Shown: one piece after another, positions 1 through 64,000 of the stretch
Layout of the letters: each line of letters begins with the position of its first letter
How positions within the stretch are numbered: position 1 is the first letter of the stretch
Assembly (NCBI GenBank): GCA_902519235.1
Contig: CABYJE010000002.1
Coordinates: forward strand, 1-64,000
Length of the DNA: 64,000 bases
Direction of reading: 5' to 3'
Source of the DNA: an uncultured Prochlorococcus sp.
GTDB lineage: Bacteria; Cyanobacteriota; Cyanobacteriia; PCC-6307; Cyanobiaceae
Notes under the pieces: generated by a model
Databases searched by the model: none
Seen by the model: only the letters and a program-made list of their open reading frames with translations
Told to the model about the DNA's origin: nothing
Translations under genes and position numbers: made by a program

Positions 1-1
1 T

Positions 2-238
2 ACTTTTGGTTTTAGTATTTTTATAGGTGCAATTGCCGGCATTTTTTACCTACGTTTGCTTGCTAAAAGTATAGGGAAACTTGGTAAAGAATCATCAGGT
101 GTATCAAAATTGCAACTATTAGTTCCAGTTTGCCTCTTTATTTTTGCCAGCAAGCTAGGATCTTTGGATATTTTTCCTGCGATGATAGGTTTTTTCATTT
201 ATAAGCCTTCGCTTATTCTTTATTTTTCACGTTCTTAA
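2..238 (+). CDS. atpI: ATP synthase protein I, C-terminal part
   Basis: Reading frame open from the left edge and ending in TAA at 236-238, so the start lies outside the window. The visible 78 residues are hydrophobic, with two or three likely membrane segments. The protein sits directly before subunit a, the position of AtpI in bacterial F-type ATP synthase operons, where it is thought to assist c-ring assembly or cation supply. A TTG at 56 could be mistaken for a start, but the frame continues upstream without a stop. Call rests mainly on position and hydrophobicity. Confidence 0.8.
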   Translation, partial: TFGFSIFIGAIAGIFYLRLLAKSIGKLGKESSGVSKLQLLVPVCLFIFASKLGSLDIFPAMIGFFIYKPSLILYFSRS

Positions 239-260
239 GTAAATTTTTTATTCAAAACAA

Positions 261-986
261 ATGTTTTTTAATTCCTTGCTTACAAATTTTGCAGCATTAG
301 AAGTTGGTCAACATCTTTATTGGCAAATTGGAAATATCAGACTTCATGGGCAGGTATTTTTAACATCATGGATTTTATTAGGAGCGTTATTAGTTTTTAT
401 TTCTCTAGGAACTAAAAAAATGGAAAATGATCCTAAAGGCCTACAAAACTTGCTTGAGTTCCTCTGGGATTACATAAGAGATCTTGCTAGGACTCAAATA
501 GGTGAAAAAGTGTATAGAGATTGGATGCCATTTATAGGTACTATATTTTTATTTGTCTTTGTTAGTAATTGGGGAGGAGCTTTAATTCCTTGGAGATTGA
601 TTAAGTTACCAAGTGGAGAATTAGGAGCACCTACTGCAGATATCAATACAACTATAGCCTTGGCTTTATTGGTTTCACTTTCTTATTTTTATGCAGGTTT
701 AAGCAATAAGGGTTGGAGATACTTCGAATATTATGTTCACCCAACTCCTATTATGCTTCCTTTCAAAATTCTAGAGGACTTTACGAAACCTTTATCACTC
801 TCTTTTAGGCTATTTGGAAATATTTTGGCTGATGAACTTGTTGTTGGTGTTCTAGTCTTTTTAGTTCCGCTAATTCTCCCAATACCTGTTATGTTCCTAG
901 GATTATTTACTAGTGCAATTCAGGCATTGATTTTCGCCACTTTAGCGGCCTATTACATTGGTGAAGCTGTTGAAGAACATCATTAG
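261..986 (+). CDS. atpB: ATP synthase subunit a (F0)
   Basis: 241-residue thylakoid and plasma-membrane proton channel subunit. The essential arginine is in the segment [12 protein letters not shown] (Arg about residue 183), which works with the c-ring glutamate during rotation. Multiple membrane helices follow the usual subunit a pattern and the C-terminus ends in acidic and histidine residues. ATG start 22 bases after the upstream stop. Next gene is subunit c, as expected. Confidence 0.98.
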
Positions 987-1053
987 CTTTCTTCTAATAC
1001 ACTCAGACACTTTTACAAAGGGTCTGTAATCTGGCAAAATATCTAATCGCGTA

Positions 1054-1072
1054 GGTCTGAAAATATCAGACC
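1054..1072 (+). promoter_or_regulatory. Stem-loop between atpB and atpE
   Basis: GGTCTGA and TCAGACC form a perfect 7-bp stem around a 5-base loop in the 164-base gap before the c-subunit gene. Unlike the other gaps in this operon it is long. No T-run follows, so it is more likely a processing or mRNA-stability element, or part of a promoter leader, that helps the c subunit to be made in excess of the others. That role is inference. Confidence 0.5.
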
Positions 1073-1132
1073 CATTCTTAAAAGAAAGGATGTCCAAGCG
1101 TGTATGACAACAAAGATTATCACAAGTATTAA

Positions 1133-1396
<264 letters not shown>

Positions 1397-1464
1397 AAGT
1401 TAATATTGCTTCTAATTCTTATTAGCAATATTTTAATTTAATTTTTTAACTTCAACTGAATCAT

Positions 1465-1926
1465 ATGTTGGTTTTTAATTTTTTTGGTGCTACAGAAGGT
1501 GGATTATTTGATATAAATGCCACTCTGCCTCTAATGGCGATACAAGTAGTTGCGCTTACTTACATATTAAATTCTCTCTTTTTTAAGCCTGTAGGCAATG
1601 TTGTAGAAAAAAGAGAAAAGTTTGTAAGTAATAATATTATTGAGGCCAAAAATAAACTTTCTGAAGTTAAAAAATTAGAAGCTGATTTATTAAGTCAGCT
1701 TCAAAGTGCGCGTACAGAAGCTCTAAGAATTGTGAGCGAAGCTGAGGATGAGTCTGACAAGCTCTATAAAGAAGCACTAGAACTTGCTAACAATGAAGCA
1801 AATGCTTCAAAAGAAAAAGCAAGACTAGAAATTGAAAGTCAGACATCTGCTGCTCGTGATCAACTTTCTAAAGAGGCTGATGATCTAAGCGAACTTATTG
1901 TTAATAGATTGATTCTAGAAAAATGA
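1465..1926 (+). CDS. atpF2: ATP synthase subunit b'
   Basis: 153 residues: one N-terminal membrane helix (about residues 17-40) then a long charged helix suited to the peripheral stalk dimer with subunit b. A second, diverged b-type subunit directly before b is the hallmark of photosynthetic bacteria and plastids; cyanobacterial literature often calls it atpG. The stop overlaps the start of atpF by four bases (ATGA), so translation is probably coupled and equimolar. Confidence 0.95.
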
Positions 1927-2435
1927 ATTTAACTCTTTTAGCTACAGAAGGTTTTGGATTGAATTTCAATTTATTCGAAACTAATATCCTTAATTGGGCT
2001 GTAGTAGTTTTCGGTCTTTATAAATTTTTGCCGGGTTTCCTAGGTAAAATGCTTCAAAAAAGGAGAGAAGGAATCCTTCTTGAATTAAAAGATGCTGAAG
2101 ATCGACTCCTAAATGCAACTCAAGCTTTAGAAAAGGCGAAGAAAGATTTATCTTCAGCAGAAGAAAAAGCTTCTCAAATAAAAGCAGATTCCCTTAAAAG
2201 ATCTGAATCAATCAGAATGGAAAGTGAGAAAAAAGCGATAGAAGAGATGGCACGAATTAAACAAAGTGCAATTTCTGATGAGAGCTCTGAGGCATCCAGA
2301 GCAATTTCTCAACTTCGAAAAGAAGCTATTGAACTAGCAATTAAGAAAGCTTTAGATTCTCTCCCAAATCGACTTGATAAAACAACACAAGAAAATTTGG
2401 TAACTCAATCAATTAATAATATTGAGGTGAACTAA
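1923..2435 (+). CDS. atpF: ATP synthase subunit b
   Basis: 170 residues with an N-terminal membrane anchor (about residues 22-42) and a long Lys/Glu/Ala-rich coiled-coil stalk. Pairs with b' to hold the alpha3beta3 head to subunit a. Starts inside the end of the b' gene and its stop codon TAA touches the ATG of the delta gene at 2435. Confidence 0.97.
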
Positions 2436-2977
2436 TGCCACTTTTAAATTCAGTTACTACACCATACGCAGAAGCATTACTTCAAGTTGTGAATGAAAAT
2501 TCGCAAACTGAAGAGATGGTTTCTGAGGTTAAACAACTCTTGGAATTAATAAATGATTCCCCTGAATTGGAGAAGGCACTATCCTCTCCTATTTTAGAGA
2601 CAGATGCTAAGAAGAAAATCATTATTGAAATTTTTTCAAATAAGGTTAATTCTTCTTTACTGAATTTCTTAAAATTATTGGCCGATAGGCAAAGAATTGG
2701 AATCCTTACTTCTATCCTTGATAGGTTTTTAGAGATTTACCGAGAAAATAGTAATATTGCTTTGGCAACTGTTACTTCTGCAGTCGAGCTTACTGATGAA
2801 CAGAAAGGTTTAATTACCAAAAAGATCATCAATATTGCTGGAACAGAAAAATTAGAACTTGTAACTAAAATCGATCCATCTCTCATTGGTGGTTTCGTCG
2901 CCAGTGTAGGATCAAAAGTAATTGATGCTTCCCTTGCCTCACAAATTAGAAAACTTGGCTTAACTCTTTCCAAGTAA
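2435..2977 (+). CDS. atpH: ATP synthase subunit delta
   Basis: 180-residue soluble subunit that links the peripheral stalk to the top of the F1 head. N-terminal helical region (PYAEALLQVV) and C-terminal motif PSLIGGFVASVGSKVIDAS are the two conserved parts of the OSCP/delta family. One-base overlap with atpF upstream and a short gap to atpA. Confidence 0.97.
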   Translation: MPLLNSVTTPYAEALLQVVNENSQTEEMVSEVKQLLELINDSPELEKALSSPILETDAKKKIIIEIFSNKVNSSLLNFLKLLADRQRIGILTSILDRFLEIYRENSNIALATVTSAVELTDEQKGLITKKIINIAGTEKLELVTKIDPSLIGGFVASVGSKVIDASLASQIRKLGLTLSK

Positions 2978-2995
2978 CTTTTAAATCAACCTTAA

Positions 2996-4525
<1,530 letters not shown>

Positions 4526-4544
4526 ATTTATTTAAGGAGATACC

Positions 4545-5495
4545 ATGGCAAATCTTAAAGAGATTAGAGATCGAATTGTTTCCGTTAAAAATACAAGAAA
4601 AATAACGGAGGCCATGAGACTTGTTGCAGCTGCAAAAGTTAGGAGAGCTCAAGATCAAGTTCTCAAGAGTAGACCTTTTGCAGATAAACTTGCACGGGTC
4701 TTAGAAAATATTCAATCTAGAGTACAATTTGAGGCTGTCGACTCTCCTCTATTATCCAAAAGAGAAGTAAAAAGCATCACCTTGGTTTGCATAACTGCGG
4801 ATAGAGGTTTATGCGGTGGTTACAACACAAATATAATAAAAAAGGTAGAAATAAGATATGCAGAATTAGTCAAACAAGGGTATCAGCCAAATTTAATTTT
4901 GGTAGGAAAGAAAGCTATTGGATATTTTCAAAATAGAAAGGATAGATATGTAATTAAAAGTACTTTCAAAGAACTTGAACAGGTACCTACAGTCAAGGAC
5001 TCTGAAGGAGTTACAAATGAGATTTTAGCTGAATTTCTTTCAGAAAATTCTGATAGGGTGGAAATTATTTACACGAAATTCATCACTCTAGTTAGCTGCG
5101 CCCCTGTCGTTCAAACACTATTGCCGCTTGACCCTCAAGGAATTGCTGAGGAAAACGATGAAATTTTTAGGTTGACTACAAAAGATAGTAAGTTACTTGT
5201 TGAAAAATCAAATATTGAAAAAAGTGATCCAGAGAAGTTGCCATCAGATATTGTTTTTGAACAAAGTCCTGATCAACTATTAGATTCTTTATTACCATTA
5301 TATTTACAGAATCAGGTACTAAGAGCTCTTCAAGAGTCGGCAGCTTCAGAACTCGCTTGCAGGATGACTGCTATGAATAATGCGAGTGATAATGCTAAAG
5401 AATTAGCTAGTACTTTGAATCTAACCTATAACAAAGCCAGACAAGCAGCTATTACTCAAGAAATATTAGAAGTTGTAGGAGGTTCAGCAGTTTAG
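4545..5495 (+). CDS. atpG: ATP synthase subunit gamma
   Basis: 316-residue central rotor shaft. The start [20 protein letters not shown] and the end [11 protein letters not shown] are the conserved coiled-coil parts. An insertion near residues 195-240, relative to many bacterial gamma subunits, matches the extra regulatory loop seen in cyanobacteria; unlike chloroplasts it has no redox cysteine pair that I can see. Last ATP synthase gene of this operon; beta and epsilon lie elsewhere at 13.8-15.7 kb on the other strand. Confidence 0.98.
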
Positions 5496-5511
5496 CAATA
5501 AGATTTAGGAT

Positions 5512-5838
5512 ATGCCTGAATACAATATCAAAGTTCAATTTGAGCAAAAGACTTTTAGTTTTTTATGTTCTGAAGATCAAGATATTATTTCAGCAGCAAA
5601 AATGAATGGAATAGATTTACCAAGTAGTTGTTGTTCAGGAGTTTGTACAGATTGTGCATCCATGATATTGGAAGGATCTGTAGATCAAGAAGATGCAATG
5701 GGATTAAATGATGATTTGAGGGAAAAGGGCTTTGCACTTTTGTGCGTGGCATATCCTAAGTCAGATTTGAATATTGTTATTGGAAAAGAAGTCGAAGATG
5801 ATTTATATAATGATCAATTTGGTAAATATCAAAAATGA
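5512..5838 (+). CDS. 2Fe-2S plant-type ferredoxin
   Basis: 108-residue soluble electron carrier. The cluster ligands have the plant-type spacing: Cys40, Cys45, Cys48 in the segment SSCCSGVCTDC and Cys78 in ALLCVAYP. More diverged than the main photosynthetic ferredoxin and with a longer C-terminal tail, so it is probably a special-purpose ferredoxin. Follows gamma by 16 bases and overlaps the next small gene by four bases (ATGA), suggesting a shared transcript. Confidence 0.93.
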   Translation: MPEYNIKVQFEQKTFSFLCSEDQDIISAAKMNGIDLPSSCCSGVCTDCASMILEGSVDQEDAMGLNDDLREKGFALLCVAYPKSDLNIVIGKEVEDDLYNDQFGKYQK

Positions 5839-6026
5839 AATTAAGTTCAATTGATTATTATTTAGATTGGCCAGTTTCAATAAAATTAAAAAATCTAAGG
5901 GAATTTATCATTACAAATTTAGAAAAAAAAGGTGATTTAATTCGATGGTCAATTGTTGATATTCAAAATTCTATTGACTCTTTTGGAACAAAAAAACTTA
6001 AAATTAAAGCTGTATTAGCTAATTAA
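5835..6026 (+). CDS. Small conserved hypothetical protein
   Basis: 63 residues starting MKLSSIDYYLDWPVS, no signal peptide or membrane helix, mixed charge. Its start overlaps the ferredoxin stop as ATGA and the DUF3326 gene follows 27 bases later, so it lies in a tight unit. I do not recognise a fold; the coupling to the ferredoxin suggests a linked role. Confidence 0.8.
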   Translation: MKLSSIDYYLDWPVSIKLKNLREFIITNLEKKGDLIRWSIVDIQNSIDSFGTKKLKIKAVLAN

Positions 6027-6053
6027 AAAATATAAATTGAAATATTTCTAATA

Positions 6054-7112
6054 ATGGAAAATTCACCAACAATATTTATTGTTCCAACTGGTATTGGTTG
6101 TGAAGTAGGAGGTTTTGCTGGGGATGCACTTCCTACCGCTAAATTACTAGCATCGGCAAGTGGATGTTTAATTACTCATCCAAATGTTATGAATGGCGGT
6201 ACTCTTTCTGAAAAAGATAAAAATATTTTTTATGTTGAGGGCTATAGTTTAGACCGACTTGCAAAAGGAGAAATCGCTTTAAAAAGGGTAAAGCAACAGA
6301 AAATTGGGATAATTTTTGATTCAGCCATTGAAAGAGAAATATTAGTAAGACACTTACAGGTTGCTGATGCATGTGTTTCTACTTTAGGGATTAATGTTCA
6401 TTCTTATGTGATTACAAAAAAGCCATTAAACATAGTTATTGATTCTGATTCTTCAAAAATCAGTGGTGGCATAATTGAAAATCCTGATACTCTAATTGAT
6501 GCTGGAAAATTTTTAATAGAAAAAGGAGTTACGGCAATAGCAATTGTTGCAAAATTTCCAGATGATTCAGATTCTTTAGAAACAAATATCTATCGAGAGG
6601 GGAAAGGGGTTGATCCTATTTCTGGAGTCGAAGCAGTTATAAGTCATTTAATAAGCAAATTTTTAAAAGTACCCTGTGCTCATTCACCTGCTCTAAATCT
6701 AATTGAATTGAATGAAAATTTAGATCCTCGTGCAGCTTCAGAAGAAATAGGATACACTTTTTTACCATCAGTACTGATTGGATTAAGCAATGCACCTGAT
6801 ATTGTTGAATTGCCCGCTAGAAATGAATTAATATCACTACACCCCGATCAGATTGAATCTATTGTTGTTCCTAATGGGGCACTAGGTGGAGAAGCAGTAC
6901 TAGCAGGGATTGAAAAAGGTTTAAATATCATATCTGTAAGAAATAAAAACACATTAAAAGTGACAAATGAGTTTTATGACTATCCGAATCTTTTTGAAGT
7001 GGATAATTATTTAGAAGCTGCAGGCATAATTCTTGCTATCAAAAAAGGTATAAACCTTGATTCAGTTAAACGGCCTTTAAAAAAAATCCAACAGTGTTCT
7101 TATAGTGATTAA
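6054..7112 (+). CDS. DUF3326 family protein
   Basis: 352 residues. The opening, FIVPTGIGCEVGGFAGDALP, rich in glycine and followed by an alternating alpha/beta pattern, matches the cyanobacterial DUF3326 family, whose biochemical role is unknown to me. Several glycine-rich turns (PNGALGGEAVLAG) suggest a nucleotide-like ligand. Converges with nadE: the two stop codons overlap by four bases at 7109-7112. Confidence 0.85.
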   Translation: MENSPTIFIVPTGIGCEVGGFAGDALPTAKLLASASGCLITHPNVMNGGTLSEKDKNIFYVEGYSLDRLAKGEIALKRVKQQKIGIIFDSAIEREILVRHLQVADACVSTLGINVHSYVITKKPLNIVIDSDSSKISGGIIENPDTLIDAGKFLIEKGVTAIAIVAKFPDDSDSLETNIYREGKGVDPISGVEAVISHLISKFLKVPCAHSPALNLIELNENLDPRAASEEIGYTFLPSVLIGLSNAPDIVELPARNELISLHPDQIESIVVPNGALGGEAVLAGIEKGLNIISVRNKNTLKVTNEFYDYPNLFEVDNYLEAAGIILAIKKGINLDSVKRPLKKIQQCSYSD

Positions 7113-8806
7113 TAAGATATTGCTATGGGAACTCTCCAGTCACTTCCTAATGATTGACTGCTTAGTTTTAGGATAGGAGGAGCCTGCTTTCTTTTAAATT
7201 CCGCTTTTTTTAGGAGTGAGATAATTTTTAAAATTAAATCTTTTTTATAACCTTCTTCTTCTAGTTGTTGTAAATCTTTTTTCTCTTCAATAATTCCTTT
7301 AAGAATATTATCTAGTACGGAATAAGGTGGTAGAGAATCAGTATCTAATTGATTAGGACCTAATTCTGCACTTGGAGCTTTCGTACGTATATTTTCTCCA
7401 ATTATATCTACATTAGTATCTAACATATATGATTTTCTGTGATTTATTGAATCTTCACTATCAAGCCAATTGCATAATTTAAAAACATTAGTTTTATATA
7501 AATCACCTATTACCGATAAGCCCCCATTCATATCACCATAAAGTGTGCAATATCCTACAGCTAGCTCTGATTTATTTCCTGTTGAAAGTAATAAATGCTT
7601 CTCTTGATTTGCTAAAGCCATCAGGAGCGTTCCTCTTATTCTTGATTGAATATTTTGATTTGTTATTTCAGCCATTTCGAAAGATATGGTATTTAAAAAA
7701 GATTCTTCAAAAGAGCTCATCAAATTTTCAATTGGAATGCTATTGAAATTTATTTTTAATCTTCTCGCTAAATCTTTCGCATCACTCTTTGAATGAGATG
7801 AGCTCCACTTAGAGGGCATTGAGACGCAATAAATATTATTACTGCCAAGAGCAGCTGTCGCAATTGCTGAAACTAGTGCTGAATCAATTCCACCACTTAG
7901 TCCAATTAAAGCTGTTTTAAAACCGCATTTTTGAGCATAATCCCTAACACCAAGAACTAATGCATCAAAAATTGATGACATCTCAGACTTTTCACATTTA
8001 TTTTTTTGAGGTTTTGTTTGCTCAATGTCCCAACTTGAGAGGTCTTCTGTAAAAGATTTTAATTGCTTAATTTTAGATCCATTCTTATCAAGAATAAAAC
8101 TATTTCCATCAAAAATTAAATTATCATTTGCTCCAATCTGGTTTACATATATCAGCGGTACTTGAAGATATTTAGCAGCAAAACTGGAAACTTTAGATCT
8201 TAGCTCTAACTTTTTGAAGGTATATGGGGAGGCTGATAAGTTCACTAAGATATCAACTTTTTTTTTCTTTAATTCAAAAATAGGATTCTTTTTATGAATT
8301 CCTCTACCCTCTATATTTTTGTTGACCCATAAATCCTCACATATTGTAAAGCCAAGTCGCCAAGTTTTATTATTAATTTCTTTTGTTAATACGGAAACTT
8401 TTTCTTCTGATCTAAAGTATCTTTTCTCATCAAATACTTCATAGGTGGGAAGAATAATTTTACGAGCAATTATTTTCCACTCTCCGCGCTCAAGCATTGC
8501 AATAGAATTATAAAGATTTGGGAAAAAAGAATCATTTATTATCTCAGCTATCCCTACTGTGATGCTAATATTTCCATATTTTTTATTAATATCTAAGGCT
8601 AATTGGTCAAGAATTTGATATTGATTTTTGATTAAATTTTTTTTTAGAAGTAAGTCGTTTGCTGGATATCCCCATAATGATAATTCTGGAGTAAGAACTA
8701 AATCAGCAGAAGTTGCGCTAGCTTTTGAGGCAATACAAAGTATTTTTTTTGCATTACCCTCTAAATCCCCAACAACTGGATTAATTTGAGCAAGTAAAAA
8801 CTTCAT
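7109..8806 (-). CDS. nadE: Glutamine-dependent NAD+ synthetase
   Basis: 565-residue two-domain enzyme making NAD from deamido-NAD, ATP and glutamine. The N-terminal nitrilase-type glutaminase has Glu in LTPELSLWGYP, Lys in ARKIILPTYEVF and the nucleophile Cys in FTICEDLWV. The C-terminal synthetase has the ATP pyrophosphatase loop LIGLSGGIDSALVSA. Overlaps nadD by four bases, so two consecutive steps of NAD synthesis are translationally coupled. Confidence 0.97.
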   Translation of the reverse strand: MKFLLAQINPVVGDLEGNAKKILCIASKASATSADLVLTPELSLWGYPANDLLLKKNLIKNQYQILDQLALDINKKYGNISITVGIAEIINDSFFPNLYNSIAMLERGEWKIIARKIILPTYEVFDEKRYFRSEEKVSVLTKEINNKTWRLGFTICEDLWVNKNIEGRGIHKKNPIFELKKKKVDILVNLSASPYTFKKLELRSKVSSFAAKYLQVPLIYVNQIGANDNLIFDGNSFILDKNGSKIKQLKSFTEDLSSWDIEQTKPQKNKCEKSEMSSIFDALVLGVRDYAQKCGFKTALIGLSGGIDSALVSAIATAALGSNNIYCVSMPSKWSSSHSKSDAKDLARRLKINFNSIPIENLMSSFEESFLNTISFEMAEITNQNIQSRIRGTLLMALANQEKHLLLSTGNKSELAVGYCTLYGDMNGGLSVIGDLYKTNVFKLCNWLDSEDSINHRKSYMLDTNVDIIGENIRTKAPSAELGPNQLDTDSLPPYSVLDNILKGIIEEKKDLQQLEEEGYKKDLILKIISLLKKAEFKRKQAPPILKLSSQSLGSDWRVPIAISY

Positions 8807-9381
8807 TCAACTAATTTAGTGGATTTATATAAATTATTCTTTTTAACAATATCTATTAATGAAGTTGGTAAATTAGAATAATTAAAATTTGACCTGAGCT
8901 TAGAACTTGAAATGTTTGGAATTTTTATCGTTGAAATCTTAAATTTCACTTCATAAGTTTCTAACATTTTAAGAGTATTTGATTCAACAGGATATCCCTC
9001 TCTTAAAATTACTAAAAAACTAACCTCAGCAGTAATTTTATCAAAATTTTTCCAGTAGAAAATATCTTTAATTAAATCACTTCCAATAACAAAATCTAAA
9101 TTATTGAATTCATAAATCCTTTTACATTTTTTAATTGAGTCTACCGCCCATTGGCTACTAACATTTTGATTAAATACAATTTTAGGATTATCTAAATCTT
9201 GAATGAGAGTTTTTAATAAATGACTACGAATTGAGATATCCTCTTTGTGATTTTTGTTGGGGTTGTTACTAACATAGCCGATTGTAAAAGAATATATTTT
9301 GGATAATTCTTCAAGTATTTTTTTATGTCCAATGGTAGGTGGATCTGCACTTGTACCAAATAATGCAATGCTTTTTCCCAT
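8803..9381 (-). CDS. nadD: Nicotinate-nucleotide adenylyltransferase
   Basis: 192 residues. The phosphate-binding start is GTSADPPTIGHKK, a variant of the usual GGTFDPxHxGH, and a C-terminal SSSKLRSN matches the ISSTxIR signature. Makes deamido-NAD, the substrate of NadE encoded directly downstream. The unusual first motif keeps both the Pro and the two-base spaced His. Preceded by a GTPase gene seven bases upstream. Confidence 0.92.
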   Translation of the reverse strand: MGKSIALFGTSADPPTIGHKKILEELSKIYSFTIGYVSNNPNKNHKEDISIRSHLLKTLIQDLDNPKIVFNQNVSSQWAVDSIKKCKRIYEFNNLDFVIGSDLIKDIFYWKNFDKITAEVSFLVILREGYPVESNTLKMLETYEVKFKISTIKIPNISSSKLRSNFNYSNLPTSLIDIVKKNNLYKSTKLVE

Positions 9382-9388
9382 AAAAGTG

Positions 9389-10630
9389 TTAAGGCAGAAT
9401 GCTAATAAAATTACTATTTAAATTTCTATTTGAAAAATAAATATTTATGTGGTTAAAAATCTCTGGATCATTAAAAGTCAAATTTTTGATCATAATGGCA
9501 GGTTCTATAAAAGAAGCTTTGCTTCTTATAAATATCTCTTTTGCTGCTAATTTCCCTAGGATTTTTGTGGAATGCACCGCGATTGCTGCTTGAATAATTG
9601 CTATGGGTCCATAGGGTAATAATGAAAGCCCATTAGTAAAAGGTGCTGTTAATAAAATTACTTTCTTAATAAGGTTGAAAGAGGCATTGATGCTGACTTG
9701 AGTGACTCCCAAACACAAATTATTAATGGATATATTTTTAAATATTTTTCTTGTAGATTCACCTTTCAACTTTAAGCCGTAAATCTTGCTTAATTCATTA
9801 ATCAATGCAGTATCTAGGGCGAAACTACCAGCAACATCAAATAAAATAAAAGGATTAAGCGCTACTGCAGATGCCTTTATAGTCGAAAATTTACCAATTG
9901 TTGATTGAGCTAATTTCTGCCTTCTTTTCAATCTTTGCTCCTTTATTCGCAGAAACAATTTGTCAGCTAATTGAATACAATTAAGTGTTAATAGTAACTC
10001 ACCATATTGATTTATGAATTTTGTCATGTAATTTTCAAGATTGCTTTCATTATTAATAATTATTGGGATATTTAAATCTTTTGGAAGCTTAAACTTTATA
10101 TTTTCAATTATTTCTTTTAATTCATTTTTATTAAATAGATCGATTTTGTTTAAGATTACAATAATTTTTTTTCCATCTTTTATAAAAGAGCTTATTTCGC
10201 TTAACTCATTTCTATTTAAATCTCCAGAAACTATAAATAATACAAGATCTGACTGACTTATATAAGAGTAAACTTTATCTGGGAATTTAATATTGCAGAA
10301 ATCAAATCCTGGAGAATCTAGTAATTCTAAACTATTTAGTGTTTGATCTTTAATAGTCCAAGTTTCCAATTGTATTTCTTTTGTAGTCCCATTAATTATA
10401 TCTGTTTTGAATATGTCATTTTTTAATAAAGAATTTAAGACAGAAGATTTTCCTACACCTGATTTACCATATACGCCAATTCTTATTTTTTTTTCTTTGA
10501 GTCTTAAAAGTTGTTGATTAAAAGAAATTATTTCTCTATTAAGAAAACTTTTTTCAAAATTAGTGAGATCAATAGTCTCCCACCATTTTTTTAACAGTAA
10601 ATAATTATCTTTAATTTTTAATTGTTTCAT
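9389..10630 (-). CDS. Era-like GTPase with C-terminal membrane domain
   Basis: 413 residues. G1 loop GKSGVGKSS (about residues 55-63), G3 DSPGF, and G4 NKIDL are all present. The C-terminal 180 residues contain hydrophobic, glycine/alanine-rich segments of DUF697 type seen in cyanobacterial GTPases that attach to membranes. Start overlaps the stop of the CNNM-type gene by four bases. Cellular target unknown; ribosome or membrane dynamics are possible. Confidence 0.85.
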   Translation of the reverse strand: MKQLKIKDNYLLLKKWWETIDLTNFEKSFLNREIISFNQQLLRLKEKKIRIGVYGKSGVGKSSVLNSLLKNDIFKTDIINGTTKEIQLETWTIKDQTLNSLELLDSPGFDFCNIKFPDKVYSYISQSDLVLFIVSGDLNRNELSEISSFIKDGKKIIVILNKIDLFNKNELKEIIENIKFKLPKDLNIPIIINNESNLENYMTKFINQYGELLLTLNCIQLADKLFLRIKEQRLKRRQKLAQSTIGKFSTIKASAVALNPFILFDVAGSFALDTALINELSKIYGLKLKGESTRKIFKNISINNLCLGVTQVSINASFNLIKKVILLTAPFTNGLSLLPYGPIAIIQAAIAVHSTKILGKLAAKEIFIRSKASFIEPAIMIKNLTFNDPEIFNHINIYFSNRNLNSNFISILP

Positions 10631-11610
10631 GATTTATTTTTCCACCAACCGGCTAATACAGATAAAACAGCTTCTGCACCAATAATTCCCACGAATCCCC
10701 CGAATTCATCTACTACTACTTTCACTCCTTTATGATTCTTGTCAAATTTAGTTAATAATTGATCTGCTTTAATCATTTCAGGAATGTAGTCCACAGGTTC
10801 GCAAATTTCTGATAATAATTTTTTATTTTCCCCATTAATTAATTCTGCCAACATTTTTTCACGCTTTACTACCCCTTGTATTTTGTCAACTTTATCTCCC
10901 AAAATAACCCACCATGGAGAGCTGTCAGACATTATGAGTTTTGAAATTTCATCAAGATTTGCAGACCCATCAAGACAAGGTGCCGATACCCTAGGGATCA
11001 TTAAGTCTTTAGCTTTTAAATCATTTAATTGAAAAACCTTAAATATCATTGCTGCCTCATCAGGTTCTATAAAACCTTTCTGACTCCCAATTTTTGCCAT
11101 TTGTCTAATTTCTTCTTCATCAGTTGAAATTTCGTTTTCTGCTGTAATAACTGGAAATATCTGTTCAATTAATATTAAGAACGGCCTCATTAAAGTATTT
11201 AATATTCTCAAGATAGGAACAGATAATAATGCTATTTGAACTGAAAATCTTGTACCAAGAGCTTTGGGTAGTACTTCTCCTACTAAAACAACAAGTATAT
11301 AAAAAGCTATTGAAAAAAGGGTTAAACCAAAACTGCTATTAATTACCAAAGCTCCGTATACTCCTAAAATAAGACTGCCAATAATATTAAATCCATTATT
11401 AGTAATAGTAATTACAGTAAGTGTACGTCCAAGATGTTTTCTAAGTTTTAGAAGTTGATTTGCAGAACTTTTTGGCTTTTGTTTTGAGGCAATTTCTAAA
11501 ATTCTTATTGAATTTACAGCTAAAAAAGCTGCTTCTACTCCCGAACAACATGCTGATCCAATTAGAATAATTATTATAAGTAAAAGTAAACCGTAAACTC
11601 CTGGTTCCAT
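10627..11610 (-). CDS. CNNM/HlyC/CorC-type membrane protein with CBS region
   Basis: 327 residues. Several membrane helices in the first 140 residues (DUF21-type, with the signature GEVLPKALG) followed by a soluble part with MIPR at the entry of paired CBS-like repeats. Homologues are implicated in divalent cation, mainly magnesium, transport; older names call them hemolysins. The C-terminal CorC-HlyC domain seems absent. First gene of the minus-strand run that leads to nadE. Confidence 0.88.
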   Translation of the reverse strand: MEPGVYGLLLLIIIILIGSACCSGVEAAFLAVNSIRILEIASKQKPKSSANQLLKLRKHLGRTLTVITITNNGFNIIGSLILGVYGALVINSSFGLTLFSIAFYILVVLVGEVLPKALGTRFSVQIALLSVPILRILNTLMRPFLILIEQIFPVITAENEISTDEEEIRQMAKIGSQKGFIEPDEAAMIFKVFQLNDLKAKDLMIPRVSAPCLDGSANLDEISKLIMSDSSPWWVILGDKVDKIQGVVKREKMLAELINGENKKLLSEICEPVDYIPEMIKADQLLTKFDKNHKGVKVVVDEFGGFVGIIGAEAVLSVLAGWWKNKS

Positions 11611-11684
11611 TAAAGTAGATTAGGTGTTAAATCTGTTTTAATTCATTCTTCCATTTTTTTTTTAAACACGCCAATACACAATTT

Positions 11685-13010
11685 ATGTTTGTACCTGACC
11701 ATAAAGTTTTTGAAGAAAGAAGAGAAATTTTTCTAAATAAATTAGATGGAAAAGCTGCTATTATTCCAGGAGCTAATCTCGTAAAGCACCATGCCGATTG
11801 TGAATACCCTTTTAGACAAGATAGTAATTTTTGGTATTTAACTGGTTTCGATGAGCCGGATGCAATTGCTCTTTTCTTGTCTCATAAGCCCAAGGGAGAG
11901 AGATTTATTATGTTTGTCGCTCCCAAAGATGTTATAAGCGAAGTCTGGCATGGCTTTAGATGGGGTTTAGAAGGCGCAGAAGAAGAGTTTAAGGCTGACA
12001 AGGCTCACTCAATAACCGAACTAAGAGATTTACTTCCAGGCTATATAAATGGTTCAGATGAGCTTGTTTTTTCAATAGGTAAGTATCCATTGATTGAGGG
12101 AATTGTACTCGAGACATTTTCTCAGCAACTTGAAAATCGTTCAAGATCAGGGATTGGTGCAAATTCTATAAAATCACCAGAAATTTATTTAAATGAGATG
12201 AGATTAATTAAAAGTGAGTTTGAAATTAACAGAATGAGAGAGGCTATACAAATTTCAGCAGAAGCTCATGAACTTGTAAGAGAATCTATCTCATCAAAGA
12301 AAAATGAAAGGCAAATTCAAGGTCTTCTAGAGGGATTCTTTTTGGAAAAAGGGGCCAGAGGACCTGCATATAATTCTATTGTTGCTTCGGGAGATAATGC
12401 CTGTATTCTGCATTACACTTCAAATAACTCACCATTGAAGAAAGAAGATTTATTGTTGGTAGATGCTGGCTGCTCATTGACTGATTATTACAATGGAGAC
12501 ATAACAAGAACCATCCCAATAGGTGGAAAATTTTCTAAAGAGCAAAGAGTCATTTACGAAATTGTATTAAGTGCGCAGAAAAATGCAATAAGAAGTGCCG
12601 TAACTGGATCTAATTCTAGTACTGTTCATAATGTTGCTTTAACAATTCTGATAGAAGGATTGAAGGAAATTGGTTTATTATCGGGCAGCACTGAGGAGAT
12701 AATAGAGAATCAATCATATAAACATCTATACATGCATAGAACTGGACATTGGCTCGGCTTAGATGTTCATGATGTTGGAGCATACAGAATGGGTGACTAT
12801 GAAGTGCCATTACAGAATGGAATGATTCTCACTGTAGAACCTGGGATCTATATAAGTGACAGGATCCCAGTCCCTGAGGGGCAACCTTTCATAGACGAGA
12901 AATGGAAAGGCATAGGGATAAGAATTGAAGATGATGTTCTGGTCAAAGATGAAAACCCGGAAGTTTTAAGTATTGCTGCATTAAAAGAAATCTCTGATTT
13001 AGAATTCTAA
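11685..13010 (+). CDS. pepP: Xaa-Pro aminopeptidase P
   Basis: 441 residues. The pita-bread metallopeptidase ligands are visible: Asp in VDAGCSLTDYYNGDITRT (two Asp), His in HRTGHWLGLDVHD, Glu in VEPGIYI and Glu in GIRIEDDVLV, giving a dinuclear Mn site. The N-terminal AMP_N domain contains the FRQDSNFWYLTGF motif. Removes N-terminal residues that precede proline. Confidence 0.96.
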   Translation: MFVPDHKVFEERREIFLNKLDGKAAIIPGANLVKHHADCEYPFRQDSNFWYLTGFDEPDAIALFLSHKPKGERFIMFVAPKDVISEVWHGFRWGLEGAEEEFKADKAHSITELRDLLPGYINGSDELVFSIGKYPLIEGIVLETFSQQLENRSRSGIGANSIKSPEIYLNEMRLIKSEFEINRMREAIQISAEAHELVRESISSKKNERQIQGLLEGFFLEKGARGPAYNSIVASGDNACILHYTSNNSPLKKEDLLLVDAGCSLTDYYNGDITRTIPIGGKFSKEQRVIYEIVLSAQKNAIRSAVTGSNSSTVHNVALTILIEGLKEIGLLSGSTEEIIENQSYKHLYMHRTGHWLGLDVHDVGAYRMGDYEVPLQNGMILTVEPGIYISDRIPVPEGQPFIDEKWKGIGIRIEDDVLVKDENPEVLSIAALKEISDLEF

Positions 13011-13063
13011 AATTTGACTTATATAGTTAATAGATTTATTTTTATAAAGTTTAAAGTTCAAAA

Positions 13064-13222
13064 ATGAATAAGTCTGATTCATATGATTCGAAACTATCTC
13101 AAGCAAGAGGCTTGGCTAGTCAGCTTGGCATGTTCGCGGAAGAAAACGATATCCCTAAAGATCTTTGGGATTCATTGGAAACTACTATTTATGATTTTTA
13201 TGAAGTATCTCATGAAAGATAA
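13064..13222 (+). CDS. Small hypothetical protein
   Basis: 52 codons, ATG to TAA, starting MNKSDSYDSKLSQARGLASQ and ending in an aromatic/acidic helix. Lies 53 bases after pepP on the same strand. No membrane segment. Composition and clean start support a real small gene, function unknown. Confidence 0.65.
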   Translation: MNKSDSYDSKLSQARGLASQLGMFAEENDIPKDLWDSLETTIYDFYEVSHER

Positions 13223-13328
13223 AAATCCTGTTTAGAAAGTATCAATAACTAAAATCAAGAAATTTTGAATAAATCAATCAAAATGTGTCCATAAACTGAT
13301 AAATTATTTATTAAACATAAATAAGTGA

Positions 13329-13805
13329 ATGACCTCATCAGATAAGTTAATTCAAAATTCAACAGAAAAAAAGGAAAAAAAAAGTGATGCCCCAAAGTCT
13401 AAAAATTCTTCTCCTAATTCAGGAATGATGGGCGCCACAGCTGTATTAGCAGCTGCCACTATTGATGAAGATGGAGTACCTACTGGTTATACACCTAAGC
13501 CTGACGAAGGAAGGTTTATAATTAAGGTGTTGTGGTTACCTGATAATGTTGCTTTAGCAGTTGATCAAATAGTTGGGGGAGGCCCAAGCCCTCTCACTGC
13601 ATATTATTTTTGGCCAAGAGACGATGCTTGGGAAAAATTAAAAAGTGAATTAGAGAATAAAGGTTGGATTACAGATAACGAAAGAGTAGAAATATTGAAT
13701 AAAGCTACTGAAGTAATAAATTATTGGCAAGAAGGAGGCAAAACAAAAAAATTAGAAGAAGCCAAATTAAAGTTTCCCGAAGTAACTTTTTGTGGAACAG
13801 CTTAA
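13329..13805 (+). CDS. Ribosomal protein PSRP-3 / Ycf65
   Basis: 158 residues. The core from about residue 60, with [33 protein letters not shown] and [20 protein letters not shown], matches the plastid-specific ribosomal protein 3 (Ycf65) family, a small-subunit protein of cyanobacteria and plastids. A low-complexity Lys/Ser N-terminal extension precedes it. Ends three bases before the convergent epsilon subunit gene. Confidence 0.93.
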
Positions 13806-13808
13806 ATA

Positions 13809-14213
13809 TTAGTTCTTTGCAGCTTGAATCCAAGCTTCAGCCTTCGAAACCTTATTCAGGGCTTTAATTTTCTCTGGATTTTTTTCATTTTCAGAAAATT
13901 TGCTTATTGCTAATTTTGCTTCTTTAAGATCTTGTTCAGCATTTTGAACATTAATCTCAGAACCAATTTCAGCATTATTTACTAAAACTATGACTTCATC
14001 TGATTCAATTTCAGCGAAGCCACCCATTAGAGCTATTGATTTCCACTGGGAATTCATTCTTAGTCTTAAAACGCCTATATCAATGGCAGTCACAAGAGAG
14101 ATGTGTCCTGGAAGTATGCCAAGTTGACCAGTAGTACTAGGAAGGATTACTTCTTCAGCTTCGCCTTGATAAACATTTTTATTTGGAGCTAAAACTTTAA
14201 GAGAAATTGCCAT
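13809..14213 (-). CDS. atpC: ATP synthase subunit epsilon
   Basis: 134-residue regulatory subunit of F1. N-terminal beta-sandwich motifs [20 protein letters not shown] and GGFAEIE, then a C-terminal helical hairpin that can inhibit ATP hydrolysis. Follows the beta gene by 43 bases. Cyanobacterial arrangement: beta and epsilon form their own operon away from the rest. Confidence 0.97.
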
Positions 14214-14256
14214 TAATTCAAGATTATTTAGGTTTGATATTTATAAATTTAGATAT

Positions 14257-15936
<1,680 letters not shown>

Positions 15937-16248
15937 ATGGCAGCTGTTTCACTTACGGTCTCTACAGTAAAACCACTGGGAGATAGAATATTTATCAAAG
16001 TTTCCGCATCTGAGGAAAAAACTGCTGGAGGCATTCTTTTGCCTGATACAGCAAAAGAAAAACCACAGGTAGGGGAAGTTGCTCAGGTAGGTCCTGGGAA
16101 ACTTAATGACGATGGTTCTCGACAAACTCCAGAAGTGAGTATTGGCGATAAAGTCTTGTACAGTAAATACGCTGGAACAGACATTAAATTGGGGGGAGAT
16201 GAATATGTCTTGCTCTCAGAAAAGGATATTTTAGCTGTAGTAGGCTAA
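15937..16248 (+). CDS. groES: Co-chaperonin GroES
   Basis: 103 residues, full length. Typical [11 protein letters not shown] start and mobile-loop region [18 protein letters not shown]. Forms the heptameric lid on GroEL. Followed by groEL after 51 bases in the standard operon. Confidence 0.98.
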
Positions 16249-16272
16249 AATATTTGTTTCAAAAATTATTAA

Positions 16273-17937
<1,665 letters not shown>

Positions 17938-17974
17938 TTAAATTCTTGTTAAAGAATTAACTTTTAATATAATG

Positions 17975-18001
17975 GGATCATTTTGTATGATCCTTTTTTT
18001 T
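17975..18001 (+). terminator. Intrinsic terminator of groESL
   Basis: Perfect 7-bp stem GGATCAT / ATGATCC with a 5-base loop followed directly by eight T. Lies 38 bases after the groEL stop and just before the convergent secG stop. Confidence 0.92.
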
Positions 18002-18009
18002 ATAAAATC

Positions 18010-18237
18010 TTATGAAATCCAGCCAGCGCTAAGAATAATCGCTAGAGATAAAAATATTATTAAAAAAGTCCAAGTTATTTTATTGAGGGATGCTTCTGCA
18101 CTACTCGCGCTATTGAATATTGAGCTCCCGCTGGCGGCGATTCCTCCCATGCCATCGCCTTTTGGACTATGAAGTAAAACTAAAATTATCAGAAGAACTC
18201 CAGAAAATACCCATATCCAACTAAAGATTTGAACCAT
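18010..18237 (-). CDS. secG: Preprotein translocase subunit SecG
   Basis: 75 residues with two membrane helices and the SecG pattern LVLLHSPKGDGMGGIAASG between them. Auxiliary subunit of SecYEG that aids protein export across plasma and thylakoid membranes. Lies 22 bases after gpmI on the same strand. Confidence 0.93.
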   Translation of the reverse strand: MVQIFSWIWVFSGVLLIILVLLHSPKGDGMGGIAASGSSIFNSASSAEASLNKITWTFLIIFLSLAIILSAGWIS

Positions 18238-18259
18238 TGCCTAAAAGCTTGTTTGAATT

Positions 18260-19882
18260 TTATACGTGTTGTACAACCTTATTATAGCCTTTTATTTCGA
18301 TTCCTTTTATTAAGGATTTCCCCGTCATTTCTTTTGGAATTGGGAGATTTAATAATTGCAATAAAGTTGGAGCAATATCGGCTAAGCCAGCATTATCCCT
18401 TAAAAAAATTTCATTTCCCAAGTTTGGGATTTTTCTTTTTTCGCCCTCAATAAAAATCAATGGAACTTTATTAGTTGTATGTGCTGTCCATGGTTCTCCT
18501 GCAGGCCCTTTCATTAACTCTGCGTTACCATGATCGGCTGTAATGAGAATAGTTCCACCCATTTCTCCAGTAGCATTAACTATTTGACCTATACATTTAT
18601 CTACCGTTTCTATAGCTTTAATCGTGGCATTCATATTGCCTGTATGACCAACCATATCAGGATTGGCAAAATTTATTACAACAAAAGCATATTCACCACT
18701 TTTAATTGCTTTAGAGCAACTAATAGTTAATTCTTCCGCAGACATTTCAGGTTCCATATCATAAGTTGCAACTCTTGGAGATGGAACTAGATATCTTTTT
18801 TCACCAGGTAAAGGAATTTCTTCACCTCCATTGAAAAAATATGTTACGTGAGGGTATTTTTCTGTTTCTGCTGTTCTGTATTGTTTAAGTCCGTTTTCTG
18901 AAACTATTTGTCCGATAAAATTATTCAGAGATTCAGGGGGAAATGCAACTTTAGTAGGGAAATTTGCGTCATATTGAGTAAAAGTAACTAAATTTAGATT
19001 TGGAAAATTTTTTCTTTCAAAATCTGAGAATTCTCTTTCTGAAAGGGATTTGATTATTTGTCTTGCCCTGTCAGGACGAAAGTTAAAGCAAATCAAACTA
19101 TCACCATCTTTAAGATAGTTCTCAGTCATTCTTATAGGCTCTATAAATTCATCAGTAATGTTTTTTTCATAACTTTTTTTTATATAATCATGAGGTGAAA
19201 TATTTGTTATTTTGATATCTGGATCGGTCAAATTTGCATAAGCTTTTTTTGTTCTGTCCCACAAAAGATTTCTATCCATTATCCAGTATCTTCCGCATAT
19301 AGATGCTATCTCGCCTGTATTAAATTTTTTTATGCATGACTCTATTTGATTAAGATATTTAGAAGCACTTTTTGCGGGAGTATCTCTCCCATCAGTAATA
19401 ATATGTATTGCAACTTTTTTAATCCCATTATCTGATGCCCATTTTATTAGACCTATTAAATGATCAATATGACTATGCACACCTCCGTCAGAACATAATC
19501 CAGTAATATGCAAAGTAGAATTGTTTTTCTTTAAAGAATCAGCCATATCCTTTAACTCATTAACCATGTCTAACTGATTATTTTTTACAACATTTGAAAT
19601 TCTTACAAGTTCTTGTTCGATTATTCTTCCTGATCCAATGGTAAGATGACCAACTTCTGAATTGCCCATTTGACCATCTGGTAGTCCTACATCAGATCCA
19701 CTAGCGCTAATTAGAGTGTGAGGATATGCATGCCACAATGAATCCATTATTGGAGTTTTGGCACTTTTTATAGCATTGTCAGAAATATCTTTTCTATAAC
19801 CCCATCCATCTAATATCGCAAGAACTACCGGACTCTCAGGAACACTTAATTTATTTATATTGTTGCTGCTAATCTTTGACAT
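18260..19882 (-). CDS. gpmI: 2,3-bisphosphoglycerate-independent phosphoglycerate mutase
   Basis: 540 residues, full length. The catalytic serine lies in [15 protein letters not shown]; metal ligands seen in [27 protein letters not shown] and TADHGNAE. Interconverts 3- and 2-phosphoglycerate, the branch from the Calvin cycle to lower glycolysis in cyanobacteria. Confidence 0.97.
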
Positions 19883-20019
19883 ATTTAGATCAAATTCACT
19901 ATTTAGTGATCTATTTTTAAATCTAGCTTTAAACGCTACTCTTTAACAATCTATATTTAAAATAGTTAGCTTTTGCTAATTTATGAAAATATTGAACGAT
20001 TATTATTTTTTGATAAATT

Positions 20020-20556
20020 ATGTCCAATAAATCCAAAAGAATCATAATACTAAATGAAATTGAGCTTAGAAAAACACTTTCACGGTTATCTTCAGAAATT
20101 ATTGAAAAAGTCAAAAATTTGGACAATCTGCTTTTGGTTGGCATCCCAACTAGAGGAATTGATTTGGCCGAAGTTCTAATAAAAGAATTATTCTCCAAGA
20201 CTGGTATAAAAATAAGAAAAGGAATAATTGATCCAACTTTTTATAGAGATGATCAAAATAGGGTGGGAACTCGATTAATAAAAGCAACTGATATTCCAAC
20301 TCCTATTGAGAAACAAGAAATTCTCTTGGTAGATGATGTAATTTATACAGGTAGAACAATTAGAGCTGCAATCGATGCATTATATTCATGGGGAAGACCT
20401 CAAAGAGTGATGTTATTAGTCATGATTGATAGAGGTCATAGAGAATTACCTATCCATCCTGATTTTTGTGGGAAAAAAGTTCCAACTAGTAAAAGTGAAA
20501 GTATTAATTTATGTTTGAATAATATTGATAATGAAGAAGGTGTTTTTTTAGAGTAG
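20020..20556 (+). CDS. pyrR: PyrR-type phosphoribosyltransferase
   Basis: 178 residues. PRPP-binding motif LLVDDVIYTGRTIRAA is clear. PyrR proteins bind pyr mRNA as regulators and often have weak uracil phosphoribosyltransferase activity; which applies here cannot be read from sequence. Divergent from gpmI and convergent with the DnaK-like gene. Confidence 0.93.
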   Translation: MSNKSKRIIILNEIELRKTLSRLSSEIIEKVKNLDNLLLVGIPTRGIDLAEVLIKELFSKTGIKIRKGIIDPTFYRDDQNRVGTRLIKATDIPTPIEKQEILLVDDVIYTGRTIRAAIDALYSWGRPQRVMLLVMIDRGHRELPIHPDFCGKKVPTSKSESINLCLNNIDNEEGVFLE

Positions 20557-20563
20557 CTTAAGA

Positions 20564-22192
20564 TTAAGAAATATTTCCTAAATTATATTCTCCAAGAAAT
20601 TCATCTTTCCTATCGAAACATTTAACTAATAAATCAGCTTTTTTAGAAATATTGAAGAAAAGTATTAAGTTATCTTCTCCAAGATTAAATTTATTTTTGA
20701 TTGTTATTTTAAGTGGTTCTTTTTCCCATTTTAAAATTGCTTCTTCACTTTGGACCTCTGATAATTTTGGTAATCCATTTTCATAAATCACATCATATTC
20801 TCTATCTTTTTTTGTCTCTCCAATTATAATTTCAAATATTTTCTGATTATTTTTACTAGCTTGCAGGATAAGTTTGAATGGGTTTTCAGTTGGCCATGTT
20901 TGACCTTTGCAAAAAATAGGATGCCAGAAGTGTTTTTGTTCTCTTTTATTAAATAATCTAATAGATAGTCCTTTGGTTAAAATATCTTTTATTTTTACTC
21001 CTGGGGTCATCGATAAAGCTCCCAATGCAATTGATTCAATGGGAGGAGGTGTTTTTATTTGAACTTTTGCAATCTTCTTTGTTATCCATTCTTTAATTAA
21101 AGGAATTTGCGAACCCCCTCCAACCAAAATAATTACATCTAGGTCATCTGCTGTTAAAAATTTGCCTCTTGCTTCATTTAATAAATCTTTGAGTAAAGCG
21201 TTAAGGTGATTTAGAAGATTATTCTCAATAATAATTTTCTCAAAAATTTCTTTACTAAGGAAAAATTCTTTTTCTTGATATTCTTCAATTAAAAATTTTA
21301 CTGGATATTCATCTTCATATTTTATTTTTGATGAGCTCAGTTTACATTTTATTTGTTCTGCCGTTAAAAGATTTATTGGATATTTATTACCTGGAATAAA
21401 ATAATCAACGATCCATTGATCTATATCTTTTCCACCAATTTTTGAGCCTGCTTTACTTATTATTTCAGCGCACCTTATTTTTTGTTTTGAAATTGAGCTT
21501 ACATTATTTCCATTAAATTTCAATAATTCGGCTATTGGTCCAGATTTCCCCTCGCCACCCTCTATTTTGACAATATTCATATCTATTGTGCTTCCTCCAA
21601 TATCTAATGTCAGAATTTTGGATCCAAATGGAACATTAATTCCTAAACTTGCAGCAGTGGGCTCATCAACTAATGCTATTTCATCTACAGCTAATTCCCC
21701 GCAAAGGTTAACCAACCATTCTCTGTAACCTTTATATGTATCAATAGGAGCACTTATAATAAGTCTTTTGACTTGGTATTCTTTAGGAATATTTTCCCAC
21801 AAAAATCTAAAAAATTTTTCGCCACATTCAGCAGGGTTTAAAATATTTTTTTGATAATTTTTTTCAATAGGATTTCCAATTAACCTTTTAAAATTTGAAT
21901 GAAAAAACAAATCTGTATTAGAACTATCTCTCATCTTCAAAGCACTCATACCAATTTTCAAATCTTTTGATGGTTTTTCGAACCAAACTGCAGTAGGTAT
22001 AACACCGGGATATGATGTAATATTAGGTATTTCTACTAAAATTGGATTGGTCTCTTTTTGATCTTGAAAAATTACTACTGTATTGGTATTCCCTAAATCA
22101 ATAGCAAGAGTTCCAGATAAACTTTCTTTCATATAATTTTTTAAATCAATTAAGTGCTTTTTGTAATTTATGTTTTGAATTGGTCCAATCAA
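20564..22192 (-). CDS. DnaK-like (Hsp70 family) protein
   Basis: 542 residues. Actin-type ATPase motifs are present: LAIDLGNTNTVVIF (phosphate 1), TLDIGGSTIDMN (phosphate 2) and VILVGGGSQIPLIKEW (adenosine). The C-terminal part is short and does not resemble the normal substrate-binding lid, so this is not the housekeeping DnaK. Cyanobacteria carry such divergent Hsp70 proteins; client unknown. Divergent from rpoZ with a 33-base gap. Confidence 0.88.
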   Translation of the reverse strand: MIGPIQNINYKKHLIDLKNYMKESLSGTLAIDLGNTNTVVIFQDQKETNPILVEIPNITSYPGVIPTAVWFEKPSKDLKIGMSALKMRDSSNTDLFFHSNFKRLIGNPIEKNYQKNILNPAECGEKFFRFLWENIPKEYQVKRLIISAPIDTYKGYREWLVNLCGELAVDEIALVDEPTAASLGINVPFGSKILTLDIGGSTIDMNIVKIEGGEGKSGPIAELLKFNGNNVSSISKQKIRCAEIISKAGSKIGGKDIDQWIVDYFIPGNKYPINLLTAEQIKCKLSSSKIKYEDEYPVKFLIEEYQEKEFFLSKEIFEKIIIENNLLNHLNALLKDLLNEARGKFLTADDLDVIILVGGGSQIPLIKEWITKKIAKVQIKTPPPIESIALGALSMTPGVKIKDILTKGLSIRLFNKREQKHFWHPIFCKGQTWPTENPFKLILQASKNNQKIFEIIIGETKKDREYDVIYENGLPKLSEVQSEEAILKWEKEPLKITIKNKFNLGEDNLILFFNISKKADLLVKCFDRKDEFLGEYNLGNIS

Positions 22193-22225
22193 TTGTAAGA
22201 TATACTTATATTAAAAAATTTTTTA

Positions 22226-22462
22226 ATGAATATATCAAATAATCCTGGAATTGACTCTAATGATCTTGCGAAAAGGGGTGAGAGCTTAATAAGAAAATCA
22301 ACAAATAGATACTTAACTACAGTAAAAATTGCTTTTAGAGCTAAACAAAGACGTTTTGATGATTTTGATGGATTATTAGAGGAGTCAACTATAAAGCCTG
22401 TTCAAAGATCAATTATTGAACTAAGTGATGAACAAGACCAACCAGATTTACTTCCTGGGTAA
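22226..22462 (+). CDS. rpoZ: RNA polymerase omega subunit
   Basis: 78 residues. The segment [20 protein letters not shown] followed by IAFRAKQRR is characteristic of cyanobacterial omega. Assists assembly of the beta' subunit. The DUF1818 gene begins two bases after its stop, implying one transcript. Confidence 0.9.
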
Positions 22463-22464
22463 TC

Positions 22465-22836
22465 TTGCTAAAAGACCAAAGAAGTTGGAGATTACATAAA
22501 GATTTTAAAAAGGGTAAATTTTGCTTTTTGATTGGTGTTGAAAATTGGTCAATTGAGTTACAAAAAAGTGAATTTCATTCGCTTTATCTTTCTCTTCTAA
22601 GAATCAGTGAACAACTAATAGATATCAAGAATGAATTAATGGATGAGGAGTTTGTTACTTTAGAATTTGAACAGCTGCCTTGGTATATTGAGTTAGAAGG
22701 AAAAAAGGAGGAATGGAGTTTAAGATTTGTTTTTGAAAGTCAAGATCAAACGAGATCTTTTGAAATGTATTGGCCGATACCAATAGCACAAACTTTATGT
22801 TATGAAATAAAAAACATGTGGGAATCAATGGATTGA
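22465..22836 (+). CDS. DUF1818 family protein
   Basis: 123 residues with a TTG start just two bases past the rpoZ stop. Mixed alpha/beta, no membrane segment; ends with YWPIPIAQTLCYEIKNMWES as in cyanobacterial DUF1818. Function unknown to me. Co-transcription with rpoZ is likely from spacing. Confidence 0.85.
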   Translation: MLKDQRSWRLHKDFKKGKFCFLIGVENWSIELQKSEFHSLYLSLLRISEQLIDIKNELMDEEFVTLEFEQLPWYIELEGKKEEWSLRFVFESQDQTRSFEMYWPIPIAQTLCYEIKNMWESMD

Positions 22837-23149
22837 AAGATAAATAAAATTGGAAATTTTGAATAATATATCCCCGTGCGCAAAAAAATTTTTCACAACT
22901 TTTCCACAACTTTTCCTACAAAATTATCTTATGACCTAAATCATGTGGAAAACTTCTGATTCAATACAATTCTTTATATTTAAGTAAAATTTATTTTGTA
23001 AAAACTATTTTTTTCTATAACTACTGAAATGACTGAATTCTCATGATTCTATTACCTGAGACTAACTCTTATTAATGCTTGTTGACGATTTTGTGATTTT
23101 GAAGAAAACTTATATTTGTAAGTTTTAAATTTCAACAAGATTTTTGAGT
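22837..23149. promoter_or_regulatory. Intergenic gap with paired DnaA-box-like sites
   Basis: 313 bases without a gene. TTTTCCACA occurs at 22900-22908 on the plus strand and again at 22944-22952 on the minus strand, with near copies beside the first. These match the cyanobacterial DnaA box TTTTCCACA. The rest is AT-rich and unremarkable. Confidence 0.5.
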
Positions 23150-23401
23150 ATGAAAGAATTAAATTCCAATGTCGATCAAATAGTTTTTAATCAGAGAGAT
23201 GAAGTAATTAGTTTCAAATGTGAACTTCAGGCAAATCTTCAACATGCTATGAAAAAATTTGTTGAGGAACATCCTAACTGGGATCAATATAGGATTTTGC
23301 AAGCTGCTATTGCAGGATTTTTGATGCAAAAAGGTTTTCAAAATAGGGATTTAACGAGACTCTATGTTGGAAATATGTTCTCCATGAATTTTAAGGATTA
23401 A
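23150..23401 (+). CDS. DUF2811 family protein
   Basis: 83 residues from ATG 23150; a TTG two codons earlier is in frame but ATG is the simpler start. Helical: FKCELQANLQHAMKKFVEEH and WDQYRILQAAIAGFLMQKG match cyanobacterial DUF2811, whose function I do not know. Converges with the EVE-domain gene. Confidence 0.85.
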   Translation: MKELNSNVDQIVFNQRDEVISFKCELQANLQHAMKKFVEEHPNWDQYRILQAAIAGFLMQKGFQNRDLTRLYVGNMFSMNFKD

Positions 23402-23406
23402 AAATT

Positions 23407-23865
23407 TTATACTTTTTTTAGTAGTATTTTTGCTATATCATTTCTGACAGGTAGGATAGATAATCTATTACCTTTTTTTACAACTAATAACTCATCTTCA
23501 TTAAATAAAACCTTTAATTCGGGTAAACTTAGAATCTTATCTGACTTAGATAAGTATTTTACTTTTACACAATCCCATCTTGGATTTTCAGGTTTTGATT
23601 TTGGATCGAAATACTTTGAATCTTTATCAAATTGGGTAGGATCAACAATACCTAGATCAATCACCTCCATAAGCCCAACAATACCTGGCGGTTTACAGTT
23701 CGAATGATAGAAAAAAACCTTGTCTCCTTTATTCATTTTTCTCATGAAATTTCGAGCTTGATAATTTCTTATCCCGTCCCATAAAGTTACCCCTTCATTT
23801 TTTAAAGTATCAATGCTGTATGCATCAGGCTCACTTTTCATAAGCCAGTAATTTGGTTCAGTCAT
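23407..23865 (-). CDS. EVE-domain protein
   Basis: 152 residues. NYWLMKSEPDAYSIDTL, WDGIRNYQARNFMRKM and VFFYHSNCKPPGIVG are diagnostic of the EVE family, PUA-like folds that read modified bases in DNA or RNA. Complete. It marks the end of the ordinary core block; the small-gene region starts to its right. Confidence 0.95.
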   Translation of the reverse strand: MTEPNYWLMKSEPDAYSIDTLKNEGVTLWDGIRNYQARNFMRKMNKGDKVFFYHSNCKPPGIVGLMEVIDLGIVDPTQFDKDSKYFDPKSKPENPRWDCVKVKYLSKSDKILSLPELKVLFNEDELLVVKKGNRLSILPVRNDIAKILLKKV

Positions 23866-23892
23866 GGTCTATGATTTGCGGGAAATAGTACT

Positions 23893-23936
23893 GCTGGTAT
23901 GGTGCTGGTATGGTGCTGGTATGGTGCTGGTATGGC
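23893..23936. repeat. Tandem repeat, four 11-base units
   Basis: GCTGGTATGGT repeated four times without gaps, with one change in the last base of the final copy. Lies 28 bases before the EVE gene start, so it is in its 5' region. Strikingly G-rich for this AT-rich DNA. Confidence 0.95.
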
Positions 23937-24103
23937 ATTTTGTTAATTTTTTCGTAATTCAGCCAAATTCAAAGCATTTTATTTACTTTATCGAACAATA
24001 TTAGTTGAAGAAAGTTCACATTTATAAAAGTGTTGGTGGGTATATGGGGTACACATGATGGTTTTTCATCGTTAAATGAAACTTTAGGATTGCTGTTGAA
24101 ATT

Positions 24104-24253
24104 TTAAGGATATAACTTTTTAATAGCTTCTTTTTGTTCTTGCTTTTTTATGTCTTCAGCATCTAAAACAGGGCACGAGTTTTGATTTAGTGATAAGAGG
24201 AAAGTGCTTTTTTTGAATAGTTTGAAAAGTGGTGTAAGTAATAAGTTTTTCAT
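24104..24253 (-). CDS. Small hypothetical protein
   Basis: 49 residues starting MKNLLLTPLFKLFKKSTF and ending in a Lys/Gln-rich helix, one Cys. Its ATG follows immediately on the TAA of the 71-codon gene upstream (24254), zero spacing, so translational coupling is likely and supports both genes being real. Basic amphipathic start, function unknown. Confidence 0.65.
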   Translation of the reverse strand: MKNLLLTPLFKLFKKSTFLLSLNQNSCPVLDAEDIKKQEQKEAIKKLYP

Positions 24254-24469
24254 TTATTCCCAAGTTTTCATATCAGAGAAGTCGCTTGCTATTGCATGAA
24301 GCATCCCTCCTACAAATGATCTAGGGCAACCAAGTTTGTTAACTAAAACTTCTGATTGTTTTTTGATATCTTCCCATGTAGGTCTGATATCCTCATTTAT
24401 TTGTTTAAGGCTAGGTTTAAATTCTTCTGAATCATTCATATTAAAAGGTATTAACTTATTAAAATTCAA
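24254..24469 (-). CDS. Small hypothetical protein
   Basis: Up to 71 residues; a second ATG at 24439 (MNDSEEFKPSL) may be the true start, giving 61. Soluble, acidic, with a helical C-terminal part SFVGGMLHAIASDFSDM. First gene of a two-gene unit with the 49-residue gene. No family recognised. Confidence 0.65.
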   Translation of the reverse strand: MNFNKLIPFNMNDSEEFKPSLKQINEDIRPTWEDIKKQSEVLVNKLGCPRSFVGGMLHAIASDFSDMKTWE

Positions 24470-24517
24470 ATGATAGTAAAGAAAATCTCATTTATTTAAA
24501 TAAATATTCAATAAAAA

Positions 24518-24673
24518 TTACAAAATAAATTCTTTAGAAATTATTCTAAGCTGATTTAAATTCAGATTATTTAAATAATTATTTGCAATAAATTTTTCCT
24601 CATTAATTTCGAGATCTTTAATCTCAGAAATAATGCTATTAGATATTAAATCAATTAAATGTTCTTTATCCAT
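24518..24673 (-). CDS. 51-residue paralog family protein, copy 1
   Basis: Starts MDKEHLIDLISNS and ends LNQLRIISKEFIL. A second protein of identical length at 48778-48933 shares both ends, so this is a genuine small gene family. Helical, acidic, no membrane segment. Function unknown. Confidence 0.8.
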   Translation of the reverse strand: MDKEHLIDLISNSIISEIKDLEINEEKFIANNYLNNLNLNQLRIISKEFIL

Positions 24674-24874
24674 GACTTATATATAAACCCAAAACAAACA
24701 TTAATTATTTAAAGTCTTCAACTCAACATATAAGTAAAAATACTCAGATAAATATAAAACTCATAGGTTTGCTAAATCACTTTAGATGATTGGTATAGGG
24801 TGCACGCGAATTATCAGCTACTCACACTTGAGCTTTTTATGTAACATAATAAGTTTACATAAAGTAACAATTAA

Positions 24875-25069
24875 ATGAAAAGACTTTTTCCTTATATAGC
24901 TTTTGCATGTTTAACTGGTTTTACGGCTACGACCGGTTTACCAGTCATAGCAGGCGGTTGTAGTAGCCACATAAACAAAAAAGCTGAAATCAAATGTGCT
25001 GAAGATGATACTGAGTGTCAAATTGAAAAAGCTGAAAAGTTTGATTTAAGAGATTCTCTCAAGTCATAA
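24875..25069 (+). CDS. Small secreted or membrane-anchored Cys protein
   Basis: 64 residues. N-terminal signal-like stretch (KRLFPYIAFACLTGF, then small residues) followed by a short mature part with four Cys in GGCSS, KCAED and TECQ. Probably exported and disulfide-bonded. No family recognised. Plus-strand start of a small run with the 34-codon gene after it. Confidence 0.7.
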   Translation: MKRLFPYIAFACLTGFTATTGLPVIAGGCSSHINKKAEIKCAEDDTECQIEKAEKFDLRDSLKS

Positions 25070-25073
25070 AATC

Positions 25074-25178
25074 ATGACTCAAATCGGTTTATTTATGAAC
25101 TCTGCCCCAAGAGATTTGATTGAGTTCACATTCTTTTCGGCTGTTGGTTTTACTGCAGGATTATTTGGTCTAATTTAG
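25074..25178 (+). CDS. 34-residue membrane peptide
   Basis: ATG five bases after the preceding stop; MTQIGLFMNSAPRDLIEF then FTFFSAVGFTAGLFGLI, a single short glycine-rich membrane segment. Size and form resemble small thylakoid proteins, but no family is recognised. Confidence 0.55.
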   Translation: MTQIGLFMNSAPRDLIEFTFFSAVGFTAGLFGLI

Positions 25179-25292
25179 TTATAGAAAATTGACCCATTCT
25201 TTTTTTCTCCTAACCTTTTCAAGTCTTTCTTTTATGTGATGGCTTGCTTATGGAGAGATTTAATTAATCAAAAGTAAAAAATATTTTTTAAA

Positions 25293-25436
25293 TTACCTTT
25301 TATAGATAAATCTTTGTATGTCTTCGAATAGATTAGATTTTGATTTAAAAAATCCATTACTTTTTAAATAAGATTTTCCTTTTTCTATATTTTCAATTCT
25401 TTTTTCATAAGAATTTTCATCTAAATTTTTTTGCAT
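25293..25436 (-). CDS. Small basic hypothetical protein
   Basis: 47 residues, Lys/Glu/Asn-rich, starting MQKNLDENSYEKRIENIEKG. Open ATG-to-TAA frame in a gap with no competitor. Low complexity makes this less certain. Confidence 0.4.
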   Translation of the reverse strand: MQKNLDENSYEKRIENIEKGKSYLKSNGFFKSKSNLFEDIQRFIYKR

Positions 25437-25571
25437 AAAAAAATAGTCGGACTTTTATTCTGAATAATGCTCACAAAAAAGCGGTTACCTTAAATACAAA
25501 ATTTAAATTCTTTTTTGAATTTCTTTTCATTAAAACTAAAGATCAAATAAAAAAGTTTCTTTCTTAAATTT

Positions 25572-25709
25572 CTAAGAATCTTTTGATATCTTCTTCTTGA
25601 TGTCCTCAATATTATTAATTAATTTGTCTAACCATTTTGTATTATCTTCTGGTTTTAAATATTTAATTTTTGGTTGATTAATTTCAAGAGTCTCAAAATC
25701 TCCACTCAT
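25572..25709 (-). CDS. Small hypothetical protein
   Basis: 45 residues, MSGDFETLEINQPKIK then a charged helix. A strong ribosome binding site AAAGGAG lies six bases before the ATG, rare in this window and the main support. Function unknown. Confidence 0.65.
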   Translation of the reverse strand: MSGDFETLEINQPKIKYLKPEDNTKWLDKLINNIEDIKKKISKDS

Positions 25710-25868
25710 AAATTCTCCTTTGTATATTTGTTTAACTACCTCTTTGTTCTAATTGATTTGACTAAAACACTGCGTATCTAATGTGTGCGGGTTGAGGAAC
25801 ATTTAGGTACGGAAAGAGGTATGTTTTTTTAGCCATTTAAATCTATGGCTGACCTAAATTAGAAATAT

Positions 25869-25940
25869 GGTTGTCATGAGTCGGTTGCGTTGCTGCAACT
25901 GAAATCAACCATGAACTTTAAATTGCATTTAATAAAATGA
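25869..25940 (+). promoter_or_regulatory. Nested hairpin and 9-codon upstream ORF
   Basis: GGTTG / CAACC (25869-25910) closes an inner 7-bp stem CGGTTGC / GCAACTG. The next base starts a short ORF, MNFKLHLIK (25911-25940), whose TGA overlaps the ATG of the following gene (ATGA at 25937). This looks like a structured leader with a coupled leader peptide. Its role is inference. Confidence 0.5.
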
Positions 25941-26119
25941 CTTACTACAGTTGCTTTGATCAAAAAGGAAACATAATTGCTCGCTGTCAGACTAAAGAAG
26001 ATATAGATGTTCTCAAGAAAATGGGCAGACCAATAATGGAAATAAAAGAAATGAAAAAAGAGGAATCAGTTGTTTGTTCTTTAACTGGTAGTCCATCCGA
26101 TTACAATGAAGATTATTAA
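25937..26119 (+). CDS. Small hypothetical protein
   Basis: 60 residues: TYYSCFDQKGNIIARCQTK then a Lys/Glu stretch and an acidic end. Two N-terminal Cys. Soluble. Preceded by a hairpin and a coupled 9-codon ORF, followed after four bases by another small gene. Confidence 0.75.
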   Translation: MTYYSCFDQKGNIIARCQTKEDIDVLKKMGRPIMEIKEMKKEESVVCSLTGSPSDYNEDY

Positions 26120-26123
26120 AAGT

Positions 26124-26255
26124 ATGACTCAAAGATCACTTCAATTAAATCAACATGGAAGAATAGTAGTTCTTTTGTTGGTTGCATTGAATAGCATCTG
26201 TACTTTCTTTTTTACTTTTGAAAAAGCATTAACTGATCGCGAAAGAGCGAGATAA
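26124..26255 (+). CDS. Small membrane protein, one helix
   Basis: 43 residues; IVVLLLVALNSICTFFF is a clear membrane helix with charged flanks (HGR before, DRERAR after). Four bases after the preceding stop, so probably one transcript with the 60-residue gene. Terminator follows at 26307. Confidence 0.65.
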   Translation: MTQRSLQLNQHGRIVVLLLVALNSICTFFFTFEKALTDRERAR

Positions 26256-26306
26256 AAATATTTAATTATTTGTGGATTAACAGTAAATAAATAAAATTTA
26301 AAACAT

Positions 26307-26336
26307 AAAAAAAGACCCTTTTAAAGGTCTTTTTTA
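26307..26336. terminator. Bidirectional intrinsic terminator
   Basis: Stem AAAGACC / GGTCTTT with A-run before and T-run after, so it can act on both strands. Ends the plus-strand pair at 25937-26255 and could also end a minus-strand transcript from the structured region to its right. Confidence 0.85.
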
Positions 26337-26339
26337 AAT

Positions 26340-26720
26340 GGTGACGACAGAAAGGAGATCTGTTTAATAATCAGATTAAGAATTTCTTAGAAATTAGTTT
26401 TGAATGTAAAAGTGATTACTCACTTCTTCATGCTTTACAAACGACTTTATTTTTTAGATAGTTCTGAATTAATCCCGAAAGATTAATTTCTGATCACTTA
26501 ACTTTCTTACCGTAAAGGTTAGATAAGTTAATATACCTTGGTGTTGCAGACCATTGGTTAGTGAAGATCTAGTTGGTCAACCTTGGATTAGTCGATCACC
26601 AGAACTGTCGTACTTATAAAGTAATCGGTCATAAATATTTGGCATGAATCCTTAAGAATGATTTAATCATGATTAATTAAATCTTTAATCCGCGGACCAC
26701 ATCATCTCTTAGTAAGCATT
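26340..26720. ncRNA. Candidate structured non-coding region
   Basis: About 380 bases with no credible ORF but several hairpins: AAGTGA/TCACTT near 26415, TTAATC/GATTAA near 26470, a long imperfect stem near 26501-26535 and GACCA/TGGTC near 26550-26580. More GC than neighbouring gaps. A terminator at 26307 would suit a minus-strand RNA, but strand and ends are unproven, and it matches no RNA family I recognise. Confidence 0.4.
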
Positions 26721-27077
26721 TTATTTGTTTGTTTTACAAAGAATATAAAGCCAACCAAAGAAAGTAGCAAAAGCAATTATTAAAGCAATATTGTTATTCA
26801 ATGGACTTAAATATCTTTCTATTGAAAGTGGCACATGGAGAATAACAAAATACCAATATAGAACAGATAGTAATCCAAACAATAAAGCTAGAAGAATATA
26901 AAAAGGCAGGATATAAAATCTTCTTTTTTTTATTCTTTCCTCTGTAATATTTTCGGCTAAACCAATTCTTGACCAATAACCACCATTTAATTGAAGAAAA
27001 AACTTTAAAAATATTCCGTAAATATTTATAAAAAACCTAGATAAAGCAAATAACGGTGAAATTATAAATCTTTGCAT
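26721..27077 (-). CDS. Hypothetical membrane protein
   Basis: 118 residues with an amphipathic N-terminal region and about two membrane helices (FYILPFYILLALLFGLLSVL and NIALIIAFATFFGWLYI). Basic linker EERIKKRR. No family recognised. Follows the 57-codon membrane gene by 13 bases on the same strand. Confidence 0.75.
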   Translation of the reverse strand: MQRFIISPLFALSRFFINIYGIFLKFFLQLNGGYWSRIGLAENITEERIKKRRFYILPFYILLALLFGLLSVLYWYFVILHVPLSIERYLSPLNNNIALIIAFATFFGWLYILCKTNK

Positions 27078-27090
27078 TACTGCTTTAAAA

Positions 27091-27264
27091 TTAAATTTGT
27101 TCTGTTATGGAAATCTGGCTTATATTATTAACTTTTTTTTCTCTATATTTTGTTAGGAAAAATACCATTGAGCTAAAAACAACTAAAAATCCTATTAATG
27201 ATATTCGATAGAAAAGGTCATCAGACATATCAAAAAAAGCTGATCTTTTAAATTTGTTTCTCAT
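27091..27264 (-). CDS. Small membrane protein, one helix
   Basis: 57 residues, MRNKFKRSAFFDMSDDLFYR then a membrane helix ISLIGFLVVFSSMVFFL. Start lies right after a terminator-like hairpin and T-run that belongs to a repeated element. Probably co-transcribed with the 118-residue membrane gene downstream. Confidence 0.6.
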   Translation of the reverse strand: MRNKFKRSAFFDMSDDLFYRISLIGFLVVFSSMVFFLTKYREKKVNNISQISITEQI

Positions 27265-27265
27265 C

Positions 27266-27312
27266 AAAAAAAGAGGATTTTATCCCTCTAAGTTTAGATC
27301 GACTGTCAATCA
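27266..27312 (-). repeat. Terminator-like leader repeat, copy 1
   Basis: On the minus strand, a conserved block TGATTGACAGT, then GATCTAAACTTAGAGGGA, then a hairpin (AGAGG/CCTCT) and a run of seven T, then an ATG. Nearly identical to 34085-34130, with a weaker relative at 37063-37100. Works as a terminator by form; the position just before a start codon is odd. Confidence 0.75.
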
Positions 27313-27332
27313 AGTTATTTTTACTTGTGATG

Positions 27333-27430
27333 AGTGTGTTTCTTAGGTATAAGTGGTCTAAGGACTTGTCCTTTTCGTAAGGACTTGAGCCTAGCGGTTT
27401 CAAGGTTAACCCCGCACTCCTACACACGAG
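27333..27430. ncRNA. Candidate structured RNA, GC-richer block
   Basis: GTGTGT (27333) can pair with ACACAC (near 27423) around a hairpin GTCCTT-TTCGT-AAGGAC and a second stem GCGG/CCGC, giving a three-way-junction shape. No ORF. A minus-strand transcript would end at the terminator-like repeat at 27266. Strand and identity unresolved. Confidence 0.4.
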
Positions 27431-27599
27431 TACAAAAACCTTTTTAATTAATGCAGATTACTTCCCAGACACTTAGCTTGCTACTTAATGTAGTTTTTGT
27501 GCTTTGTGTCTTTGTCATTTGAAGACTATTCATCAAAAGAGATTAATAGTTTCAGGGTTTTCTTACTTCGAACCGAACTCAATATCGGTTAGTTTTTTA

Positions 27600-27766
27600 G
27601 TCTTTAAAAGTTTGAGTAAAGTTTGATTAAAAAATTACGATTCCCTGAAATCCCAGTTATAGCTAGACGCGCTCACTTTTCATTAGCCAGTAGCTAGGTT
27701 CCTTTTATACCATGGGATCTCAGCGAATCCTAAAGCTTCGAGTAGGTGTTACTCAAACTTTTTTGT
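27600..27766 (+). ncRNA. Candidate rod-shaped RNA (6S-like form)
   Basis: A 14-bp perfect inverted repeat (27606-27619 with 27749-27762) closes a 19 x 19 base bubble and then a long stem: GATTC, CTGA, ATCCCA pair with TGGGAT, TCAG, GAATC with single mismatches between. T-run directly follows on the plus strand. A long rod with central bubble and about 165 bases is the form of 6S RNA; sequence identity to 6S is not something I can confirm. Confidence 0.45.
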
Positions 27767-28048
27767 ATGAATTTATTATCCATCAAAGTTCCTATTTAGG
27801 AAAGTAATGGGTGGCATGGGGGAATGGGGGAAAGAGTTCTGATGATTTAAATTGTTTTAAACAAATTTATTTTTTTATCAATGATTACTTAATCTTGGTA
27901 AATTAACCTTCTTAAATTTCTAATATTGTTAATGAAAAATAAATTAAAAATAAAATTCTTATAAGAAATGTGATTTAGGTAGGAAATACTACATCAAATA
28001 CCTATTTGGAATAATTAATTTGTAAATATAAATCTATTTCGAATAATT

Positions 28049-28177
28049 ATGGAATTCGCTAAAAAATTCATGACTGAGAAAGCTGAAAAGCTTAACGGTA
28101 AAGCTGCAATGCTAGGAATGCTTGCTCTAATAGGGGCTTACTATTTTACAGGTCAGATTGTTCCAGGTATTTTCTAA
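28049..28177 (+). CDS. hli: High-light-inducible protein (Hli)
   Basis: 42 residues (35 if the internal ATG at 28070 is used). Single chlorophyll-binding-type helix with EKLNGKAAMLG and the C-terminal TGQIVPGIF, the mark of the multicopy marine Hli group. Binds pigments and protects photosystems under light or nutrient stress. A terminator follows at 28204; upstream about 780 bases are non-coding. Confidence 0.93.
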   Translation: MEFAKKFMTEKAEKLNGKAAMLGMLALIGAYYFTGQIVPGIF

Positions 28178-28203
28178 ACAACAAAAATTTTTTAAAATTT
28201 TTT

Positions 28204-28228
28204 GAGGGGCTTTATTAAGCCCTTTTTA
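28204..28228 (+). terminator. Intrinsic terminator of hli
   Basis: GGGCTT-TATT-AAGCCC stem followed by five T, 27 bases after the hli stop. Confidence 0.9.
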
Positions 28229-28250
28229 TATGAGTGAAAATTTTCTTTTT

Positions 28251-28988
28251 TTAATTTTCTAATAATTCAAACAATTTGTTTATAAGAAGCTTTCTTTTTA
28301 AAAAAGTTTTATCACTATATTTTTTATTTTCTTCTCTTAAAATTTTCTGACCATTTGGTCCCAATCCTTTAAAGACAAATTCTTTATCTTCTTTAATCCA
28401 CTTATTTATCATTGCCTCTGTTGCCTCTATGTGGAATTGCAATCCGTAAGCAAAATCACCAATCCTAAAAAACTGTTCCTTACAACGTGCACTACTAGCA
28501 ATGAGTTCCGCTTGATTAGGTAATAAAATCCTATCTCCATGCCAATGCAGTACATGAAAAGGTTCTTCAAACAGTGCTTTAAATTCTTTATTTGATTTAT
28601 CAATAAAAATTTGAGACCATCCAATTTCTGGCAATTCTTTTGGAGGGTAATTATATTTTAAAATTTCAACATCTCCTCCAGCAGCACTTGCAAGCAACTG
28701 AGCACCTAAGCAAACACCGATTATAGATCTCTTATTTTCTAATTCTTTTCTTATGAAATCTCTCTCCAACTTAAGCCATGGGTATTTGTAGCTTCCAATA
28801 TCTTTGAGTCCCATAGGTCCACCCATAATTAAAATAAGATCACCTTCTTTTGTTTGAGGAAGATTATCTTGTTTATCCAAACGAATAATTTCAATTTTTA
28901 AATCTCTTTCTTCAGCAAATTGTTTAAAAAGACCAGGTCCCTCTATTTCTAAATGCTGTAAAACTAATAGTCTTTTTATTACCTTCAT
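28251..28988 (-). CDS. Class I glutamine amidotransferase
   Basis: 245 residues. Nucleophile elbow GVCLGAQLLA and the His-Glu pair in GLQFHIEAT complete the triad; MGGPMGL is the oxyanion region. Stand-alone GuaA-type domain with no synthase partner; such proteins can hydrolyse gamma-glutamyl compounds. Overlaps by four bases with the secreted protein gene upstream. Confidence 0.93.
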   Translation of the reverse strand: MKVIKRLLVLQHLEIEGPGLFKQFAEERDLKIEIIRLDKQDNLPQTKEGDLILIMGGPMGLKDIGSYKYPWLKLERDFIRKELENKRSIIGVCLGAQLLASAAGGDVEILKYNYPPKELPEIGWSQIFIDKSNKEFKALFEEPFHVLHWHGDRILLPNQAELIASSARCKEQFFRIGDFAYGLQFHIEATEAMINKWIKEDKEFVFKGLGPNGQKILREENKKYSDKTFLKRKLLINKLFELLEN

Positions 28989-29281
28989 TCACTTTCAATT
29001 ATTTCAGCAGAATCAGCACAGACATTAACGCTAAACCACCCTATTGAGGACCAAGAACCTTCTTGGTATGTACCTGCAGCAACACTTACGAAACAATCAT
29101 TCTCATACCAACTTCGATAATTGGGATTTAATTCAGTTCCTTTTAATCTGTTTTCTAAGCCTTTTCCATATTTCTTAATAACAAGATTGATAGCCTCATA
29201 CTCAATTTGTCTTTGCCTTTCATCAGCAAAAGCTCCAAAATGTATAAAAAAAAGGGTTGATGCAATAAGAAAATGTTTCAT
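28985..29281 (-). CDS. Small secreted hypothetical protein
   Basis: 98 residues with a signal peptide, KHFLIASTLFFIHFGAFADE, cleavage probably after AFA. Mature part has two Cys likely to form a disulfide. Sits between the 96-residue gene and the amidotransferase, overlapping the latter as ATGA. Confidence 0.75.
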   Translation of the reverse strand: MKHFLIASTLFFIHFGAFADERQRQIEYEAINLVIKKYGKGLENRLKGTELNPNYRSWYENDCFVSVAAGTYQEGSWSSIGWFSVNVCADSAEIIESE

Positions 29282-29296
29282 TGATGATTCTCTTTT

Positions 29297-29587
29297 TTAC
29301 ATGTAGCCAATTTCATATTGTTTAATTAATTTTTTAAAATCATCAACTCTTTTTTCTCCGTTCTTTAATGGTCTTGAGTAGTCAAGTACAGCTGCACAAC
29401 ATAATTGCCAACAAGATTTTTCATCTAAGTCTAATTTCTCGCATATATTTTTTGGAGCTTTAAAAACTATATTGATTTCAGCAATATGTTGAGTAGTTTC
29501 CCATAACTCTCCTTCAAGAAAATCAAGTTCAATACTTGATAACAATTCTGTTGCAACGTAATCTTTGATTAGCTCAGTTAATTCCAC
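29297..29587 (-). CDS. Hypothetical soluble protein
   Basis: 96 residues, helical and acidic, with CEKLDLDEKSCWQLCCAA in the centre (four Cys). No signal or membrane helix. First gene of the run into the secreted protein and amidotransferase. Family not recognised. Confidence 0.7.
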   Translation of the reverse strand: MELTELIKDYVATELLSSIELDFLEGELWETTQHIAEINIVFKAPKNICEKLDLDEKSCWQLCCAAVLDYSRPLKNGEKRVDDFKKLIKQYEIGYM

Positions 29588-29705
29588 AGTATTTTATTAA
29601 AGCAGAAAAAGTAAATCATCTCTTATTTTTTTTATAGCAAGATAAAACAAAAAGGAGCTAATTACCATTTATTGTAGATCGACTTTCAATAGGATAGGCG
29701 TTACT

Positions 29706-29858
29706 TTGAAATACATAGCTCAAAAATTCTTTATGTGGATTGATGAATATAGAAATTTAGATAAAATCATTAAAGAAATTTGAGAAAATAGATATAATAT
29801 TGAGCTTGTTGGCATCTATATAAGAGAGCTTTTAGACAAGGATAAAATATATGATTAA
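29706..29858 (+). pseudogene. Small gene interrupted by one TGA
   Basis: A frame from TTG 29706 encodes KYIAQKFFMWIDEYRNLDK, stops at TGA 29781-29783, and continues in frame for 24 more plausible codons to TAA 29856. The two parts look like one continuous amphipathic protein. A single nonsense change is the simplest explanation. Start assignment uncertain. Confidence 0.5.
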
Positions 29859-30048
29859 AGTTTCAATTTTTATAGAAGGTTTATTGATGCCTTTATTAAG
29901 TTTAGGTATATTTGTTATTTACTAAGAGATCAAAGAGAAAGAAAAGAAAATTTCATGCAGCACCTACCCAAAACTACTTAGTTCAAATGTTGGAAGTTTA
30001 CCAAAACTAATTGCAATGCTTGGGGTTTTGCTTCTTTTATTAGTGTAA
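29851..30048 (+). pseudogene. Small membrane gene interrupted by one TAA
   Basis: ATG 29851 opens MIKVSIFIEGLLMPLLSLGI, stops at TAA 29923-29925, then the same frame runs on through SCSTYPKLLSSN and a second membrane segment IAMLGVLLLLLV to TAA 30046. Overlaps the preceding remnant. Could instead be a genuine 24-residue peptide. Confidence 0.4.
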
Positions 30049-30087
30049 TAATTTATTTTTTAAGATAAAGCAAGAAGCTGTTTTTGA

Positions 30088-30288
30088 TTATGAAAAATTT
30101 AAAGGGTAATCAATATTTTTGGGTTCCAAATGTTTCGTATAGCAAGCTGTTGTGCAGTCGACTCCTTCATTATTGATACTGCAGGAGGTTATACATTCAA
30201 GGAAACTTTCCAAAGCATCTGATTCTTTCATATTTGTATAAATGTCTTTTTTCATTGTTGAAACCCAAATCTTAGGTTTATCTAGCAA
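30088..30288 (-). CDS. Twin CX3C small protein, copy 1
   Basis: 66 residues; the core FLECITSCSINNEGVDCTTA has Cys spaced CX3C-X8-CX3C, followed by a conserved HL. The paralog at 46996-47205 has the same spacing and flanks. An internal ATG near 30255 (MKKDIYTN) could be the start. A helical hairpin with two disulfides, or metal binding, is possible; location unknown as no signal is seen. Confidence 0.75.
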   Translation of the reverse strand: MLDKPKIWVSTMKKDIYTNMKESDALESFLECITSCSINNEGVDCTTACYTKHLEPKNIDYPLNFS

Positions 30289-30774
30289 TTTTCTCTAAAA
30301 AGTGTCAAATTCAGGTAAAGTACCTAACTACAATTTTTCATTACTGACTAGTTACTATATGGCTATAAATACAAAGTTTGAATAACTACCTTTACAAAAA
30401 TAGATTATCTATCACTCTACCCTTAAAGGAAAAAAGGTTTGTTTATTAATAAAACATGGGCTTATTTATAAAAACCATAAGTTGCACTTTCAATGCTTAA
30501 AAATAAAAAATATTTAAATATACTGAAAATTAAAATTCACCCTTATTTTTTATAAATTAAATCTTAAATTATATAGAGAAACTTATATTGAACTGATTTT
30601 TATATAAGTTATATAAATCAAATTAAGTAGTCTTTTTTACCAATTGAATATACCTGTTGGTAAATAAATATATTTGTCCTTGAAAAGCTCCTAAAAAATA
30701 CTTTTTCTTGAAATAAAGATTGACAAGACATTCATAAAAAAAACTTTTATAAATCATTAACTTCTTTTATAAAT
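30289..30774. other. Gene-free AT-rich gap
   Basis: 486 bases, extremely AT-rich. I see no convincing ORF, strong hairpin or repeat. Probably holds the promoters of the flanking divergent genes. Confidence 0.6.
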
Positions 30775-31083
30775 ATGTTTCTAACCAACAAGGCTCGTTT
30801 AAAAATTAAGGATATTGTAAAGAGGATTTCACTAGATGAACCTGTCGCATTGGAAGAAAGAATTTATGTAGAAAAGTTTGCAAAACATAATTCAACTATA
30901 TGGACATGGCTTAAGAAAGCTAATAGCCTGAGGAGATATGGCAAGCAAAAATCAGATGGAATAAATGGACTCATACAGAATCTTGGCCTTGATGGTTTAG
31001 AAACTGAAAATCATTTCGATCCCAAAAATGATGATCTTGCTGATTGGTTTAGTGGATCTCCTGATTGGGTGAGAAGGAGCTAA
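30775..31083 (+). CDS. Hypothetical soluble protein
   Basis: 102 residues. Basic helical N-terminal half (KARLKIKDIVKRIS, TIWTWLKKANSLRRYGKQ) and acidic C-terminal half with DDLADWFSGSPDWVR. No signal or membrane helix. The basic half could bind nucleic acid, but that is a guess; no family recognised. Confidence 0.75.
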   Translation: MFLTNKARLKIKDIVKRISLDEPVALEERIYVEKFAKHNSTIWTWLKKANSLRRYGKQKSDGINGLIQNLGLDGLETENHFDPKNDDLADWFSGSPDWVRRS

Positions 31084-31355
31084 GTACCCCTTTGTTTTAA
31101 ATATAAATTAATAACACTAAAACTAGTTATCTAATATTAAAAGTTAAGGTGCAGCAAATCTAAAAATAAGGTGTATATGGTACTTCTGTTTTTAATGAAT
31201 CTCCATAGTAACTTTCAGCTGACTTTAATAAGATCCAATAAATAAAATTTAGAAATGATTTTTCCATAGGAACATCTATAACCTTTCCTAATTCAAATCA
31301 GAATGTCAAATAAAAACATCGTAGAAAATACTCAATAAAAGAGATTTAGATTTTC

Positions 31356-32207
31356 TTAGTTAGTTTGTGATGATTTGATAATTTCCCATGCTTCTGCAGC
31401 GGTGTCTGCATATTGGAAAAGATTTAAGTCTTCATCTGCAATTAATCCATGATCAGCTAGATATTCGAAGTTAATTATCTTGTTCCAATACTCTCTACCA
31501 AAAAGTAATATTGGGATTTTATTTTTCATGCCTGTTTGACAAAGTGTCAATAGTTCAAATAGTTCATCTAGTGTTCCAAAACCTCCAGGAAAAAAAACAG
31601 CAGCTACTGATCGCATTACAAAATGGATCTTTCTCAATGCAAAATAATTAAACTTAAAGCAAAGACCTGGTGTTATAAAAGAATTAGGGATTTGCTCATT
31701 AGGAAGACTGATATTTAATCCTATAGATTTACAATTTGCTTCAAATGCACCTCTATTAGCAGCTTCCATAATTCCGGGCCCCCCACCTGTCACAATCACG
31801 TGAGAATTACAGTCTTGATTTTGCGTACTAATTGAAGCAAGTTTAGAAAACTCCCTTGCGGATTCATAGTAATGACTCATTAGACGCAAATTTTCTAATC
31901 TATTTAAATTTCGTTTTAGAATTATCGATTTAGGATTTTTTTTAATTAACTCTTCTATATTTTCAATTCTCTTTTTTGTATTTGATTCTTCTGTAATGCT
32001 TGCGCCTCCAAAAATAATTATGGTTGAAAGAATTTTATTTTCTTCAAGTATTAAATCTGGTTTAGTAATTTCAAGAAGCATTCTTACTCCACGCATTTCA
32101 TTTCGGCTTAGTAGGCCAATATCTTCATGAGCCAATTTATAAGTATCAGAATTAATAATTAAATTCAGGTTTTTTAAATTATTACTAGGGGATATATGTT
32201 TTTTCAT
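31356..32207 (-). CDS. LOG family protein (TIGR00730 type)
   Basis: 283 residues. Motif FFPGGFGTLDELFELLTLCQTG with the PGGxGTxxE signature, plus VTGGGPGIMEAANRGA. Homologues release nucleobases from nucleoside monophosphates (cytokinin-activating in plants), though the old name is lysine decarboxylase. Starts one base from the upstream cupin-like gene. Confidence 0.92.
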   Translation of the reverse strand: MKKHISPSNNLKNLNLIINSDTYKLAHEDIGLLSRNEMRGVRMLLEITKPDLILEENKILSTIIIFGGASITEESNTKKRIENIEELIKKNPKSIILKRNLNRLENLRLMSHYYESAREFSKLASISTQNQDCNSHVIVTGGGPGIMEAANRGAFEANCKSIGLNISLPNEQIPNSFITPGLCFKFNYFALRKIHFVMRSVAAVFFPGGFGTLDELFELLTLCQTGMKNKIPILLFGREYWNKIINFEYLADHGLIADEDLNLFQYADTAAEAWEIIKSSQTN

Positions 32208-32208
32208 T

Positions 32209-32727
32209 TCAAATAAGAGTTTTAATTTTTCTTTCTAGAGGATTAAAATAGACTCTTTTGATTTTGTTATTTTCGTAAATCCAATAAACAGGTGGCCTTT
32301 TTCTTGCCTTAATTAAATTAATTTTGTCTAATTTTTGAGGGATAAATTCTTTGGAAGGATCAAAAAATTTATCTCTTTTGGGTTGGTTTAAAACAATACT
32401 ACCATCTTTCCCTGAGATAGATCTGTGATAAGTTCCTATAGGAATTTCTAATGCTCCCATAGATCTATTTAAATAAATCACATGATGTGGTTCATCCCAG
32501 AAAGGATTTATTAAAACAAATTTCCTTTCTCCGGTGATAACTAAATTGTGGTCAATTTGATGATAGTGAACGTAATATTGCTCATTTTTTAAATTATCTG
32601 GAGGAGATATAGCTTCCCCAGAATGTATCACAACATCAGAACCATTAGAAGTATTTATGCCTGCATCAAAGAATGTTACTTTTGGAGTTTCTCTAAAAAC
32701 ATTTATTGGGAAGAATCTTAATTCCAT
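32209..32727 (-). CDS. Cupin-like conserved hypothetical protein
   Basis: 172 residues, beta-rich: YVHYHQIDHNLVITGERKFV, then GALEIPIGTYHRSISG. The His pattern and strand rhythm resemble small-molecule-binding cupin or RmlC-like folds. Directly upstream of and almost touching the LOG gene, so a linked role is likely. Confidence 0.7.
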   Translation of the reverse strand: MELRFFPINVFRETPKVTFFDAGINTSNGSDVVIHSGEAISPPDNLKNEQYYVHYHQIDHNLVITGERKFVLINPFWDEPHHVIYLNRSMGALEIPIGTYHRSISGKDGSIVLNQPKRDKFFDPSKEFIPQKLDKINLIKARKRPPVYWIYENNKIKRVYFNPLERKIKTLI

Positions 32728-32806
32728 AGTGCTAACTCCCTTTTAGAAAATTTACAAATACTGATTAAAATTTATTTTCTTTTGAAAAACAGCTATTTTA
32801 TTATTT

Positions 32807-32953
32807 TTAATTGCAACAAACCAAGCAATCTTCTTGATTTGGATAATCTATACATTCTTTATTTAAAGTTTCTTTTAAGAAATCTACTTTCTTAACATAA
32901 TCAAAATCTTTTAATTCTTTGTTTGGAACCGTGAACTGAGTTTGTAGTTTCAT
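32807..32953 (-). CDS. Small Cys-rich protein, C-x8-C-x3-C family, copy 1
   Basis: 48 residues ending ECIDYPNQEDCLVCCN. Strong ribosome binding site AGGAG before the ATG. Shares its end pattern with the 50-residue protein at 33156-33308 (ECTEHPSNNHCKIFCD). Metal binding or disulfide formation is likely; function unknown. Confidence 0.75.
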   Translation of the reverse strand: MKLQTQFTVPNKELKDFDYVKKVDFLKETLNKECIDYPNQEDCLVCCN

Positions 32954-32968
32954 TTTCTAATCTCCTAA

Positions 32969-33070
32969 TTAATACTGTTTTTTTAATCCATTCCAAGTTT
33001 GAGAAAACCTTAATCCCAAATAAGAAATTAAAATTGTCCAAAATAAAATTTCTATACCTAAATTAGTCAT
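32969..33070 (-). CDS. 33-residue membrane peptide
   Basis: MTNLGIEILFWTILISYLGL, one membrane helix, basic C-terminus. A near-perfect AAAGGAGG ribosome binding site lies before the ATG, which is the main support. Followed by the Cys-rich gene 15 bases downstream. Confidence 0.7.
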   Translation of the reverse strand: MTNLGIEILFWTILISYLGLRFSQTWNGLKKQY

Positions 33071-33155
33071 TTGCTTGGCCTCCTTTCTATATGATTATTC
33101 TTTAGTACGGGTATTAGGTAAAAATCAAGCGTAAGAATACCTAAAAGTTAAAGTT

Positions 33156-33308
33156 TCAATCACAAAAAATCTTGCAATGGTTGTTACTCGGATGTTCTGT
33201 ACATTCGTTATTCCAATAAGCTTCAATTTCTTTTAGCTTATTTTCATGTGAAAGATTTTTTTTATCCAAATTAATTTCTTGGATAGTAAATGTGTCATTT
33301 AGTGCCAT
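33156..33308 (-). CDS. Small Cys-rich protein, C-x8-C-x3-C family, copy 2
   Basis: 50 residues from ATG 33308 (MALNDTFTIQE), chosen over an upstream in-frame ATG because of AAAGGGG before it and the match in length to copy 1. Charged helix then ECTEHPSNNHCKIFCD. Function unknown. Confidence 0.75.
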   Translation of the reverse strand: MALNDTFTIQEINLDKKNLSHENKLKEIEAYWNNECTEHPSNNHCKIFCD

Positions 33309-33547
33309 AAGACTTACCCCTTTACTACAACTATGTTCTAATTCATTTGAATGGTAAATTTCAAGTCGTATGTGTGCGGTAAGAGGAACAAAATTGTACG
33401 GATTAAGGATCAAAAAAAAAATCTTAAAGTATAAATGATTGCAAGGAAAATATCTTCAAAAAAATTATTCTAAATTTAAAAAAATTTGTTTAAATTTTGC
33501 TTAGAGATTATATTCTCTTAATACTTTCTCAGGTTTGCCAGTATCTA

Positions 33548-33673
33548 TCATTCATCTAATCTATCTGCATTTTCTCTTAAAATCTCAGCTATCTTTTGAG
33601 GTGGAATTTCTTGTTGATATTCTCTACATAAATCAAAAAATTTATCTAAGAAATCTTACATTGAAGATGACAT
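33548..33673 (-). pseudogene. Small gene with nonsense codon 6
   Basis: Frame reads MSSSM, TAA, then DFLDKFFDLCREYQQEIPPQ and KIAEILRENADRLDE to TGA. The 35 codons after the stop are well formed and helical, so an early CAA-to-TAA change in a small gene is likely. No other start lies in the frame. Confidence 0.55.
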
Positions 33674-33678
33674 AAAAA

Positions 33679-33774
33679 TTAGCGTTTCATTTTAAAAGTA
33701 AAGTATGCTAACCCACCAAGCAATAAAAGACTCAAAACCCCATAAGTAATCGCTATGCCGTACATGTAAGTCAT
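33679..33774 (-). CDS. 31-residue membrane peptide (mini-operon gene 3)
   Basis: MTYMYGIAITYGVLSLLLLG then GLAYFTFKMKR, one membrane helix with a basic end. Start overlaps the stop of the 46-residue gene by four bases. Last of three overlapping small membrane genes. Confidence 0.7.
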   Translation of the reverse strand: MTYMYGIAITYGVLSLLLLGGLAYFTFKMKR

Positions 33775-33911
33775 TTATTTATAAAGACATAAGCAGAATA
33801 TAAATAAACTAAGAAAATTCCAATAGCTATTGAACTTCCATAAATAAGAAAGTTCCAAAATCTATATAATTTAGGTTTTTTGAATTCTTTTTCTTCTTCT
33901 TTAGTAATCAT
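33771..33911 (-). CDS. 46-residue membrane protein (mini-operon gene 2)
   Basis: Charged start MITKEEEKEFKKPKLYRF then a helix FLIYGSSIAIGIFLVYLYS. Overlaps both neighbours by four bases (ATGA). Likely a membrane subunit made together with the 38- and 31-residue proteins. Confidence 0.72.
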   Translation of the reverse strand: MITKEEEKEFKKPKLYRFWNFLIYGSSIAIGIFLVYLYSAYVFINK

Positions 33912-34024
33912 CTATTTTCTTTTTCTTTTCTGGCAGCATTACCTTTTGCTCTTAATACCAAAGTTATCGTAAGGGCAGCGCTTAATATCACAGCATCAAT
34001 TAATAGGTGAGGGGAAATATTCAT
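33908..34024 (-). CDS. 38-residue membrane protein (mini-operon gene 1)
   Basis: MNISPHLLIDAVILSAALTI then TLVLRAKGNAARKEKENR: one helix and a strongly basic tail. A 19-codon frame from 34083 ends in TGATG at its start, so there may be a coupled leader ORF. First of three overlapping genes. Confidence 0.7.
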   Translation of the reverse strand: MNISPHLLIDAVILSAALTITLVLRAKGNAARKEKENR

Positions 34025-34084
34025 CAGCTAAAAAGAGAAATAAGAAGAGTCATTATCTTTTCATAAATAAATCTATTAATCATT

Positions 34085-34130
34085 AAAAAAGAGGGGTTGA
34101 TCCCTCTAAGTTTAGATCTACTGTCAATCA
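34085..34130 (-). repeat. Terminator-like leader repeat, copy 2
   Basis: Minus strand: TGATTGACAGTAGATCTAAA then CTTAGAGGGATCAACCCCTC and a run of T, two bases before an ATG. Stem AGAGGG/CCCTCT. Shares an 18-base and an 11-base identical block with copy 1 at 27266. It also terminates the 51-residue gene upstream. Confidence 0.75.
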
Positions 34131-34174
34131 CAGTCTATTTTAGTTTTTAGCTTCTCTAAAAAACAGTATTTTAT

Positions 34175-34330
34175 TTAGCCAGAGCAAGAGAAGGCACCTG
34201 CAAGAATATTTTTAAAAATTGGTGCTTGACCCAAGGCATATAAAAAGAAAGTTGATGATGCGAGAGTAATAGCTATTTTAGAAGCCCTGTTAACTTTCAA
34301 ATTTGAGACTTTTGCAAATCCAGAGTTCAT
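34175..34330 (-). CDS. Small hydrophobic hypothetical protein
   Basis: 51 residues: MNSGFAKVSNLKVNRASKIA, a membrane-like segment ITLASSTFFLYALG and an end with SCSG. AAGGAA before the ATG. Function unknown; followed by the repeated terminator-like element. Confidence 0.65.
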   Translation of the reverse strand: MNSGFAKVSNLKVNRASKIAITLASSTFFLYALGQAPIFKNILAGAFSCSG

Positions 34331-34406
34331 TTGTTCCTTAATTTAGTCACCCTATAATAGCTGCAAAAATTAAATATTCAGCATCAATATTTACAAAAGA
34401 ATAATT

Positions 34407-34593
34407 TTATTGCTCCTTTTTCATAGCTTGCATTTTTATTAGCTCAAATTCTTTTTTAGAAACTATTCTGATTTTGTATGCTGGATATCTTTTCTTCCAT
34501 CATTTATTGATCGAAATAGCTACTCCTTTTAAATCTTGGGCACAAATATTGACCCATAAAATCTTAGTTTCAATTTCTTTATAGAATTTTCAT
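34407..34593 (-). pseudogene. Small gene with frameshift and nonsense codon
   Basis: From the ATG at 34593 the frame stops after four codons unless one A of the A4 run is removed; then FYKEIETKILWVNICAQDLK, GVAISINK, TGA (34500-34502), WKKRYPAYKIRIVSKKEFEL follows to TAA 34407. Two lesions in one otherwise coherent basic protein indicate decay. Confidence 0.5.
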
Positions 34594-34670
34594 TTAGTGG
34601 TAATAAAAAATTTTAAACAAAAGATTTACATAATATTTGCCTCCTAGGAAAGTATTATTTTTATTTAAGA

Positions 34671-34739
34671 AAGAGTTTCATTTAAAAAATATCCCTGCAA
34701 AGAAGGGGCCAAAAATTGACCTCTCTTGGTGAAACTCTT
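34671..34739. repeat. 10-bp inverted repeat with inner hairpin
   Basis: AAGAGTTTCA (34671-34680) and TGAAACTCTT (34730-34739) are perfect inverse copies enclosing CCCT/AGGG inside. Candidate small RNA or 3' structure beside the 70-residue gene; no long T-run. Confidence 0.55.
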
Positions 34740-34813
34740 CCAAAGAAACACCATTAAAATCTTACTCTTAAAGTTGCAAAGTTAAACAAATTAACAAAAT
34801 AAAGGTTAACAAT

Positions 34814-35026
34814 TTATGCGGCCTTTTTAAAAGGGTTCATATTCCTTAAAAAGTTATTACTTTTACTGGTACTCATTTTTCTATATCTTTGATTTATATC
34901 CAGGATATACTTCCTAGCTTTCTTATCACTTTCAATTTTCTTTTTTCGAAGACGTAAAGCTCTTAAATCTTCTATTGACATGAGGCCATCATCTTCTTTG
35001 GAATTCAAATGATCAAAATGCATCAT
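34814..35026 (-). CDS. Small basic hypothetical protein
   Basis: 70 residues: acidic start then MSIEDLRALRLRKKKIESDK and a basic C-terminal half. Helical, no membrane segment. Could bind nucleic acid or ribosome by charge, but no family is recognised. Confidence 0.65.
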   Translation of the reverse strand: MMHFDHLNSKEDDGLMSIEDLRALRLRKKKIESDKKARKYILDINQRYRKMSTSKSNNFLRNMNPFKKAA

Positions 35027-35640
35027 TTCTATAAATTAAGTATCTTTATTTATTGCAAGATTAACAACCTTTTTTTTATTTGCAATAGAGATAATTAACC
35101 AACTTAAGTTGAATAAGTTTTTCAAGGTTCAGAAAGCTATAAATTTAAATATTTAAACCTTCAAATAAAAAACTTTCTTAAATCAAGAAAAACTTCTGAT
35201 TTAATTTGGTGGACCTTCTAAAGATACAAATGATTCCCCATAATGAGATTCCACTGATCTTATTAGTAACCAGTAAAAGAAGTTAACCAAAGCTTTTTCC
35301 ACGAGGATTTAGTAACTAATTTAAATAACCTCATAATTTTTGTAATAGCAATATACCAAATAAATTTATCAAGCAACCAAGATATCTATATCATATTTAT
35401 AGATTAATATTGCCAAAGAAAAAATTACGCTCCTATGCTTTAGGTAGCGGACTAAATCTTCGTGGAGTATTGGACTTTAGCCCGCTCTATTTTTGTAGAA
35501 AAAGAAAAATGGCACTGCAAGAGAACTAGAGGACCAGTTACTATATTAAATTCTGAATAATCCTTTACTGATTTATTAGATCAAGAGCATCTGAGCATAT
35601 GTTGGGGTTATTTATTGTATAGTTATGCTATAAGACTAGT
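35027..35640. other. Gene-free gap with one strong hairpin
   Basis: 614 bases without a credible gene. At 35447-35485 GCGG-a-CTAAA pairs with TTTAG-c-CCGC (9 bp with one mismatch) around a 19-base loop, in a locally GC-richer stretch; a small RNA is possible. The remainder is AT-rich. Confidence 0.45.
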
Positions 35641-35823
35641 GTGATATCAATAGATTCGGTATTTTTGCTCATTGATATATTCATACTAAGAATAATATTG
35701 TTATGGATGCCTAAAGAGGGTTTAATTGTGAAAAAAATAATTAAATTTTTTAAACTACTTAAGAGAAGAATTGATATTTATAATGCAGAGGCTGAATTAA
35801 AATTTATATTGGAAAATAAATAA
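35641..35823 (+). CDS. Small membrane protein
   Basis: 60 residues from a GTG start. Hydrophobic helix FLLIDIFILRIILLWM, then a basic stretch KKIIKFFKLLKRRIDIY. TAA shares its last base with the ATG of the next gene (TAATG). The GTG start lacks a clear ribosome binding site. Confidence 0.5.
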   Translation: MISIDSVFLLIDIFILRIILLWMPKEGLIVKKIIKFFKLLKRRIDIYNAEAELKFILENK

Positions 35824-35969
35824 TGGGATTCCCACATTGCCCTATTTGTGCGGTTCTAGCATTTGTTTCAGTTTTTATGGGAGTTACTCGTAGTTATATG
35901 TTCTATATTCTTTTTAGACTGTTTGTGAGAGCAGAATCTAATTTTAAATTGAAGTTTAGTTTCTATTAA
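35823..35969 (+). CDS. Small membrane protein with CPIC motif
   Basis: 48 residues, MGFPHCPICAVLAFVSVFMG then an aromatic and basic tail. CPIC could bind metal or be redox-active. Coupled to the upstream 60-residue gene through a one-base overlap. Confidence 0.55.
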   Translation: MGFPHCPICAVLAFVSVFMGVTRSYMFYILFRLFVRAESNFKLKFSFY

Positions 35970-35972
35970 TTG

Positions 35973-36001
35973 TTGACATCTAAGTATAAATACTTTATAA
36001 A
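35973..36001 (+). promoter_or_regulatory. Near-consensus promoter with palindromic spacer
   Basis: TTGACA (35973-35978), 17-base spacer, TATAAA (35996-36001). The last 14 bases of the spacer form the palindrome AAGTATAAATACTT (35982-35995), a typical repressor position. Start of transcription expected near 36007. Confidence 0.75.
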
Positions 36002-36006
36002 TAGAT

Positions 36007-36022
36007 TGTAGTGAATACTACA
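36007..36022 (+). promoter_or_regulatory. NtcA-type binding site
   Basis: TGTA-N8-TACA, a perfect match to the GTA-N8-TAC NtcA box with extended arms. It lies at the expected transcription start of the 35973 promoter, where bound NtcA would block and not activate. It could also form a 5' stem in the RNA. Confidence 0.6.
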
Positions 36023-36026
36023 AAAT

Positions 36027-36105
36027 CGTCCGATCTACCATCTGATAGACCGCAGTACGACTCAAGCCATAGGACGGGGACTTGAGCAAGTTCAGGAGCT
36101 GCATC
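36027..36105 (+). promoter_or_regulatory. Pseudoknot leader, glutamine-II riboswitch candidate
   Basis: CGTCC (36027-36031) pairs with GGACG (36072-36076); within that loop CTCAAG (36061-36066) can pair with CTTGAG (36081-36086) downstream, giving an H-type pseudoknot. The ribosome binding site AGGAG (36094-36098) follows at once. Gln-II (downstream-peptide) riboswitches of marine cyanobacteria are H-type pseudoknots before very short genes; the match to their consensus is by form, not verified base by base. Confidence 0.5.
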
Positions 36106-36207
36106 ATGGTAAACATGTATTTCAATGGAAAGTCATTCGTATATTGTAGAAAACAAGAAGAAAAGATAATAAAGCTCACTTACAGAGGATCTATTTACTT
36201 GAAATAA
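36106..36207 (+). CDS. 33-residue protein with DUF4278-like YRG motif
   Basis: MVNMYFNGKSFVYCRKQEEK then IIKLTYRGSIYLK. KLTYRGxxY is the hallmark of DUF4278, the family of PirA, which binds the PII signalling protein in cyanobacteria. ATG is seven bases after AGGAG. The leader and NtcA site fit a nitrogen-status role. Very short for the family. Confidence 0.65.
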   Translation: MVNMYFNGKSFVYCRKQEEKIIKLTYRGSIYLK

Positions 36208-36397
36208 GATTTCTAATTTCTTTTTTTAAAAGTTTGGACATTCGTTAAAGTGTTGAACTCAGTATTTATTAATACGTTATAAGAAAAACTTATTGTGAAG
36301 ATATTATTTACCTATTTAAAAATTCATATATTCGTATATTTAGTAACGAGAAATTAATTTTAAAATAACTAATTTGTAATCAGATTTTTACAAATTT

Positions 36398-36525
36398 ATG
36401 CAGCCTATTTCTGAAGAACTTTACAAAAAAATAGTTGAGAGTACTAAAAAATGAGTAAGTTACTAATCGCTTTATTAGCTTTAGATATAGGTGTTAGTCT
36501 GTCTAAAGTTTTTATTTTTACTTGA
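36398..36525 (+). CDS. Two overlapping tiny ORFs
   Basis: 18 codons (36398-36454, MQPISEELYKKIVESTKK) overlap by ATGA a 24-codon frame (36451-36525) MSKLLIALLALDIGVSLSKV, a short membrane segment. The overlap is the only positive sign. Confidence 0.3.
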
Positions 36526-36595
36526 AAATCAAATTACTTAATGAAAGAATTGTTTTCTAAAAAAGAAATAGTAACCGGATATTTTTTTGATGTAT

Positions 36596-36685
36596 TTATT
36601 TTATAAAATAAAAAATTAAACCAATAAAAGAACTACCTAAAAGAAGTAGCACCATTAAAAAAGATATCAACTTTGCTAATCCCAT
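36596..36685 (-). CDS. 29-residue membrane peptide
   Basis: MGLAKLISFLMVLLLLGSSF then a short hydrophobic end: almost wholly one membrane helix. Starts inside the end of the NTF2-like gene (36676), out of frame, so translation may be coupled. Low certainty because of size. Confidence 0.4.
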   Translation of the reverse strand: MGLAKLISFLMVLLLLGSSFIGLIFYFIK

Positions 36686-37062
36686 AAAGATAAATCAGAA
36701 TTTCCGGTAGATCTTTGCATCCAGTGAATTTTCCAAACATTATTTACTTTTTTAAAAATTGACGTAACTGTTGGTAAGTCATCATTAGCTGTCCCTTTAT
36801 AAGTAAATTTTGAACCTAGTGTAAAAATGCACATTACTATATTTTCGCTTAAAAATTCGAATCGGTGAATTTTAGTTATTTCTGCCTTTTCTTGAACTAT
36901 ATCACCAGTAATCATTTGTTCGAATCCTTTTGCATCTATAGGATTACCACTTGGTCTTATGAATAAAAAATCTGGAGTCGCATTGTTAACAAAAAATGAA
37001 GCCATTTTTTTTGGATTAGCAAATTCATTTAATAATGAAATTATTTTTTCTTTATCATTCAT
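36676..37062 (-). CDS. NTF2-like / SnoaL-fold protein
   Basis: 128 residues with the fold's typical layout: N-terminal helix, PDFLFIRPSGNPIDAKGFEQ, later strands and the end WKIHWMQRST. Such small folds often dimerise and bind small ligands. Probably the cyanobacterial DUF3804 group. The start is two bases after a hairpin and T-run. Confidence 0.82.
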   Translation of the reverse strand: MNDKEKIISLLNEFANPKKMASFFVNNATPDFLFIRPSGNPIDAKGFEQMITGDIVQEKAEITKIHRFEFLSENIVMCIFTLGSKFTYKGTANDDLPTVTSIFKKVNNVWKIHWMQRSTGNSDLSLWD

Positions 37063-37100
37063 AAAAAATAAGGGAAATAACCCTTTTAGTGTATATCTAC
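37063..37100 (-). repeat. Terminator-like leader repeat, weak copy 3
   Basis: Minus strand: TAGTAGATATACACT, then AAGGG-TTATTT-CCCTT and ATTTTTT directly before an ATG. Same layout as copies 1 and 2 but diverged; may be chance or an old copy. Confidence 0.45.
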
Positions 37101-37186
37101 TATTTTAAATGCATAAATCTAAATTAGGTAATTTTAAAAAAAAATTCGTTAGGATGATCCAAAGAATTATATTTTTAATGTAAATT

Positions 37187-37309
37187 ATGATCAATTCATT
37201 GAACAAATTATTGCCTGTTGGCAAAAAGGTCAAAAAATATTTACCTTTCTTTATTGGATTTAAATTACTTACATTTACTGGCTTTCTTACTTATTTAATG
37301 AATCGCTAA
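37187..37309 (+). CDS. Small membrane protein
   Basis: 40 residues, basic start MINSLNKLLPVGKKVKKYLP, then a membrane segment FFIGFKLLTFTGFLTYLM. No family recognised. Confidence 0.55.
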   Translation: MINSLNKLLPVGKKVKKYLPFFIGFKLLTFTGFLTYLMNR

Positions 37310-37351
37310 TTGATATAAGCTTAAAATAAATTTTAACAAAATTAAAATCTA

Positions 37352-37546
37352 GTGAATAAAAAAGAACGAATTAAAAGATTTAAGTCTATGTCAAGTATCC
37401 AAAGACAAGAATTGATATTAAAGAAGTTTAAAGAAAGAGGCCTAGAAGTTGGAAGTGGAATTCCTAATAAAAAATATGATAGCAAAGAGGTTTATGAATT
37501 AATTCATATTGCGAATTACTTCCCAGAATTAAGAAAGAAAAAATAA
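37352..37546 (+). CDS. Small basic hypothetical protein
   Basis: 64 residues from GTG; KERIKRFKSMSSIQRQELIL and a helical end. Strongly basic, soluble. Function unknown; nucleic-acid binding is possible by charge only. Confidence 0.65.
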   Translation: MNKKERIKRFKSMSSIQRQELILKKFKERGLEVGSGIPNKKYDSKEVYELIHIANYFPELRKKK

Positions 37547-37580
37547 AAAATATTTAGATTTATTTAATTAATTTATTTAT

Positions 37581-37961
37581 TCATTTTGGTTCCCTTATAG
37601 CAGCAATAATTAATGCACCTATCAATCCGAGATTCATAAATACTGCCCTTTGATGGAAAGGGAATACATGAAAAATTATTGTTGTCGGAATAAGAAATAC
37701 TAATAAAAACACTGAACCGATTTTTTGTTTTTCTCCAAATATAAAAAATCCAGAACCCAAGATAAGACATACAATGGCTCCCACTAAAAGAATAGATGAA
37801 ATTTGTTCAGGAATACCTTTTGAAGAAATATATTCAACTGTTCTTTCAAAATCATTTATTTTACCTGGTATGGCTGAGATAAATAATGCAGAAATGAATA
37901 CTCTTGAAAAAAAATCTAAAAAATATTTGATACTTTTATTTTTCAAAAAAGAATTTTTCAT
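37581..37961 (-). CDS. DoxX-like membrane protein
   Basis: 126 residues with four membrane helices and the DoxX pattern: RVFISALFISAIPGKINDFE, later GAIVCLILGSGFFIFGE and FHVFPFHQRAVFMNLGLIGA. Family roles include redox or sulfur metabolism, but not settled. A second DoxX gene begins at 63786. Confidence 0.85.
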   Translation of the reverse strand: MKNSFLKNKSIKYFLDFFSRVFISALFISAIPGKINDFERTVEYISSKGIPEQISSILLVGAIVCLILGSGFFIFGEKQKIGSVFLLVFLIPTTIIFHVFPFHQRAVFMNLGLIGALIIAAIREPK

Positions 37962-38160
37962 AATCTTAATTATAAGAAAAAATTTTATTTGTTTTATAAA
38001 TACTTAATTAGTTCAAAATACTTTTCAAGTTTTTCAAAAAAGATTTAGTTCACTATGATAAATCCTATTTAATTAATATCAATCTTTTAAAGGAAATGAA
38101 GACTAATTTATTAATTGTCTTTTTATTGTTATGTAATAATGAACATAACTTAAAATAAAA

Positions 38161-38637
38161 ATGTTTAAGAAATTTCTTTTTACTTCTTTTTTACTTTTTG
38201 GTTCCCTCATCACTATATATCCTTCAAAAAAAGAAAATACTAATTTTTTGGATTACTGTTATTCTCTAGAAAAAATAATTTCTAGAAATGCAGTAGAAAA
38301 AAGTAAGAATCTATCTAATAATTTTAAGTCCCTAGCAAAAGATATTACTCTATTTGGGACTAACAAAACCAAAGGTGCTTTTGCTAATAAAATTATTAAT
38401 CAATATAAAAATTCCAATAAATTATTTATTGTGACTTTTGTTCCTAACCAAATTTATTGTTTAGCAGGATATTGGATTGAGGTAGCAAATCCAGGAAAAT
38501 TTGAATCGATTTTTTACAACAAAAGTAAACAAAAAATAAATGAATATAAAAATATAAAAAAAGAAGTTGACGAATTTATCAAAGATATTAATCTCGAATA
38601 TAAAACTATAAAAAAAGAAATAAACGATTTTTTTTAG
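38161..38637 (+). CDS. Secreted hypothetical protein
   Basis: 158 residues. Signal peptide KKFLFTSFLLFGSLITIYPS, then a basic mature part with a Lys/Glu coiled tail. Two Cys in the mature region. No family recognised. Confidence 0.7.
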   Translation: MFKKFLFTSFLLFGSLITIYPSKKENTNFLDYCYSLEKIISRNAVEKSKNLSNNFKSLAKDITLFGTNKTKGAFANKIINQYKNSNKLFIVTFVPNQIYCLAGYWIEVANPGKFESIFYNKSKQKINEYKNIKKEVDEFIKDINLEYKTIKKEINDFF

Positions 38638-38673
38638 AAAATTAAAATCCTTTATTTAAAATAAATTGTTTTT

Positions 38674-38829
38674 TTATTTTTGCTTTCTTGTTCCGCCGTA
38701 AGAGTAATTAGAATGTTTAGAAATTTCTTTACAACATTCTTTACAACAAAAAATCCAGTCTTTATGAATTATAGATTTGACTCTGTAATGAATTTTATCT
38801 GGCTTATTACATAAATCACATTTTTTCAT
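38674..38829 (-). CDS. Small zinc-ribbon-like protein
   Basis: 51 residues. CDLC near the start and FCCKECCKE after a 20-residue spacer give two Cys pairs suited to one zinc ion; the end is basic. Resembles small treble-clef or ribbon folds. Function unknown. Confidence 0.75.
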   Translation of the reverse strand: MKKCDLCNKPDKIHYRVKSIIHKDWIFCCKECCKEISKHSNYSYGGTRKQK

Positions 38830-39175
38830 TTTCTTGAACTTTTACCAAAGAAATTTTTGAGTTTAATCTAGTTTGATTAAATAAAATTCACGAATAAATT
38901 TTTAAAATATCATATTAAAAAAGCACTCACCATCTTCTGAAGCAAAGCAGTGGTCATGTTGAGTGCAAATCTTTTAAATTTATTTTTTATAAATTTCTAA
39001 TTTTAATTATCTATAAATTTGAGGCTGTTGTCCTTATATTAATTTTTAAAATGTATTTGCTCAAAATTTCGTTGTTTTAACCAGAAATCACTATACATGC
39101 AAATATGAACTTTAAAAAGAAACCCACAGATTTTGTTTAATCGCTTTTATTATTAATGCATAAACATGAGATACT
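38830..39175. other. Gene-free gap with a long hairpin
   Basis: 346 bases. GCACTCA (38923-38929) and TGAGTGC (38960-38966) form a 7-bp stem with an inner CCA/TGG pairing; may be a small RNA or leader element. Nothing else notable. Confidence 0.4.
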
Positions 39176-39319
39176 ATGAACATTTACTTATTTTGGATAT
39201 TATTTTTTGCTTTGTGGGCAATTGTTCCTTTAATGATTATTAAAGGAAGAACGGATGAATCTCCAAAAATTAAGACATCTCCCGAAGCTGGAGCAAAGAA
39301 AAAAGGTTGGTTTAGTTAA
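39176..39319 (+). CDS. Small membrane protein
   Basis: 47 residues, MNIYLFWILFFALWAIVPLM then a soluble basic tail ending AKKKGWFS. One N-terminal membrane helix, cytoplasmic tail by charge. Function unknown. Confidence 0.65.
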   Translation: MNIYLFWILFFALWAIVPLMIIKGRTDESPKIKTSPEAGAKKKGWFS

Positions 39320-39406
39320 ATATTCATTGTTTTTTTATTAAGGATTTATTACGAGGAATTTATCAAAAATAAATCTATATTTAATCAAAAATTTCTGTTT
39401 TAACTA

Positions 39407-39991
39407 GTGAAACCAATTGAAGAAAATTATCTCTTTTTAGTAGTACTTGGGGGAAGAGCCAGAAAGGCTAATATTGAATTGCATGATGTCAGGTGGGTGG
39501 TAGGCTCAAGAATTGATGATACATTTGACATACTAAAAAAAGATTGGTTTGGAAGCTTTGAAGGCTTACATATTGATAGCTATAAAAAAATAAATCATGT
39601 AGATGGATATAAGATAACTTTAAAAAAAATTGAGAAGAGGAAATTTAAAAATAACAAATCTATTAATGGAAATAAATCCACAAAGAATTTGTGGTTTGTA
39701 AATATTGGAGGCTATCATCCAAGTTCTATGCAGGAAAAACATGAATTTGGTTTAGTTGTAGCTTCAAGTAAATTAGAAGCAAAAAATTTAGCAAAATCTA
39801 AATGGCTTTTAGATTGTAAAAAAAAACATAAAGATGATTTAGCCTCTTTAAAAGAAATAATTGGTTGCGATGATTGCCAACTTATAAAAAAAATAGGCAA
39901 ATGGGAAATAGAATTAACTCAAGATAATAATTTTATTGATGAAAACAATAATCCTGATTGGTTTGGCTATAAAAGAATAGATAATATTTAA
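39407..39991 (+). CDS. DUF1543 protein with two repeats
   Basis: 194 residues from GTG. First repeat LFLVVLGGRARKANIELHDV, second LWFVNIGGYHPSSMQEKHEF about 90 residues later: two copies of the same fold. DUF1543 proteins have no known function. Complete. Confidence 0.85.
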   Translation: MKPIEENYLFLVVLGGRARKANIELHDVRWVVGSRIDDTFDILKKDWFGSFEGLHIDSYKKINHVDGYKITLKKIEKRKFKNNKSINGNKSTKNLWFVNIGGYHPSSMQEKHEFGLVVASSKLEAKNLAKSKWLLDCKKKHKDDLASLKEIIGCDDCQLIKKIGKWEIELTQDNNFIDENNNPDWFGYKRIDNI

Positions 39992-40048
39992 AAAGTTAAG
40001 GAACTTTTTTTCATACATAATTTTGTTAGTTTTTCGACTAAATAAAAA

Positions 40049-41254
40049 TTATATAGAACTTGATTTTCTTAAGAAATAAAATCCGCTACTTAGAGAAATT
40101 ACTACTGGAAACCAAGCAGCAATTACAGGAGGAATTAATCCCTTAATGCCAAAAGAACTGGATACAAATGACATTATATAATAAACCAATATCAGAATCA
40201 CACTTAATCCAAACCCCTGACTTTTAGAAGATCTTAAATTAGATTTAGATCCTAAAATACTTCCTATTAATCCAAAAACCAAACATGCACAAGGTAAAGT
40301 AAATTTTTCTTGAATTCGTACTTGAATCTTTCTAATTTCCTTAAGATTTCCTATTTTTTTATATATTTTTTCAGCCTCTAAAGCTTCTTTTAAAGACATA
40401 TCGCTCGCATCTTTTGGGACTTTTGCAATATCTAAAGGGCCTTCAACAAAAGGATATGTATATTTTTGAAATTTAATATTTGTTGTTTGACCAATAGAGT
40501 CAGTTGAAACAATATTCCCATCTGTAAATATCCAAGAAGAATTATCTTTATCAAAGATGGCACTTTTTGCAGTAAGAATCTGCTTGATATTTACTCTGGA
40601 AAAGTCTAAAACTGTAACTTCTTTCATAGAATTATTTTCAAATCGAGAGGCATAGAAAATATGAGTTAAAAATGTATTTACTTTTGTTGGCTTATTAGTT
40701 AATGGATCTATTCTTGATCCTTTTCTAGTAAAAATAATGTTATTTTTACTTTTCCCTTTATTAAAAGAACTTCCTATTCCTGATCTTAAAGTTGATTCAG
40801 CAAGCTTATTGCTAGTGGGTACTAAATTATCATTGAAATAAAAAGTTAATCCTGTCATGAATATTGAAACTGCAATAGCTGGAGCTATAATTCTTGATGT
40901 TGTAATCCCTAATGACCTTAAAGCTATTAATTCAGAATTTGCTGATAGTTTTCCATAAGACAATAGTGTGGATAGTAAAACAGCCATTGGGAACGATAAA
41001 ACTAGAAAGCTTGGAAGGCTATAAATTAAGGCTTGTAAAGCTTTTAAGATAGGTAAGCCATACTCAACTATTTTCCTAATGAGATCGAACATTACCCCAA
41101 CAGATAATGAAATAACTGTAAAAGCTGAAATAGCAAATATCATAGGAGGTATAATTTGCCCTAATAACCATCTATCAATTAAAGGGAGCGAATACCAAGG
41201 AGTAATTATTTTTTTGACATTTTTGTTAAATTGTGATTGGTTTGAAATTTTCAA
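40049..41254 (-). CDS. LptF/LptG-type permease (YjgP/YjgQ family)
   Basis: 401 residues, six predicted membrane helices in two groups of three around a large periplasmic part (about residues 130-300). LGQIIPPMIFAISAFTVISL and LRSLGITTSRIIAP fit LptF/G, the membrane half of the lipopolysaccharide export transporter. Cyanobacteria often have one such protein serving both positions. Confidence 0.92.
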   Translation of the reverse strand: MKISNQSQFNKNVKKIITPWYSLPLIDRWLLGQIIPPMIFAISAFTVISLSVGVMFDLIRKIVEYGLPILKALQALIYSLPSFLVLSFPMAVLLSTLLSYGKLSANSELIALRSLGITTSRIIAPAIAVSIFMTGLTFYFNDNLVPTSNKLAESTLRSGIGSSFNKGKSKNNIIFTRKGSRIDPLTNKPTKVNTFLTHIFYASRFENNSMKEVTVLDFSRVNIKQILTAKSAIFDKDNSSWIFTDGNIVSTDSIGQTTNIKFQKYTYPFVEGPLDIAKVPKDASDMSLKEALEAEKIYKKIGNLKEIRKIQVRIQEKFTLPCACLVFGLIGSILGSKSNLRSSKSQGFGLSVILILVYYIMSFVSSSFGIKGLIPPVIAAWFPVVISLSSGFYFLRKSSSI

Positions 41255-41442
41255 AAGGAATTTATTAAATTTTTACTATCTTTTATTGCATTATAAAAGA
41301 TCAATGATTTTGAGACCAATTAAAAATTTTTGGTTAGGAAGATTATCTTAATATTTAGTTTTTAAAATATGAACAAAAAAGAGTTCATTCATACTTGCAG
41401 TTAACTAAAAAATTTGGTTTCTTTAAAAAAAAGAGAAAATTC

Positions 41443-41562
41443 ATGAAAAATAACCCTCTATTAAATGAGTGTAAATGTGTACACTGCAAACAAAAAGTAA
41501 ATCAGATTAATGAATCAAGAATATATTGGGGTAAGTTAATTTTAAGTAAAAATGTAGTTTAG
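41443..41562 (+). CDS. Small protein with CxC-x2-C
   Basis: 39 residues from ATG; a TTG at 41389 would add 18 basic residues. Motif NECKCVHCKQKVNQ resembles half of a zinc site. Function unknown. Confidence 0.5.
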   Translation: MKNNPLLNECKCVHCKQKVNQINESRIYWGKLILSKNVV

Positions 41563-41685
41563 TTTCTTTTTTTAACTTTCTAGAATTAATTATTGTTTTT
41601 AAATAAGAAAATTTTTGGATTTTTTTAATAGATAATATATTAATTTGTTTAATTTTTTAAAAAATTCTTTTGAAAACTTATTTAA

Positions 41686-41787
41686 TTACTTAGCTTTTTG
41701 ATTTCTTTTGTAAATTCTATTTTCTCTATTCAACAGAAAAAGTATGATCAAAATACAACTAGGAATTAGTATAAAATCTAACGACAT
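41686..41787 (-). CDS. 33-residue membrane peptide
   Basis: MSLDFILIPSCILIILFLLN with a basic tail RENRIYKRNQKAK. One helix, positive-inside end. Function unknown. Confidence 0.5.
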   Translation of the reverse strand: MSLDFILIPSCILIILFLLNRENRIYKRNQKAK

Positions 41788-42244
41788 AAATATTATTAAT
41801 TCTATTTTCTATTTAGCAATAAAATAATGTTTTGACAGTCTTAAATACCTTAAAAGCTTATTGAAATAAGAAAAGATTATATGTTTTGTTATTTATCTTG
41901 CTCTTAAAAATTAAAAAGAGCTTGAAAGTATCCCACCAACAAGCTCATGACGACATAGTTAGCTTCAGATTTCCTGATGTTAACCTGCTAAGCACTTCCT
42001 AAATGCTTCTTAAATTATACTAAGTAGAATTACTTACTGTGAGTATAAATGCTTACTTTGCGAACATATTCAAATATACTTGCTTAAGCAAAGAATTTAA
42101 TTAAAGCTTTTCAAATAACTTTTTTTGATAAAGCGGCCATAATATCGTCCTAGAAAAACTTGCCACAAATACTGCCTTGAATTAAGTTTACATAAGTTAA
42201 TAATCATGTTATATTCGTTTACATATCTAGGCAGTTTATTTTTT
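41788..42244. other. Non-coding region before hli with hairpins
   Basis: 457 bases. GAGCTTG (41918-41924) pairs with CAAGCTC (41940-41946); TTGCTTAAGCAA (42079-42090) is a 12-bp palindrome; AGTATAAATGCTT (42041-42053) resembles the spacer palindrome of the 35973 promoter. Regulatory region of the hli gene, possibly with a small RNA. Confidence 0.5.
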
Positions 42245-42451
42245 ATGTCAAAATCAGGCGTTACAACAGAATCGGGCGGTAGACAAAATATGTTTCCTTC
42301 GGAGACAAGGCCTTACATAGATGAATCCGTATCCTACGACGGGTATCCTCAAAATGCAGAAAAAGTAAATGGTAGATGGGCTATGGTAGGTTTTGTGGCT
42401 CTTCTTGGTGCTTATATAACAACAGGACAAATCATACCTGGAATCTTTTGA
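42245..42451 (+). CDS. hli: High-light-inducible protein (Hli), long form
   Basis: 68 residues from ATG 42245 (MSKSGVTTESGG); an upstream in-frame ATG at 42206 adds a less likely hydrophobic start. Acidic N-terminal extension, then EKVNGRWAMVGFVALLGAYI and TGQIIPGIF. Pigment-binding photoprotection role by family. Confidence 0.93.
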   Translation: MSKSGVTTESGGRQNMFPSETRPYIDESVSYDGYPQNAEKVNGRWAMVGFVALLGAYITTGQIIPGIF

Positions 42452-42521
42452 TATTTAATTATTCAAATTTTTCTTTAGAAGCTTATACGAATCTATCTAT
42501 TTAACAAACATAATTTCTCTT

Positions 42522-42660
42522 TTACTTGATTTTATCGAGGTTGGAGAATAGAAAGAACCAAACAAACGTTATAGCATTTAGGCTTAATATTATCCCAAGA
42601 AATAAATAAGCAAATTTTTTTCCAATAAACGCTGTTTCAGGTTCAAGTTTTACCCTCATA
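42522..42660 (-). pseudogene. Small membrane gene with a frameshift
   Basis: The ATG at 42660 opens MRVKLEPETAFIGKKFAYLF. In the written sequence the frame then becomes non-hydrophobic; removing one T of the T4 run near 42602 gives LGIILSLNAITFVWFFLFSN and a clean stop near 42522. The membrane version looks like the original gene. Could also be a sequencing error. Confidence 0.45.
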
Positions 42661-42930
42661 AATCTTTAGAATTTTTGATTAAGATAATAGCATTATTTAA
42701 CAAATAAATTTAAATCTATAATAAGTAAAAGTATCAAATTCATGAATTTTATGTTTTTTACTATAATCTAGACTCTTTTCTATTTCTTAATTTATTAATT
42801 GGATAAATTTTTTTATGTTAATTTAGGTAGTGCTTTAAATGTTTTTTAGTCTATCTCTATATTGAGTATATGGATATATAAACCAAAACTAATTCAGGAA
42901 ATTTTTAGGAATTAAAAAAAAATAAAAAAA

Positions 42931-42955
42931 AAGAACCATTTGTAAATGGTTCTTT
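42931..42955 (-). terminator. Terminator of the hli pair
   Basis: 9-bp perfect stem GAACCATTT / AAATGGTTC with a two-base gap; on the minus strand it is followed by a long T-run. 22 bases beyond the last hli stop. Confidence 0.9.
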
Positions 42956-42976
42956 GATGAAATTTCAAATTTTTGT

Positions 42977-43117
42977 TTAGATAAAACCCGGTATGATTTG
43001 GCCTGTGGTTAAATATGCTCCTATTAGAGCTATAAAACCTATCATTGCAAACCTTCCATTTAGTTTTTCAGCTACTATTTTTTCTTTTTCGACAATTTTT
43101 GGTTCTGAATTATTCAT
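42977..43117 (-). CDS. hli: High-light-inducible protein (Hli)
   Basis: 46 residues: charged start NNSEPKIVEKEKIVAEK, then LNGRFAMIGFIALIGAYL and TGQIIPGFI. The ATG overlaps the TAA of the upstream hli by one base (TAATG). Ends with a strong terminator. Confidence 0.93.
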   Translation of the reverse strand: MNNSEPKIVEKEKIVAEKLNGRFAMIGFIALIGAYLTTGQIIPGFI

Positions 43118-43224
43118 TAGAACCATCCTGGGATAATCTGGCCTGTTGTTACATACGCACCAACTGCTGCAACGAAACCTAGCATTGCTGCCCATCCGTT
43201 AAAACGTTCTGCTTCTGGAGTCAT
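43117..43224 (-). CDS. hli: High-light-inducible protein (Hli), minimal form
   Basis: 35 residues: MTPEAERFNGWAAMLGFVAA then VGAYVTTGQIIPGWF. Close to the shortest possible Hli. Coupled by a one-base overlap to the 46-residue hli downstream, so two different Hlis would be made in fixed ratio and may pair. Confidence 0.93.
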   Translation of the reverse strand: MTPEAERFNGWAAMLGFVAAVGAYVTTGQIIPGWF

Positions 43225-43805
43225 TTTTATTGAGTAATTTGTTAACAAATATAACATAAATATTATTAAATGTAAAGAAAATAAGAGAATTCTGCTTGAA
43301 AGGCCTGACTAATATCAATTATGTGACAATTACGTATCAGATTATACTCTTTTGTCGGCATGATTTTTGGGGTTAGTATTTCAATTTTTGAGAGAAAAAA
43401 TATAAGTTAGAAGCTTTTTCTTTTCTATAAGAAAATCCTCATTTAGAGTTTATTTAAATTAATATTAATTGAGAGTCAGCTAGTAGGGATACAGGCTGGC
43501 TCTTTTAATTGGAATTCTTTATCTTTGAGAAAAAAGTAGTTTTTAGAAGCCAAATAATTGCTATGAATAAATAAGATATAAAAATACTTGAATGTCATTT
43601 GAAACCTATTACTTGCATTTAATTTTTGCAAGAATTCCTTCTCTATTAAGTTCTGATTTAATACTTTATGTCTTGCCAAGTCTTTCAGTTTTAATATTAT
43701 TCTTTAGCATTAAAATAATATTTTTTAAGACGCCTAAGTTGAGGAAAATAAAATAGCAAATAAACTCTTTATTTTTATTAACTGCATTTCCAAATTCTTT
43801 TAATT
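43225..43805. other. Gene-poor gap, promoter side of hli pair
   Basis: 581 bases. A 67-codon minus-strand frame (43476-43679) is open but low-complexity, and its end is overlapped by a plus-strand terminator, so I do not call it. A small plus-strand RNA ending at 43506 is possible. Confidence 0.5.
43472..43506 (+). terminator. Intrinsic terminator without an assigned gene
   Basis: AGAGTCAGC / GCTGGCTCT, nine pairs with one G-U, then four T. No plus-strand ORF precedes it, so an unannotated small RNA is suggested. Confidence 0.65.
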
Positions 43806-44429
43806 TTGGATAAAAGACTTTTTTTTTCAGCTACTCAAAGAAATAAGTACTCAATTGGAAATGTACTAGAGAGAATTATAAAAAAAAATGGCTCAATATT
43901 AGAAATTGGAAGTGGTAGTGGTGAGCATGGAGTGGCCTTTCAAAAACGCTTTCCTGAAATAATTTGGCAAACAAGTGATCCATATTTAATCCATAGAAAA
44001 AGTATAAGCTCTTGGATTGAATATGAAGCATTAAGTAAGAAAATGCCCCAGCCACTTAATCTTGATGTAGAGAAAATTCCTTGGAAAATTCCATTTCAAT
44101 TAGCAAATTCTTTGCAAGGTATAGTTTCTATAAATATGATTCACGTAGCAAATTGGAATTGCACTATAGAGCTTTTTCGCGAGTCAGGGAAAATACTTAA
44201 AGAAGGACAATTTTTGATATTGTATGGGCCATTTAAAATTGGTAATAAGCATACAAGTAAAAGTAATTGTTTATTTGATAGTTCATTAAAAATGCAAAAT
44301 TATCTTTGGGGTATTAGAAATCTTGAGAACGTCAGTGATGAAGCTAAAAAAAATGGTTTTTTTCAAGAAGATATTATTGATATGCCTGCAAATAATTTCT
44401 CAATAATTTACAGAAAAACTTCTTATTAA
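43806..44429 (+). CDS. DUF938 family methyltransferase
   Basis: 207 residues from TTG (LDKRLFFSATQRNK read as M). SAM-binding motif ILEIGSGSGEHGV at about residues 32-44; SINMIHVANW follows. DUF938 is a Rossmann methyltransferase group with unknown substrate. Confidence 0.9.
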   Translation: MDKRLFFSATQRNKYSIGNVLERIIKKNGSILEIGSGSGEHGVAFQKRFPEIIWQTSDPYLIHRKSISSWIEYEALSKKMPQPLNLDVEKIPWKIPFQLANSLQGIVSINMIHVANWNCTIELFRESGKILKEGQFLILYGPFKIGNKHTSKSNCLFDSSLKMQNYLWGIRNLENVSDEAKKNGFFQEDIIDMPANNFSIIYRKTSY

Positions 44430-44471
44430 AAAGATTAAGTAATCAATAATCAAATAAAAGTTTTTTAAAAC

Positions 44472-44636
44472 TTATAAACCTGAGAGCTTTCTGCTCCACT
44501 CTTTATGCTTTTCATCTAAATTAGAAGCTTTTTCTCCTAAACTTAAATGCCTCTCTAGCAACTCAATTTTTGTAATAGTTATTTTTTCAGAATAGAATTT
44601 AATGGGTTGTTTACCATGTAAATTGTCTCCACTCAT
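44472..44636 (-). CDS. Small charged hypothetical protein
   Basis: 54 residues, soluble, helical: MSGDNLHGKQPIKFYSEKIT then LERHLSLGEKASNLDEKHKE. Clean ATG-to-TAA in a gap between real genes. Function unknown. Confidence 0.6.
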   Translation of the reverse strand: MSGDNLHGKQPIKFYSEKITITKIELLERHLSLGEKASNLDEKHKEWSRKLSGL

Positions 44637-44749
44637 AATGAAACATAATTGATCTCTGACATTTCTAGGATGAAAAATAAATTATCAGAAATTCTTTTAT
44701 ATTATTTTCAGATTGTCTTAAGTTAATGTGATAAAAAGATTTATTTTTA

Positions 44750-45925
44750 TCACATTTTGATCTTTCTTTTCTTGTATGAAGATTGCCAAAGATATCTTTC
44801 ACTATTTTTATCTGACTTAACAGCGACGCAATTGCAAGCAATATTCCAAAGTGCTTTGGGGATGGGGTCAGGATTAAAAAGATAAGCTTTTTTAAAGGCT
44901 TTTTTTATTAAGACAGTAGCTTTTTTAGCGTGATAATGAGGAATGGTCGGGCTAACATGATGAACCACATGACTTGAACCTATATTATGATGCAGGAAAT
45001 TAAGAATTTTGCCGTAAGGCCTGTCAATAGATAGAAAGGCTCCTCTCATATAATCGAAATCCTTATTTGAAAGATGGGGGACATCAGAATCTGTATGGTG
45101 AAGCCATGTATAAACGACTAACCAACAATTAACCACTAAAAGAGGGCCAATATACATAGCAATTACTGGAAATATTCCAAACTTAAAAACTAAATAAAAA
45201 ATACCTAATAATGTCGTAGCTACGCCAATATCTGATAACCAAACTTTCTTGGTCCATATTGATGGCCATAATGCTTTGGAAAATGGTTCGATTGGCCAAA
45301 AATGATTTGAAGTTCCATACTTTACTCCTCCAGTACTACCTGTAAGTAAATAAGCAGGCCAGCCAAATATTAGATGTAAAAGAACTTGAAGAATTCCGTA
45401 ATTTTTCTTACCTAAGGAATGCGAAAATCGCAATTCTTTTTCCCCTCCAACTTTTTCTGTAACTCCGTTTCCTTCTATGACTAAAGGAACATGAGTTTCA
45501 CCATTAGTTATATTGTTTGTGAATCGATGATGAACAGCATGAGAACGCTGCCAAGAAAAATAAGGAACTAGTAATAATGAATGAAGTAAATATCCAGTAA
45601 TAGTTTCCAAACTCTTGTTTTCAGAAAATGCTCCATGTCCACATTCATGTGCAATGACCCAGAATCCCATTGCAGTGGTGCCAGAAATTAGTGAGTAAAT
45701 GATCCAAATTGGGATCATTTTTGAAGTAAATGGAATAGATAAACCTATCGCAAATACTATTGATTGAATTAAAGCTGATTGTGATAGATAACTTAAAGAA
45801 GTTTTAGTATTGCTTTTAAAATACTGATCTGGGATAACATCCCGAAACTCTTTTATGCTTGGAATATCTTCATGATCTATTTCAAGCGCTTGGCCTTTTA
45901 GGCCAGAAAATTTTATATTACTCAA
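44750..45925 (-). CDS. desA: Fatty acid desaturase, DesA type
   Basis: 391 residues. Three His boxes: HECGH, HAVHH and HVVHH, with membrane helices between them as in acyl-lipid delta-12 desaturases. Inserts a double bond in membrane glycerolipids, using ferredoxin. The exact regioselectivity is inferred from overall form. Confidence 0.9.
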   Translation of the reverse strand: MSNIKFSGLKGQALEIDHEDIPSIKEFRDVIPDQYFKSNTKTSLSYLSQSALIQSIVFAIGLSIPFTSKMIPIWIIYSLISGTTAMGFWVIAHECGHGAFSENKSLETITGYLLHSLLLVPYFSWQRSHAVHHRFTNNITNGETHVPLVIEGNGVTEKVGGEKELRFSHSLGKKNYGILQVLLHLIFGWPAYLLTGSTGGVKYGTSNHFWPIEPFSKALWPSIWTKKVWLSDIGVATTLLGIFYLVFKFGIFPVIAMYIGPLLVVNCWLVVYTWLHHTDSDVPHLSNKDFDYMRGAFLSIDRPYGKILNFLHHNIGSSHVVHHVSPTIPHYHAKKATVLIKKAFKKAYLFNPDPIPKALWNIACNCVAVKSDKNSERYLWQSSYKKRKIKM

Positions 45926-46179
45926 ATTTTTTTTCAGGTAAGAATTTAGTTAAATAAAAATCAATTTATGTATACTATTATCCATCACCGGATCTAGTTA
46001 TGAAAAGAATGTATAGTTTGTTTTTTCAATAGAGTTTTTTTAAAGCTAAATTCCATCTTCCAATAAATTAATACAAGTCCAACAATTTTGGCTTTATGGT
46101 TTTATTAAATCTCTTTAGTTATATCATCATTCAATTAGTTATTTTCTCGTTGAATGTCTTTCACTCATTTAAAATTAAT

Positions 46180-46311
46180 TTAAAGTCCGCGTATATACTT
46201 CTTTGGAAGACCAGACCGTTTATTTGGTCTTACTAAAATAGGTAAAATAATAACTCCTGCAGTAAAAAGACATATTGGTGCAACTACCATCAGTATAGAT
46301 TCTAAGGACAT
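46180..46311 (-). CDS. Small membrane protein
   Basis: 43 residues; MSLESILMVVAPICLFTAGV forms one helix, then a basic tail PNKRSGLPKKYIRGL. Size and form recall small thylakoid proteins but no named family fits. Confidence 0.65.
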   Translation of the reverse strand: MSLESILMVVAPICLFTAGVIILPILVRPNKRSGLPKKYIRGL

Positions 46312-46507
46312 GAAAAATATTGAACTTATTAATAAATAGCAGGATTTGTTTTTTAAGTCATGCGTATTTATATCTATTTCGAGAGAATTGCTTTAAAATA
46401 CAAAAATTATTAAGCAAAAAAGAAAAAAATATTAAAAAAAACTGATTTTTTTATAATTCATCCTAATTAAGTAAGTTATCTACTAATTAAAAGAGAGGTG
46501 ATTTCTC

Positions 46508-46648
46508 ATGGATGAAGAAAAAAAATGGATGTTAATGACCTATTACTGCCCAACTCATGGCAATTCAGGTATTCTAAAGCCGATGGAAATAACAAAAAAA
46601 GAAATTAGGGAAACATTATTGAAAAAAGTCCAGGATCCTAAAAGATAA
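46508..46648 (+). CDS. Small hypothetical protein
   Basis: 46 residues, MDEEKKWMLMTYYCPTHGNS then a basic helix. A GAGAGGTG site lies before the ATG. Soluble; CPTH may bind metal. Function unknown. Confidence 0.65.
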   Translation: MDEEKKWMLMTYYCPTHGNSGILKPMEITKKEIRETLLKKVQDPKR

Positions 46649-46850
46649 TTTCTCAACAAATTTTAACTCTGAGAAAGGGTTATAAATCTTGAATGAATTC
46701 TTATAAATAAAGTATTAATATCGTGCAAAATCACGATAGCTGGTTTTAAATTATTAACATAACTATATTCATAGAGATGTTATTTTTAAAGCAAATCTCA
46801 TTTAAACTGTCAAAAAATTTTTAATTAAAAAGTAATTTTATTCACAATTT

Positions 46851-47003
46851 CTACTCTTGATCGCAATCGCAAGTCAATTCACATTGATTAATATTACTTG
46901 ATGATAACCTATCTAGAATTCTTAACATATCAATTTCTGAAAGCTCTCCATTAGGATTCCATTTTAAAGTTGTTTTCCTTTGAGGTGAATTTTTTTTATT
47001 CAT
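46851..47003 (-). CDS. Small Cys-containing protein
   Basis: 50 residues: basic start, then a helix and end QCELTCDCDQE with three Cys. Overlaps the twin-CX3C gene upstream by eight bases in another frame, so the two are likely co-translated. Confidence 0.65.
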   Translation of the reverse strand: MNKKNSPQRKTTLKWNPNGELSEIDMLRILDRLSSSNINQCELTCDCDQE

Positions 47004-47205
47004 TTTGATCTTCCCCCTTTAAATGAATTTCTAAACAACGAGTAATACATTCTTGATGACCATCTACGATACTGCACTCAGTAATACATTCAAAATATGA
47101 ATTAATAGAATCTATTTCTGAATTTTGGTTGGTAGAAACAAATGAATCATTCATGATTTTGGGAGATTTATTTGGAATAGAGATATAGCACGAAATTATG
47201 TTCAA
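46996..47205 (-). CDS. Twin CX3C small protein, copy 2
   Basis: Up to 69 residues; an ATG at 47154 (MNDSFVSTNQ) is a likely start, giving 52. Core YFECITECSIVDGHQECITR then C, with CX3C-X8-CX3C and a following HL, as in copy 1 at 30088. Cys geometry fits a disulfide-linked helical hairpin. Confidence 0.75.
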   Translation of the reverse strand: MNIISCYISIPNKSPKIMNDSFVSTNQNSEIDSINSYFECITECSIVDGHQECITRCLEIHLKGEDQNE

Positions 47206-47432
47206 AAATTCAATTTATTAAGTAAATTAGAGAAAATAAGTATTATTTACTAAATTTATATTCATCCAGGTTTGCATTAATAGAGTAATAATATTTTTTA
47301 CTGAAAATAATAAATTAGTTTATTAATATTATTTTTATTCAAAGTAATCTTTCAAAAAAAATCAGCATAAAGACTGATTTACTTTTAAGTAATTTAGTTA
47401 GATGATAAAAAAGTACACTTTTAGATTTTCAA

Positions 47433-47585
47433 ATGAAATCAGTAATTAATTGGCTTTCGAAAATGTTAGAGAGTATGGCTAACGCTTTTATGCATCCTTT
47501 AAAGAATGACTTGCCTCCATCTATTGGTACTCATGCGTATACCAGTATTCCAATAAAAAGAAAGTTAAAGAGAAGGTGGAATTAG
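47433..47585 (+). CDS. Small basic hypothetical protein
   Basis: 50 residues: MKSVINWLSKMLESMANAFM helix, then NDLPPSIGTHAYTSIPIKRK and a strongly basic end. Converges with the desaturase gene, three bases between stops. Function unknown. Confidence 0.65.
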   Translation: MKSVINWLSKMLESMANAFMHPLKNDLPPSIGTHAYTSIPIKRKLKRRWN

Positions 47586-47588
47586 GTA

Positions 47589-48704
47589 TTAACTTATAGG
47601 GATTAATTTTTCATTTTTGTTATCCCAAATTATGTATTTGAAGCAGTGTGAAAAATCGCTTAATTTTAAGAATTTTGCTTCCTTAAGTAAATGAATATTT
47701 GCATTATGACAAGCTTTTAAGTTGTAATTTGGTATTCTTTCAGAAAGATGATGAATGCTGTGAAAAGATATGTCTGCTAAAAACCAATTTAGCCAATCAG
47801 GTATATCTAAATTGCTACTACCCAAAATTGCCCCATCGACGATATCCCAATTTTTTGTGTTTTTAGCATATGCATTTTTATAATTATGTTGGACGAAAAA
47901 AACACATATTAGAATTCCTGCTGAGAGAGCTAATACTACGGAATAAAATGATAAGAAAAAAACTAACCCAAACCATTTACACATAAATATCCACCCTGTT
48001 ATCACTACTAAGTTATTTATTATTAATTCAAATAATTCACTAAAATTATCTCCATAATCAGAAAAAGGGGGTTTAACTTTTGAATAAATAGCAAAGAGTT
48101 TATAAAATTCTCTGTTTTTTATTTTTAGAAAAGTCTCTACCAATATATCTTTCATTAAATTAAAAATAACAATAATCAGTCCTAACCTGGGTTTTAAAAC
48201 TAAGTAAAAAAAACCACCTGGGAAAAGCATGATCCAATTTCGACTGAGTTTATAAAATATTTTCCCTCTTTTTGAGAGGGAATTGTAATCTTCGAGACTT
48301 AAAACATCTATAGGACCTTTGTAAATTTCCCAATTCCCATTATTTCTATGATGAAATGCATGATCAATTGACCATGATTTCTGGGGAATACCATTTACCA
48401 AACCAAGTAAAAATCCAAAAAAACGATTTAATTTACGTTTTGTAAAAAGAGAATTATGTCCGCAATCATGCATTAATGAAAATACTCTAGAAGAAAATAA
48501 AGTTAGAAGACAAATAATAGGTATTAAGGAGAAACCTTTTACTATTAATGAAAAAGGATGATTTAGTATTTGATATAAAATTATCCAAATAGAGATTATT
48601 GGGATAATGGTAGAAATTATTTGAAATGAAGCCCTAAAATTATTTCTTTTTAGAAATGGCTTGATTAAAAAATCACTTCTATTAACTTCGAGCATATTTA
48701 CCAT
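47589..48704 (-). CDS. Fatty acid desaturase family protein
   Basis: 371 residues; a second ATG two codons on (MLEVNRSD) may be the start. His boxes HDCGHNSLF, HAFHH and HSIHH are intact with four or more membrane helices. Diverged from the DesA-type gene at 44750, so a different substrate or position is likely. Confidence 0.88.
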   Translation of the reverse strand: MVNMLEVNRSDFLIKPFLKRNNFRASFQIISTIIPIISIWIILYQILNHPFSLIVKGFSLIPIICLLTLFSSRVFSLMHDCGHNSLFTKRKLNRFFGFLLGLVNGIPQKSWSIDHAFHHRNNGNWEIYKGPIDVLSLEDYNSLSKRGKIFYKLSRNWIMLFPGGFFYLVLKPRLGLIIVIFNLMKDILVETFLKIKNREFYKLFAIYSKVKPPFSDYGDNFSELFELIINNLVVITGWIFMCKWFGLVFFLSFYSVVLALSAGILICVFFVQHNYKNAYAKNTKNWDIVDGAILGSSNLDIPDWLNWFLADISFHSIHHLSERIPNYNLKACHNANIHLLKEAKFLKLSDFSHCFKYIIWDNKNEKLIPIS

Positions 48705-48777
48705 TTTTTAGTGAACCTAACAAAGTTTAAAAAATATTGGTTATTAACTAAGGAAAAGCTAATATTTATAAACTTTA

Positions 48778-48933
48778 CTAAAGAATAAATTCTTTAGACA
48801 TAGTTCTTAATTGATCTAGATTTAGTCTTTCTAAGTAATTCTTAAAGTCACAAAGATTCTTTGTCGATTCACAATCTTTACTATCGTAAAGAAGGCTATT
48901 TGAAATTAACTCAATAAGATGATCTTTGTCCAT
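48778..48933 (-). CDS. 51-residue paralog family protein, copy 2
   Basis: MDKDHLIELISNSLLYDSKD to LDQLRTMSKEFIL. Same length and same ends as copy 1 at 24518. The middle has two Cys absent from copy 1. Function unknown. Confidence 0.8.
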   Translation of the reverse strand: MDKDHLIELISNSLLYDSKDCESTKNLCDFKNYLERLNLDQLRTMSKEFIL

Positions 48934-49016
48934 AACCCCTTATAGACTATATTTCGGGTTAAAAAAACTAAGGTCTTGAATTCGAGATCATTAAGTCATT
49001 TTTGTAGAACTAATTT

Positions 49017-49235
49017 TTATAAATTTTTTAAATCTCGTTCTATTTTTTCTAATCTTTCGTTTAATTCTTTTTGTTCTTTAATTAAGGCTTTTTTCTTTTC
49101 GGCAAGCTCTTTGTTTAAAGGCGAATTGAAATATTTTTGATAAGCTACAAAAAAAACTGCTATTGCAACTGCAATACCGAGAGCACCAATAATTAAAATT
49201 GGAGATGAAGGAAAGTCATAAAATGGAATTGACAA
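49017..49235 (-). CDS. Membrane-anchored coiled-coil protein
   Basis: 72 residues. N-terminal helix SPILIIGALGIAVAIAVFFV in the membrane, then a charged coiled coil AEKKKALIKEQKELNERLEK. Could scaffold a membrane complex; no family recognised. Confidence 0.75.
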   Translation of the reverse strand: MSIPFYDFPSSPILIIGALGIAVAIAVFFVAYQKYFNSPLNKELAEKKKALIKEQKELNERLEKIERDLKNL

Positions 49236-49408
49236 TGTTCTTTATTAAAAACAGATTTTAGCTATCAGATAAACAAAAAAATGAGTAATAAATACTTATT
49301 TTCTAAGAAGTTTTATGGGCAATTAAGCTTTTTATTTGGAAAATAAGTAATTGTACAGCTGTCAAACAATAAATATTTAATAATGATTAATCTAGAAAAA
49401 ATTATTTC

Positions 49409-49735
49409 ATGAAGAAAATCTTAAATAAAAAAAATTATAAAAATGAACCATGGTTTAAATGGTTAACCAGAGAACTTAATTCTTATGAGGCTTTTCAGGA
49501 TTTCGATTCAGGTAAAAATCCACGAGATGTTGCAGAGGATTTTATTGATAGTAATAGCATTGCTATATCAGAGGTTTTCAAAAATTTTGATGAAGAAGAT
49601 AAAGATACACTCGATCAGTTTCTTAAATTAACCGAATGCGAGATGCATGTGTTTAGGATTCTTGAAAAACAAATAGCGTCAAGCAACAAGGTAAGATTTG
49701 TAGATTTTAAAAAAAGGAAAAAAATAAAGAGTTAA
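49409..49735 (+). CDS. WF-WL helical paralog protein, copy 1
   Basis: 108 residues. WFKWLTRELN near the start, a DFIDSNS helix and KLTECEMHVFRILEK. The 88-residue protein at 60172 follows the same layout residue by residue. Soluble and helical, with a basic tail unique to this copy. Function unknown. Confidence 0.8.
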   Translation: MKKILNKKNYKNEPWFKWLTRELNSYEAFQDFDSGKNPRDVAEDFIDSNSIAISEVFKNFDEEDKDTLDQFLKLTECEMHVFRILEKQIASSNKVRFVDFKKRKKIKS

Positions 49736-49787
49736 TTTCTTTTGCGTCTATTTTAATTGCATCTACTAGAGATTGGACTTTTAAAGA

Positions 49788-50216
49788 TTAAATTCCTAGA
49801 AGTCCAAAATAGTATAGATAAATAGCAAAAACAAATATAACTAAAAACGTTAAAACAACTCCAATAATATTCATATATAAATTAATAAGTTTATTTTTGC
49901 TATTACCGGTTTTGCCAAATCCTAACCAGATAAACCACATAATCGACCCATATATTGGGACTAAATTTATAAAGATCCATTTCCAATCTTTTCCAAAATC
50001 TTTGATTCTTCTTACATCAATAGCTATTTGAGGAATGATACAAACTATTCCATAAGTATTGAACCCAAACGTTTTTAAAAATATTGGGATAGTTAGGAAA
50101 GAAATAATAAGATTCGCTAGTTGAACTAACCACCAGTCTGATAGGGATGTGACTCCTTTAAAGTATGTTGCTTTAATCCAAAAATCTTGATATGCATTTA
50201 TTAAGTCTTTAAGCAT
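49788..50216 (-). CDS. DUF805-type membrane protein
   Basis: 142 residues with four membrane helices. The pattern SLSDWWLVQLAN, then DVRRIKDFGKDWKWIFINLV matches DUF805 (xxRRxxDxGxSxWW). Role unknown in the family. Confidence 0.82.
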   Translation of the reverse strand: MLKDLINAYQDFWIKATYFKGVTSLSDWWLVQLANLIISFLTIPIFLKTFGFNTYGIVCIIPQIAIDVRRIKDFGKDWKWIFINLVPIYGSIMWFIWLGFGKTGNSKNKLINLYMNIIGVVLTFLVIFVFAIYLYYFGLLGI

Positions 50217-50275
50217 AAATTAAAATTTCGAGAACTCCACCATATCAACTTACTTTTTAAAAATAATATTTTTTT

Positions 50276-50440
50276 CTAAATAGGATCAAATAAATTCATA
50301 TTATTTTTTACTTGTTTTGACATCTCTTTTTGATTTGGCAATGAGCAGAATCCGTCTTTGCAAATCATCTCTTTTTTTACAATATTTGTGGTCTCTGAGA
50401 ATTTATTGTCACTATTGTTTTTTGAAGATTCTTTCAGCAT
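50276..50440 (-). CDS. Small protein with CKDGFC motif
   Basis: 54 residues; charged start, then MICKDGFCSLPNQKEMSKQ. The C-x4-C pair may form a disulfide or bind metal. Function unknown. Confidence 0.65.
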   Translation of the reverse strand: MLKESSKNNSDNKFSETTNIVKKEMICKDGFCSLPNQKEMSKQVKNNMNLFDPI

Positions 50441-50518
50441 TTATATAAAAAAATTTAATCCAATATTAAATTAATAACTCAATTTATTTTTATAAGCAAC
50501 AAAATTAATATTAATTAT

Positions 50519-50614
50519 TTACTTTTTTTGATTTGGCAAGTCTCTCCAAAATAGCGCCATTATATAAATGAATAAAGATATAGAACAAATATAAAGTAAA
50601 GAATTTAGATGCAT
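50519..50614 (-). CDS. 31-residue membrane peptide
   Basis: MHLNSLLYICSISLFIYIMA then LFWRDLPNQKK. One helix and a basic end. Only length and form support it. Confidence 0.45.
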   Translation of the reverse strand: MHLNSLLYICSISLFIYIMALFWRDLPNQKK

Positions 50615-50727
50615 TTTTATTTATTAAAGTAATTAGTAGTAGAGCTCCCGTCACAAAAAGGAACAACTATGAATTTGTAGTTGTTTAACTTAGTAATCCT
50701 TCAAATTCTAGTATTTATTAAAGTTTT

Positions 50728-50868
50728 TTACGATTTATCGTTATTTATATCTCTTAAAGCTTTTCTACCTTCTTTAAGGGTTCTCAAGCAAAGCAAAGAA
50801 AGAGAAGAAATAATAATAATGGTAAGTATAATTAAGGAAATATGAGTTATATCTATATTGTTAATCAA
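50728..50868 (-). CDS. Small membrane protein, TTG start
   Basis: 46 residues: a long isoleucine-rich helix (ISLIILTIIIISSLSLLCL) then KEGRKALRDINNDKS. TTG start without a clear ribosome binding site. Confidence 0.4.
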   Translation of the reverse strand: MINNIDITHISLIILTIIIISSLSLLCLRTLKEGRKALRDINNDKS

Positions 50869-50914
50869 TTTACTGAAATTTTTTCAGAGATTGTAATTTA
50901 AAATCTAAAAAATT

Positions 50915-51094
50915 TCAAACTTCAGCCCTAGAGTAAGCAGGTATAAGCATTCCGCCATCTTGGTCATCGTTATCATCATCAAATCCACCCCCTAGAAGTA
51001 ATTCAATGATTACAAGTACAGCCACTGGATAAAGGCACCATAATATGGCTGTAAAAGGACTTACTGAGGAAGAAGCTGAGTAAAATTCTGTCAT
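50915..51094 (-). CDS. Membrane protein with DDxDDQDGG tail, copy 1
   Basis: 59 residues from ATG 51094 (MTEFYSASS); a longer 79-residue form from 51154 is open but less likely. Helix FTAILWCLYPVAVLVIIELL, then GGGFDDDNDDQDGGMLIPAY. The acidic box recurs in the 44-residue gene at 52231. Acidic tails of this type may bind calcium or a partner. Confidence 0.75.
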   Translation of the reverse strand: MTEFYSASSSVSPFTAILWCLYPVAVLVIIELLLGGGFDDDNDDQDGGMLIPAYSRAEV

Positions 51095-51379
51095 AATTTG
51101 ATAATAATCTAAAGAAACAACAATTGTGGATCCTCTGGGTAGTGTTTTATTCAATATTTCTATAAATATTTTTTAAAAACTTTTCTATTGCGTACTAACA
51201 GATCTTTGGTATCTATTGATATTTTTATTCTTCAAAATCAATTTAAATAATAATTTTCTTGAACCTACTGAGAAACTAATAATGACATAATAAATCGCGC
51301 GATTGTTATTTTTTATACTTAACAATAATTGTACAATTTTGATTCAAAAACTATTATTTATCTTGATTTTATAAATTCT

Positions 51380-51511
51380 ATGTTTTCTTTCACTTTTGAT
51401 CCTTTGGCTGCGATATTTGGTATATCAGGAATTGTAGGCTTCTTTTTCTTCGTTTCTGCTGCTAAGGGAACTTCCAGTATCAATACAAAACCAAAAAAGG
51501 AATTAGATTAG
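51380..51511 (+). CDS. Small membrane protein
   Basis: 43 residues from ATG 51380: MFSFTFDPLAAIFGISGIVG, then FFFFVSAAKG and a basic tail. Earlier in-frame TTG at 51329 is less likely. One helix; function unknown. Confidence 0.6.
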   Translation: MFSFTFDPLAAIFGISGIVGFFFFVSAAKGTSSINTKPKKELD

Positions 51512-51575
51512 ATATTATTGATTCAGAAAACTAAATTGAAATTTTAAATTTAGTATTTAAAAGGCTTTTTAATTG

Positions 51576-51746
51576 TTACTTATTCCATTGTTTAGAAATA
51601 AATTCAAGAAAATCTTTTAGATCCTCTTCGGGACAATTTGTTTGTTTTTGTAAATCAATGCAAATTTGCTTAATATTTTCAAAAGCCTTTTTTACTATTT
51701 CGTTTTTTTCAATAACCTCAAAATATTCTTGATCAGTAAAAGGCAT
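51576..51746 (-). CDS. Small acidic hypothetical protein
   Basis: 56 residues, soluble, helical: MPFTDQEYFEVIEKNEIVKK then ICIDLQKQTNCPEEDLKDFL. Two Cys. Function unknown. Confidence 0.65.
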   Translation of the reverse strand: MPFTDQEYFEVIEKNEIVKKAFENIKQICIDLQKQTNCPEEDLKDFLEFISKQWNK

Positions 51747-51836
51747 AATATTAGTTCCCTTCTTAAAATTATTTATTAACCGTATTTTATCTACATTGAC
51801 TTAACAGTAAAGAAGAAAAAATCTTTTTTCTTAAAT

Positions 51837-52112
51837 TTAGCTACCCAATCGATAATGTTTTTTAATACTTTTGGTTACTTCCCATTCGCAGTTAAGTCCA
51901 GCAGGAAACTCAACTAGATCTCCAGCTTTAATCACGTAAATGTCACCGTTTTGGGTACTTATTTTCGCTTGACCTTCAATAATTAAGCAAATTTCCTTAT
52001 CGTCGTAATTCCATTGAAATTTGCTTGGCTCACATTCCCAAATAGGCCAACTTTTTATTCCATACTGAATTATAACGCTTGCACTACAGGGGGAAGTTAT
52101 TAGAACTTTCAC
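51837..52112 (-). CDS. Cupin domain protein
   Basis: 91 residues; WPIWECEPSKFQWNYDDKEI, EGQAKIS and GDLVEFPAGLNCEWEVTKSI follow the small cupin_3 (ureidoglycine aminohydrolase-like) pattern. Canonical metal His are largely absent, so catalysis is doubtful. Confidence 0.88.
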   Translation of the reverse strand: MKVLITSPCSASVIIQYGIKSWPIWECEPSKFQWNYDDKEICLIIEGQAKISTQNGDIYVIKAGDLVEFPAGLNCEWEVTKSIKKHYRLGS

Positions 52113-52230
52113 GAAATAGTTCGGATGTGTTTTTTCATTTTACAAATAAAAGAAATATTTATTTTCGAGAATGTGTATTTCTTTACGGTCTTTTATTTTT
52201 TTTCGTTTATCATAAAAAAAATTTTAATTT

Positions 52231-52365
52231 ATGGATGAGCTTTCTGTATTGTCAATTTCACTATCTATAGCTTCTCTAGGAATATTTTTTTTATTTTTCT
52301 CTTCAAATGATGATGATGACCAAGATGGAGGTAAGTTGATTAAATCATTAGAAAGAATTAATTAA
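52231..52365 (+). CDS. Membrane protein with DDDDQDGG tail, copy 2
   Basis: 44 residues: helix VLSISLSIASLGIFFLFF, then SSNDDDDQDGGKLIKSLERIN. Same helix-plus-acidic-box layout as 50915-51094, which is only 1.1 kb away on the other strand. Confidence 0.72.
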   Translation: MDELSVLSISLSIASLGIFFLFFSSNDDDDQDGGKLIKSLERIN

Positions 52366-52560
52366 TTCCAAGTAAAAAAACATTTAATAGAGTTTTATAC
52401 CCTAAAAAGCCTGTATAAATGCAGCTAAAAAAAATAACATAAACTTCCAATGTGCCGAGTCTTTTTTTCTTTAAAGTTTTCATTTTTTTGAGTATTTATA
52501 GGGTAATTTTATTTAATTTGATTTTTATGAACATGAGTATTTTTTACATTAACTCAGATA

Positions 52561-53433
52561 TTAAAGAATTATTAATGTTAAGCCAAAAAATAAAAAACAA
52601 GTAAAAAATATTATTTTTTTGGTAATTTCTCTTTCCTCATTTTTAGCAAAAAATAAAGAAATTACTGGAGATGTGCTTAATAAAGCCCATCCTACTCCTA
52701 TGGGAAGGGTTTTAAACACAACTTGTTGTAGAAATATTCCTATATTTGTTCCAAGGAGTATTGAAATAAAAAATCTTTTTTGCTGTTTTTTGTCTATGTT
52801 TTTTAAGAAAAAATTAATCTTAAATCCTTTTAGACTAATCAAAAAAATTATTGCACCTAATAATCTTATTTCAGTTGTAAGGAAAGGAGATAAATTGCTT
52901 TGAAGGAAAACCATCCTTGATAAAAGGCCTCCAAGAACAGCACATAAAACAGATAAAAAAGGAAAAGCAAAAATCTTAAAGTTATTTTTTTCTAAGAAAG
53001 AGGAGTTTTCCTCTTTAAAATCGTTACCTTTTCTGAGAATTATGAATAGCGAAATCGTTACTATAATTATTCCAACCCATGATTTAGTTGTTAAATTTTC
53101 ATTAATAAAAAATTCCCCAGACAAAGCTGCCATTAACGGAGAAAGAGTTTCTATAGATAAAGTTTTTCTTGTGCCAATTGTTTGTAGTGACTTTAAATAG
53201 AAAGTATCACCAAAACCAATACCTATTATCCCACTAATTAGTAGTATAAATATGTTTTTTAATGCAGTTGTAGAACTTAGATTGATAAAAGCAGGTATAA
53301 AAATTAAAAAAGCTATTATATTTTTTATTAAATTAATATCTATTGATTTATATTTTTGAGTTTGCGCGCGCCAAATAAAGCACGCATATGTCCAAGATGT
53401 AGCAGCTCCAAAAGCAGAAAGGATTCCAATCAA
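52561..53433 (-). CDS. EamA/DMT family transporter
   Basis: 290 residues, about ten membrane helices in two EamA halves; first half ends FGDTFYLKSLQTIGTRKTLS and SIETLSPLMAALSGEFFINE, which recurs in the second half as PIGVGWALLSTSPVISLFFA. Exports or imports small metabolites; substrate not inferable. Confidence 0.92.
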   Translation of the reverse strand: MIGILSAFGAATSWTYACFIWRAQTQKYKSIDINLIKNIIAFLIFIPAFINLSSTTALKNIFILLISGIIGIGFGDTFYLKSLQTIGTRKTLSIETLSPLMAALSGEFFINENLTTKSWVGIIIVTISLFIILRKGNDFKEENSSFLEKNNFKIFAFPFLSVLCAVLGGLLSRMVFLQSNLSPFLTTEIRLLGAIIFLISLKGFKINFFLKNIDKKQQKRFFISILLGTNIGIFLQQVVFKTLPIGVGWALLSTSPVISLFFAKNEEREITKKIIFFTCFLFFGLTLIIL

Positions 53434-53454
53434 AACGAATAATTTTTAAAGATT

Positions 53455-53553
53455 TTATTTAATAAATTGTGTAAATGCCAAAAAGAATACATAAATAAGA
53501 ATCAAAATCCCTGGTGAGTACTGAATTAGTGATTTGAAATTATTTTTTTTCAT
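53455..53553 (-). CDS. 32-residue membrane peptide
   Basis: MKKNNFKSLIQYSPGILILI then YVFFLAFTQFIK. One helix. Lies on the same strand just before the transporter gene. Confidence 0.5.
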   Translation of the reverse strand: MKKNNFKSLIQYSPGILILIYVFFLAFTQFIK

Positions 53554-53573
53554 ATTTTCTAAAATAATTTATT

Positions 53574-53810
53574 CTAAACAATTCTTTTATTAGTAGGGTA
53601 CAAACTCTCTAACTTCTTTCTTCTTTGAACTTTCGCATTAATTCTTTCTTCTTTTTCTTTTTTCTTGATCTCATCATTAATCTTATTTTGTCTATATCCA
53701 AGCCAAAGTAGAACCCAAATAACAGAAGTTATTAAAAGAAGAGCAGTATATTGACCAGTCATAGGAAAACTGGCCTCAGAATATTTAACGTAAGAAAATA
53801 TTAGACTCAT
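53574..53810 (-). CDS. Small membrane protein with basic tail
   Basis: 78 residues (62 if ATG at residue 17 is used). Helix ALLLITSVIWVLLWLGY, then a basic coil KKKEKEERINAKVQRRKK. Function unknown. Confidence 0.72.
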   Translation of the reverse strand: MSLIFSYVKYSEASFPMTGQYTALLLITSVIWVLLWLGYRQNKINDEIKKKEKEERINAKVQRRKKLESLYPTNKRIV

Positions 53811-53996
53811 TTAATCAAGTTAAAGCATAAAAATAACGACTGCGTTGATTTTTTTTAGAAATTTAAAAATTAGTGAATTACAGCTATCTATGTTGCATTT
53901 TTTTAAGTTTTTTATTTATTTTTTATGGTTTTTGGAGTAATTTTTCTTTGTAACTCCTTGCTATTATCATATTGAAGCATATTAAATAATAAGTTA

Positions 53997-55229
53997 TTGG
54001 AACCTTTTGATTTAGCAGTTGTTGGAGGTGGTGCAGCCGGTTTTATGACAGCAATAACTGCTGCTGAAAATGGAGTTAAAAGAATAATAATTCTTGAAGG
54101 CACTTCAAAACTTATGGAGAAAGTAAGGATTAGTGGAGGGGGAAGATGTAACGTCACTAATGCGACATGGATACCGAATGAACTAATTGAGAATTACCCC
54201 AGAGGCGGAATTCAGCTCTTGGAATCATTTAATCATTTTGCTGCTGGAGATGTATACGATTGGTTTGAGAAAAAAGGGTTAAAATTAAAAATTGAGGAAG
54301 ATCTAAGAGTATTCCCAGCGTCTAATTCTTCTTCAGATGTTATTGATTGTTTGAGAAAAAGTGCTTTATCAAAAAACGTAGAGATATTAACAAAATTTTT
54401 TGTAAAAGAAATTTCAAAAACTCCAGATAATATATTCAATATTTTTAGTCTTAAAAAAGCAAAGGTAACTTCAAAAAATATTATTCTTTCAACTGGAGGT
54501 AATCCAAGCGGATATAAATTAGCTCAAAATCTTGGGCATAATATTGTTAAACCTGTGCCATCGCTTTTTACTTTTTCTACAAAAGAACCAAATTTGGATG
54601 AATGTAGTGGGGTATCGATAAAGGGCATAGATATAGAAATTGAATTAAATAATAAGAATTTTCAAAATAGAGGCGATTTACTAATAACTCATTGGGGTTT
54701 TAGTGGACCAGCAGTATTAAAACTTTCATCAATTGCAGCAAGGGAACTTTATAGCCAAAAATATAAATTTAATCTAATCATTAAATGGTCTGCTTTAAGT
54801 TATGAGGAGTTAAAAGAAAAAGTTAAAAATTTAAGATTAAATAAAGGCAAGGTGAATCTAATTAACAGTAGACCTGTTCCACTATTAACAAGAAGATTAT
54901 GGATTTTTTTATTAAATAAAATAGGTATTGATAAAGAGAAAAAGTGGGCTGATTTACTAGCGGATGAAAGAGAGAAAATGATAAATATTCTAATGAAGGA
55001 CAAATATATAATTTCGGGGAAAGGACCATTTGGAGAGGAATTTGTTACTTCTGGAGGCGTAAAAATTAATGAAGTCAATTTTAAAAGTATGGAGAGCTTA
55101 ATTTGTCCAGGATTATTTTTTTCTGGAGAAGTTTTAGATGTTGATGGGATCACAGGTGGATTTAATTTTCAACATTGTTGGACAAGTGGATGGATCGCTG
55201 GGATGGCAGTCGCAAAGTTAAAACAATAA
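53997..55229 (+). CDS. HI0933-type FAD/NAD(P)-dependent oxidoreductase
   Basis: 410 residues from TTG. FAD dinucleotide motif LAVVGGGAAGFMTAITAAEN; RISGGGRCNVTNA and the C-terminal CPGLFFSGEVLDVDGITGGF are family signatures (BaiN/HI0933). Substrate unknown in cyanobacteria. Confidence 0.95.
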   Translation: MEPFDLAVVGGGAAGFMTAITAAENGVKRIIILEGTSKLMEKVRISGGGRCNVTNATWIPNELIENYPRGGIQLLESFNHFAAGDVYDWFEKKGLKLKIEEDLRVFPASNSSSDVIDCLRKSALSKNVEILTKFFVKEISKTPDNIFNIFSLKKAKVTSKNIILSTGGNPSGYKLAQNLGHNIVKPVPSLFTFSTKEPNLDECSGVSIKGIDIEIELNNKNFQNRGDLLITHWGFSGPAVLKLSSIAARELYSQKYKFNLIIKWSALSYEELKEKVKNLRLNKGKVNLINSRPVPLLTRRLWIFLLNKIGIDKEKKWADLLADEREKMINILMKDKYIISGKGPFGEEFVTSGGVKINEVNFKSMESLICPGLFFSGEVLDVDGITGGFNFQHCWTSGWIAGMAVAKLKQ

Positions 55230-55345
55230 GTAACTAATTAATAAGTAACAAATCAATAAGTTTATCTTTTTTTTATTAAGTATTAGACGGAAAAAGTTTT
55301 TTGAAGAAACTTTAATTCTAAAGTTTTAATTATTGGTGAAGATTA

Positions 55346-56095
55346 ATGCAGAATCTTGTATCAAAAAAAGAAGACGAGGAAAGAAGATTAAAAGCTTTAG
55401 CAGAATATAGGATTTTGGGAACCAAGCCAGAATCATGTTATGACGATATTACAAAAATTGCTGCTACAACCTGTAATGTGCCTATTTCTTTAATGACTTT
55501 GGTAGACAAAGATAAACAATGGTTTAAATCCAAAATAGGACTTCAAATATCAGAAACTAGAAGGGATTGGTCTTTTTGTACACATGCAATAAAAGAAAAT
55601 AGTCCATTAATTATTCATGATGCTTTCCAAGATGAAAGATTTATAAATAATCCATTGGTAACTGGAGACCCAAAGATTCGTTTTTATGCAGGATTTCCCC
55701 TTAGAAATAGTGATGGTAATAAGCTTGGAACTCTTTGTGTAATAGATAGAAAGCCGGGAAATCTAACTACACAACAATTTAATATTATGGAATTATTATC
55801 CAAGCAAATAGTTTCATTTTTAGAGCTTAGAAAAAAGTCATTAAATCTGCTAGATGCATTGTCTAATTTGCATAAACAGGAAGGGATTTTATCTGTATGT
55901 TCATATTGCAGAGAAGTGAAAAATAAGGAGGGCGATTGGATGCATTTAGAAAAATATCTTTCGAAAATTAGTGATATTAGATTCAGTCATGGGGTTTGCG
56001 ATAATTGCATGGAAAAACACTTCCCAGATGTAATCGAAGTATGGAATAAAAAAGATTTTTTTGAAGATGGTCAAAAAAGATTTTTAAAGTCATAG
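55346..56095 (+). CDS. GAF-domain protein with C-terminal Cys motifs
   Basis: 249 residues. GAF fold at about residues 20-170 with VDKDKQWFKSKIGL and WSFCTHAI; no obvious enzyme output. C-terminal part has VCSYCREVKN and GVCDNCMEKHFP, two CxxC pairs that may bind zinc or act as a redox sensor. Likely a signalling or sensing protein. Confidence 0.88.
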   Translation: MQNLVSKKEDEERRLKALAEYRILGTKPESCYDDITKIAATTCNVPISLMTLVDKDKQWFKSKIGLQISETRRDWSFCTHAIKENSPLIIHDAFQDERFINNPLVTGDPKIRFYAGFPLRNSDGNKLGTLCVIDRKPGNLTTQQFNIMELLSKQIVSFLELRKKSLNLLDALSNLHKQEGILSVCSYCREVKNKEGDWMHLEKYLSKISDIRFSHGVCDNCMEKHFPDVIEVWNKKDFFEDGQKRFLKS

Positions 56096-56182
56096 ATTCA
56101 ATACCTTGCTTTTTATTTTCTAATCTATTTCTAAACAAATTCTTTATTTGGTAGTTAGTATTGTATAAATTTTGACTAGAAA

Positions 56183-56668
56183 ATGTTATTTGGAACGTTA
56201 TTAACAGGTGAAATTGCTAAAAGTGCATTAGTAGCATATGTTCATTATTTAGGAATTATTTTGTGTTTTGGTTCTCTTTTGTTTGAAAGATTGACTCTCA
56301 AAGTAGGTCTTAATAGAAATGAGACGATTTCAATGATAATTGCAGATGTGGTCTATGGTTTGGCAGGAGTTGCAATATTAGTTACTGGGATTTTACGTGT
56401 TAAGTATTTTGGTCAAGGAGGTGATTTCTATACAGCTAATCCTGTGTTTTGGATAAAAGTTTCTCTTTACATTCTGGTGGGATTACTTTCTTTATACCCA
56501 ACAACAACCTATATTTTATGGGCTATTCCATTAAGTAAGAATAAATTACCTGAAATATCTGAAAATCTAGTTAAGAGGTTCAGACTAATCATTACTACTG
56601 AATTGGTGGGCTTTGCAACAATACCTTTGTTTGCCACTCTCATGGCTAGAGGTGTAGGTTTAGGTTGA
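56183..56668 (+). CDS. DUF2214-type membrane protein
   Basis: 161 residues, four membrane helices, with LVAYVHYLGIILCFGSLLFE at the start. Matches DUF2214 of cyanobacteria; function unknown. Stop overlaps the next gene by four bases. Confidence 0.85.
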   Translation: MLFGTLLTGEIAKSALVAYVHYLGIILCFGSLLFERLTLKVGLNRNETISMIIADVVYGLAGVAILVTGILRVKYFGQGGDFYTANPVFWIKVSLYILVGLLSLYPTTTYILWAIPLSKNKLPEISENLVKRFRLIITTELVGFATIPLFATLMARGVGLG

Positions 56669-57207
56669 AAAATTTATTTCTAGAAAGAAATTGTTTAATA
56701 AGTGCCAACAAACTATATAGATGGAGTTTAAGTTATAAGATTTCTAAATCTAAAAAAGAGATTATTTTTATTGGTTTAAATCCCTCATTATCGGATGAAG
56801 TTTTCTTGGACAACACAACAAAAAAGATAATTAAAATCTCGAAAAATAATAATTATGGCACAGTTAAATTAATCAATTTATTTGCTCTTATTTCAAGTAA
56901 TCCAGGAAGACTCTTTAATCACAAAAACCCTGTTGGGTATTTAAACAATAATCATATTTATAAAAACTTAAAACACTGGTCTGAAAATAAAAATTGTGAT
57001 TTATGGTTAGGTTGGGGTAACAAAGGGAAATTTCTAGATAGAAATAAAAGAATATTAAAAAAAATAATGCAATATAACTCAATCAGAAAAAATAATTTTG
57101 ATAATCCTCTTGGACCGCTTTTGATTAAGAAAACAATCAAAGATAATCCAATACATCCTCTATACTGTTCTGATAATTCCATTCTCAAAGATTTAAAAAG
57201 TATTTGA
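56665..57207 (+). CDS. DUF1643 family protein
   Basis: 180 residues from TTG in a four-base overlap with the DUF2214 gene. IIFIGLNPSLSDEVFLDNTT and NCDLWLGWGNKGKF fit DUF1643. Function unknown; some relatives sit near DNA-processing genes. Confidence 0.85.
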   Translation: MKNLFLERNCLISANKLYRWSLSYKISKSKKEIIFIGLNPSLSDEVFLDNTTKKIIKISKNNNYGTVKLINLFALISSNPGRLFNHKNPVGYLNNNHIYKNLKHWSENKNCDLWLGWGNKGKFLDRNKRILKKIMQYNSIRKNNFDNPLGPLLIKKTIKDNPIHPLYCSDNSILKDLKSI

Positions 57208-57272
57208 TGCAAAGGTTTAAGAGGCAATTAATTTAAACTTATGTTAAAATAACTTTAAGAACGGGTTAAATT

Positions 57273-57401
57273 ATGAGTAACACAAAGCAACTGCAAAAAC
57301 TTAAAAACTTAAATGTAAAAGCAGAAAAATGCCTTACAAGAGATGAAGCACAAAAAATATTGATAAAGGCTAATAAGGCTCAGAGTAAAATAAATTTTTA
57401 A
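57273..57401 (+). CDS. Small basic hypothetical protein
   Basis: 42 residues: MSNTKQLQKLKNLNVKAEKC then a Lys-rich helix. Soluble. Clean frame in the gap before pirin. Function unknown. Confidence 0.55.
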   Translation: MSNTKQLQKLKNLNVKAEKCLTRDEAQKILIKANKAQSKINF

Positions 57402-57494
57402 ATTTGATATTTGCTTTTTTAGGAATAATTTATCAAAAAAATTTTACAAATATTTTTCTAATTATTTAGAATCTTTTTATTCTATTTAATTTTG

Positions 57495-58226
57495 ATGGTT
57501 TTTAATATTATTAAGATAAGAAAATCCGATGATAGATTTTTATCAAGAAGAGATTGGCTGCATTCAATGCATTCATTTTCCTTCGCAGAGCATAGAGATC
57601 CAAAATGGGATAATTTTGGGAAAATTAGAGTTATAAACGAAGATATTATTTCTCCTAATGCAGGATTTAATACACATTCTCATGCAAATATGGAAATAAT
57701 TACTGTCGTAACAAAAGGAGCAATAACTCATAGAGACTCTTTAAATAATCTTGGAAAAATTCACAAAGATGAAGTACAAGTCATGTCTGCAGGTACTGGA
57801 ATCTCTCATAGCGAGAAGAATGAAGAAGATGAGAACTGTAAGTTGTTCCAGATTTGGATATACCCTCAAAAAGAAAATATCAAACCTCGATATGATCAAA
57901 TTTCAATAAATGAAAAGTTGTGGGACAATCTTATTTTTAATTACAAAGACGGTAAAAATAATAAGCTTTTTCTAAATCAAAGTATCTCTTTATGGCGTTG
58001 TAAATATAAGCCAATTAAAGAAAAAAAATTACCATTAAAAATCGATAAATATAATTGGATACAAATTATAGAAGGTAATCTTTTATTAAAAAGTAAAGAC
58101 TCTAATTCAAATATATTTCTCGAATCTGGAGATGGCTTGGGTTTTGAAGTTAATTATTATGATGATGTTTCTATAGATACTGAAAAAAACTTAGATTTTC
58201 TCTTATTTTCGATGCCTTCCTTATAA
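57495..58226 (+). CDS. Pirin family protein
   Basis: 243 residues from ATG 57495. N-terminal cupin with GFNTHSHANMEIITVVTKGA, metal ligands His-x-His and Glu, and MSAGTGISHSEKNE. Pirins are iron-binding bicupins, some with quercetinase activity. Full length. Confidence 0.95.
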   Translation: MVFNIIKIRKSDDRFLSRRDWLHSMHSFSFAEHRDPKWDNFGKIRVINEDIISPNAGFNTHSHANMEIITVVTKGAITHRDSLNNLGKIHKDEVQVMSAGTGISHSEKNEEDENCKLFQIWIYPQKENIKPRYDQISINEKLWDNLIFNYKDGKNNKLFLNQSISLWRCKYKPIKEKKLPLKIDKYNWIQIIEGNLLLKSKDSNSNIFLESGDGLGFEVNYYDDVSIDTEKNLDFLLFSMPSL

Positions 58227-58239
58227 ATTATCTGTTATT

Positions 58240-58554
58240 TTACCCGTCAATTCCTTTATTAAATGCATTTAAGGCTTGCAAAGCCATATTAAGGTGAACT
58301 TCCATAGCACCAAGTGCAATTAAAGAATTTGGTGATTTATCTTTTAGTAAATTCTCTTTTCTTTTTGATAACTCATTAACTACCTTCTTAGTTGAAGCTT
58401 CCCAAGTGTTTATTAACTCTTCAAATTCTCTTTTTTCGGGGCTTTCTATTTCTGCTAATTCATCAGAAAAATGAGAATCCTTTTGTGCCTTAAGCATCAA
58501 ATAACTTAATTTTTTATGACTTATTGCTTGAGGTAAATTGTTAGATTCACTCAT
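58240..58554 (-). CDS. Conserved helical hypothetical protein
   Basis: 104 residues, entirely helical, charged; ELAEIESPEKREFEELINTW and ALGAMEVHLNMALQALNAFN. No membrane helix. Convergent with pirin. Family not recognised. Confidence 0.72.
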   Translation of the reverse strand: MSESNNLPQAISHKKLSYLMLKAQKDSHFSDELAEIESPEKREFEELINTWEASTKKVVNELSKRKENLLKDKSPNSLIALGAMEVHLNMALQALNAFNKGIDG

Positions 58555-58640
58555 TACTAGTAGTTAATTTATAGTCAAAATCTAACTAATTAAGTGAATA
58601 TTTGCTAGAGGGGGGACGGTTGTGATGACCGACCAGAAAA

Positions 58641-60071
58641 TTACGAATTGATACTTGAACAAAAAATGGATTTATTAACCTTTAATTTTTCACTTATCAT
58701 TTTCTTGAAATAATCTCCACGCTCTTCATAATTTTTAAATTGATCAAAACTAGAGCATGAAGGTGAGAATAATAATGTTCCAACCCTATTGTTTTGTAAA
58801 TAATAAAAAACAAAATTTAAAAGCTCTTTTAGTTCTGAAAATTCAAAAATATTTTTTTTAAATCCTTCATTAATAAGCGCCATTTTTAGGACTTTTGAGC
58901 TTTCTCCAAAAAGGAAAACACATTTAACTTTTTTCTTTAAAACTTTTATCCACTCACTATATTGATTGCTTTTTAATCTACCCCCAGCAATGATTATTAT
59001 TTGACCATCAATTGAACTTATTCCTGCAATAGATGAGTCAAAATTTGTAGCTTTACTATCATTAATTATTTCCAGATCATTATTTTTGTAAATTGTTTCC
59101 ATCCTATGGGGTAATTGTTTGTAATTAGATAAAGAATCTTTAATCTTCTTTCCAGATAATCCAACTTTTCTTGCTGCTGCAATTACCAATAAAAGATTTT
59201 GAAGATTATGCATTCCTTTTAAAGAAAAATTTTCAAGTTTGAATAATTTCTTTCCTCTCTCAATAATGTATGCTTGATCATCTATCCAATAATCGCATTT
59301 AATAAAATTTGATTTATCGAAACTAGTTGTTATCCAGACCCCTCTTGATAGCGAACTGTAGTGATTTCTTAAGTTTATATCGTCATAATTATAAATTCTA
59401 AAATCAGATTTTTCTAGCAAGCTTTTTTTTATGTTGAAATAGTTTTCAAGTGTTTTATGTCTTTCAAGATGATCTTCTGTGAAGGTTGTCCATATTCCAA
59501 TATTAGGGTTTATTTCTGGAGATATTTCTATTTGATAACTGCTTAATTCAGCTACAACCCAATCAATTTTTTCATGTTTTTTAGAGTGAGCATATTTACA
59601 TAAAGGTGTACCAATATTTCCAGCAAAAGGAGCATATAATCCAGTATTGCAGAGTATATGGCTTAATAGATGAGTAACAGTAGTCTTGCCATTAGTGCCA
59701 GTTATACCTATCCAATTTGTGTCTTTTAAAATTTCCCATGCAACATTAATTTCTCCAATTACTTTAATTCCCTTTTTTTTTAATTCAATAATAGTTATGT
59801 GGTCATAAGGTATTGATGGACTTACAACAACAGATTCGATGTCTTTCACAAAAGGTTGAATTTCTTCAAAAACAAATTCTTTATTCAGAGAAACTAGTAT
59901 ATTAAGCTCTTCTAATTCTGTTTTTCTTTCTAAGAATTCTATCCCGTCTTTACTTTCCCAAACAATTACTCTCTTATTGATGCTTCTCAAATACTTGGCA
60001 GCCCAAAATCCAGATTTACCTAATCCAATTACAAGATTAATATTTCTTTTACTTGAATGATTATCTATCAT
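58641..60071 (-). CDS. murD: UDP-N-acetylmuramoylalanine--D-glutamate ligase
   Basis: 476 residues from ATG 60071; an upstream ATG at 60119 is in frame but lacks family homology. ATP loop [15 protein letters not shown], plus [11 protein letters not shown] and [20 protein letters not shown]. Adds D-glutamate to the peptidoglycan precursor in the cytoplasm. Isolated from the usual mur cluster, as is common in cyanobacteria. Confidence 0.96.
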
Positions 60072-60171
60072 TAAATTTATAATTGCATTTATATTAATTG
60101 TGTTTAAAGGGTAATTCAATCATGAGATCTTTCTTCAGTCTTTATAGTATTCGCCAAAGAAAAGTTAATTA

Positions 60172-60438
60172 ATGGAAGATAATACTGCAAAATATTGGTT
60201 CTCTTGGTTTTATGATAAGTGGGAGAAAAATGCTCCAGGTGAGTTAATTGAACAGGGTTTAACTCCGTCTCAGATTGCTGAGCGCTTCGTTAATGAAAAC
60301 CATGATAGTTTTATTCAATTATCAAAAAAAATTGATGAAAAAAATTATGATGCCTTAACAGAATTTATGAAACTCTCAGAGAGTGAATTACATATATTGA
60401 AGTATTTTCTAAAGTTAGTAAAAATGAAAAATTTATAA
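60172..60438 (+). CDS. WF-WL helical paralog protein, copy 2
   Basis: 88 residues: YWFSWFYDKWEKNAPGELIE, then AERFVNENHDSF and KLSESELHILKYFLK. Same pattern as the 108-residue protein at 49409. Last six bases overlap the end of the convergent dehydrogenase gene. Function unknown. Confidence 0.8.
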   Translation: MEDNTAKYWFSWFYDKWEKNAPGELIEQGLTPSQIAERFVNENHDSFIQLSKKIDEKNYDALTEFMKLSESELHILKYFLKLVKMKNL

Positions 60439-61362
60439 GAAGTTACCAAGTATTTCAAGGCTTTTTTCCCATAAATTTTTTCTTTCCTTTTTATTCATGG
60501 CGAAAGGAGAGGTAGGGGATAGTTTTGGATGGCCTCTGAAATTAAATCTAGGACCATAATGATCACCTCCTCTTGCGTCTGGTGAAGTAGCTGCAAAAAG
60601 CTGAGGTAAAGCACCCATCTCAGCAGTTTGAAAAATAGGACTAAATAATTCCAATGAGAATGTTTCTAATGGACCAGGGTTAGGTTTTTGAGCAGTAAAG
60701 AGATTTGTTTTTGCAATTCCTGGGTGAGCAGCTAAAGAAAGTATATTTTTGTGCTTTAAGTTCTCATTTAGTTCCAAAGCAAACATTACATTTGCCAATT
60801 TGCTATTGGAGTAAGATTCCCATTTGTTGTAATAATTCTCGGCTTTCAGATTTTCCCAACCAACTTTGCCAAAAAATTGTGCTCCTGAAGTCACCGTCAC
60901 TATTCTAGATTCTTCTTTTTTTTCAATAATTGGAAGTAGCTTTAGAGTCAAAAGCATGTGAGCTAGATGATTAACTGCAAATTGTATTTCATACCCTTGG
61001 GAACTAAGAGTTTTAGGCGGATGCATAATGCCTGCATTATTGATTAGTAAATCTAAATTTGCAAAATTATCAAAAATTTTGGACTGAACCTCAACGATAT
61101 TTTTTAAATCTGACAAATCTAATTCTAAAGGTGTAAATAATCCTTCAGGATTAAGACCTTTAAGTTTTTTGATAGTTTGATTAGCTTTTTCAAGCGATCT
61201 ACAAGCTATAACAACATGAGCATTTTTTTCTGCTAAGGCCTTTGCAGTGTAGTATCCAAGACCACTATTCGCACCAGTAATTAGCGCTGTTTTGCCTGTA
61301 AGGTTTGGAATATTGGATGTTTCCCAGTTAGAGATTTTAGGTCTTGAAATTGTGGCAGTCAT
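60433..61362 (-). CDS. Short-chain dehydrogenase/reductase
   Basis: 309 residues from ATG 61362 (AGGATTAC before it); 61398 is an alternative. TGxxxGLG as TGANSGLG, INNAG, and catalytic YSNSK are present. The overall form is near protochlorophyllide reductase-like SDRs (retinol dehydrogenase group). Uses NAD(P)H; substrate unknown. Confidence 0.92.
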   Translation of the reverse strand: MTATISRPKISNWETSNIPNLTGKTALITGANSGLGYYTAKALAEKNAHVVIACRSLEKANQTIKKLKGLNPEGLFTPLELDLSDLKNIVEVQSKIFDNFANLDLLINNAGIMHPPKTLSSQGYEIQFAVNHLAHMLLTLKLLPIIEKKEESRIVTVTSGAQFFGKVGWENLKAENYYNKWESYSNSKLANVMFALELNENLKHKNILSLAAHPGIAKTNLFTAQKPNPGPLETFSLELFSPIFQTAEMGALPQLFAATSPDARGGDHYGPRFNFRGHPKLSPTSPFAMNKKERKNLWEKSLEILGNFL

Positions 61363-61470
61363 TTTGTAATCCTGCAAATTGCTTTGGAATTTAACCAAAA
61401 TTTATTTACCTTTCCACTGTAAATACTGGAAGTCAGTATCGTGAGCTCTTATTGAAGGCACTATTTAATA

Positions 61471-62220
61471 TCATTTTTCAATTGCATATTGCCATTCGTT
61501 ATTTTGAGATAAACTTTTCTCTCTAAGTAACTGTAATTTCCTACTATTTATTTTTATAACTATCCCATTAGTTGGATATTTCGCAAATATTTTTTTCTCT
61601 AACCAATTTTTTTTATATATTTGGATTTCGCTTGTATGATTTGTGAAGTAACTGTCAGGGGTGCTGAAGCCACATTTTTTAAGATAGTTAAGGGTTTCGT
61701 ATTGATTAAGTCTTCCATTAAGTATTTGGAAACAGCAAAAGCGGAGACTTTCTCCAATCCCTTTCTTATCATTGAGGTATTTTCTTGTAATTCTTTGGGA
61801 AATACCGGCAATTTGATTTGTAGCGTATAGTTCACCTCTAATTTGAAAATCTCGTTTGATAGGAATACAATCGGGGACATTTTTAATTTGTTTAATTTTG
61901 CTTGAGACATCAAATCCTTTTTTTGTAATTGCCTTATTAAACTTGCCATCTATATATCTAATTGCAATAGCACAGCCATCGATTTTTGGTTGAATGCTTA
62001 ATCTGGTTTTTGTTAATAAACTTTCCAAAAATTTTTTATAGTTTTCTTTGGCTAATTTTGGCAAAAGTTTATTATTTTTCTGATTAAAGTAGTCAGTTTC
62101 TGGATTAACAGGAATAAAGAGCTTTTAGAGTTGCTTAAATGCATCATCCGAAATTATGCCTTTACCTATTCTGTATTGTTCATCTAGATACTTAACATCT
62201 CTCACTAATAAATTATTCAT
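61471..62220 (-). pseudogene. DNA-ligase-like adenylation protein with in-frame stop
   Basis: Frame from ATG 62220 to TAA 61471 encodes 249 residues but has TAA at codon 32 (62125-62127). Upstream part: DVKYLDEQYRIGKGIISDDA. Downstream: QPKIDGCAIAIRY (KxDG lysine), FQIRGELYAT, NGIVIKIN, as in NAD-dependent ligase LigA. OB, zinc-finger, HhH and BRCT parts are missing. A TTG at 62064 would allow the adenylation part to be made alone. Confidence 0.75.
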
Positions 62221-62497
62221 AATAATTTTGATAAATATTTAAAAATCTTTTAGAAAAAATCATTTAAATAAAGATTTGAAAATTAAAAGTTAGATCTAAA
62301 AAGTAATTGACAACTAAATATCCTCCTACGCAGAGAGCGATTTAAGAGTATAAAAAGTACTGATAAAGCGTTTAAATTAAATACTTCAATCAAACATATT
62401 TACTTAAAAGTGAAATAGAAAATTTTAAGAATTAATTTGAAGGCAAATATTGGAATTTCTATCAATATAAAAAAAAATTTTTTAAAGTTATGAGAAA

Positions 62498-63652
62498 ATG
62501 TCATTTTTATTAAAAGCTCAAAATACCTGGGAAAATTTTGCGAAATACAAAATCAATGATTATGCAAAATTAAGAAATTTTGATTTTGGGCCAAATAACG
62601 AAAGTTCAGTTTCAAAGTTATCGCCCTTCATTACACATAGAATATTATCGGAATATGATCTGATCCATGATATTAAAAGTAAGTACAAAATCAAAAATTC
62701 AACTAAATTTGTTGAAGAAATATTTTGGAGAGTTTACTGGAAAGGGTGGATGGAAAATAGACCAAAAGTTTGGAGAAATTTTATTTCAGAAAACAATCTC
62801 GATTTTGATTATGAGTTATATGAACGTGCAATTAATGGCAATACAGAATTAGATTTTTTTAATTCTTGGGTACATGAATTAAAGCAGTACAACTATTTGC
62901 ATAACCATACAAGAATGTGGTTTGCGAGCACTTGGATATTTAATTTAGGCCTCCCATGGCAATTGGGAGCAAAGTTTTTCTTTAAATATCTTTTTGATGG
63001 AGATGCTTCATCTAATCTCCTTAGCTGGAGATGGGTAGGAGGATTGCAAACTAAGGGAAAACAATATCTTTTTTCATCATCAAACCTCAGAAAGTTTTCA
63101 AATAATAGATTTAATGTAGAAAAAATAAGTAATCAACAAATTTTTCTTGAAGAATCTAATCAAATACCATTTGAAGATGAGATTTATAAAAATGATATGG
63201 ATCCTAAATCAGATAATCTGATTATGTTTGAAAATGATCTACACCTTGCAACCCTTAAAAATTTACTTCCAAGCTATAAAAAAGTATTTGTTATGCTCTT
63301 AAAGAATGAACAAAGACAAATTAAATTGTCTCAATCTGTTTTGAAATTTAAACAAGATTTGGTCTCTGAATTTGTAGAGCAATTTGATAATGTTGAACAG
63401 ATTGATCCTTGTTCATTGGAAAATATTTTTAAAAATACTTACGAAATAGACATTATTTATCCTGGAGTGGGAGAAAATTATGATTTCATAACTGAGTTTA
63501 AAAATTTACACCATAAAAAAATTTTTAATCTTGTGAGGGATGAAGATTTATTTGCTTGGAAATTTGCTAAAAGAGGGTTTTTTAAATTTAAAGAAAATAT
63601 TCCAAAAATAAATCAGAGAATATTAGAAAATAGTTCAAAAAATAATATTTAA
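62498..63652 (+). CDS. Photolyase/cryptochrome FAD-domain protein
   Basis: 384 residues. The FAD-binding helical domain starts at once and has HNHTRMWFASTWIFNL (about residues 135-150) and LFDGDASSNLLSWRWVGG (165-182). The antenna (alpha/beta) domain that normally precedes it is absent; an alpha/beta-like part follows at about 235-345. Could be a permuted photolyase or a specialised flavoprotein. Confidence 0.85.
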   Translation: MSFLLKAQNTWENFAKYKINDYAKLRNFDFGPNNESSVSKLSPFITHRILSEYDLIHDIKSKYKIKNSTKFVEEIFWRVYWKGWMENRPKVWRNFISENNLDFDYELYERAINGNTELDFFNSWVHELKQYNYLHNHTRMWFASTWIFNLGLPWQLGAKFFFKYLFDGDASSNLLSWRWVGGLQTKGKQYLFSSSNLRKFSNNRFNVEKISNQQIFLEESNQIPFEDEIYKNDMDPKSDNLIMFENDLHLATLKNLLPSYKKVFVMLLKNEQRQIKLSQSVLKFKQDLVSEFVEQFDNVEQIDPCSLENIFKNTYEIDIIYPGVGENYDFITEFKNLHHKKIFNLVRDEDLFAWKFAKRGFFKFKENIPKINQRILENSSKNNI

Positions 63653-63683
63653 CCTAGTTGAATTCCTAATCAGAAAAAACCCT

Positions 63684-63711
63684 TTGACAAGTAAGTATAA
63701 ATACTTATTTA
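63684..63711 (+). promoter_or_regulatory. Promoter with palindromic spacer
   Basis: TTGACA (63684-63689), then the palindrome AAGTATAAATACTT at 63693-63706 filling the spacer, then TATTTA as a weak -10. The palindrome ends exactly 17 bases after TTGACA, as in the promoter at 35973. Drives the DoxX gene at 63786. Confidence 0.6.
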
Positions 63712-63785
63712 AGTATGACTTTTGCTCTTTAATCCACGATGGATAGTGTGACTAGTTATTTTTACTTAAGGATAAATTTTTAATA

Positions 63786-64000
63786 GTGCTTTCAACAATT
63801 CTTACCAAGTCGTTTAGCAAAGATACTGCTTTATTAATTCTTAGAGTTATAACTGGAACTGTTCTTATACATCATGGTTATGAGAAATTAGCAAACATAG
63901 AAAATTTCGCTGATGCCTTTGTAAGACCATTACATCTCCCATTCCCAATATTTTTATCATACATAGCAGCATTCTCAGAAATAGGCGGTAGTTGGTTATT
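63786..64000 (+). CDS. DoxX family membrane protein, N-terminal part
   Basis: Runs off the right edge; 71 residues visible from a GTG start. LILRVITGTVLIHHGYEKLA and LPFPIFLSYIAAFSEIGG are typical DoxX first and second helices. No closer ATG in frame. Confidence 0.88.
   Translation, partial: MLSTILTKSFSKDTALLILRVITGTVLIHHGYEKLANIENFADAFVRPLHLPFPIFLSYIAAFSEIGGSWL

Follow-up and report, generated by a model that had tools for sequence, protein, structure and literature searches.

A conserved palindromic element upstream of DoxX, a glutamine-II riboswitch gene, Yfr20 and ptox in Prochlorococcus is a probable operator of a small light/redox regulon

We analysed a stretch of 64,000 nucleotides from an uncultured Prochlorococcus sp. 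(the window), which contains a glutamine-II riboswitch aptamer followed by a short DUF4278-like peptide gene, the small RNA Yfr20 on the minus strand and, at its end, the beginning of a DoxX-family gene (Table 1). The 14-mer AAGTATAAATACTT occurs at 35982-35995 and 63693-63706, in agreement with the first-pass annotation, and in this genome each copy ends 17 bases beyond a TTGACA (35973-35978 and 63684-63689, respectively). The element had been described as a palindrome, which is accurate for its perfect 6-bp arms but not for the central AA. A weaker form had been placed before hli; the sequence in question, GAGTATAAATGCTT, is indeed found at 42041-42054 but is part of the minus-strand Yfr20 promoter, in which the matches at 42022-42035 and 42041-42054 form a tandem pair. 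A further match to the operator core, AAGTAAAAATACTC, lies at 24732-24745.

Table 1. Promoter elements, RNAs and genes at three loci of the window (positions counted from its first base)
Feature	Position	Strand	Remark
Riboswitch-promoter −35 box TTGACA	35973-35978	+	21/21 orthologs
Putative operator in −35/−10 spacer of riboswitch promoter	35981-35996	+	14-mer at 35982-35995; 17/21 match RAGTA-N4-TACTY
Riboswitch-promoter −10 box TATAAA	35996-36001	+	89/96 readable orthologs
NtcA-type box GTA-N8-TAC	36008-36021	+	assigned from sequence; overlaps predicted transcription start
Glutamine-II riboswitch aptamer, RF01704	36024-36086	+	58.4 bits, cut-off 33
DUF4278-like peptide gene, 33 aa	36106-36207	+	kept in orthologs
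Small RNA Yfr20, RF02367	41919-42008	−	85.5 bits, cut-off 44
Yfr20 −10 box TATAAT	42014-42019	−	TAN3T 2 nt past proximal operator in 30/30 orthologs
Proximal putative Yfr20 operator	42021-42036	−	centre about −21.5; 30/30 orthologs, single-base variants allowed
Distal putative Yfr20 operator (the weaker form)	42040-42055	−	centre about −40.5; 30/30 orthologs, AAGCA allowed in left arm
TTGACA, chance −35 look-alike	63684-63689	+	1/50 DoxX orthologs
Putative DoxX operator TAAGTATAAATACTTA	63692-63707	+	contains 14-mer at 63693-63706; identical in 41/50 orthologs
Predicted DoxX −10 box TTTAAT	63728-63733	+	21 nt downstream of operator in 48/50 orthologs
DoxX-family gene, GTG start	63786-64000	+	PF07681, E = 3.5 × 10−19; extends beyond window end

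With up to two mismatches to the 14-mer allowed, the window contains 10 matches vs. 3.4 expected from 100 dinucleotide shuffles, none of which reached 10, and the core AGTANNNNTACT occurs 4 times vs. 0.85 expected. The motif was searched for in genomes by sequence pattern. The 1.17 Mb assembly contains two exact copies of the 14-mer, which are the two sites given above, and none of the reversed control. Across the genus, an exact copy is present in 117 of 151 genomes, in many of which two copies lie on the same strand about 27 kb apart, and counting by hand over the initial 51 rows of the genus scan gave 66 palindrome matches vs. 16 for the control. Among 84,980 genomes of bacteria and archaea, the pattern TTGAC-N4-AAGTATNNATACTT occurs in at least 118 stretches; among the 118 matches listed, the Prochlorococcus riboswitch promoter accounts for 99 (3 of these incomplete) and a DoxX promoter for one, and 18 lie in neither context. 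The motif strings did not occur in the open-access papers searched. Because several sites per genome with the 10-base core AAGTA-N4-TACTT are expected by chance, we confine our claims to four loci at which the element is conserved over many genomes, namely DoxX, the riboswitch, Yfr20 and ptox.

Orthologs of DoxX were gathered by protein from 61 Prochlorococcus genomes, with no use of the motif in their choice, and 50 of them had a readable upstream region. When single-base variants are included, all 50 retain the palindrome: the exact 14-mer is present in 41, the form RAGTA-N4-TACTY in 45, and the remaining 5 are one base off. Conservation of the arms is 0.90-1.00 vs. 0.44-0.98 directly upstream, the element being kept more strictly than its flanks. 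In the two orthologs that do not have the predicted −10 box TTTAAT 21 nt past the operator, the box at the same position is altered; transcription is predicted to start near 63740. TTGACA is present in a single DoxX ortholog (1/50), that of the present genome, and a TTGACA 17 bp before the −10 box is not a conserved feature of this promoter. Many relatives have TTGGTA at the position of the TTGACA, so that few changes suffice for a coincidence. The identical geometry relative to TTGACA that the first-pass annotation had read into the two promoters therefore holds in this genome but is a coincidence of it, and we rejected a TTGACA-based geometry for DoxX. The minus strand carries a second DoxX-family gene at window 37581-37961, at a distance of 1.4 kb from the riboswitch gene. 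Upstream of DoxX in marine Synechococcus, degenerate forms of the palindrome occur in some genera, and in one Synechococcus-like genus (two loci) the palindrome forms the loop of a terminator-like hairpin, because of which we make no operator claim for DoxX in marine Synechococcus.

At the riboswitch promoter, the TTGACA geometry is conserved. Among 21 promoter sequences, three of which were chosen by palindrome and none by TTGACA, all contain TTGACA, located 17 bp before the −10 box except for a shifted spacing in MED4; the −10 box itself reads TATAAA in 89 of 96 readable orthologs. The 4 of the 21 orthologs that do not match RAGTA-N4-TACTY are one or two bases off, and the distance between TTGACA and the palindrome is 5 instead of 3 in MED4. 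The aptamer scores above the Rfam cut-off. The Type 2 glutamine riboswitch is associated with DUF4278 genes, e.g., PMM1846 (PMC6316151), and we use the name DUF4278-like on account of this published association, given that Pfam has no match to the 33-aa ORF at such a length. The present locus resembles that system in having an aptamer above cut-off, an NtcA-type box and a short DUF4278-like ORF, but differs from it in the palindrome, which is carried by this copy only, the other glutamine-II copies in the same genomes being without it. An element TGTAGC-N4-GCTACA, similar to the NtcA-type box, is found upstream of nearly all glutamine-II aptamers examined. In MED4 (1328000-1329300), the palindrome is kept, but Rfam does not recognise the aptamer, and a stop cuts the ORF of the peptide short after 15 codons.

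The two Yfr20 sites were compared across 30 orthologs picked by RNA family, without use of the motif. The distance between their start positions is exactly 19 bp in every ortholog (30/30), and the distal site ends 21 nt ahead of the −10 box. The RNA itself scores above the Rfam cut-off, and in one genome (G015) it occupies positions 1336435-1336523, identical to the coordinates published for MED4, in which the start of Yfr20 transcription was located at 1336435 by 5′RACE (PMC2518516). Given this start, the two sites are centred at −40.5 and −21.5. Yfr20 was the only non-coding RNA reported to rise, from its own promoter, upon a shift from darkness to high light (PMC2518516).

By following the motif through complete genomes, we reached a fourth locus, ptox (PF01786, E = 1.6 × 10−17). 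In 30 orthologs picked by protein, again without use of the motif, a site 15-23 nt upstream of the ATG is present in all 30; 27 match RAGTA-N4-TACTY, and the other 3, the present genome included, read GGGTA. Conservation of the arms is 0.90-1.00 (0.57 for the A/G first base) vs. 0.47-0.87 over the preceding 14 bases, with the exception of the adjoining T. This site shares neither the geometry of DoxX and Yfr20 nor that of the riboswitch. ptox varies about 73-fold across the day, with a maximum at 15:00 (PMC3441193). Its frame is broken in two nearly complete genomes (G022:C1:344367-344872 and G042:C1:334851-335353), the palindrome being retained at 335371 in G042. Upstream of five phage ptox genes, no host-type site was found; two of the five have TATAAATA, which is like a T4 late promoter. 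In phages P-SSM3 and P-RSM3, the sequence before ptox is AGTATAAATACCTATA, with resemblance to a T4 late promoter. In 2.9 million viral contigs, TTGAC-N4-AAGTATNNATACTT gave 14 matches, none of which, judged from the flanks alone, resembles a copy of the riboswitch or DoxX promoters.

The consensus over five equally weighted sites is TRAGTA-WWWW-TACTYA (16 letters), with nearly invariant arms and an A/T centre that varies between genes. Comparison of the promoters shows that a geometry is indeed shared, but by DoxX and Yfr20 and with the −10 box as reference; DoxX and the riboswitch do not share one with respect to TTGACA. The 21-nt gap between operator and −10 box is common to these two unrelated promoters, both of which have the dyad centre at about −40.5 (for Yfr20 via the published MED4 start, for DoxX by the equal gap to the −10 box) and no consensus −35, whereas the riboswitch and ptox differ. 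Placement near −40.5 with a consensus −35 missing is the arrangement of class II activators at CRP-type promoters, and repressors commonly bind within the spacer of promoters that are close to consensus.

Because orthologs were picked by protein or RNA family, the conservation at DoxX, ptox and Yfr20 is not conditioned on the motif; the orthologs come mostly from one genus and are not independent. The first-pass annotation had regarded its proposal as refuted if the motif were as frequent at random positions as in promoters or were not conserved in orthologous promoters; the matches exceed the random expectation, with only two exact copies genome-wide, and the site is kept in orthologous promoters at DoxX, the riboswitch, Yfr20 and ptox, so that the proposal withstands its own test. 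Conservation of the element before at least four unrelated genes, two of them strongly light-responsive, points to one shared control protein, and a putative operator shared by the two promoters originally noticed is well supported by this conservation and by the further sites at Yfr20 and ptox. Its designation as a repressor operator suits the spacer of the riboswitch promoter, but the DoxX and Yfr20 sites look like class II activator sites. Overall, the original observation is partly confirmed and its interpretation partly supported.

Taken together with the promoter geometries, these findings make it probable that a single dimeric regulator uses the palindrome as its operator and controls a small light/redox regulon consisting of DoxX, the riboswitch/DUF4278-like gene, Yfr20 and ptox. 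One dimeric transcription factor would bind all sites, activating DoxX and Yfr20 from the class II position at about −40.5, where a consensus −35 is lacking, and, by binding within the −35/−10 spacer, repressing the riboswitch promoter. The signal may be high light or the redox state of electron transport, since Yfr20 and ptox respond to light. We favour one such dual-acting dimeric regulator, although a common site at three genes would also be compatible with different proteins binding there. More tentatively, a single light/redox regulator might join the ptox electron valve, Yfr20, the DoxX membrane protein and the glutamine-sensing gene in a previously undescribed regulon, acting as activator from −40.5 and as repressor of the nitrogen gene from within the spacer. 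If so, light stress and nitrogen signalling would meet at one operator, the site at the glutamine-riboswitch gene linking a light signal to nitrogen control. The presence of such a conserved operator before ptox and Yfr20 offers a concrete handle on high-light sensing in these cells, and the consensus has enough specificity to be used as bait in identifying the regulator. Leaving sigma factors aside, fewer than 20 transcription regulators are listed for MED4, for which genetic tools were lacking at the time of that publication (PMC6778093).

Under a different reading, the same operator would serve a pure repressor that covers the −35 region at DoxX and Yfr20 and the spacer at the riboswitch, and that leaves the DNA in high light. 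In each of the three mapped promoters, there is overlap between the operator and core elements, the tandem Yfr20 sites at −40.5 and −21.5 would cover most of that promoter, and weak −35-like sequences are present (CTCACA at Yfr20, with 18-bp spacing). We nevertheless consider this less likely, because the DoxX and Yfr20 promoters, which lack a consensus −35, would be weak when free, and because the 21-nt gap to the −10 box is common to two unrelated promoters. It is far less probable that the palindrome arises by chance, or acts as an RNA hairpin or terminator instead of a protein site. The genome is AT-rich, the chance background is real, and the hairpin loop at DoxX of the Synechococcus-like genus does resemble part of a terminator, but conservation of the sites in 50/50 DoxX, 30/30 Yfr20 and 30/30 ptox orthologs with variable flanks refutes chance as the explanation. 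Moreover, no T-run follows the DoxX site, and the Yfr20 sites lie upstream of the mapped transcription start (PMC2518516).

As to the identity of the dual-acting regulator that we favour, our leading guess is a CRP/FNR-type protein distinct from NtcA, as suggested by the W4 centre between the arms and by the placement at −40.5. The site resembles CRP/FNR class II operators in its short-arm dyad, its A/T-rich 4-bp centre and, at DoxX and Yfr20, its placement near −41.5 in lieu of a −35 box, but differs from them in arm sequence, in being centred at −40.5 rather than −41.5, and in its spacer placement at the riboswitch. The FNR box is TTGAT-N4-ATCAA, and the NtcA box is GTA-N8-TAC. The regulators listed for MED4 comprise two Fur proteins, three of Crp type (NtcA included), RbcR, LexA, one of ArsR type, two AbrB, the GntR protein PMM1637 and six response regulators (PMC6778093). 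A Pfam scan of 25 proteins encoded in the window, a subset of its ORFs, gave no DNA-binding regulator.

It is improbable that the palindrome is the site of one of the characterised regulators LexA, NtcA, PMM1637 (CGRE1) or PedR. NtcA boxes also have GTA and TAC, but NtcA requires GTA-N8-TAC where the present site has GTA-N4-TAC, and the true NtcA-type box at the riboswitch locus is separate from the palindrome. The cyanobacterial LexA box AGTACWNWTGTACT, AGTAC-N4-GTACT, is likewise a palindrome with AGTA and TACT ends, but in it these are 6 bp apart vs. 4 bp here (PMC3091678), and the published PedR motif RWWTRGGYNNYY does not match (PMC13421787). PMM1637 regulates Yfr2, a light- and nitrogen-responsive small RNA (PMC6778093); its site CGRE1 resembles ours in being the operator of a light-responsive small RNA in the same organisms. 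We suspected this protein because three yfr2-family promoters contain AAGTA-N4-TACTC, located 43-57 nt before the RNA and beside a GTGACA element, and dropped it because the wider yfr2 family shares a different element, AACTGNCA/TGNCAGTT, as judged by our own comparison of yfr2 promoters rather than by the published CGRE1 sequence. In addition, CGRE1 has been reported nowhere else in MED4 (PMC6778093).

The core AAGTA-N4-TACTT recurs at several other places in the genomes searched: between ndhI-like and ndhA-like genes, named from their sequence (three loci), where a thrB-like gene ends ahead of an ndhD-like one (four loci), before a 137-aa ORF that adjoins an IF2_N small protein (three loci), and beside DnaA-box-like repeats (two loci). 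Elsewhere in the window, an ATPC RNA motif (RF01067, 99.3 bits) is located at 1012-1102, directly past the ATP synthase A chain gene.
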